From assembly GCA_003136095.1 (NCBI GenBank), contig PNBO01000088.1:16909-49622 (forward strand): a DNA stretch of 32,714 nucleotides, given 5' to 3'. The first letter of the stretch is position 1, and the number at the start of each line of letters is the position of its first letter. This document shows, piece by piece, positions 1 through 32,714 of this stretch. Under the pieces are notes generated by a model. The model had not been told where the DNA came from, did no database searches, and saw only the letters and a program-made list of their open reading frames with translations. Made by a program: the position numbers and the translations under genes. This DNA is from Myxococcales bacterium. GTDB taxonomy: Bacteria; Myxococcota_A; Polyangia; Fen-1088.

Positions 1-435
1 GACTACGACGAGGCGCTCAAGGACACGCACGTGCGCTTGCAGGCGCTCTCCGACGCGCTCAAGGAGATCATGGGGCGCGGGCAGCGGGCCGTGGGCCGCT
101 CGGCCGGCAACCTGGCCGCCGCGCACATGCCCGAGATGTACGAGACCACGGAGCTCGCCCAGCTTCTCGCGGGCATGCGCCGGCGTTTCGCGCACGCCTT
201 CGAGTTCGACGCCCAGCTCGACAAGGACACGCAGTCCGCGACCCTGACCTTTCCCGCGTGCGCCATGCACAAGGTGGTCGCGGCGCAGGGCGAGCCCGCG
301 GGCAGCGCCAACCTATGCGAGCTGTTCCACGAATACTTCGCCGGCCTCATGAGCGCGTTCTCCGGTAAGAGCTACACGGCGGCCACCATCGGCACCGTCG
401 GCCAGTGCACCGTCAAGTTCCAGATCCGCAGTTAA
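1..435 (+). CDS. V4R / ATC-hydrolase-like protein, C-terminal part (5' end outside window)
   Basis: The frame is open from the first base, so this is the 3' part of a longer gene; the GTG at 31 is only an internal candidate start. About 145 residues are visible. The first half looks helical and charged. The second half has a Cys at FPACAMHK, a stretch LCELFHEYFAGLMSAFSGK and a final Cys in GQCTVKFQI. This spacing (Cys, LC.LFHEYF, G..C..K/F) resembles the small-molecule-binding fold shared by V4R and L-2-amino-thiazoline-4-carboxylate-hydrolase-like proteins; the assignment is by eye and tentative. It sits 23 bp upstream of a roadblock/LC7 gene on the same strand, so the two are probably co-transcribed and may act in one sensory or regulatory module. 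The function is unproven. Confidence 0.55.
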   Translation, partial: DYDEALKDTHVRLQALSDALKEIMGRGQRAVGRSAGNLAAAHMPEMYETTELAQLLAGMRRRFAHAFEFDAQLDKDTQSATLTFPACAMHKVVAAQGEPAGSANLCELFHEYFAGLMSAFSGKSYTAATIGTVGQCTVKFQIRS

Positions 436-458
436 CCCACACCCAGGAGGAATGGACC

Positions 459-839
459 ATGGCTTCTCGAACGGAAAAAATGCAGGACATCTTGCGCGGC
501 CTCAGAGGGGCCTCGCCGGACATCATCGGCGCCGCAGTGGTCAGCATCGACGGCTTCATCGTCGCGTCGGTCTTGCCGAGCGAGGTGGACGAGGAGCTGG
601 TGTCCGGCATGGCGGCGGCCATGCTCGGCGTCGGCGAGCGCATCTCGTCCGAGCTGATGGCCTCGACCATGGAGCAGGTCTACGTGCGCAGTGAGAAGGG
701 CTACGTGGTGCTCAACGCGGTCGGCGCCGACTCGGTGCTGGTGGTCCTGACTACCAAGGACGCCAAGCTCGGCCTGGTCTTCATCGAGGTCAAGCGCCGC
801 TGCCAGGAGCTGGGCAAGGCCATCGCCGCCTCGGCCTAG
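459..839 (+). CDS. Roadblock/LC7 domain protein (MglB-like)
   Basis: 126-residue single-domain protein with the roadblock/LC7 pattern: an N-terminal helix (MQDILRGLRGASPDIIGAAV), the strand VVSIDGFIVASVLP, a helix around VSGMAAAMLGVGERI, the strand YVVLNAVGADSVLVVLTT and a closing helix ending GKAIAASA. Family members such as MglB form dimers that regulate small Ras-like GTPases in polarity and motility; no GTPase is visible in this window. The ATG at 459 is chosen over upstream in-frame codons because AGGAGG lies at 445-450 at normal spacing. The next gene (OmpA type) begins 8 bp after the stop behind its own GGGAGG, so this is an operon. A second roadblock-like domain is encoded two genes downstream, which suggests possible pairing. 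The call is firm at domain level only. Confidence 0.85.
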   Translation: MASRTEKMQDILRGLRGASPDIIGAAVVSIDGFIVASVLPSEVDEELVSGMAAAMLGVGERISSELMASTMEQVYVRSEKGYVVLNAVGADSVLVVLTTKDAKLGLVFIEVKRRCQELGKAIAASA

Positions 840-847
840 GGAGGATC

Positions 848-1540
848 ATGACCCGGCCGGGGTCCGGGCACCCGCCCGGCGGTGCGACATCCCATCATCC
901 TTCGTCGGCGCGTTTCGTGCTGGCGGCGGGGTTGCTCGCCCTGGGCATCGGCGATGTGGCGGTCATCGACCTCGTCCTGCTGCCTCGCACCTTCGGCAGT
1001 CCCTCGTCAACGCGTCCGACTGTGATTCTGCGCCCCCAAATTCCCCCTCTCCCCGCTCCGCAGGGAGAGGACGCCGAGCGCAGCGAGGCGGGTGAGGGGC
1101 CGCCCATCGCTGCCGCGCCTCCCGCCCCCGCCCCTCTCCCCGCAACGCGGGGAGAGGGTGCCGAGCGCAGCGAGGCGGGTGAGGGGCCGGGTGAGGGGCC
1201 GCCGGCGGCCGAGCAATTCCCCGATCTGCTCTTTGCTCGCAACACGACGTGGCTCTCGCCGGAATCGCGGGAAACGCTCGACCGAGTGGCGGACGCGCTC
1301 AAGGAAGATCCCGCCCGGGGGGTGGCGCTCCATGGGCACACCGACAACGTAGGTCCGCCTGACCTCAACCGTTCGCTGTCGCGGGCGCGCGCACGGCGCG
1401 CTAGCCTCTACTTGCGGGCCCACGGCGTGGAACCGGCCCGCATCGACATCCAGGGCTTCGGCTCCGATCGTCCCGTCGAGGGCGAGCCGACGCCCGCGGC
1501 CCGGGCGCGCAACCGGCGGGTCGAGATCGCAGTCCACTGA
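848..1540 (+). CDS. OmpA-family membrane-anchored protein with a repeat-derived linker
   Basis: 230-residue protein. Residues 22-46 form a hydrophobic segment (uncleaved anchor or signal). Residues about 60-122 are a Pro/Glu/Gly-rich linker, and 127-230 are an OmpA C-terminal domain. Typical peptidoglycan-binding features are visible: GHTDNVG at 163-169, the helix SRARARRASLYLRAHGV, IQGFGSDRP and NRRVEI near the end. The domain normally binds diaminopimelate in peptidoglycan, so the protein probably ties the membrane to the wall. The linker is encoded by two copies of a palindromic interspersed repeat, giving the peptide ERSEAGEG twice. The start ATG follows GGGAGG. The gene lies between a roadblock gene (8 bp) and a coiled-coil gene (10 bp) in one apparent operon. 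Confidence 0.85.
   Translation: MTRPGSGHPPGGATSHHPSSARFVLAAGLLALGIGDVAVIDLVLLPRTFGSPSSTRPTVILRPQIPPLPAPQGEDAERSEAGEGPPIAAAPPAPAPLPATRGEGAERSEAGEGPGEGPPAAEQFPDLLFARNTTWLSPESRETLDRVADALKEDPARGVALHGHTDNVGPPDLNRSLSRARARRASLYLRAHGVEPARIDIQGFGSDRPVEGEPTPAARARNRRVEIAVH
1043..1100 (+). repeat. REP-like palindromic repeat inside the OmpA gene, copy 1
   Basis: The unit is CCCCCTCTCCCC, a short spacer, GGGAGAGG, then GCCGAGCGCAGCGAGGCGGG and TGAGGGG. The C-rich and G-rich arms can form a hairpin. The unit stays in frame with the OmpA gene and encodes part of its Pro/Glu/Gly linker, including AERSEAGEG. A second copy begins 30 bp downstream. Confidence 0.85.
1131..1200 (+). repeat. REP-like palindromic repeat inside the OmpA gene, copy 2
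   Basis: Second copy of the same unit, with a more perfect stem (CCCCTCTCCCCGC and GCGGGGAGAGGG) followed by the same GCCGAGCGCAGCGAGGCGGG tail. The tail piece GGGTGAGGGGCC is itself duplicated at 1177-1200. The copy is in frame and again encodes ERSEAGEG. Confidence 0.85.
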
Positions 1541-1550
1541 GAACCAGCCC

Positions 1551-3377
1551 ATGCCACTTCCTACCCTGCTTATCATCGCCAGCCTGGTTGCCGCCGTAAT
1601 GTTCTTCCTGGCCGGCCTCCTGCTCGCTCCTCGCCGCGCGGGCGAGGCGGCTTCGCGCGGGGAAAGCCCCAAGCCCGCGGCTTCGGGGGACATGGCCGAG
1701 GACTTGCGCCGCGAACGCGCGGCTAGCGAGGCGGCACTGACCGAAGCCCAGGTCCGATGCCTCGCCGTCGAGAAGGAGCGCGACGCTGCGCAACAGCAGG
1801 TTGAGCGTCTGCTTGCCAAGGACAAGACCCTGGCCGAGCGGCTACGCGCGGCCGAGGCGGAGAATCGCGCGGCTTTCGAGCGCGAGGAGAAGGTGGCCGA
1901 GGCGTGGGCGGGGCAACTCGACGCGGCCAAGGCGGAGCAGAAGCGCGAGGACCAGGGCCTTCACCGCGATGTGGGGGAATTGCGCGCGCAGGTCGCGCGG
2001 GAGAAGGCGGAGCGGGAGGAACTTGCGAAACTGGCGGAAGCGGCCGCCGCCCGCGAGCGGAGCGCGCTCGAGCGCGCGGCCGAGGCCGAGGCGGTCCAGC
2101 GCGCGCAAGTGGCCACGGCCGAAGCCGCGGTACGGGCGAAGGTGGCCGAAACCGAGGCCGCGATGCAGGCGAAGTTGGTTGCGGCCGAAGCCGCGGTGCA
2201 GGCGAAGGTGGCCGAAACCGAGGCCGCGATGCAGGCGAAGTTGGCCGCGGCCGAGGCCGCCCGGCAAACCCAGGCCGCTGCGGCGAAGGAGGTCCTGCGT
2301 GCCCGATTGACCCAGGTGGAGGCGGAGCGCGCGGCGCTGGGGGAACAGCTCACGCGCGGCCAGACCGAGCGTGCCGCCGCGGAGGAGTCCAGACAGGAGT
2401 TCGAGCTGCGCATGCGCGCCGCCGAGGAGGTCGTCGAGGTGCTGCGGGTGACGTCCGCCTCGGCCCAGGAGGCCTTGCGCGCCGCCGAGGGGCGGGCCAA
2501 GGACCGGGAGCAGCTGGCTCGGGAGAATGCCGAGCTACGTGCGCAGCGGGCCCAGGCCGAGCAGGAGACAAAAGAGCGGGCGGGCCGGGACGACGAGGCC
2601 AAGGACGCGAAGGTCGAGTTGGCCGCGGCGCAGGCCAAGCTGGCCGAGCTCGAGCGCGTCCTCGAGGAAAACCGGCGGTTGCGCGACGAGGTCGCCGAGC
2701 TGCGCACGCACCAGGAGGCGAGCGGCGAGCTCGAGCGGCTCACGGCGGCGCACAAGCAGGTCCGCCTCGACGCCGAGCTCATGGCCAGGCGCCTGCAAGA
2801 GTTGCTGCACGATCAGGCCGAGCTGGTTCCCCTGCGCGCGCAGGCGGCGGAGGCGGTTTCGCTCGCCGAGGAGGTCGAATATCTGCGCCGGCGCGAGAAG
2901 GATCTCGAGGCACAGCTCTACGCCAGCGGCTCCTACTCGAGCCGCGAGATGCCCGCGCTCAGCGGCGAGCTTTCGGCCGCCGCTCCGGTCACGGACCTGG
3001 AAACCAACCTGAGCGCCCTCGTTGGTGACGGTGGTCCGCGCACGGCCGTGCTCGCCGATGCCCAGGGCTTTCTCATCGCCAGCGCTGGCGAGTCCGTGGC
3101 CGAAGAGGGCTTGGCGGCCTTCGCGGCCGTGGCGGGGGAGATGGTGGCCCGCGCACGCATGCTGCTGCCGCTGGCGGACGTGGATTCGGTGCGCGTCACC
3201 GATGCCAACCGCATGGTGCTCACCTGCCATCTCTTCGCCAGCGCGGGCGAGGGGCTGGGCATCGCGACCCTGGGGCCGGGCGAGCCCAGGGCGGAGAGCA
3301 CGGCGCGGGCCATCGTGGGACTCGCCGCCATCGTGTCGGGCGCCGATGCAACCGGCGACAAGAAGCCGGCCACCTGA
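1551..3377 (+). CDS. Membrane-anchored coiled-coil protein with C-terminal roadblock-like domain
   Basis: 608 residues. Residues about 5-27 form one membrane segment (LLIIASLVAAVMFFLAGLLL). Residues about 45-470 are a long Ala/Glu/Arg-rich coiled coil. After a short linker, about 490-600 form an alpha/beta domain (VLADAQGFLIASAG, a helix FAAVAGEMVARARML, VDSVRVTDANRMVLTCHLF) that resembles a roadblock/LC7 module. Residues 190-233 consist of two exact-length 22-residue repeats. The architecture suggests a membrane-attached rod presenting a dimerisation domain, perhaps pairing with the roadblock protein encoded at 459-839; this is inference. The start ATG lies 10 bp after the OmpA stop. The gene ends 6 bp from the convergent hydrogenase-protease gene. 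Confidence 0.8.
   Translation: MPLPTLLIIASLVAAVMFFLAGLLLAPRRAGEAASRGESPKPAASGDMAEDLRRERAASEAALTEAQVRCLAVEKERDAAQQQVERLLAKDKTLAERLRAAEAENRAAFEREEKVAEAWAGQLDAAKAEQKREDQGLHRDVGELRAQVAREKAEREELAKLAEAAAARERSALERAAEAEAVQRAQVATAEAAVRAKVAETEAAMQAKLVAAEAAVQAKVAETEAAMQAKLAAAEAARQTQAAAAKEVLRARLTQVEAERAALGEQLTRGQTERAAAEESRQEFELRMRAAEEVVEVLRVTSASAQEALRAAEGRAKDREQLARENAELRAQRAQAEQETKERAGRDDEAKDAKVELAAAQAKLAELERVLEENRRLRDEVAELRTHQEASGELERLTAAHKQVRLDAELMARRLQELLHDQAELVPLRAQAAEAVSLAEEVEYLRRREKDLEAQLYASGSYSSREMPALSGELSAAAPVTDLETNLSALVGDGGPRTAVLADAQGFLIASAGESVAEEGLAAFAAVAGEMVARARMLLPLADVDSVRVTDANRMVLTCHLFASAGEGLGIATLGPGEPRAESTARAIVGLAAIVSGADATGDKKPAT
2118..2249 (+). repeat. Two tandem 66-bp in-frame repeats in the coiled coil
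   Basis: Copies at 2118-2183 and 2184-2249, nearly identical at DNA level, each encoding 22 residues on the pattern AEAAVQAKVAETEAAMQAKL. A third, degenerate start (GCCGAGGCCGCC) follows at 2250. The close DNA identity suggests a recent expansion of the coil. Confidence 0.9.
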
Positions 3378-3383
3378 TTCTCT

Positions 3384-3908
3384 TCACGCGATGCGGGCGA
3401 GCGCGCGGGCTCGCGCACAGGCCTGTCGGCCGGCGGCGCGGAGACCGTCGTCGGCGCCGACGATGCGCAGAACCGCATCCACCGCCTCGGGGATGGCGGC
3501 CTCGACCGCGGCAGTCATCTCCGTTCCGTAGTCCGCGAAAGCAACCCCCTCCACTCCGACGAAGTGCAGGGTGGCCGGCGGCCGGTCCGGGGCGAGACGG
3601 CGGGCCAGTTCCATCAACTCGGCGATGCCGATGGTGTGCGAGATGGATGTCCCGGCGCCGTAGTGTTCGATGGCCCGGCCGGCCAGGGTCACGCAGGTTC
3701 CCGGCGGCTGGCCGGTACTCATCGCGTCCACCAGGATCACGCAATCGGCCCCCGCCACGACGTCGAGGAGAGCAAAGCCGAGATGGGGAGCGAGCTCGAC
3801 GCACACCTCCGCGGGTAGGGGCAGCTCCCCGAGGATGCGCCCGATGCGAATGCCCACGCCGTCGTCGCGCACCAGCTCGTTGCCCAGGCACAGGATGCGC
3901 GTCGCCAT
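3384..3908 (-). CDS. NiFe-hydrogenase maturation endopeptidase (HybD/HyaD/HoxW family)
   Basis: 174 residues, the usual family length. The N-terminus ILCLGNELVRDDGVGIR is the family signature (GN.L..D(D/E)G.G). Candidate nickel-contacting residues are D16, D61 (in ILVDAMSTG) and H91 (in SISHTIGI), at spacings matching the Glu/Asp/His ligands known in E. coli HybD. The enzyme removes a C-terminal peptide from the hydrogenase large subunit after Ni-Fe insertion, in the cytoplasm. No hydrogenase subunit or Hyp gene is present in the window, so its substrate must be encoded elsewhere. It is convergent with the coiled-coil gene (6-bp gap) and lies 95 bp downstream of the glycosyltransferase gene on the same strand. 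The Ala/Arg-rich C-terminal tail is less conserved. Confidence 0.88.
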   Translation of the reverse strand: MATRILCLGNELVRDDGVGIRIGRILGELPLPAEVCVELAPHLGFALLDVVAGADCVILVDAMSTGQPPGTCVTLAGRAIEHYGAGTSISHTIGIAELMELARRLAPDRPPATLHFVGVEGVAFADYGTEMTAAVEAAIPEAVDAVLRIVGADDGLRAAGRQACARARALARIA

Positions 3909-3925
3909 AGCCGCCAGACCTTAAT

Positions 3926-3946
3926 GGGAACCCTGGGAGGGTTCCC
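3926..3946. terminator. Intergenic hairpin 1 (8-bp stem)
   Basis: GGGAACCC, loop TGGGA, GGGTTCCC: a perfect 8-bp stem between the stop of the glycosyltransferase gene and the start of the hydrogenase-protease gene. It could end the upstream minus-strand transcript, but there is no clear T-tract. It may instead be an interspersed palindrome. Confidence 0.45.
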
Positions 3947-3968
3947 AAACCCTCCCGCGACGCTGCGC

Positions 3969-3985
3969 TGCCGGCAAAGCCGGCA
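3969..3985. repeat. Intergenic hairpin 2 (7-bp stem)
   Basis: TGCCGGC, loop AAA, GCCGGCA: a perfect 7-bp stem 22 bp from the preceding hairpin. The pair of hairpins fills most of the 95-bp gap. Termination or mRNA stabilisation is possible; the sequence does not decide. Confidence 0.45.
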
Positions 3986-4003
3986 GGCTGCGCACGCGTC
4001 CAG

Positions 4004-5329
4004 CTACGGCCGCCAGTTGTGAAACCACAGGCGAAGGTTGGCGGTCGAGGAGGTGATGGCGAACTCGCCCCACACCGGCGCGAAGAAGATCGACATGGCG
4101 AGGGCCAGACCGATGTAGCCGGCGATCCACTTGCCGTGCTTGCGTTCGAGGTGCGCGGCGAGCCCGGCCAGCATGACGAGCAGGAAGGCGTAGCAGGGCA
4201 GGTAGTAGTGGCTGAAGGTGTAGTTGCCACGCGTGCCGCGGGTGGCGAGCCACGGGGCCATGAACGAGAACCAGCCGACCAGCATCACCAGCACCCCGCG
4301 TGTGGTCGACGAACCCAGCAGTGTCAGCCAGTAGCGACGGAAGCGCGCCCGCACGGCGACCACGGCCGTGGTGATGGGAAATGCCACCACGAGGAGGGTC
4401 GAGGTCGCCCACAGCACGAGATTGCCAACGCTCGACGAGTAGCGTGAGCGTAGCCCCGAGGTCGACGCCTTGATGACGATGGGGTGCATGAGGATCGGCC
4501 AGCCGTACCACGGCGAGGTCAGCTCGTTCTTGTAGTGGCCGAGATCCAGGTGGTGCTTGTAGAGGTCGATGATCACCTTCCACGTCGCCGTTGGGCTACT
4601 CGGCTTGCCCGTGAGGCGCAGGGCGCCCATCCAGACCAGGGTGTGCACGATGGGAATGATGCCGAGCCACAGAATGGAGAAGATGGACACCCGGCGCAGC
4701 ATGAGGAGGGCGACCGCCGCGGGAATGGCGGTCATGGCCCCGCTCCATTTGATCGAGGTCGAAAGCCCGATGAGCACCCCGGCGGCAATCACGCCCTTCC
4801 AGGTCCGCGCGGCGGCCGCGGCCACCATGCCCCACAACATGAAGGAAATCATCGTCCCGTCGAGCAGTCCCGAACGGGAGTAGGAGATGAAGAAACCGTC
4901 GGCCGCGACGAAGGCCGCCGCCATCCAGCCCGCGCGCTTGTTGCCGAAGATCAGGCGGCCGAGCCAATAGGCCAACAGCACGGTCTGCAATCCGAAGAGC
5001 AACGGCCCGAAACGCCAGCCCAGCGAGTTGTAGCCGAAGATCAACATGCCCACCGAGATGAGCAACTTGCCGAAGGGTGGGTGATCGTTGCTATCCGCGA
5101 TCCCGAGCGCGTAGTTGTGGGCGTTCTTGACGAAGGGCTCTTCGTCGAAGGTGAACCAGTTCGGCCACGGCACACCCTGGATGCGAATCAGGACCCCGCC
5201 CACGATCATGATGGACAGACAGACCGTGACGAAGCGTTCGGAGACCGGCATGGCCGCCCATGTCTGCCGCGCCTGCGCGAGCTTGCCGCGCAGGGCTTCC
5301 GTGAGGCCGTGAAGGGTCGGCAGCTTCAT
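4004..5329 (-). CDS. PMT-family (GT39-like) membrane glycosyltransferase
   Basis: 441 residues with many hydrophobic helices. Near the N-terminus, after the first membrane segment, come FTFDEEPFVKNAHNY (D62, E63) and DSNDHPPFGKLL (81-88). This combination of an acidic DE pair and a D.HPP.GK loop is typical of protein O-mannosyltransferases and related GT-C enzymes, which move sugar from a polyprenyl-phosphate donor on the outer face of the inner membrane. SRSGLLDG and HYYLPCYAFLL further on also fit. The ATG at 5329 overlaps the upstream stop as ATGA, so an earlier in-frame start at 5452 is unlikely. Translation is therefore probably coupled to the upstream single-pass protein, a candidate partner. 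Acceptor and sugar are unknown. Confidence 0.82.
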   Translation of the reverse strand: MKLPTLHGLTEALRGKLAQARQTWAAMPVSERFVTVCLSIMIVGGVLIRIQGVPWPNWFTFDEEPFVKNAHNYALGIADSNDHPPFGKLLISVGMLIFGYNSLGWRFGPLLFGLQTVLLAYWLGRLIFGNKRAGWMAAAFVAADGFFISYSRSGLLDGTMISFMLWGMVAAAAARTWKGVIAAGVLIGLSTSIKWSGAMTAIPAAVALLMLRRVSIFSILWLGIIPIVHTLVWMGALRLTGKPSSPTATWKVIIDLYKHHLDLGHYKNELTSPWYGWPILMHPIVIKASTSGLRSRYSSSVGNLVLWATSTLLVVAFPITTAVVAVRARFRRYWLTLLGSSTTRGVLVMLVGWFSFMAPWLATRGTRGNYTFSHYYLPCYAFLLVMLAGLAAHLERKHGKWIAGYIGLALAMSIFFAPVWGEFAITSSTANLRLWFHNWRP

Positions 5330-6012
5330 TGGGGAATGACGCAGTCGCTGAGGGTGCCGACCGCGACACTTTGGTCGACCGGGTTGAAACTGCCCGTGGG
5401 CGACCAACGCAGGGCCACCGCCTTGAGCACCCCCACGACGTAGTAGTTGCACACGACGGTGAACCGGTCGGCGGGAAGCGGCTCCTTGAGCACGGGCGCT
5501 TGCCAGAGGCCCGCGGCCAGGAAGAGCTCGTTCTTGACCGTGTTGAACGGCTGGAGAATGTGCGGATCCTCATCGGGTTTGGGGCCGAAGGGCTTGCCGT
5601 CCCGGGTGTAGCCGCAGCGGATCTCGCCGTAAACCCGGTCCGATGCGCACGCGAGGTTCTTCTTGTCGTCGCGAATCAGCGTGATTTCCAGCATCTTCGT
5701 GCTGCCCAGGTGCCAACCCTCGGTCTGCTGGGAATACTTCTCCTTGTAGCCACTCCAGGCCAGGATCAGCCAGAGCGCGACGCCGATGCACAGCAGCCCA
5801 AACACCGTGTAGAGGAGCACGTTGTGGGGCAGAGGTTCCCGCTCATCCGGGGGCGCGGCCGGGGCGGCGTCTATTTCGGCGACCGGCGCCGCGCTGCTCT
5901 CTGCGACAGCCGGGATGGCCGCACCTGCTTCCGCCGGAGCGGAAGGCTGGTCGGGCGCGGCAGGCGAAGCCGTGTTCGCCGGTGTCGCTGCGTCGTCGGG
6001 CGAAGGACTCAT
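5326..6012 (-). CDS. Single-pass membrane protein coupled to the PMT gene
   Basis: 228 residues. The first 60 are Ala/Pro/Ser/Asp-rich and disordered-looking. Residues about 65-86 form one membrane helix (LLYTVFGLLCIGVALWLILAW). The remaining 140 residues probably lie in the periplasm and contain four cysteines (LACASD, EIRCGYT, VVCNYYV, SDCVIPQ), which could make two disulfides. I do not recognise a family. The stop overlaps the glycosyltransferase start in an ATGA, so the pair forms a two-gene operon. It may be a subunit or substrate presenter for that enzyme, which is inference from coupling only. The Pro/Ala/Ser-rich segment would be a plausible O-glycosylation target if it were outside, but orientation is not proven. 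Confidence 0.75.
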   Translation of the reverse strand: MSPSPDDAATPANTASPAAPDQPSAPAEAGAAIPAVAESSAAPVAEIDAAPAAPPDEREPLPHNVLLYTVFGLLCIGVALWLILAWSGYKEKYSQQTEGWHLGSTKMLEITLIRDDKKNLACASDRVYGEIRCGYTRDGKPFGPKPDEDPHILQPFNTVKNELFLAAGLWQAPVLKEPLPADRFTVVCNYYVVGVLKAVALRWSPTGSFNPVDQSVAVGTLSDCVIPQ

Positions 6013-6209
6013 AGCAACCGACTATTCGATCTCGCGGCTTCCGTCAATCGCTACCTGCGTCTGCGCGCCAGCGACGGCCGTGCCATCTCGGCCAGGCGTG
6101 ACAGCCATCACGTGGATTCTCTCAGGCTGAGGACACAGAAATCGGAGCAGGAAGGGTTCTCTGTCTGCGCTGCGTTCTCTCTGGTTCGTCTTCTTGCTAT
6201 CTTCGCGCG

Positions 6210-7061
6210 ATGCCCAATGCACCGAGACGCCAGTCGACGGCGGCGCTGCTCGTCGCGCTGGCCGGCGCCGCGTGCGCCGGCATCGGTGACTGCGGCTCGC
6301 GGCCACGGGCCCGCGACGAAATGATCCGGATCCCGGGCGGCTCGTTCGCCATGGGCAGCGAGGATCGCGACGCCAACGAGAACGAAAGGCCCGCGCACGT
6401 GGTCAAGGTGGCGACCTTCCGCCTCGACAAGACCGAGGTCACGGTCGCGGACTACGCCGCCTGCGTCGCCGCGGGCACGTGCGGCGAGCCCGAGGCCTAT
6501 CGCCAGGAGCGTGGCGACTTTCACTCCTTCTGCAACTGGCGCCATCCCGAAGGGCGGCAGGACCACCCCATCAACTGCGTGGATTTCGCGCAGGCCACCG
6601 CGTTCTGCGCCTGGGCCGGCAAGCGCCTACCCAGCGAGGAGGAGTGGGAGTACGCGGCGCGTGGCGGCGCGGAAGGCAGGAAATACCCCTGGGGCAACGC
6701 GGAGCCCGATCCTTCGCGGCTCAACGCCTGCGGCGGCGAGTGCCCGCCGAACCTCATCGCCCAACGCTTCTTCGGCGTCGCGCCGATGTACCCGGCCAAT
6801 GACGCCTGGCCGGAAACCGCGCCGGTCGGCAGCTTTCCCGCGGGTGCCTCCAAGCAAGGGGTGATGGACCTGGCCGGCAACGTCTGGGAGTGGACCGCGA
6901 CCCCCTACGGGACCTACGATGGCAGGAGCCACGAGGACAAGCGCGTCCTGCGCGGCGGTAGCTGGGGCGGCGGCGACCCGCGCACCGAGCGCGCTAGCAA
7001 CCGCTTCCGGCTGGAAGCCAATGCGCGCGGCCAGTTCCTCGGCTTCCGCTGCGCCAGATAG
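6210..7061 (+). CDS. Formylglycine-generating-enzyme-like (SUMF1/FGE-sulfatase domain) exported protein
   Basis: 283 residues. The N-terminus is a short signal (AALLVALAGAAC, a weak lipobox). From about residue 35 the FGE-sulfatase fold is clear: MIRIPGGSFAMGS, the helix TEVTVADYAACV, HPINCVDFAQATAFCAWAGK, RLPSEEEWEYAARGG, YPWGN, GVMDLAGNVWEWT, LRGGSWGGG and a final LGFRCAR. Most bacterial members of this type are not true sulfatase activators; many bind ligands or modify other targets. Two extra Cys-containing loops (GTCGEPE and ACGGECPP) could form disulfides. It is transcribed divergently from the membrane-protein/PMT pair across a gap of about 200 bp. The domain is firm; catalytic activity is uncertain. 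Confidence 0.85.
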   Translation: MPNAPRRQSTAALLVALAGAACAGIGDCGSRPRARDEMIRIPGGSFAMGSEDRDANENERPAHVVKVATFRLDKTEVTVADYAACVAAGTCGEPEAYRQERGDFHSFCNWRHPEGRQDHPINCVDFAQATAFCAWAGKRLPSEEEWEYAARGGAEGRKYPWGNAEPDPSRLNACGGECPPNLIAQRFFGVAPMYPANDAWPETAPVGSFPAGASKQGVMDLAGNVWEWTATPYGTYDGRSHEDKRVLRGGSWGGGDPRTERASNRFRLEANARGQFLGFRCAR

Positions 7062-7201
7062 CACGTTGCGAGTCGCACCCATCGCTGGCGTGAAGGGCTA
7101 GCGGCCGGTCAGGCGAGACCCACCGTCATGTGCATGGGGCCACGAATCGCGAACTGCTCGCGCGCGCTTGCACACCGGCACGGCCCCGATTAGACCTGTA
7201 T

Positions 7202-7594
7202 ATGCCTCGCCTCCTGCGCGTCGCCACGCCCCCGAAGAAGCCACTCCTGGTGTTCGACGGCGACTGCGGGTTCTGCCGGCACTGGATCCGCCGCTGGCGG
7301 CAAAGGACCGGCGAGGTGGTGGAATACCTGCCAGCCCAGGACGGGCGTATCCAGGCACAATGTCCCGAAATCCCGCGCGCGCAATTCGATGCCGCCGTGC
7401 AGCTCATCGAGACCGACGGCGAGGTTTTCTCGGGTGCCGAGGCGGTCTTTCGCACGCTGACCTACGGCCAAGCGCGGCCCTGGCCGCTGCGCGCCTACCA
7501 ATTCTCGCCCGTTTTCGCCAAGAGCAGCGAGTGGGCCTACCGCATGGTGGCGAACCATCGCGTCTTCTTCTCCCGGCTGACGCGCTGGCTGTAG
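7202..7594 (+). CDS. DCC-family thiol-disulfide oxidoreductase (DUF393)
   Basis: 130 residues. The family signature VFDGDCGFC is at residues 17-25, giving a thioredoxin-like C..C pair, followed by WIRRWRQRTG and, later, FSGAEAVFRTL. These small proteins are predicted thiol-disulfide oxidoreductases; substrates are generally unknown. The ATG at 7202 is preferred over an upstream in-frame start at 7130 because the family begins a few residues before the DCC motif. No strong Shine-Dalgarno sequence is seen. The NmrA-like gene begins 7 bp after the stop, so the two are likely co-transcribed. Confidence 0.85.
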   Translation: MPRLLRVATPPKKPLLVFDGDCGFCRHWIRRWRQRTGEVVEYLPAQDGRIQAQCPEIPRAQFDAAVQLIETDGEVFSGAEAVFRTLTYGQARPWPLRAYQFSPVFAKSSEWAYRMVANHRVFFSRLTRWL

Positions 7595-7601
7595 GGCAGG
7601 C

Positions 7602-8531
7602 ATGCAAGGCTCGACCATCGTGTTGGCGGGAGCTAGCGGAAATCTCGGTGGGCGCATCGCGAGAGCCCTGCGCGACCGGGGCGCCAGCGTGCGGGCGCTG
7701 GTTCGCCACGAAACCCCACGAGAAAAGCTCGAGAGATTGCGCGAGCTCGGCGTGACGGTGGCCAGCGTGGACTTGCGGGACGCTGCCCAAGTGACAGGGG
7801 CATGCGCGGGCGCGGCCTGCGTGGTGTCCGCGCTGCAGGGATTGCGGGACGTGATCGTGGACGTGCAAACGATCCTGCTCGAGGCCGCGATCAAGGCCGA
7901 GGTGCCACGCTTCATCCCGTCCGACTACTCCATCGACTTCACCAAGTTTCCGCCGGGAGAGAATCGCAATCTCGATCTGCGCCGGGACTTCCACCGGCGC
8001 CTCGACCAGGCCGCGATAGCGGCGACCACGATCTACAACGGCGCCTTCGCCGACATGCTCACGGGGCAGATGCCGCTCATTCTCTTCCAGCTGCATCGAG
8101 TCCTCTGTTGGGGGAACGCGGACCAGCGCATGGACTTCACGACGATGGAGGACACGGCCGCCTTCACGGCGAGCGCGGCTCTCGATTCGTCCACGCCTCG
8201 CTTCCTGCGCATCGCCGGCGACGAGCTCAGCGCCCGGGAGCTGGCGGTGGTTGCCAGCGAGGTGACCGGGAAGAAGTTCCGCCTGTTGCGCCCCGGAGGT
8301 CTGGGAACGCTCGGCGCGCTGATCAAAGTGGCGCGCGCCTTCGCTTCTGGTGAGAAAGAGCTCTACCCGGCGTGGCAGGGCATGCAGTACATGCGCAACA
8401 TGTTCGACGGCCGGGCCAAGCTGGAACCGCTCGACAACGATCGCTATCCGGCGATCCACTGGGCGACCGCGCGCGATGTGCTCTCGGCATGTAGCCGATC
8501 AGGCCAAAAGGCGGGAAAACGATCGCGTTGA
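7602..8531 (+). CDS. NmrA-like NAD(P)-binding protein with a recombined C-terminus
   Basis: 309 residues, Rossmann fold. GASGNLGG (G10, G13, G16) binds the dinucleotide and VRALVR follows as the second strand. FIPSDYSIDFTK and TTIYNGAFADML are typical of atypical short-chain dehydrogenases of the NmrA/isoflavone-reductase group, which act as redox sensors or reductases. Homology to other copies in this window shows that the native end is near 8488: a 3' fragment at 19594-19706 reads the same and then stops after LSAR. Here the frame instead runs into a foreign segment and adds about 14 residues (SRSGQKAGKRSR). The last codons are therefore a recombination product. The core is intact and probably functional. 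Confidence 0.82.
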   Translation: MQGSTIVLAGASGNLGGRIARALRDRGASVRALVRHETPREKLERLRELGVTVASVDLRDAAQVTGACAGAACVVSALQGLRDVIVDVQTILLEAAIKAEVPRFIPSDYSIDFTKFPPGENRNLDLRRDFHRRLDQAAIAATTIYNGAFADMLTGQMPLILFQLHRVLCWGNADQRMDFTTMEDTAAFTASAALDSSTPRFLRIAGDELSARELAVVASEVTGKKFRLLRPGGLGTLGALIKVARAFASGEKELYPAWQGMQYMRNMFDGRAKLEPLDNDRYPAIHWATARDVLSACSRSGQKAGKRSR

Positions 8532-8632
8532 CCGCGATCGCTGTTCGCGACATCGGCTTGAGAATCCAGCAATTTAGGCCGTTAGAGGCCGCACTTCACT
8601 CGATCGCCATGGCGCCGTCCAAGGTGATCGTC
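8490..8632. repeat. Repeat R, copy 1: broken 27-codon ORF (minus) plus a stub of an NmrA 5' end (plus)
   Basis: This segment matches 10721-10864 with scattered substitutions and one indel. On the minus strand it holds the first codons of a short ORF starting at 8553 (MSRTAIAVNAIVFPPFGLIG), whose natural end is lost at the join with the NmrA 3' end. On the plus strand ATG 8609 begins MAPSKVIV, the first codons of an NmrA-type gene, and then the homology ends. The rest of 8532-8877 shows no other gene. Confidence 0.75.
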
Positions 8633-8877
8633 GCCAACCAAGAGCATTGCAAGCGATGAGCGGCGTGGGGTCATCGGCAAAAATGATAGCAAAGCCTCCC
8701 GAGATGCCAGAGCCGGTTTCCGCTCAGCATGTGACGGATGCACCAGCGGATTGCATCCCGCCTTCCGCGATGCTTATCCCATCGAATTCATGCGAGAATC
8801 GTCGCGATCATTTTCCGGACGGGACACCATGCTCCGCTTTTGCGTCACAAGTTCCCGGGGTCCAGGCAATTGTGGGT

Positions 8878-10248
8878 ATGCGTCCTCATCTTGCCATGCT
8901 CCCGTTTCATGGCTCAGCGTGTGCCATCGTTGCCGTCTGGATGGCTTGTTTGGGCGGCTGCTCTGAGAATACACCGGCAGCCCAACATGGGTCGGGGGGC
9001 AACGGCTTCGGCGGTGCGAGCCCGACCGGCAATTTCGTTGGCACGGGAGGCGCCACCACGGGCGAAGGCGGCAAGACCGCGGGCACGGGTGGCAGCCCAG
9101 GCTCAGGTGGCACCCCATCCGGCGCAGGGGGCGCTGCCACCGCCACCGGTGGAAACTCGACCGCAACCGGCGGGATCGCCGCGGGCTCGGGCGGCCGCAC
9201 GACCGACACAGGCGGGATCTCCGCCGGTACCGGGGGCAGGACAACCGGCACGGGCGGCGGTGGCGCAGGCGGCACCAGCGCCGGTGGCAGCACGACCTCG
9301 GGCGGAGCGACAGGGAGCGGGGGAACGGTGAGCATGGGTGGTTCGTCCGGCACCGGTGGAAGAACCGGGACTGGAGGAGGGCCCGAGACGGGGGGCGCGA
9401 CGGGAAGGGGCGGCGCCACAGGCTCGGGCGGCATACCCACAACTGGCGGTGCGGGCGGCCTTGCGGGCAGGGGAGGGAGCACGGGCGGTTCGTCGGCAAC
9501 TGGCGGAGCAAAAGGCACTGGCGGCAGCACGTCGACGAATTGCTACACGGCTCCAGCAACGCAAGTGGGAACGCCGGCACCCGGCGGACGGGTTAGCGGC
9601 TATGGCAGCGTGTTGATTGCGGCCAATGCCAACAATCAAATCGTGCGACTACAAACCACGATGGTCGTTCCGCCGGAGCCGCCGCCATCCGGCACCTTGT
9701 TCTTATGGCCGGGGCTCGACCCGGACGGCGCCAACTTCAATCCGATCAACAACGGCGTCTTGCAACCGGTCCTAACCTGGGGTTCCTCTTGCGCACCGGG
9801 CACGCAACCGCGTGCCTATTCGACTTGGTGGATATCGAGCCAATACGTAAACACGAACGGAAACGTGTCGGGCTATACCGGGTGTAACGGCGGTTCCATC
9901 ATGTCCGTGAACGTCTGCGACACTCTCGACATGGACATCCAACTCTCGGGCACGGTTTGGATTCAGACCGTGACCGACATTCAGACCAATCGAACGGTGA
10001 CGTACAGCATCGACATGCAGAACCAAGCGCAAAACCTGGCCTATTTCGTGATCGAGGAATACTCGTCGGCTCCAGTTTCGGAAGTCATCTTCACCGATAC
10101 CACGATCACGTTCGCTTCGTCCGATGCCGCGGATTGCAAGGTCAACATGCGCGGTCAGAACGACTATGTCTCGACACCCGTGGCATCCAGCGACGGCCTC
10201 GCGTGTTCGATAAGCCAAATAATCTTGCGCGCACAGGGAATTCAGTGA
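8878..10248 (+). CDS. Gly/Thr-rich lipoprotein with C-terminal beta-sandwich (peptidase G1/lectin-like) domain
   Basis: 456 residues. The start at 8878 is chosen because it gives a lipoprotein signal ending MACLGGC (Cys28). Residues about 36-218 are a low-complexity linker dominated by GTGG and TGG units, a style common in myxobacterial surface proteins. Residues about 222-456 form a beta-rich domain with GTLFLWPGLDPDG, GVLQPVLTWGSSC, STWWISSQYVN, GSIMSVNVCDTLDMD and AYFVIEEYSS. The domain looks like a concanavalin-like jelly roll and recalls eqolisin (peptidase G1) folds, but I cannot confirm a catalytic pair. It is probably outer-membrane-anchored with the domain held away from the surface. 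Its domain DNA is less GC-rich than its neighbours, which hints at transfer. Confidence 0.75.
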   Translation: MRPHLAMLPFHGSACAIVAVWMACLGGCSENTPAAQHGSGGNGFGGASPTGNFVGTGGATTGEGGKTAGTGGSPGSGGTPSGAGGAATATGGNSTATGGIAAGSGGRTTDTGGISAGTGGRTTGTGGGGAGGTSAGGSTTSGGATGSGGTVSMGGSSGTGGRTGTGGGPETGGATGRGGATGSGGIPTTGGAGGLAGRGGSTGGSSATGGAKGTGGSTSTNCYTAPATQVGTPAPGGRVSGYGSVLIAANANNQIVRLQTTMVVPPEPPPSGTLFLWPGLDPDGANFNPINNGVLQPVLTWGSSCAPGTQPRAYSTWWISSQYVNTNGNVSGYTGCNGGSIMSVNVCDTLDMDIQLSGTVWIQTVTDIQTNRTVTYSIDMQNQAQNLAYFVIEEYSSAPVSEVIFTDTTITFASSDAADCKVNMRGQNDYVSTPVASSDGLACSISQIILRAQGIQ

Positions 10249-10252
10249 ATGA

Positions 10253-10654
10253 GAGGCCTTTACCAGCTCCGCGGTGACCTGTCCCGCCGTGGCCCCCACG
10301 CCCGCGAGCCAGCTGGCCTTCGCCAATCTCGATCCGAGCTATCTCTGCTCCGGGTTGTTGCCCGCCACGGCCACCGGCTATCGCATCGACGGGCTCCAGA
10401 ACGGGATTTTCTATGGCGTCGGCGTCGCGGCCGTGGACAAGTGCGGCAACCTCAGCCTCGCTGACGTCGGCTACCAGGCTCCCAACGCCTCGGATACCTT
10501 GCCCGATGGTGGCGCCGTCGATGGCGGTGTTCGCGCAGGCGACAACGGAGGCTGCGCGCTGGCGGGTGGGCACGGCCCGCGTGAGGCACGGCCCGCCCTC
10601 GGCCTGCTGGCGCTGGGAGCGCTGCTGCTCGGGCGAACGCGCTTGCGGCGCTGA
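10253..10654 (+). pseudogene. Orphan C-terminal fragment of a MYXO-CTERM-type surface protein
   Basis: The frame opens right after a stop at 10250 and has no proper start. It encodes the end of a fibronectin-type module (ATATGYRIDGLQNGIFYGVG, VAAVDKCGNLS), a Gly-rich spacer, then GGCALAGG and a hydrophobic helix (ALGLLALGALLLG) ending RTRLRR. Cys-helix-Arg is the MYXO-CTERM sorting layout of myxobacterial surface proteins. The body of the gene is missing, and the fragment abuts the preceding lipoprotein gene. It was probably left by deletion or by fusion of two loci. Confidence 0.7.
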
Positions 10655-10700
10655 GGACGCTGCCGGCGCCTATTCGTCCGGGGCGTCCCTGGCCGTGTTA

Positions 10701-10784
10701 TCACCGTCGCATGCCGAGGTTGTAGACGATCAGGCCAAAGGGCGGGAAAATGATCGCGTTGACCGCGAACGCTGTTCTCGACAT
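10701..10784 (-). CDS. Conserved 27-residue small ORF divergent from NmrA-type genes
   Basis: The ATG at 10784 begins MSRTAFAVNAIIFPPFGLIV, continues YNLGMRR and stops at 10701. The peptide is hydrophobic with a Pro-Pro kink and a basic end. A second copy starts at 8553 with only conservative changes over the shared part (F/I, I/V, V/G), which hints at selection on the protein. In both places an ATG for an NmrA-like N-terminus lies 55-57 bp away on the other strand. It may be a small membrane peptide, or the N-terminus of a once longer gene. No clear Shine-Dalgarno sequence was seen. Too short to assign. Confidence 0.45.
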   Translation of the reverse strand: MSRTAFAVNAIIFPPFGLIVYNLGMRR

Positions 10785-10864
10785 CGGCTTGAAAATCCAG
10801 CCAATTCAGGCCGTTGGAGGCCGCACTTCATTCGAAGGCCATGGCGCCGTTCAAGGCGATCGTC
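10721..10864. repeat. Repeat R, copy 2
   Basis: Counterpart of 8490-8632. It covers most of the 27-codon minus-strand ORF, the 55-57-bp divergent spacer and the first eight codons of an NmrA-type gene (MAPFKAIV on the plus strand from 10841). Confidence 0.75.
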
Positions 10865-11104
10865 TCCAGGCGAGCTGGTCAACGGTGGTCTTGGCGGCGG
10901 GAAGGCACGGTGGGCGTGGTAGGCCGCGCGTTCGCTTCTGGCGAGAAAGAGCTCTACCCGGCGTGGCAGGGCACGCAGTACATGCGCAACATGTTCGACG
11001 GCCAGGGCCCGGCTCGACGAGCCGGAAAGGGGCGCGTGACAAGGTCGTCTGCCGGTCTCGCCTCGGGGGGAATGCTCAACTTCTACGCTCGAGAGGCCGC
11101 GTGA
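10841..11104 (+). pseudogene. NmrA-like paralogue with large internal deletion
   Basis: Starts MAPFKAIV like an NmrA-type N-terminus, then after about 25 unrelated residues rejoins the conserved C-terminal stretch AFASGEKELYPAWQG, QYMRNMFDG found in the intact copy (8336-8415). The frame stays open across the join, but the Rossmann core and most of the protein are gone, and the end runs into unrelated sequence. It is a remnant of a third NmrA locus. The following 76 bp to 11180 hold nothing recognisable. Confidence 0.65.
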
Positions 11105-11180
11105 TGGCCGAAGATGATTTGTTGGATAGTACGGGGCCGCAGATGCGTACGGCATTCTCGGGAATGCCCTCGCACGCAGC

Positions 11181-12116
11181 TCAGCAACCCGCGAGCTGGC
11201 CGATGGCCAGCCGCGTTTTGTCGTCGGCCTCGCCGGTGACGGGCAGGTCGTGCTCGGATTGAAAGAGCTGTATGGCGAAACGAAGCTCGTCGACATCGAC
11301 CTTACCGGTCTCGACCTCCACGCCGACGTCATAACCGAGGTTGTACAGACGTGCCTGCAGTCCCGTCGGGCTGTCGACCGGGTCCAAGCCGCCTACGACT
11401 AGGTCGTAGCGTTGCTCGCCGGCGACCAGAGTCGCGCTGCGGGTGGCTGGTGGGATGACCAACTCGACCAGGCCATCCACGTCCGTCTCGACTTGCGTAT
11501 CGGCGCCGTCGAGGGTCAGGGTGCAGCCTTCGCCGACGAGTGGCTTGCCGTTGAGCGAGAGCAGCTTGAGGCGCAGGAGGAGATGCGCACACTTGAGATT
11601 GAACGTGTACGAGGAGCCGGTCTGCCCACTTGCCCCACCTTGGCTGCGGTCGGGAACGAACAGCAGGTCGCCGGGTTGGAGCACGTGCGGATTTTCGCGC
11701 CGCTCCTTGAGCGCGGCATTGTTCGGGTGGTCCCAGATGGCGAGGAAGTTGTGAAACCCGCGCTCGGCCGCGATCACGGCCAGGTGCTCGCCGCTCGCGA
11801 CCTCGTGCGTTTGGCCGGTCAGGGGCAGCTCGGCCGCGGGCAGCCAATCGGTTGCATCGTAATCGGGAAACGAAATCTCGCAGGCCCCGGCAAGCAGTCC
11901 CGACACTTTCGCCGTGCCCTCGTCATTGAGCGTGCCGTCGACGGCGGGCGCATTCGCCTGTGTGATCCGGTAGGCAGCCCCCGTCACCGGCGCGCCTTGC
12001 GCATCGGTGAGCGCGAGGTTGAGCGAGGCCCCCGCCAGGATGAGCGTGTGCGTCGTGCCCGTGGCAAGCAGGATCCCCTGCTTCAGATCTCTCCATGTGA
12101 CGCGCATCTCGGCCAT
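11181..12116 (-). CDS. LysM and peptidoglycan-binding domain protein
   Basis: 311 residues from the chosen ATG at 12116. Residues about 25-98 form a beta domain. About 103-157 form a LysM-like module (EVASGEHLAVIAAERGF, AIWDHPNNAALKERRENP, LQPGDLLFVPD). A second beta domain (LLSLNGKPLVGEGCTLTLDG) follows, then a C-terminal PG_binding_1 repeat (LQARLYNLGYDVG, LRFAIQLFQSEHDLPVTGEA). There is no signal peptide. LysM modules of this IWDHP/PGD..F.P type are often encoded next to VgrG/PAAR genes of type VI secretion or contractile systems (family knowledge, from memory). It is divergent from the OmpA/PGB gene. An alternative ATG at 12227 would overlap that gene's start; codon use in the extra 37 codons is less biased, so 12116 is preferred. 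Confidence 0.78.
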   Translation of the reverse strand: MAEMRVTWRDLKQGILLATGTTHTLILAGASLNLALTDAQGAPVTGAAYRITQANAPAVDGTLNDEGTAKVSGLLAGACEISFPDYDATDWLPAAELPLTGQTHEVASGEHLAVIAAERGFHNFLAIWDHPNNAALKERRENPHVLQPGDLLFVPDRSQGGASGQTGSSYTFNLKCAHLLLRLKLLSLNGKPLVGEGCTLTLDGADTQVETDVDGLVELVIPPATRSATLVAGEQRYDLVVGGLDPVDSPTGLQARLYNLGYDVGVEVETGKVDVDELRFAIQLFQSEHDLPVTGEADDKTRLAIGQLAGC

Positions 12117-12225
12117 TGAGATTCGACCTGCCTCACCGTCGGCGCAGGTACCCTGCGCGCGGTTGACATCGGCGAGGATACTGCGAAACTTCGCGGGCGC
12201 TAGCAATTCTTGCTGATGAGGCACC

Positions 12226-13668
12226 ATGGCGAAAAGCTCCCCAACCGTCCCAAGCAGCAGCGTCGTCGCCGAGCATGATCGGCGCGACTCGCTGCCCGTC
12301 AATGTTGGCCCGACGACGGGTGACGCGTTCAATACGCTGCGGGCGCGGCTTTTGCCCATCGCGTGTTGGCGACTGGAAGCTCTGCACTTCGATTTCGACT
12401 CGTCCTTCGTGAAGCCGGAGTCAGCCCTCGAGTTCCGGCGTTTCGTGGCGCTGTGGAAGAGAACGGGACACCCTACCGTGTCGGTCTTCGGGCACGCCGA
12501 TCCGGTCGGTGACGACAACTACAACAAGCAACTCAGCGGACGCAGGGCGACCGCGGTCTATGCGGTCTTCACCCGCAATGTCGACCTGTGGGAAGAGCTC
12601 TACGCGAATAACGTGTCCGGGGATTCCTGGGGCTTCCGCTCGCTCCAGTCGATGCTCGGGGCTCTGGGCTTCGACGCTGGACCGCCGACCGGGGCCACGA
12701 ATGCGCGGACCGACGCGGCGGTGCGTGCCTTCCAGACCGACCAGCACCTCAAGGTAGATGGCATCGTCGGCGCGAAAACCCGCCATGAGCTCTACCTGGC
12801 CTACATGGAATTCCTTTGTCGAGACGAGGCGGAGCAGCCCTTCAAGCTTGCGCCCGGCGACTTCTTGGGGGCAGGCCAAGATGCGAAAGGCAAGGCGGAT
12901 CGCCAAGGATGCAGCGAATTCAATCCTCTGTTCGTATTCTCGAAGGCCCAGAACAAGGAGCTGTCGGCTCCCTCGCGCAAGGCGGAGCGTGATGAGACAA
13001 ACCAGCCGAATCGACGCGTGTTGATCTTTCTGTTCCCGACCGGGACGCACGTGGCGCCCGAAGCCTGGCCGTGCCCCCGCACGAGCGAAGGCGTGTCCGC
13101 GTGCAAGCGTCGCTTCTGGCCGGACGGCGACGTCCGCCGCAACCCCCAGGAACAACTGCGGGAGTACGCCACGACCCATAACACCTTTGCCTGCCTTTTC
13201 TATGATGGCATGGCCCGGCGGTCACCCTGCGAGATCCTGCGCAAGACGCTCACGGCCCGCTTGCTCGACGCCGACAAGCAAGCCATCGGCGGCGCTCGCT
13301 ACCGACTGACCGTCGGCACGCACGAGGTTCGCGAGAACGTGGCGGATGATTCCGGCAGGCTTACCGAGAGCGACGTGCTGGCCCCGAGTAAGGTGACGCT
13401 CGAGTGGGGAGCGGCCGAAGAGATCACTCGTCTGGGGGGGGCGTTCCCCTACCAAGCCGTGATCGCACTCGACCTGGTCGGGGACGACGAAGCCGACGCG
13501 CGCAAGCGACTGCACAACTTGGGCTACGCGGTGGCCTCGGACCTCGGCCCGGCAGTCCAAGAATTCCAGCAAGACTACGGGCTGACCCCGAGCGGAGATC
13601 TCGACGATCCGACCAAGTCGAGGCTGACGCTCGTGCATGACACCGGCATCGCCCGCGACGAGGTTTGA
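12226..13668 (+). CDS. OmpA-like plus peptidoglycan-binding domain protein
   Basis: 480 residues without a signal peptide. Residues about 52-117 are an OmpA C-terminal-like domain (LHFDFDSSFVKPES, VFGHADPVGDDNYNKQLSGR, RRATAVYAV). About 135-190 are a PG_binding_1 module (LQSMLGALGFDAG, VRAFQTDQHLKVDGIVGAKT). A middle Cys-containing region is unassigned. A second peptidoglycan-binding repeat closes the protein (LHNLGYAVASDLGPAVQEFQ, YGLTPSGDLDDPTKS). GAGG precedes the ATG. The GH18-like gene begins 2 bp after the stop, so the two are one operon, and the LysM protein is divergent. Two wall-binding types in one leaderless protein suggest export by a non-Sec route, for example as cargo of a contractile system; that is inference. 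Confidence 0.8.
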   Translation: MAKSSPTVPSSSVVAEHDRRDSLPVNVGPTTGDAFNTLRARLLPIACWRLEALHFDFDSSFVKPESALEFRRFVALWKRTGHPTVSVFGHADPVGDDNYNKQLSGRRATAVYAVFTRNVDLWEELYANNVSGDSWGFRSLQSMLGALGFDAGPPTGATNARTDAAVRAFQTDQHLKVDGIVGAKTRHELYLAYMEFLCRDEAEQPFKLAPGDFLGAGQDAKGKADRQGCSEFNPLFVFSKAQNKELSAPSRKAERDETNQPNRRVLIFLFPTGTHVAPEAWPCPRTSEGVSACKRRFWPDGDVRRNPQEQLREYATTHNTFACLFYDGMARRSPCEILRKTLTARLLDADKQAIGGARYRLTVGTHEVRENVADDSGRLTESDVLAPSKVTLEWGAAEEITRLGGAFPYQAVIALDLVGDDEADARKRLHNLGYAVASDLGPAVQEFQQDYGLTPSGDLDDPTKSRLTLVHDTGIARDEV

Positions 13669-13669
13669 C

Positions 13670-14908
13670 ATGGCCGCCAGCCCTGCGAGTGGTCCCGGTT
13701 CCCCCACCACCGGTTTCACGGCCGGCGGCAGTCAGCGCATCCGGGTCTCGGTGTGGGCCCCACCCGCCTACGTCACCGCACCGAGCATGGCCGCAGCGAA
13801 GAACGTCGTTGACGACATCTCGCTCAATAAGACCATCATCAACGATACCAATACGCCGATAAATGCCATTATGGATCACTCGGTGTGGGGAGATACGGCG
13901 TACCTCAAACAGTGGTACGACAAGATCATTGCCGCCTGTCATTCGAACAACATCCAATGCCTGGCTGGGTTCGACCTTGCCATGGCGGGGCAGGCCACCC
14001 GAAGCCGTTTCGACAGTTGGGCGATCGATCCGTCGACGAACGATGCCGAAATCGATCGCTTTGCCCAGAGCGTAGTCGACCGTCTCAATGACCCGTTCAG
14101 GGAGAAGGGTCTCACCCTGAACCAGCCTTTCGATGGCATCAGTTTCGATTCTGAGGCGATGCCCACCAAGAACAGAACAGTGGCGGATAGCCAGAAAGGC
14201 GGCGTGACTCTGTCGAAGTTCTATCGCAGCGTCGCGACCAAGTTGAAGGTCGGAACGGGCAACGAAACTCGCGTGCTTGGCGTCGCCGGCGGTGCGCTCG
14301 TCGATCCGACCCACTGGTGTTTCCAGCCGCCCGGCTCGGGGAACGTTACCTCGAGCCAGGCGGCCATCCCCTTCTCAATCGAGCACCCCTACCAGATGGC
14401 ACAGCGGAATGCATCCTTGAACGATAACATGATCATACGGCCCATGTGCTACGACGCGTTCAAGGCCAGCAGCCCTCCCGGGGAACCAACGCTGATGCAG
14501 TGGCTCCGGGACATCATTGCCTATGCCAAGAGCTGCGGCATCGTGCCCGCCGGTTTTCAGATCGGCCTCAAGACCTTCAAGGGTGGCGGGAACCATCCAC
14601 CGAATGGGTACGATGCCATCGTCGACGTGCCCCAAAACGTGGTCAAGCGATGCGTGGAGATACTCCGACCCAGCCGCATCGGTCTCATCATCTTCGCGCT
14701 CTCTGCACCCCCGGCCACGTCGTTCCTGGCGAACGTCGCGAAGTACAACTTCGCGCTCAACGGGGTGGCGAAATCCGACGGTGCCGCCGACTTTTCCAAG
14801 TTCGACGCCAAGAACCCGTCGGCGTTCACCATTCTTCCCAACCAGGCCGTCGGCCCCATCCAGGTGCCCCTCCATGCTTCGGGCGTAGCGCGAGTTTCGC
14901 GGCGCTAG
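13670..14908 (+). CDS. GH18-like TIM-barrel protein (putative glycosidase)
   Basis: 412 residues without a signal peptide. The ATG at 13670 lies 2 bp after the previous stop with GAGG upstream; an in-frame start at 13637 would overlap that gene. The central strand FDGISFDSEAM (D155, D160, E162) matches the GH18 DG.D.D.E active-site strand, with Ser158 in place of the middle Asp. The putative acid Glu162 and its Asp are kept. Other strands fit a barrel (IQCLAGFDLAMAG, RVLGVAGGALV, IVPAGFQIGLKTF, IGLIIFALSAP). Enzymes of this clan cut chitin-like or N-glycan GlcNAc linkages. Next to two wall-binding proteins it could be the catalytic effector of the set. A GC hairpin overlaps the stop. The fold call is moderate and the activity is untested. 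Confidence 0.62.
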   Translation: MAASPASGPGSPTTGFTAGGSQRIRVSVWAPPAYVTAPSMAAAKNVVDDISLNKTIINDTNTPINAIMDHSVWGDTAYLKQWYDKIIAACHSNNIQCLAGFDLAMAGQATRSRFDSWAIDPSTNDAEIDRFAQSVVDRLNDPFREKGLTLNQPFDGISFDSEAMPTKNRTVADSQKGGVTLSKFYRSVATKLKVGTGNETRVLGVAGGALVDPTHWCFQPPGSGNVTSSQAAIPFSIEHPYQMAQRNASLNDNMIIRPMCYDAFKASSPPGEPTLMQWLRDIIAYAKSCGIVPAGFQIGLKTFKGGGNHPPNGYDAIVDVPQNVVKRCVEILRPSRIGLIIFALSAPPATSFLANVAKYNFALNGVAKSDGAADFSKFDAKNPSAFTILPNQAVGPIQVPLHASGVARVSRR

Positions 14909-14928
14909 GCCGCGCTAGGCCTAGCGCC
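14901..14928 (+). terminator. Hairpin overlapping the stop codon of the GH18-like gene
   Basis: GGCGCTAGGCC, loop GCGCTA, GGCCTAGCGCC: a perfect 11-bp stem whose left arm contains the TAG stop (14906-14908). There is no T-tract, so it may terminate or only stabilise the transcript. Confidence 0.55.
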
Positions 14929-14944
14929 GGTTGCAAAGCTCGTC

Positions 14945-14998
14945 CCGTCCGGTACCAAAGCTCGATCGCACCCCGTCCTGCGCCGAAGCTGGATCCGC
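14945..14998 (+). repeat. Left inverted end of the IS, iterated
   Basis: Contains successive units CGTCCGGTACCAAAGCTCG and CGTCCTGCGCCGAAGCTGG, with a weaker unit just before (TTGCAAAGCTCGTCC, 14931-14945). The reverse complement of 16186-16236 shows the same units. Confidence 0.7.
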
Positions 14999-15138
14999 CC
15001 AGATCGTCGTGATATCGAGCGGTTCCTCGTGGTTCGCATGGCGTGGGAATGCGTGAGGACCGCGGTTTTTTGCACTCCCTGGCCGCACGAAGGACAGGTC
15101 TGGACCTTCCGTTGCCGCTGTAGTTTCTCGCAGCGTAG

Positions 15139-16161
15139 CTCGCGGTCTGGCTCGTCCTCCAAGAGCAGGTCGACTATCTGAAGGCGGAGAATCAGCTTCT
15201 CCGCGAGAAACTAGGGCCCAAGAGAGTCAGGTTGACCGACGCCGAGCGAAGGAGGCTGGCCATGCTGGGGAAGGCGTTGGGCAGGAAGGGGTTGGCGGCC
15301 ATCGCGACCAACGCATCACCTGAGACGATCTTGCGGTGGTACCGAGAGTTGGTGGCCAAGAAGTACGTCGGCAGCCAGCAGCGGGGACAGGGCCAGCCGA
15401 AGACTGCGGCCGAGATCGTGGCACTGGTTGTCAGGATGGCGAGAGAGAATACCTGGGGCTACACGCGCCTCAAGGGTGCGTTGAAGAACCTCGGCTACAA
15501 GGTCGGACGGAACACGATCAAGCGCATCTTGCAGGAGCACGGCATCGATCCAGCCCGAACCTGGGCGGCGAATGTCCTGGGCGACGTTCATCAAGGCACA
15601 CCTGGGCGTGGTCGTCGGCATGGACTTCTTCACCGTTGAGGTGGTGACCTGGATCGGGCTGGTTCGCTACCACGTGCTGTTCGCGATCGACGTGCCGAGC
15701 AGGAAGGTGGAGATCCGTGGGAGCGAGGCGAATCCGGGCGGGTCGTGGATGGAGCAAATGGCACGAAACCCAGTCGATGCGGTCGACGGCTTCCTGGTCG
15801 GCAAGCGGTATGCCCTGGTCGATCGGGATCCGTTCTACACGGAAGGCTTCCGCCGACTTCTGAGGCAGGGTGGTGTGAAGGTGGTGAGGTTGCCCGCGAG
15901 GAGTCCGAATCTGAACGTCTTCGCAGAACGCTTTGTGCTTTCGATCAAGAGCGAATGCTTGGACCGTCTGGTTCCTCTCGGCGAAGCCCATCTGCGGCGT
16001 GCTATTCTCGAGTACGCACAGCACTATCACGAGGAGCGGAACCATCTGGACTCGACAACGAGCTGATCGTGCCCGCCAAGGCCGCAAACGGCGTTGGAAA
16101 GGTCGATCGCCGGGAACGTCTCGGCGGTCTCCTGAGCTTCTACTACCGGAATGCAGCCTGA
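15139..16161 (+). pseudogene. IS transposase (DDE/rve integrase core) with two frameshifts
   Basis: Three frames must be joined to read the protein. Part 1 holds [20 protein letters not shown] and a helix-turn-helix region ([41 protein letters not shown]). A frameshift near 15552-15566 leads to part 2: [20 protein letters not shown] (first Asp), [13 protein letters not shown] (second Asp), [12 protein letters not shown] (Glu). A second shift near 16041-16050 leads to the tail [14 protein letters not shown] and ERLGGLLSFYYRNAA. The DDE residues survive but the reading frame does not, and upstream stops remove a normal start. The element is inactive on its own. Confidence 0.82.
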
Positions 16162-16185
16162 AGTTGTTCGCAATCAGCCCTGGAC

Positions 16186-16236
16186 CGTCGCGATCCAGTT
16201 TCCGCACAGGACGCGATCGAGTTTCGGCACAGAACG
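16186..16236 (-). repeat. Right inverted end of the IS, iterated
   Basis: Read on the minus strand it shows TTCTGTGCCGAAACTCGATC followed by GCGTCCTGTGCGGAAACTGG, matching the left end in sequence and in having repeated units about 25 bp apart. The 16241-16388 gap holds only a short hydrophobic open frame (from about 16266) that I do not call a gene. Confidence 0.7.
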
Positions 16237-16388
16237 GGGTGCCATTTGACGGGCCTCGCTACTACATGCCGCTCATCGGGTTGGGCCCGATCGTGGGCGC
16301 GGCGGGTGGTGCCGTGCTCGAAACCACACTGCAGAAGACGCGCGCCGACGGGAACCATCCTGGCAACTGAGCTGATCATTGCGGCAGG

Positions 16389-17912
16389 CTAGGGCTTGGC
16401 CTCGGTGGCTCCAGTGTGGTCGGTCTTCGCCTCGGCCACCGGCTGCGGGATCGCCAACTTGGTGAGATCGGGCTCGGCGGTGGCGCCGTCGACGAGGATG
16501 CCGTGGCAAGTCTCGCAGTCGTTGGGGATGGTCTCGCCGGTCTTGGCGTTTTTCATGTTGCCGTCGTGGCAGCGGAAGCAGCCGGGCGACTCGTCGTGGC
16601 CGATGTTGGTCGGGTGGGTCTTGGAATTGGTGTTCATCTGCGGGAAGACCGTCCGGTCGTAGACGCGCGCCGCTTCCTCGGCGCCACGGGCAACCAGCAC
16701 CGCCTGCCCGGCGGCGAGGTCGGGATAACTCTTTTGGTAGAAGCCGCGGATGGCCTCGCGCACCCCCGCCACGCCCTGCTCGTGGGTCGCGTAGCTCGCC
16801 TGCGCCGCCTTCACGACCTCGCGCTTGTAGAAGGGCAGGGCGCGCAGCTCGGCCTGTCGCTGCAAGACCGCGTCGGTCTCCCGCGCCGGGCTTTCAAAAA
16901 GGTGCGTGGGGCGATTGTGGCAGTCGATGCAGTCCATGAGGCGCGCCTCGGCCGCAATGGCTGCCGACGCCGGCGGCTTGGCGCCCTCGCGCAGGAACTC
17001 GGTCTGCTTGCCATCGGCCGTGGTGAGCTCGACCCAGGCCATCTCCTGGCGCCGTTTGTCGGTGGCCAGGTAGCGAATCCGGTTGTCGGCGTAGATGTGC
17101 CACCAGTGGATGCCGCCGTGCTGCTGGCCGGCGGCGCGCGCGCCGCCGCCGGTCTTGAGCAAGAGCGCGGTGAAGCTGGGCGTGTTCTTCTCGTCGTCGG
17201 CGAAGCGGCCGATGAGGTGCAGCTTGTCGCCGTAGTGCTTGGCCGGCCAGTGACAGCCCTCGCAGGTGTCGCGTGCCGGGCGTAGGGTGTGGACCGGCGA
17301 GGCGATGGGCCGCGCGTAGGTGCCGAGCATGACCTTCCACACTTGGCGCAAGCCGTCGAATTTCGAGCGCACCATGAACGAGGCGCCCGGGCCGATGTGG
17401 CACTGCACGCACTTGACCCGCGAGTGCGGCGAGTTCTGGTAGGCGGTGTACTCGGGCTGCATGACCTTGTGGCAGATGGTGCCGCAGAACTTGGGCGAAT
17501 CCATGAACTCGACCGCCACCGCCGAGCTGGTGGCGAGCAGGATGGCGTTGACCACGGTGAGGCCGAGCACGATCAGGAAGGCGCGCCGGATGTGGCCGTC
17601 GTTGAAATCGAGGCGCGGCCAAAGCGGGACGTCCGTGGCCAGCACGCCGCGCTTGCGCAGTTTGCGCCGGCGCAGGAAGATGCCGACGGGCATGGCCAGA
17701 AGCCCGCCCACGAAGCCGCCGGGCAAGAAGGCCAGGCCCAGAAGCCCGACGTAGGGGTTCTCGACCAGCCCCAGCCCCTCCAGGATGAGAAACACCAGAA
17801 GGCCGATGCCCGACAGGGTGGTGAGGCCAAAACCGACTGCCGTGAGCGGGTTTTTGGCATAAGCAGCCAGGCGGGCGAGCGCGGGGGAAAGCGACTTGGG
17901 TAGAATCGTCAT
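16389..17912 (-). CDS. Membrane-bound multiheme cytochrome c (NapC/NirT type), six heme motifs
   Basis: 507 residues. Hydrophobic segments lie at about 24-47, 55-80 and 112-130. Heme-binding motifs are CGTICH (143-148, a CX3CH spacing), CVQCH (168), CEGCH (217), CIDCH (328), CFRCH (445) and CETCH (466), so six c-type hemes are possible. The first two, with HKVMQPEYTAYQNSPHS between them, match the NapC/NirT/NrfH quinol-oxidising core, where Met or His near the first heme serves as ligand. Such proteins take electrons from the quinol pool to periplasmic reductases. It is longer than four-heme NapC (about 200 aa), so it carries its own extra heme domain. No reductase gene is adjacent, so its partner is unknown. 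Confidence 0.88.
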   Translation of the reverse strand: MTILPKSLSPALARLAAYAKNPLTAVGFGLTTLSGIGLLVFLILEGLGLVENPYVGLLGLAFLPGGFVGGLLAMPVGIFLRRRKLRKRGVLATDVPLWPRLDFNDGHIRRAFLIVLGLTVVNAILLATSSAVAVEFMDSPKFCGTICHKVMQPEYTAYQNSPHSRVKCVQCHIGPGASFMVRSKFDGLRQVWKVMLGTYARPIASPVHTLRPARDTCEGCHWPAKHYGDKLHLIGRFADDEKNTPSFTALLLKTGGGARAAGQQHGGIHWWHIYADNRIRYLATDKRRQEMAWVELTTADGKQTEFLREGAKPPASAAIAAEARLMDCIDCHNRPTHLFESPARETDAVLQRQAELRALPFYKREVVKAAQASYATHEQGVAGVREAIRGFYQKSYPDLAAGQAVLVARGAEEAARVYDRTVFPQMNTNSKTHPTNIGHDESPGCFRCHDGNMKNAKTGETIPNDCETCHGILVDGATAEPDLTKLAIPQPVAEAKTDHTGATEAKP

Positions 17913-18023
17913 GACGATATACCAGTAATCCGGAGTCGGATTGTCCTAATTTAGCGCGTGGCCTGGCGCACGCAAGGTGCAATCGCCGCGCATGCTTGGC
18001 GCGCGCCGCCAGCGCCGTTGCGG

Positions 18024-18210
18024 GGTGCCTAATCGTTTCGAATGGGGTTTCTTCGTTCGAGAACCTCTAGCACACATCGCGTCACCGCGCCTCGGTGCTC
18101 GGCACCCCACCCATGCGGGCCGCGTCTCGCAGCTCCGGGCACCTCCGGCATCTCCTGGAAGGCGTGTCTCGACCACACGGCACAGTCTACCCCATCGCGT
18201 CCCCAGCTCG
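18024..18210. repeat. Interspersed block, copy A (about 190 bp)
   Basis: Starts GGTGCCTAATCGTTTCGAAT, includes a small hairpin (GTTTCT...AGAAC, 18047-18064) and CCGCGCCTCGGTGCTCGG, and ends CATCGCGTCCCCAGCTCG. Copies B, C and D have the same orientation. It lies just past the 3' end of an IS91-type transposase tail (read on the minus strand) and is probably the end of that element. Indels between copies argue against coding. Confidence 0.82.
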
Positions 18211-18220
18211 GGCGCTTTGA

Positions 18221-18283
18221 TCAGTTCACCCAGTCATCGCCGCCACCACCCGTCTCCCGGGGCGGGGGGCGGGCTGGGTGTAG
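18221..18283 (-). pseudogene. IS91-type transposase, C-terminal tail (copy A)
   Basis: Minus-strand reading ELHPARPPPRETGGGGDDWV then Asn and stop at 18221. The LHPARPPPR tail is typical of IS91-family (Y2, rolling-circle) transposases in this group, from memory. Only about 20 residues remain, joined upstream to the end of an unrelated gene. Confidence 0.55.
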
Positions 18284-18487
18284 CTCGCGATTGATAGCGG
18301 CCGCGGGTAAATCCCCCAGCACGTCGGCCTGATCGGCTATCCAATCGAACACGATGGACATGGCCCAACCTGGATGCTCGCTCCGTCCGGTCCATTCGCG
18401 GTAGGCCCAGCTCCAGATCCGGTCGCGAATCCGGCTGTACCAGAGGGTCTTCAAGGCGTCTTGTCCCAACCGCTGCTCGAAGTCGTC
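18284..18487 (-). pseudogene. 3' fragment of the 199-aa helical protein gene
   Basis: 204 bp matching 26523-26726 without indels. It encodes DDFEQRLGQDALKTLWYSRI and RIWSWAYREWTGRSEHPGW and ends inside LGDLPAAAINRE, where it joins the IS91 tail. The upstream part is lost; 18488-18555 is unassigned. Confidence 0.8.
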
Positions 18488-18555
18488 TCTCCCGCTGCTC
18501 TTGGGCCAGACGGTCAGCGTCGTGTAGTCGTCGGAGAATGTCCCATTGCTTCCGC

Positions 18556-19116
18556 CTACTTCTTGCAAGTCACCTCGAAGAGGGGCACCGGGCCTGGGCT
18601 GCCCGGCATCCTGGCCTCCATCTTGTGAACGAACTCCTTGTCACCCTTCTTCTCGAAGCTGTGCTTGGCGCTCATCTTGCCCATGAAATTCGAAACCTCG
18701 AGATCCCAGGTCAGCGTATCGCCCGACCAGCCCGTGCTGGTGCCGGTGACGTAACCGCCAGTGGACTCGAACTCGGCGCGAACGAACTTGTTGGATTGGG
18801 CCTCCCAGCCCCAGGTCCCGATCGCCGTGACCGCCATGGGGTAGTCCTTGGCCTTGTGCTCGGTGTAGATGAAGCTTTGCCAGAAGCCACCGAGCTCGTT
18901 CTTGACCTTGGCGGTGGCTTTGATCTTCACGGTCTTTCCCGGTCCCAACATCGCGGTGCCCGCGCAGGTCCAGCTGCCCACAAACATCTTGAGGGCATCG
19001 TTCTCGGCGGCCGGCTTGCTTGGGGGCGCGGGCGACTCCGGCGCCGCGGCCCAGGCCATGCCTGCCAAGACGGTCAGAAAAAGGGTCGTGGTGGCGAAGT
19101 GCTTGCTCAATCGCAT
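18556..19116 (-). CDS. Secreted DUF1579-like protein
   Basis: 186 residues. The start at 19116 is fixed by AGGAGG at 19121-19127, five bases upstream. Residues 1-23 are a signal peptide (TTTLFLTVLAGMAWA, cut before AAPES). The mature part begins with KMFVGSWTCAGTAML, then strands such as KVKNELGGFWQSFIYTEHK, GYVTGTSTGWSGDTLTWDLE and FVHKMEARMPG. This beta-barrel pattern (a G.W.C.G start, W...S and a closing heat-like strand) fits the DUF1579 family of unknown function. Two cysteines (WTCAG and EVTCKK) could pair. Probably periplasmic. It is flanked on both sides by copies of the interspersed block. Confidence 0.72.
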   Translation of the reverse strand: MRLSKHFATTTLFLTVLAGMAWAAAPESPAPPSKPAAENDALKMFVGSWTCAGTAMLGPGKTVKIKATAKVKNELGGFWQSFIYTEHKAKDYPMAVTAIGTWGWEAQSNKFVRAEFESTGGYVTGTSTGWSGDTLTWDLEVSNFMGKMSAKHSFEKKGDKEFVHKMEARMPGSPGPVPLFEVTCKK

Positions 19117-19282
19117 ACGTTCCTCCTGAGAACGGGTTGTCGATGACGGCGCAAACCCGCACTGCGTGCCCCCAAGATTGGAGCTTGTCGGGTTCGATCT
19201 CCCCTTCGATTCCCGACTTTGCGAAAGGATTCGCAACTTTGCCAGCAAGATTTCGACGAGCTGGTCCAGCCTCCAGCTTCCA

Positions 19283-19490
19283 GGTGCCTAATCGTTTCGA
19301 ACGGGGTTTCTTCGTTCGAGATCCTCTACCCGACATCGCGTCCTCGCGCCTCGGTGCTCGGCATACCACCCATGCGGGCCGCGTTTCGCAGCTCCGGGAC
19401 CTCCGGCAACAGCTCCGGGCACCTCCGGCATCTCCTGGAAAGCGTGTCTCGACCACACAGCACGGTCTACCCCATCGCGTCCCGAGGTCG
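19283..19490. repeat. Interspersed block, copy B
   Basis: Same block as copy A but with a 21-bp insertion that partly duplicates GCTCCGGG/ACCTCCGG motifs. The left boundary is again GGTGCCTAATCGTTTCGA and the right end is CATCGCGTCCCGAGGTCG. Confidence 0.82.
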
Positions 19491-19496
19491 CCTCCA

Positions 19497-19590
19497 TCAG
19501 TTGAGCCAATCTTCCGCGTCCCACGCCTCCCGGTCGGCCCCCTGGGACGGGCGCGTCGGGTGTAGCTCGGGCACGGCGGCAGGCAGATGC
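19497..19590 (-). pseudogene. IS91-type transposase, C-terminal tail (copy B, divergent variant)
   Basis: Minus-strand reading ARHLPAAVPELHPTRPSQGA, then DREAWDAEDWLN and stop at 19497. It is clearly related to but different from copy A, so it comes from a separate element of the same family. Its upstream end joins an NmrA 3' fragment. Confidence 0.6.
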
Positions 19591-19593
19591 CTG

Positions 19594-19706
19594 GCAACCA
19601 GATGCGCAGCATGTTCGACGGCCGGGCCAAACTGGAACCGTTCGACAACCATCGCTATCCGGCGATCCGCTGGACGACCGCGCGCGAGGTGCTCTCGGCC
19701 CGCTAA
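19594..19706 (+). pseudogene. 3' fragment of an NmrA-like gene
   Basis: Encodes QMRSMFDGRAKLEPFDNHRY and AIRWTTAREVLSAR, then TAA at 19704-19706. It aligns with 8384-8488 of the intact gene and shows where the family normally ends. It is truncated at its 5' side by the IS91 tail. Confidence 0.8.
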
Positions 19707-19799
19707 GGACGCATCGTCACGCGGCGATACGAGCCACGCGGGCATTCTCGCGATTGATGGCCGCCGCGGGCAGATCCCCCAGCACGTCGGCCTGGGCGC
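19705..19799 (-). pseudogene. 3' end fragment of the 199-aa helical protein gene
   Basis: Matches 26481-26573 (the stop region and the last residues NRENARVARIAA, read on the minus strand). It immediately follows the TAA of the NmrA fragment, so the two gene ends face each other. The rest to 19897 has no recognisable gene. Confidence 0.75.
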
Positions 19800-19897
19800 T
19801 CTAGCCCAAAGGTGCCGACTGAACAAGCGCTCGCCAGGTGACAGCGCTCGCCACGTGACCGCCTATCACATCGAGCTTGAAAAAGCTGGGCTGATCA

Positions 19898-22800
19898 TCA
19901 GGGTTGCACGTCAAATGCATCGATATATATCCACGCGCCGCAGGAGGCTGACTGCTTGGTTCCCAAGACAGTGAGCGTCAACGCGTGGGATCCGGCAGGT
20001 AATCCCGTGACGGTGTAGAGGGCCTGCTGCCAACCGCCGCCGCTCGCCCTATACGCATCCAATGTCTGAACGTTGCCGTCCACTTGCACCTGAGCCTGAC
20101 CACTACACGAATCCTGGGTTCCGATGACGCTGATCCCGGTGCCGTTGAAGGGAAGCCTCATGGTCACGCCTGCCGTCGCAGTCGCCATATAGGTGTTCGC
20201 GCTCGCGCGGCTATCGGTGCCAGTGTTCCAGTTATATTCAGTGGGTCCTCGCACGATCTGCGGGTCATCTTCTTCCAGCCGCGTAGAAGAAGCGATTACG
20301 TCTAATGCATCGACATAGATCCACGCGCCGCACGAGGCTGCCTGCTTGGTTCCCAAGACGGTCAGCGTCAACGTGTGGGATCCCGCAGCCAATCCCATGA
20401 TGCTGTAGAGGCTCTGCTGCCAACCGCCGCCGCTCGCCCTATACGCATCCAATGTCTGAACGTTGCCGTCCACTTGAACTTGAGCCTGACCGCTACACGA
20501 ATCTTGGGTTCCGATGACGTTGATCCCGGTGCCGTTGAAGGGAAGCCTCATGGTCACGCCTGCCGTCGCAGTTGCCATATAGGTGTTCGCGCTCGCGCGG
20601 CTATCGGTGCCAGTGTTCCAGTTATATTCAGTGGGTCCTCGCACAACGCGAGGGTCAGACTCTTCATACCTTGTGATTGATCCGCTCGCGCGAGGAGCGC
20701 TGATGGTCACGACAACCTGCGAGCGGCCGGTCGCACCGGCGTTGTCGGTGACGGTCAGGGTGACGGTGTACGAGCCTGCCTGGGAATACGTATGGCTACC
20801 TTGGACACCGATGCCTTGGCTGCCGTCGCCCCATTCCCATGCCCACGAACTGATGGAGCCGTCTAGGTCTCGGCTGCCGCTGCCGTCGCCGGCGACGGAG
20901 AAGTTGTTGACGGTGGTTGTCATTGAGGCGAGCGGCACCTCATTTGAGGAACCTGCGATGATGTCTGCGAGTTGCTTGCGGGCTGTCTCCCAGTCGTTCG
21001 GCTCCGTTGACCAGCTAATGTCGGTGAGAATCCAGGTGGGATCGTTAGGGTCGTTCACCCCGTATTCCCATGCGGCTTTGGGGACCATGGTGTTCACGAG
21101 CGACTGAACCGCCACGGGGTTGATGGCCGCTGCCATGGTCAAGTAGTCCACGTCCTGTAGGCCCCGCCGCCAGTGCTTGAGGCGCAGGCTGGCGAAGGGG
21201 CCGTTCACGCCGTAGGAGTCGCTCGGGAACAGCACGTCAGTCCCGGGATATAGAAGCACCCCATCCCCGTTGGAGTAGTTCCAGCCGGTTTCCCCCTTCA
21301 CGGGATCAACGGAGGCGATGCTGCCGAACGTGTGGGCGCTTTGGAAAACATTGATCTCTCCGGTGCCGCCTTGGTAATCGTTATAGTAGGTGGTCTCCCA
21401 GAAAAACCAGCGGTTGACCCTTAGTTTGTATTGAGCCCATGCCCGCTCTCGGAGGGCCACACCATCATCCTCAGTGGCGGTGGAACCCGTTGCGGGCCGG
21501 GTACCGTTGTACATGTAGAAGCGTTTGCGGCTGTCCTGGGTATAGCGATTCACCAAAGGTTGCCATTGTTCGAGGATGCCCACGCCCATGAAGGAGGTAG
21601 CGATGTCTAACGAAGGCGTTTCAGCGGCGGCCACCGTCAAGGGGATGGTCGACAACGACCTCAACTGTCCTCCCGGCCCGGGGTTGTTCAAGATCCAGTT
21701 CGCCCAGGTTTCGGTTTGAGTGGTGTCGGGCGACTCGTCTATTAAGTAGAGGAAATGTTCCGTAGCGGGGGAGTTCTGTTGGAACCAAGTCTCCCAGGCG
21801 TTCGTGTGTTGGTTCATGGCGGCCTGTCCGCCGGCTTTCCAGTTCCAAGAGCCGTAGGTCGCGATCGAATAGACGTTGTTGCCCGTGTTCACGCCGGGTC
21901 CGTCGTATCCGTTGGCGGCGGTGAAAAGGCTGCCGTCGAGGCGCGGCCCCCATTCCGGACATGGGCGATCCCCCGGAGAGACGCAGTCTCCTCCGTCTAC
22001 GTCTCCAATCAGGGAAAAGCGGTGGCGGTGGGCCAAAAGGAAATGCCGGTCCCGAATCGCTTTCCCCTTGGCGCCCGCCGCTGAATTGGGATCTATCCAG
22101 GTGGACCCCAAATAGCGGTGGTTGACGTTGGGGGAGGAGAAATACAGCATGGTTTTGGCGGACGGGGTGTCGGGTAGTGTGGCGTCGTAGACCTGCAACC
22201 CCACGGGGACATACGTAACCGTTCCTCCTTGCGAAACCGTTATCTGGCCCTGATAAAGACCGGCCACCGCCGTCTTCGGAATGTACACGTCGGCCCAAAT
22301 GCTCTGGTTCGACGCGGCAGGTATATAGAATGTGGGAACGAGCTCAAGCGGAACGGCGATCTCAGGGTAAAACTTATCGTGGTCAGGCCGGTCCTGCCAT
22401 CCACCTGATCCTGTATGCTCACCGATCAACGGCCGTCGGAAGCGAGCCGGCACGTGCCGTTCATCGTAACCGCCCCCTATAATGTCGTAAGACAGGGCGC
22501 TTAGCCCCTTGATCTGCAGGTAGCGAACATAGAACAACTCGATGTTTCGCCCAACGAAGTTGAACACCTGATCGCCGGAAACCGGAACCGATGCAATCGT
22601 GCTCCCATTCGGTCCGGCCAGTGATGAGAACGACACGCTGACGTTGTCGGCGCCCGCGAGGGCTTCGAGAACGAGGTTGCAGTTGACGACCTCATTCTTG
22701 AGGCCGAACAGTTTTATGCTCGTGCCGTCCCAAGCAGTGTTGATCACGTCCTTTTCGTCGCGGCTGACGCGAAGTTCATCGCGCGTGACCTTATCGGCTC

Positions 22801-22978
22801 CGTCGTTCACCCAGATGGCGGTGACTTTGCCCGCTGACAAGGAAAGCCTCAACTCACTCGCGACGACCTCTTTGCTTTTGTCGGGACCGGAGCACCCCAA
22901 GCCGGCTAGTGCGCCTCCGGCCGCGGAGAGGGACAGAAGGATTGCTGTGGTCACTACAAATCGAATGTACTCTTTCAT
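19898..22978 (-). CDS. GH123/DUF4091-like lipoprotein with PKD domain and duplicated C-terminal beta domains
   Basis: 1026 residues. The ATG at 22978 (GAGG upstream) gives a lipoprotein signal with Cys29 (LAGLGC). A beta N-terminal region is followed by a glycosidase-like barrel of the DUF4091/GH123 kind. FLYLIDESPD places an Asp-Glu pair at 414-415, the position and context of the catalytic DE of GH123 beta-N-acetylgalactosaminidases (family knowledge). LKHWRRGLQDVDYLTMAA is typical of DUF4091. A PKD domain follows (WAWEWGDGS, GSHTYSQAGSYTVTLTV), then two near-identical 130-residue beta domains (GPTEYNWNTGTDSRASANTY), probably carbohydrate-binding. Base composition is less GC-rich than its neighbours, with rarer codons, which suggests acquisition. 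It is probably a surface enzyme acting on amino-sugar polymers. Confidence 0.75.
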   Translation of the reverse strand: MKEYIRFVVTTAILLSLSAAGGALAGLGCSGPDKSKEVVASELRLSLSAGKVTAIWVNDGADKVTRDELRVSRDEKDVINTAWDGTSIKLFGLKNEVVNCNLVLEALAGADNVSVSFSSLAGPNGSTIASVPVSGDQVFNFVGRNIELFYVRYLQIKGLSALSYDIIGGGYDERHVPARFRRPLIGEHTGSGGWQDRPDHDKFYPEIAVPLELVPTFYIPAASNQSIWADVYIPKTAVAGLYQGQITVSQGGTVTYVPVGLQVYDATLPDTPSAKTMLYFSSPNVNHRYLGSTWIDPNSAAGAKGKAIRDRHFLLAHRHRFSLIGDVDGGDCVSPGDRPCPEWGPRLDGSLFTAANGYDGPGVNTGNNVYSIATYGSWNWKAGGQAAMNQHTNAWETWFQQNSPATEHFLYLIDESPDTTQTETWANWILNNPGPGGQLRSLSTIPLTVAAAETPSLDIATSFMGVGILEQWQPLVNRYTQDSRKRFYMYNGTRPATGSTATEDDGVALRERAWAQYKLRVNRWFFWETTYYNDYQGGTGEINVFQSAHTFGSIASVDPVKGETGWNYSNGDGVLLYPGTDVLFPSDSYGVNGPFASLRLKHWRRGLQDVDYLTMAAAINPVAVQSLVNTMVPKAAWEYGVNDPNDPTWILTDISWSTEPNDWETARKQLADIIAGSSNEVPLASMTTTVNNFSVAGDGSGSRDLDGSISSWAWEWGDGSQGIGVQGSHTYSQAGSYTVTLTVTDNAGATGRSQVVVTISAPRASGSITRYEESDPRVVRGPTEYNWNTGTDSRASANTYMATATAGVTMRLPFNGTGINVIGTQDSCSGQAQVQVDGNVQTLDAYRASGGGWQQSLYSIMGLAAGSHTLTLTVLGTKQAASCGAWIYVDALDVIASSTRLEEDDPQIVRGPTEYNWNTGTDSRASANTYMATATAGVTMRLPFNGTGISVIGTQDSCSGQAQVQVDGNVQTLDAYRASGGGWQQALYTVTGLPAGSHALTLTVLGTKQSASCGAWIYIDAFDVQP
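19911..20690 (-). repeat. 390-bp tandem duplication within the glycosidase gene
   Basis: Copies 19911-20300 and 20301-20690 are nearly identical over long runs (for example the stretch containing CGCTCGCCCTATACGCATCC). Each encodes one 130-residue C-terminal module. Few silent changes separate them, so the duplication is recent or maintained by gene conversion. Confidence 0.92.
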
Positions 22979-23460
22979 GGTGTGCGCCTCGCAGGAAAGC
23001 TCCACCCGTTCCCCGATAGCAGTTTTCGTGCCACCCCTCAGACGCACGCAAGCTTGGACGATTCCTTTCTAGACAGAGGAGGGGATGACCAATTCCATCA
23101 AAGTGGGGTGGGAAACCAGTCAATCCGATGGGCGGAAGACTTCGGGCCCCGGAACCGGCGGACCAACCCCGGCGCGGGGGAACGGCGGCAAACGCTGGCC
23201 GATTGGCAACGACGGATGGCACGGACGTACAGGGACTGTACCTTAGCCTGCTGGGACGACCGGGATTGGTCCCGGTGCCGCGCCAGATCGCCGGCCTTGC
23301 GAGGCGTGTGAAGGGCGGGATGGCGCGGGGGTATTCGAATTGATTGGAATGGCCCTTCATTGTGGTTGAGTCAACGGGATCGGCGCCTGCAAGTGCCGGA
23401 ATCTATGTGCGTCTTGGGATGGCCCGAAAGCTGCTGTAGCTAGGTTAGGTAGGTGATGCC
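22979..23460. other. Gap of about 480 bp, promoter-containing, no gene assigned
   Basis: Divergent spacer between the glycosidase and the small secreted protein. One short plus-strand frame (23128-23343, containing LYLSLLGRPG) faintly recalls a DUF4214 helix, but it has no ribosome site and is not called. Both flanking genes must start here, but no promoter boxes stand out. Confidence 0.4.
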
Positions 23461-23925
23461 ATGAAAGACCTGTGGAGAATGATGACGAGAAACGCTACGG
23501 GCGGGAAAGCACTGTTGGTCGCGATCATGCTGGGATTGCCCGGTGGTTCGGCCGAAGCGTACACCGGCCCGCTTTGGGCCCCGATCGTGGTGACGATCGT
23601 CCAGCGGGGGCAGTCGGGAGAGGTTGCGTGTTCGGTGTCGCAGGCCTCGCCACCGGCTGGCACGAACGAAATCCTCGTGCGCATCAGGGTGTCGCGAGAC
23701 AGGACCCCAAAGACGATCCTGCTTAGGACCACTTCCCGAGAAACGACCCTTGACGTGACGAACTCGCTGCCGCTGCTTGGCCAGTACGAGACCATCATCG
23801 ACCTTGAGAAGACCAATTGTGCAACCTCGGGAACCCTGCTCGTGGAGGTCGAGGGGGATCTTGAAACCAACACGGCCACCTGCCCTGGGATTCTTTTGCC
23901 CAAGGGCCTTACTTGCAATGACTAG
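23461..23925 (+). CDS. Small secreted protein of unknown function
   Basis: 154 residues. The N-terminus MKDLWRMMTRNATGGKALLV leads into a signal peptide ending LPGGSAEA, cut before YTGPL. The mature part of about 120 residues has alternating strands (WAPIVVTIVQRGQSGEVACS, EILVRIRVSRD, TILLRTTSRETTLDVT) and four cysteines (EVACSV, TNCAT, ATCPG, LTCND), consistent with a small disulfide-bonded beta domain. No family is recognised. The ATG at 23461 is one of two candidates (the other is at 23479). A GC hairpin follows the stop. No close operon partner is seen. Confidence 0.65.
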   Translation: MKDLWRMMTRNATGGKALLVAIMLGLPGGSAEAYTGPLWAPIVVTIVQRGQSGEVACSVSQASPPAGTNEILVRIRVSRDRTPKTILLRTTSRETTLDVTNSLPLLGQYETIIDLEKTNCATSGTLLVEVEGDLETNTATCPGILLPKGLTCND

Positions 23926-23927
23926 CT

Positions 23928-23947
23928 TGCACGTGCCCGGCCGTGCA
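23928..23947 (+). terminator. Hairpin after the small secreted protein
   Basis: TGCACG, loop TGCCCGGC, CGTGCA: a 6-bp stem 3 bp after the stop codon. There is no U-tract, so it is a weak terminator candidate. Confidence 0.35.
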
Positions 23948-24067
23948 CAAACGAGCTGCACGCTCTCCTCGGCCTAGTGAGTTTGGCATCCCGTGCGCAG
24001 CTACACGAAATTTCGGCGCCAACGAGGCGCTACGAACGGCGGACAGGAGCAATTGGGAAGGGAAGGA

Positions 24068-24709
24068 ATGAAGATGCAGAACGCGGCATATTGGAAGGGG
24101 TTGCGCCACATCGTACTTGGGGCAGCGGCGCTGGCAGGTGGCGCGTGGTTCCTCGGGGCGGCCCCTGGTTTGGCCAGTGAGGCAGGCTCTGAAGGCGGCG
24201 AGCCCCTGCCGAAGGAGCGTCGTCAGAGCGAGACCGGAGCCAATTCAAGGCGAGTGGACCGAGCGGAAGACATGATCGTCCTGCTTCACGAGGGCAACCG
24301 GATGGAGATCGAGGGCGCCGCGCTGGCACTGGAGAGGGGGCAGGCCGAGCGGGTGAAGAACTACGCTCTCCTGCTGACAAAGGAGCACCAGCAGTGCGAC
24401 AAACAGCTCATGGATTACGCGGACCAGAAGCAGTTCGACCGTCGGAGTTTCGAGGACGGGAAGCAAAAGGCGACCGACGGTCCGGTGGAGAGGCTGCGCG
24501 TGCGGCAGCCGCAGAACTTCGACCGCGCGTTCATCCTGGCCATGGTGCGGGAACAGGGCAAGATGATCGACGCGCTCGCGAGCACAATGCAGGATAGCCG
24601 CGACACCGACCTTCGCCGCCTGCTGGCTGGGCAGCTGCCGGTGCTCGAGAAGCTGAAGAAGGCGGGAGAGGCGATTCTCGCGCGCCTACCCGCCAACAGT
24701 GAAAGATGA
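24068..24709 (+). CDS. DUF4142-like (ferritin-like helical bundle) secreted protein
   Basis: 213 residues. The ATG at 24068 follows a purine-rich GGGAAGGGAAGG. The signal region HIVLGAAALAGGAWFLGAAP ends near GLASEA. The mature protein is helical: LLHEGNRMEIEGAALALERG, VKNYALLLTKEHQQCDKQLM, FDRAFILAMVREQGKMIDAL and RLLAGQLPVLEKLKKAGEAI. The E..H placement in helices 2 and 3 and the overall pattern match DUF4142, a periplasmic four-helix bundle of unknown role related to ferritin-like proteins. It stands alone; the downstream side is the repeat mosaic. Confidence 0.75.
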   Translation: MKMQNAAYWKGLRHIVLGAAALAGGAWFLGAAPGLASEAGSEGGEPLPKERRQSETGANSRRVDRAEDMIVLLHEGNRMEIEGAALALERGQAERVKNYALLLTKEHQQCDKQLMDYADQKQFDRRSFEDGKQKATDGPVERLRVRQPQNFDRAFILAMVREQGKMIDALASTMQDSRDTDLRRLLAGQLPVLEKLKKAGEAILARLPANSER

Positions 24710-24813
24710 CCACGGATCAACGATGTCAGCGAGCAGCGTCTTGCCGTTGCTGCGGACGTTGGTGTCCATGATTAAGAGGGGTGAGGGGCCTGTGCCTCGC
24801 CAAAATTCCGTCT

Positions 24814-24900
24814 GGCGCCTGATCGTTTCGAATGGGGTCTCTTCGTTCGAGAACCTCTCCCCTACATCGCGTCACCGCGCCTCGGTGCTCGGCAGCCCAC
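24814..24900. repeat. Interspersed block, copy C (truncated)
   Basis: The first 87 bp of the block (GGCGCCTGATCGTTTCGAAT to CGGTGCTCGG) are present. The right half is deleted, so the sequence jumps directly to the IS91-type tail. Confidence 0.8.
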
Positions 24901-24902
24901 TT

Positions 24903-25340
24903 CACCAAGTCATCGCCGCCACCACCCGTCTCCCGGGGCGGCGGGCGGGCTGGTGTAGCTCCGGCACTTCCGTGGGCAGGTGCATCGCGGTGAGGATTTT
25001 TTTGCGATGTCCTCGCTCTTGATAAGCGCGATGAGGTGCAGAGGAGACTGGCAGTTCTGATAGACGATCCCAAACCCGAACGTCCTTCGGAGAAGTTCCG
25101 ACCACGGGATAGACCTCGACTTACCAGCGGGCTTGCCCTTGTCGTCGGCGGCTGTGGGCTCGGTGGTCGCGGGAACGACTTGGTTTCGTCACCGACGACG
25201 GTCACCTCGCCATCGCCTGGGGCGGTGACGAGGGTGATGACTTTGCGGCGCTGGAGAAAACGCAGGATACGCTTGCTGGCTCTGCCCACGAGAGACTCGA
25301 TTTCCTCCTGCGTGGGCGCGGGCGCAGGTCCCTCGCTCAC
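24903..25340 (-). pseudogene. IS91-type transposase, C-terminal region with frameshifts (copy C)
   Basis: Reading the minus strand across frames gives PAPAPTQEEIESLVGRASKR, RILRFLQRRKVITL, then SPLHLIALIKSEDIAKK, ILTAMHLPTEVPELHQPA and RPPPRETGGGGDDLV. The order (helical arm, IAL..SEDIAKKIL..MHLP, ELHPARPPPR tail) fits the C-terminal half of an IS91-family Y2 transposase. One break lies at a run of seven A (minus strand; T7 at about 24998-25004). The normal stop is lost. Catalytic tyrosines would lie in the missing N-terminal part. Confidence 0.6.
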
Positions 25341-25341
25341 C

Positions 25342-25746
25342 GACTGGACATGGCAGAACTTTCGCCTGACCGCTGCCAGCAGCCTGGCCATCGACAAGGG
25401 GACGAGCCTGCCCGCGTCCCTGGTGGCGTTGCTCGCCAAGTTCGGCATCGACGGAGGTCAGAAAGGGGCGGCGCTCGATCTAGGGGCGATCGAATTCGAT
25501 CCGGACAATCCCAATACGCCGCTGGTCATCGACGTGGGCCCGCGGGACGGCGGCGCCAGCGAGGCCGTCCCGCCCTGGCCGATCCCCACCGCCGGGGACG
25601 GCGGCGTCTGGACCAACCCCGGCAGCGGCAGTGGCAAAAGCAGCGGGTGCGGTTACTCGCTCGCGGGCAAGAACGAGCCAACCGGCTGGGGTTGGTGGTG
25701 GGTGCTCGGTCTAGCCCGCACTCTTCATCAGCTGCGCTTGGGCTAG
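25342..25746 (+). pseudogene. C-terminal fragment of a beta-helix surface protein with MYXO-CTERM-like tail
   Basis: The frame has no credible start of its own. It encodes LTAASSLAIDKGTSLPASLV, KGAALDLGAIEFDPD and a Gly-rich spacer, then SSGCGYSLAGKNEP and a Trp-rich hydrophobic end. The SLAIDKGT...D.GA.E.D pattern is the usual end of parallel beta-helix (choice-of-anchor) proteins. The Gly-Cys plus hydrophobic end resembles a MYXO-CTERM-like anchor, although the final Arg cluster is poor. The 5' part has been replaced by the IS91 remnant. Confidence 0.6.
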
Positions 25747-26282
25747 CCGTTGTCCACGATGCCGCAGGTCCAGGCGGCAGTCGTGCTGCTTCTGAGTACG
25801 ACGCATGTGCACCCCCAGGGCACCCCGTCCGGCGCCGTGAAATTGCACTCTAGGCCGAGCGCGGAACAAGCTTGGCCACTTGCCCGATCCGTCAGGTTGT
25901 CGAACGAATCCGGCGCCGGGCAGATTGCACAAAGACCTGGACATGGGCCGGTCGTGTTTTGGCATCCACAATGGAGATACGGGGCGCAGGCCGCCTCGCA
26001 CTCGGCGAGCGATGCCAAGGTGTTTTGCGTGGCCTCGCAGCCGTCGATCGGCACGCACCTGCCTAGCGCTCCGTCGAGCGCATAGCGCTGCGTGGTCGTC
26101 GCGCAGCTTGCGGCGACCGGGGGCGCACAGGGCGGCTCTGGAAGGGGCACATTGATATAGATCGAAGTCTCGCCGCCATCGGCAATCTGCGTGGCTGCCG
26201 CGCCGTCGCGGGGCGGGCCGCTGACAGCGCACTGGGCTTCTGCCATAGCCACGATGAGAACCAAGGCCGGGCGTATCGACAT
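25743..26282 (-). CDS. Secreted Cys-rich protein with a Kunitz/BPTI-like domain
   Basis: 179 residues. The ATG at 26282 is fixed by GGAGG just upstream. The signal peptide is ALVLIVAMAEA, with the cut before QCAV. Cys52, 60, 76, 82, 95 and 99 have spacing C-7-C-15-C-5-C-12-C-3-C; Kunitz/BPTI domains have 8-15-7-12-3. The RY pair after the second Cys and the GC at the fourth Cys are also kept. The residue after Cys60, equivalent to the inhibitory P1 site, is Ala. A second Cys-rich region follows (CGCQNTTGPCPGLCAICP and QACSALGLECN). It may be a secreted protease inhibitor or binding module, rare in bacteria. Its 3' end overlaps the beta-helix fragment by 4 bp. Confidence 0.75.
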   Translation of the reverse strand: MSIRPALVLIVAMAEAQCAVSGPPRDGAAATQIADGGETSIYINVPLPEPPCAPPVAASCATTTQRYALDGALGRCVPIDGCEATQNTLASLAECEAACAPYLHCGCQNTTGPCPGLCAICPAPDSFDNLTDRASGQACSALGLECNFTAPDGVPWGCTCVVLRSSTTAAWTCGIVDNG

Positions 26283-26306
26283 GGTTACCTCCCTCCGGAA
26301 AGTGTC

Positions 26307-26470
26307 CAATCTCTTCCTCCGAGAACCTCTGCCCCCATCGCGTCACCGCGCCTCGGTGCTCGGCATCCCACCGATGCGGGCCGCGTTTCGCAGCTCCGGG
26401 CACCTCCGGCATTTCCTGGAAGGCGTGTCTCGACCACACAGCACAGTCTACCCCATCGCGTCCCGAGCTC
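26307..26470. repeat. Interspersed block, copy D (5' degenerate)
   Basis: Shares CGAGAACCTCT, CATCGCGTCACCGCGCCTCG, the ACCTCCGGCAT/CTGGAAGGCGTG stretch and the CCCATCGCGTCCCGAGCTCG end with copy A. The first part is degenerate. There is no IS91 tail here; the block joins the end of the 199-aa gene directly. Confidence 0.8.
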
Positions 26471-26492
26471 GCCTCGATCAAAGGACGCACAG

Positions 26493-27092
26493 TCACGCGG
26501 CGATACGCGCCACGCGGGCATTCTCGCGATTGAGGGCCGCCGCGGGCAGATCCCCCAGCACGTCGGCCTGGTCGGCTATCCAATCGAACACGATGGACAT
26601 GGTCCAACCTGACTGCTCGCTCCGTTCGGTCCATTCGCGGTAGGCCCAGCTCCAGATCCGGTCGCGAATCCGGCTGTACCAGAGGGTCTTCAAGGCGTCC
26701 TGTCCGAGCCGCTGCTCGAAGTCGTCGACCGCCTCGCGCAGGGCCAGCCAATTCTCCCACGCCGCGAGGGGATGACTTGCCGGGTTCGTTCGTTCCGCAT
26801 CGAGGGTTGCCAGGGTCCTGTCCACCGTCTGGTGAAGATGGTTTTGCACGGAACGCGACAGCTCCCCCACCAGCGAATCGGGTGGGTTGTCGGCCCCGGA
26901 CGGAGTCAGCAAGCTCCCGACGGCCACACATGCCAGATCCGTCAGCTCTTGCAGCACGGATGCCTTCACCGCCTGGGCCCGCGCGGCACCATTGCGCACG
27001 TCCAGCTCCAGGGCCTGGGCGTGCAAACGGGCCAAGGACTCGCCATCGAGTGCCTGCTGCCACGCGTGCGTGAGCGTGAGCACCTCCCGCAT
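26493..27092 (-). CDS. Helical protein of unknown function, source of repeated 3' fragments
   Basis: 199 residues, nearly all helical, no signal peptide or membrane segment. Notable stretches are LTLTHAWQQALDGESLARLH, LSRSVQNHLHQTVDRTLATL, EDWLAL-like WENWLALREAVDDFEQRLG and ALKTLWYSRIRDRIWSWAYR. I do not recognise the family. Its ATG has no convincing ribosome site, and the sequence upstream is unusual, so it may be the C-terminal part of a longer broken gene. Fragments of its 3' end recur at 18284-18487 and 19705-19799. The conserved reading frame in those copies shows the protein was once real. In the ancestral order it appears to have converged with an NmrA-type gene. Confidence 0.6.
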   Translation of the reverse strand: MREVLTLTHAWQQALDGESLARLHAQALELDVRNGAARAQAVKASVLQELTDLACVAVGSLLTPSGADNPPDSLVGELSRSVQNHLHQTVDRTLATLDAERTNPASHPLAAWENWLALREAVDDFEQRLGQDALKTLWYSRIRDRIWSWAYREWTERSEQSGWTMSIVFDWIADQADVLGDLPAAALNRENARVARIAA

Positions 27093-27611
27093 GGCGACGG
27101 CCTGGCCCCGCGCTGCCGGAAGAGCCGTTCATGGCTGTCCCTACGGGACCTAGGGCCTACACGCCCTGCCCCTGCCCCACGCGGTTTCGCCGCGCCCGTC
27201 GCCTGCCCGCGGACCACCGTTCTGGCAGAGCCGCGTCCTGCGCCGCCGCTACGGCGAGCCGCCCTACGCGGGCCAAGCGTAGGCGACGTCGAGGCAGCCG
27301 AGGCCGCCATGCCGGCTGCCCCTTCCGACCAGACCGCTCCCATCGGCCGGCGGAGAGGCCGGCATCTGCCCTGACATTGGAAATCGGCCCCTAGGAGGCT
27401 AGGTTTCCGTCGGAATTCGGCCCTATCCGGCCCCTCGGGGACACCTCCGGACATCGGTTACGAGGCTGCTACCGCGGTCAACACGCTCGGAGGGCTTTTG
27501 TACCGATTACGGCCCACCTGGACGTTCTGAGCCGGCAATCTGTTCGAAAGCTGTCACTTGTTGGCACTGCCGCGGTGGCAAGACGCTGAATCTTCGTGGA
27601 TTCTAGTCGGC
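27093..27611. other. Gap of about 500 bp without an assignable gene
   Basis: Very GC-rich with many short palindromes (for example CCTAGGAGGCTAGG near 27391). Open frames exist on both strands but are Arg/Pro/Ala-rich with no domain pattern. It is probably degraded coding or IS flank. Confidence 0.4.
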
Positions 27612-28226
27612 ATGCCTGTTGCGTTCTCCCCGACCATGGCCTCTCGACTGCTGACTGTGGTCTTGTTCGTTTTGCCGGCCACTGCCCTTGCCACCGAGTC
27701 CTCGGACGGCAGCGAGGGGAGTTCGGCACGAGCGCCTTTAGCGGTGGGTGCTTCCGATGCATACCCGCGACAACATGGCGTGTTCGCGAACCTGGGGGTC
27801 TTCTCGGCCGTGGGCTTCGGTGGGCTCACGTACGCCTACGCCGTGTCGGAGAACTGGGCCGTCGAGGCAGGGCTGGGGCTTGGGCTCACCGGAGTACAGC
27901 TATCCTTGATGCCGAAGCTGGCCTTCGGACGAAACCACCGATTTGTCGTGGGTCTTGGCCCATCGGTGGGAAGCATGCTTGATGGGCAGAACACCACTAG
28001 CCTCTGGCTCAACGGCGATCTCGGGTACGAGTTTCGGGACGACAACGGGTTTTCGGTCTCTTTCGTCGGTGGTTTCACCAAAGGCATTGCCGGCTGCATT
28101 GCGAAAGAGTGCCGGCCTGATGGCATCGTTTGGCCCGATGATGGTGGCTCCAAAGCGGTGTTCAGCGGGCGCGCTCAGGACTACCTGGAGCCCCAAGGAC
28201 GCATCATCGTGGGCGTGTGGTTCTAG
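27612..28226 (+). CDS. Outer-membrane beta-barrel-like protein
   Basis: 204 residues from ATG 27612 (27636 is an equally possible start and would give a cleaner signal peptide). The signal RLLTVVLFVLPATALA is cut before TESS. The mature protein shows amphipathic, Gly-rich alternating strands: GVFANLGVFSAVGFGGLTYA, NWAVEAGLGLGLTGVQLSLM, RFVVGLGPSVG, LWLNGDLGYEFRD and FSVSFVGGFTKGIAG. It ends in GRIIVGVWF, an aromatic C-terminal residue typical of outer-membrane barrels. Two cysteines (AGCIAKEC) sit in a loop. Probably an eight-strand-type barrel; ligand unknown. The 28227-28416 gap has only a short match (TGTGCCTCGCCAAAA) shared with 24791-24805. Confidence 0.7.
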   Translation: MPVAFSPTMASRLLTVVLFVLPATALATESSDGSEGSSARAPLAVGASDAYPRQHGVFANLGVFSAVGFGGLTYAYAVSENWAVEAGLGLGLTGVQLSLMPKLAFGRNHRFVVGLGPSVGSMLDGQNTTSLWLNGDLGYEFRDDNGFSVSFVGGFTKGIAGCIAKECRPDGIVWPDDGGSKAVFSGRAQDYLEPQGRIIVGVWF

Positions 28227-28416
28227 TATCCCTTGTGCCTCGCCAAAATCCGGTCCGCGGCAGGGGACGTCCTAGTGGTGATGGCCATGAGGGAGAATCG
28301 GTGGGTATCGGCAGGCGGATGCAGTCCGGAGAGCCATCAACCAGCAGATCGCAAGTGGGCGAACCCCTGGCAGGCAGATCTTGGCTACCGTCGCCTGGTT
28401 CGGACGCCGGTTCCGG

Positions 28417-29199
28417 TCAGGCCGCAAGGCGCGCGTAGCGATGATGGAGACCGCCGACTTCGGGAAGCTCGACGATCTTGCCCACACTGGGCGGTTGGAT
28501 GGCCCTCGGATCCGGCGCGTCCTTGCCGAGCGAGAGATGAGTTCGCGATTTGTGATAGTAGGAAAAGTATCTGGTCAGAATCCGACGGAGATGTTGCCCA
28601 CCGAGGACAATCACGTGATCGAGACACTCTCGGCGTACGGATCCCACAAGGCGTTCAGCATAGGGATTCTGCCAGGGCAAGTGCGGTGCGGTGAGCACCT
28701 CGTCGGTGCCGATGCCCTCGACGCGACGTCGGAACTGCTCGCCATAGATGCCGTCGCGGTCGCGAATCATGCACCTGGGCGCAGTGTTCTCTGGGAAGGC
28801 TTCGACGATCTGCTGGGCAGTCCAGAGGGCGCTGGGATGCTCGGTCACGTTGAAGTGGACCACGCGTCGGCGCTCATGGACCTGAGCCAGGAAGACGAAG
28901 AGCACACGGAAGGTTGCGGTCGGCACGGTGAAGAAGTCGATCGACGCCAGCGAGCCGAGGTGGTTGTCGAGGAGGCTGCGCCACGTCTGGGAGGGAGGCT
29001 TGCGCGGCCTTGTGGGGATGAAGCGGGAGACGCTTCACTCGCTGATGACGATGCCAAGCTTGAGCAACTCGCCATGGATCTTCGGCGCGCCCCAGGTCGG
29101 ATTGGCCTCGGCCATCCGGCGTATGAGCTGCTTGACTTCGGTCGAAACGTCGCCCTCCGTCGGCGTGCGGGAGCGGGATCTTCGTAACCAGCTCACCTA
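28417..29199 (-). pseudogene. Second IS transposase (rve core), 5'-truncated and with an in-frame stop
   Basis: The minus-strand reading begins SWLRRSRSRTPTEGD and continues VKQLIRRMAEANPTWGAPKI, HGELLKLGIVISE, then TGA at 29035-29037 where the family normally has Arg. In the same frame it continues SVSRFIPTRPRKPPSQTWRS, LASIDFFTVPTATFRVLFVF (first Asp), MIRDRDGIYGEQF (second Asp) and NPYAERLVGSVRRECLDH (Glu). The C-terminus is intact to 28417. The catalytic triad is complete, so one nonsense change plus 5' loss inactivates it. It is a different type from the IS at 14941-16240. Confidence 0.85.
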
Positions 29200-29432
29200 C
29201 GGGTGTCTCGGCACCGCCGGCAGCGTGGCCGCCCGGCAGCGGCGCCAGGCTAGGGGCGCCGCGGTGGCCCCGACCGATGGGGCGGAGCACGCGGGCGGCG
29301 GCGGTCTCGTGCCTCAGCCGGCGGGCGATGGCCGCGGGTTCGCCGCGGCCCACTCGCGGGGCGTGAATAGCCCCGGGGCGGCGGCGACCTCGGCGGGCGA
29401 GGCGCGCAGCACGCTGAGGAGGTACTCCTAAA
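29200..29432 (-). pseudogene. Unassigned gene fragment between the IS and the truncated Hsp70 gene
   Basis: One minus-strand frame reads EYLLSVLRASPAEVAAAPGL, FTPREWAAANPR, then after a frame change AIARRLRHETAAARVLRPIG. It looks like the C-terminal part of a real protein broken by a frameshift near 29330. I do not recognise the family. It is fused to the end of the Hsp70 fragment. Confidence 0.4.
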
Positions 29433-30005
29433 GCGGCGCACGCGCAGCCTGCCCTCCTGGGTCTTGAGCAGCGACACGTCGAGAGTTCCACCGCCCAGAT
29501 CGAAGACCAGCCACATCCCCTCGGGTTCCGACCGCCAGCCCGCGGCGATGGCACTGGCGATGGGTTCTTGCATGAGAGCCACCTCGGAAAGTCCCGCCAG
29601 CTTCGCGGCGCGCATGGTCGCGTGATTCTGCGGCAATTCGATCAGCGCGGGCGTCGAGATCACCGCCGCCCTGGGCAGAAATCCCAACCCGTCACGCGCG
29701 TCGGCGAGCAAGGAGGCGATGACCTTGGCCGACAGCTCCTCCGGCAGAAGCTCTTGCTGAGCGGCCGCGAACGGCAAGCGATCGCCGGTCCCCATGAGCC
29801 GTTTGAATTCTCCCCAGGTGTTGGCGGGGTCGGATTCGAGAAAACCATAGGCTTTTCGCCCGGTGACGATTGCGCCGCGAGCGTCCATGCGCACGACCGA
29901 TGGGGTCAGATTCTCACCCAAACTATTGGGCACGACGACAACCGAGTCACCGTCGAAGACCGCCAAGGACGAGTTACTCGTGCCAAGATCGATGCCAATG
30001 AACAT
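29250..30005 (-). pseudogene. Truncated Hsp70/DnaK-like ATPase domain
   Basis: Starts at ATG 30005 (GGTAGG upstream). The first 189 residues, to about 29438, are clear Hsp70 N-terminal domain: FIGIDLGTSNSSLAVFDGD (phosphate-1 loop), NLTPSVVRM, AVISTPALI, LMQEPIASAIAAG and VFDLGGGTLDVSLL (phosphate-2 loop). After EGRLRV the homology stops and the frame runs through unrelated Arg/Pro-rich sequence to 29250. The adenosine motif, the rest of the ATPase domain and the substrate domain are missing. It is a broken member of the non-housekeeping DnaK-like group. Loss appears linked to recombination next to the IS. Confidence 0.82.
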
Positions 30006-30312
30006 GGAGCCTACCTTTTCAAAGAGAGGACTTCCAAGCCCGGCCCGAGCGGGACACGGGCAGCGCACGACCTATAGACAACCGGATCCCGGCGCGGGTT
30101 CCCGACAAATGGAAAAAGCCCGCAGCCCCCAGCCATCGCCCCTTGCTGGAAATGGGGAGCCCCGAGCGAATCTGGATCCATAAGCTTCCCACCTTACCCC
30201 GCCAGCGAACGGACTGGACGTGCTAGTATGGGGTAGCCTAGGTGCTCAAAGTACTCAGGCTCGTCGCTGAGCGGTGAGCCTGTCGGCTTGGTTCCCCGAA
30301 AGAAGAAGCACG
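30006..30312. other. Divergent spacer of about 300 bp
   Basis: Lies between the Hsp70 fragment and the lipoprotein gene. A TAGTAT at 30224-30229 could be a -10 box for the lipoprotein gene, but no good -35 box is seen. No gene or repeat was found. Confidence 0.35.
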
Positions 30313-32190
30313 ATGAAAAACTTCCGATCCGCGTTCGGCACCACACTCGCACTTGTTCTGCTTGGTTGTGGAGGAGGCTCCACGTCTTCCATGGACGGAG
30401 CACACAGCGGCTCGGACACGGGAGGCGGTGTCGGAGAGGTCGGCGCCGTGAGCGACACGGCCGTCGCCAGTCCCTTGGATGGCGGGGCCGTGGACAAGGT
30501 CGCGGTCGACCTCTCGTTGGATCATCCCGCGACCCCGCCCGATTCTCCCGCCGACGCGCCCGCCGCCGACGCGCCCGCCGCCGGCGCGTCGTGCAATCTC
30601 ATCGTCAATGGCAGCGCCGAAGCCGCGATTGGCTCATCGAACGGAACGCCCGTGTCTACGCCGGGCTGGACAGCCGCCGGCGAGGCCACCGCGGCCCAGT
30701 ATGGGCTCAATGGATGGCCCGCGATCACCGATCCGGGGCCGACCGATCGTGGACTGAACCTCTTTTCGGGTGGGCCGGCGGACGCCACATCGTCGCTCAC
30801 TCAAACCGTCAATGTCAGCCAGTTCGCCAGCTCGATCGATACCGGCCACGTCACCTACCTCCTGTCCGCTTGGCTGGGTGGCTATCAGGGCCAAGGCGAC
30901 AACGCCACACTCACGGTGACGTTTCAGAGCGCATCGGGCGGCGCCCTCGGCACCGGGACCATCGGTCCCGTGACGGCGGCCGACCGTGCCAGCGCGACCG
31001 GGCTCTGGCCGCGGTCGTCGAGTGGCGCGGTGCCGTCGGGAGCTCGCACGGTACTCGTGGTGCTCACCATGAATCGCACGGACGGCACGGCGAACGACGG
31101 CTACGCCGACGATCTCTCACTCGTCTTCAGCGGTGCGGGCGTGTGCAATCCCGATGGCGGCAGCGTCGGCTTGGACGCCGCCAGCACCGGTTTGGACGCC
31201 GCCAGGGACGTGGCGGACGGCGGCTCAAGTAGCAGCAAGCGTATCTACGCCGTCAACTACAACAGCGCCAACGGTAGCGACAACGTCACATCCTACCCGG
31301 CGGACGGAACGGGAGACGTTGCGCCGATCGGAAAGATCGCCGGGACGAACACCAAGCTCGCGGGCATCGTCCAGATGGCCCTTGATGGAAGCGGAAGAAT
31401 CTACGTTCTCGGGAAGAACGGCCTTACGGATTCCACGCAGAACATCGAGATCTTCGCCGCGGGCACCGATGGCAATACCGCTCCGATCGCCACGCTCGCG
31501 GGAGCGAGCACGGGGCTGGTCGAAGCCGTGAGCCTGGCGGTGGACGGTGCCGGCAAGATCTACGTTGCCGGATCCATTCCGTGCGCCACATGCACCTCCG
31601 CCACGCACCCCGGCATCATGGTGTTCGCCGCGGGCGCCAGCGGCAACGTCGCCCCACAGCAGATCATCGCGCCCGACGCGTACCCGGCCGTCGACAACAC
31701 CGGGCTCGACGCGGGGGATCTCTACGTCGGCGTCGATGCCAGCGGAAACATCTATGTGGCCGACTCCTATTCGCAGAAGATTCTGGTCTTCGCGCCAGGT
31801 GCCAACGGCAACGTCGCGCCTGTCCGCGTCCTTTCCGGCGACAAGACGCTGCTCGCCGGTTGTGATGTCGTTGCCTTCGACGGCACGGGCAATCTCTACG
31901 TCGCGAACTACAATGGAATGAGCGTGACGGTCTACGCGCCAGGGGCGAGCGGCAACGTGGCTCCCATCGCGACGCTCACCGGGGCCAACACGGGCATCGG
32001 TTATCTCGCGACGATCGTCGTCGACCTCGCGGGTTCGGTCTATGCATCGGGCCAGGCGGTCGACAGCACCGGCCGCACGCGGTCCGCCATCCTCCGCTTT
32101 GCCCCAGGCGCGAACGGAAACGTGGCGCCGGTGGCCGCCCTGGTTGGCGCGGATACCGAGATCAACGCCTCGAGCCTTGCCGTTCACTAG
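30313..32190 (+). CDS. Lipoprotein with N-terminal jelly-roll and C-terminal NHL-type beta-propeller
   Basis: 625 residues. The ATG at 30313 follows AAGAAGAAG and gives a lipoprotein signal with LVLLGC (Cys19). Residues about 25-95 are a Gly/Asp/Ala/Pro-rich linker. About 96-285 form a beta domain (CNLIVNGSAEAAIGSSNGTP, SSLTQTVNVSQFASSIDTGH, DGYADDLSLVF) that looks like a carbohydrate-binding jelly roll. From about 306, six repeats carry the pattern A(G/P)GA.GNVAP(I/V) after an I.VFA strand, with D..G.IYVA turns, which is a six-unit NHL/SMP-30-like propeller. It is probably anchored at the cell surface and binds ligand or sugar. The 3' end overlaps the convergent downstream gene by 29 bp. Confidence 0.8.
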   Translation: MKNFRSAFGTTLALVLLGCGGGSTSSMDGAHSGSDTGGGVGEVGAVSDTAVASPLDGGAVDKVAVDLSLDHPATPPDSPADAPAADAPAAGASCNLIVNGSAEAAIGSSNGTPVSTPGWTAAGEATAAQYGLNGWPAITDPGPTDRGLNLFSGGPADATSSLTQTVNVSQFASSIDTGHVTYLLSAWLGGYQGQGDNATLTVTFQSASGGALGTGTIGPVTAADRASATGLWPRSSSGAVPSGARTVLVVLTMNRTDGTANDGYADDLSLVFSGAGVCNPDGGSVGLDAASTGLDAARDVADGGSSSSKRIYAVNYNSANGSDNVTSYPADGTGDVAPIGKIAGTNTKLAGIVQMALDGSGRIYVLGKNGLTDSTQNIEIFAAGTDGNTAPIATLAGASTGLVEAVSLAVDGAGKIYVAGSIPCATCTSATHPGIMVFAAGASGNVAPQQIIAPDAYPAVDNTGLDAGDLYVGVDASGNIYVADSYSQKILVFAPGANGNVAPVRVLSGDKTLLAGCDVVAFDGTGNLYVANYNGMSVTVYAPGASGNVAPIATLTGANTGIGYLATIVVDLAGSVYASGQAVDSTGRTRSAILRFAPGANGNVAPVAALVGADTEINASSLAVH

Positions 32191-32714
32191 CTTCGGCGAG
32201 GCCGTGCGCCTCGGCGAAGGCGGTCGCGACGAAGACCACGGCCACGGCATCCACATGCACGAGGCGCCAGCGCGCATCTCGCGCCAGGTTGTTCGCCGCG
32301 CGGCCGAGGACGCCGCGCTCGATGAGCAGCGCCGGGATCTCCGCTGGCCACGCATAGTCGATGCCCAGCGGGATCTCCCAGCCGGCCTCCTCGCGCCACA
32401 GCTTGCGGATGCCGGCCAGGTAGCGTTCGAAGGTCTCCTGGGTGTTGACCTCGAGTCGCGGATCCATGAACTGCTTGTGCGCCGGCGCCGTATGCGCGAT
32501 GCACACCGCGGCTTGGCCGAGGTTGAAGGCGGCGATGCGTTCGGGCAGATCCGGCCGGGCGAGGAAGGTGCAGGCGTCGTGGGCGTACCAATGCTTGCGC
32601 TCGCCGAGCCCAACGGTGCGGCCCTCGCCGGCCCAGCCGTAGAGCACGCCCGAGACGGTGGCGAGCCCGAGCGCGCCGAGGGCCGCGAGCAGCGCGAAAT
32701 TGGCATTGCGCCGG
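32162..32714 (-). CDS. Membrane protein, C-terminal part (5' end outside window)
   Basis: About 184 residues are visible. At the window edge there is a membrane helix (NFALLAALGALGLATVSGVL). A soluble, probably periplasmic part follows: HDACTFLARPDLPERIAAFN, HKQFMDPRLEVNTQETFERY, LAGIRKLWREEAGWEIPLGI and LIERGVLGRAANNLARDARW. The FMDPRLEV.T.E.F..Y segment resembles the C-terminal domain of bacterial GT-C-type membrane proteins, where FIDGR.E.Y is common (from memory). The family is therefore suggested, not proven. Other long minus-strand frames here are shadows. Confidence 0.55.
   Translation of the reverse strand, partial: RRNANFALLAALGALGLATVSGVLYGWAGEGRTVGLGERKHWYAHDACTFLARPDLPERIAAFNLGQAAVCIAHTAPAHKQFMDPRLEVNTQETFERYLAGIRKLWREEAGWEIPLGIDYAWPAEIPALLIERGVLGRAANNLARDARWRLVHVDAVAVVFVATAFAEAHGLAEASERQGSRR

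Follow-up and report, generated by a model that had tools for sequence, protein, structure and literature searches.

The mobilisation of resistance genes is attributed to ISCR elements. According to a study of ISCR1, transposition of an ISCR had yet to be demonstrated by experiment (PMC6218425). One-ended transposition is established for IS801, where it accounted for more than 26% of events (PMC3189936). A 2025 paper placed ISCR28, together with sul4, in Myxococcota (PMC12772301), so that relatives found in this phylum bear on ISCR origins. The lineage described here, with its intact and deleted members, defined ends, adjoining tetranucleotide and excess of right ends, offers natural, non-clinical material for testing one-ended mobilisation.

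In the window (the whole stretch of DNA analysed, 32,714 nucleotides), a repeat search performed on the region with no prior knowledge recovered de novo four repeats in the same orientation, designated copies A to D (Table 1). The earlier note had listed the same four copies in one orientation, and all of them are real, with the start of copy D moved from 26307 to 26312. The repeated block is almost certainly the non-coding 3' end (the right, ori-side end) of a chromosomal element of the IS91/ISCR type belonging to a soil Myxococcota lineage, and this right end is probably the one at which replication starts. The origin-side assignment, first made from the window, was right, the same end being found behind transposases elsewhere. 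The lineage is a new ISCR-like one within the IS91-superfamily elements in Myxococcota, ordinary in kind and useful in detail. The window itself carries the transposase as C-terminal remnants only, and a Pfam scan of these tails alone gave nothing useful, meaning that the identity of the element came only via its relatives.

Across the family loci a common order was observed, in which the transposase stop is followed after 16-53 bp by box 1 (GATGGGGTAGACTG) and then, about 100 bp further, by GGTTCTC..AAACCCC..TTCGAAACGCTTAGGCAC. The same boxes lie behind transposase tails in about 20 loci examined and behind one full-length transposase (L139), the right end measuring about 190-210 bp and containing box 1 as well as a terminal box, which ends in CTA(G/T) and is followed by a GNNC tetranucleotide. 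The L139 protein, of 529 aa, is encoded in a congeneric genome (G001:C240, JADGRD010000641.1) and presents PELHPARPPP near its C terminus with the same kind of right end behind it, as had been anticipated for an intact member; L140 and L142, from the same bacterial family, have long open frames, and the other loci are partial. Upstream of the transposases a left end was recognized, formed by GCA(A)C, about 12 bp and CTTGCCGACAACCCTCC..GGAGG, and an HMM of this end gave matches upstream of transposases or deleted derivatives at many loci, finding none in the window (best E 2.2). Deleted derivatives retaining both ends were also identified (L102, about 745 bp; L098, about 510 bp; L211, about 490 bp). 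As in the IS91/ISCR superfamily, the right (ori) end is located 3' of the transposase, a protein of about 500 aa, and a distinct left (ter) end 5' of it. A MITE was rejected because the two ends are unlike each other and form no terminal inverted repeats, the window copies having one end only. The genome from which the window comes is a fragmented MAG (456 contigs), where the element persists mainly as orphan right ends and a transposase of this lineage was not found in intact form. An open-frame IS91-type transposase (G000:C98) was set aside, since it belongs to another subfamily that lacks this right end.

The full-length transposase of L139 and the transposases of L142 and L089 matched both PF04986 (HUH transposase) and PF14319 (IS91 zinc-binding). 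When compared with NCBIfam models, the ISCR clade Ia model reached 315 bits versus 88 bits for IS91, the clade Ia (NF052416) scores of 315.5, 294.2 and 259.7 bits remaining below its cut-off of 925 bits. In a plasmid comparison, the annotated relatives included ISCR1 and ISVsa3 (ISCR2), at about 36% identity over about 90% of the protein. A single tyrosine was found where LCRYILRPP aligned with LCRYISRPA of ISCR1, in an alignment that contained no canonical IS91 protein. ISCR proteins are therefore the closest transposase relatives, sharing the one tyrosine, and, judged from its sequence, the enzyme is ISCR-like and not a classical two-tyrosine IS91. The comparison with ISCR elements drawn in the earlier note was apt, the transposase being closest to ISCR clade Ia; of its description of an IS91-like Y2 enzyme, the superfamily assignment holds, but the alignment presents one tyrosine, as in ISCR1, instead of two. 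Among GTDB genomes, most of the named relatives come from fen MAGs labelled Myxococcales, with Proteobacteria, Terriglobia and Deltaproteobacteria labels also represented.

The likeness to ISCR1 and ISVsa3 comprises the HUH transposase with its zinc-binding domain and one tyrosine, and a right end that lies about 200-250 bp past the stop, terminates in CTA(T/G) and includes a (C)GTT(T/C)GAA-like stretch. The right-end termini of ISCR1 (..GGTTTATACTTCCTATACCC), ISVsa3 (..GGGCGTTTATTCTTCCTATACG) and a Pseudomonas element (L229, ..GGGCGTTTGAACTTCCTATACG) all lie 200-250 bp past the stop, and the right end of the present lineage, exemplified by ..CTGTTCGAAACGACTAGGCAC, resembles those of ISCR1 and ISVsa3 in layout and, in part, in its letters. 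The lineage differs in residing in environmental Myxococcota chromosomes and not on resistance plasmids, in its terminal sequence (CTAGGCAC/CTATGCTC versus CCTATAC), in scoring under the clade cut-off and in that no resistance gene cargo was seen.

Among 53 distinct right junctions, TA was invariant at -3/-2 and the next four bases read GNNC in 47, with conservation dropping beyond (GCAC in 27, GCTC and GCGC in 7 each, GGCC in 2, and GGGC, GAAC, GGTC and GGAC in 1 each). A short conserved target had been suggested as something to look for at the insertion sites, and a target-like GNNC was indeed found, which could equally belong to the element end: no empty site was recovered at the cytochrome gene, where the genus g6 orthologues have no shared synteny, so that target and element end are not separable here. 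The GNNC beside the outer end appears to resemble IS91/IS801 targets, those of IS801 being GAAC, GGAC, CAAG and CGAC, and one IS801 one-ended fragment began with GCAC (PMC3189936). Further features shared with IS801/IS91 are the unlike ends, the position of the GNNC-like tetranucleotide beside the right one, the occurrence of right-end fragments without left ends and the occasional fragments of neighbouring genes. Two differences separate them: the aligned motif of this lineage has one tyrosine where IS91 is Y2, and its tetranucleotide is mostly GCAC, GCTC or GCGC as opposed to GAAC or CAAG. Helitrons also present rolling-circle ends with captured gene fragments adjoining. No helicase domain was matched in the transposases scanned, and the fragments lie here on the side away from the ori, the arrangement seen with IS91 read-through, in contrast to Helitrons.

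Table 1. Positions of the right-end copies and associated features in the window.
Feature	Position	Strand	Description
Copy A	18024..18210	-	Complete right end (ori side), ISCR-like element; outer limit 18024
Copy A box 1 (ACGCGATGGGGTAGACTG)	18183..18200	-	Kept 16-53 bp past the transposase stop at many family loci
Copy A transposase tail, last ~20 codons (ELHPARPPPRETGGGGDDWVN, then stop)	18221..18283	-	In-frame fusion to gene X fragment
Gene X 3' fragment behind copy A, 204 bp	18284..18487	-	94% to 26523-26726
Copy B	19283..19490	-	Complete right end with 21-bp internal duplication; right-end HMM E 5e-9
Copy B transposase tail (..RHLPAAVPELHPTRPSQGADREAWDAEDWLN, then stop)	19497..19590	-	IS91-type
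NmrA-like gene fragment at copy B, 98 bp	19602..19699	+	93% to part (8391-8488) of gene 7602-8531
Gene X 3'-end fragment behind copy B, 94 bp	19705..19798	-	95%
Copy C	24814..24900	-	Outer 87 bp of right end; right-end HMM E 5e-8
Copy C transposase remnant, C-terminal part	24898..25329	-	Decayed, frameshifted, internally deleted
Copy D	26312..26471	-	Right end without outermost ~26 bp; no transposase tail
Gene X, 199-aa hypothetical protein	26493..27092	-	3' part recurs in fragments at A and B

The right-end HMM matched copy A at 18065-18025 (E 5e-11). The link to transposase tails described in the earlier note holds for copies A, B and C, each immediately 3' of an IS91-type tail (minus-strand stops at 18221 for A and 19497 for B), but copy D follows a hypothetical gene. 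In copy C the inner part, including the box 1 region, is deleted and the right end is joined directly to the transposase tail. The sharp boundary expected at the outer side, (G)GTGCCTAA, was found in copies A, B and C as well as in most of the copies elsewhere in the genome, the flanks beyond being different. Near this end the sequence of a stem-forming GG(G)TT..AACC(C) is conserved; the small hairpin proposed there is, however, weakly supported, as 10 DNA folds did not outperform shuffled sequences (z -1.45 to +1.44). An Rfam scan matched no RNA family. A second fragment of the NmrA-like gene 7602-8531 is found elsewhere in the window, at 10910-11104.

Frames run through some copies of the block, as expected at high G+C, yet its being a coding exon of a gene family is next to impossible: in several subfamilies it comes after the transposase stop, and close copies differ by one-base indels (A versus L095, 180/179 nt; A versus D, 161/160 nt), for which this interpretation was rejected. 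Another function could be conceived for box 1, since the ori region of ISCR1 contains two outward promoters (PMC6218425). Several copies of box 1, including solo ones, present TAGACT with RTG after a gap of 7 bases, which would suit an outward promoter and ends kept for driving neighbouring genes; most copies lie nevertheless behind a transposase tail, and such a role is improbable. For the same reason, their position after transposase stops, a host-wide leaderless promoter was dropped as the main interpretation of box 1.

A search of the whole genome with copy A found at least 17 places, with E values in the window of 2e-93 for copy A itself, 3e-63 for D, 3e-60 for B and 2e-28 for C, and many further copies are present in related genomes of the same bacterial family. 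Solo copies of the terminal box alone, of 42-45 bp, were also seen (G000:C84:3887-3928, L012; G000:C276:802-846, L013). L149 carries two right ends as a direct tandem with a spacing of 48 bp (oriented positions 4520 and 4568), and at L095 the last 16 bases of the right end are repeated near 2725, as though the tetranucleotide next to a right end already present had served a second element.

In three congeneric genomes, one query combining left and right ends, five of each kind and each 98 bp long, a set chosen after right ends had already been noticed, yielded 34 right and 8 left ends (34:8). An equal split gives p = 7e-5 under the assumption of independent copies, which is not fully the case. 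Left ends resemble one another more closely than right ends do (mean local score 35.6 versus 27.0), so that detection should favour them. The excess fits a spread led by the right end.

In a sister species (G001), the site beyond the cytochrome gene to the left of copy A is occupied by the same right end, which identifies copy A as an orthologous insertion (L103). The G001 ortholog retains the outer 99 bp only, followed by about 80 bp and then by the window sequence from 29889 on, meaning that the intervening 11.8 kb (18122 to 29889) are absent from G001 at this site. The GH123-like gene and its neighbour (19792-24212) are found in G001 across the cytochrome gene, on the other side, with a right end 4.3 kb away whose outer flank is different. 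The G001 junction of 24212 with 16248 (G001:C237) cuts into a DUF4142 gene; these joins are provisional, G001 being a fragmented MAG. The gene fragments and shifted segments are marks of repeated rearrangement around right ends.

In the favoured model, the transposase would nick at the right end and the element would be copied by rolling circle, with the right end alone probably needed in cis. Full elements would then decay, leaving in the window three right ends with transposase remnants and one without, which now border a mosaic of gene fragments. What varies on the inner side of the copies would stem partly from one-ended read-through transposition and partly from subsequent deletion or from recombination among the copies.

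Each component of this mix might also suffice by itself. The earlier note had proposed one-ended, ISCR-like mobilisation. In such a scheme, copying would start at the right end and continue past the transposase into neighbouring sequence to stop at arbitrary points, each copy sharing the right end and carrying gene X, perhaps also the DUF1579 or GH123-like genes, as passengers. The proposal is plausible but unproven, deletion and recombination after insertion explaining the mosaics equally well, and as the full account it is a real possibility whose chances are judged somewhat below even. The 34:8 ratio, the IS801 precedent and the 3' end of gene X, of differing lengths behind the right end in three copies, argue for it, as does the GH123-like segment, which lies behind a right end in both species with different outer flanks and, in G001, terminates within the DUF4142 gene. 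On the other hand, the far junctions at copies A (..GGTC/GACGAC) and B have no clear GNNC start of the IS801 type, and natural IS801 fragments of P. syringae were mostly judged to be rearrangements (PMC3189936). Moreover, the stretch that separates the right end from gene X bears different internal deletions in A, B and D, which shows that a single donor was not simply copied.

The opposite extreme, in which complete elements were inserted and then eroded by deletions and homologous exchange, with right ends left by chance, comes close to an even chance of being sufficient. The frameshifted and internally deleted transposase of copy C and the mixed junctions of A, B and D are what it would produce, and the joint in G001:C237 could represent a tandem duplication or another segment rearrangement in place of a clean insertion. 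Random erosion, however, predicts orphan left ends in about equal number, and left ends are about fourfold rarer. Going beyond the favoured mix, it is rather unlikely that a living lineage related to ISCR spreads in Myxococcota mainly as right ends and that every right end serves as an accretion border, with passenger fragments stacked there in the same orientation by successive one-ended events that built up the 11.8-kb island.

Other features of the island were recorded. At 19908-20597, the GH123-like protein contains two tandem segments of about 300 bp, 93% alike and with a spacing of 390 bp, which is a recent domain duplication. A small protein encoded at 25743-26309 gave a weak match to the Kunitz/BPTI domain, unusual in bacteria, just under the Pfam cut-off. 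Finally, a sequence of about 70 bp (27139-27211) with a CGCGG(T/C)TTCGCCGCG palindrome occurs at dozens of places in three congeneric genomes, and a piece similar to it lies within transposase tails, in frame at L034 and out of frame at L026 and L033.
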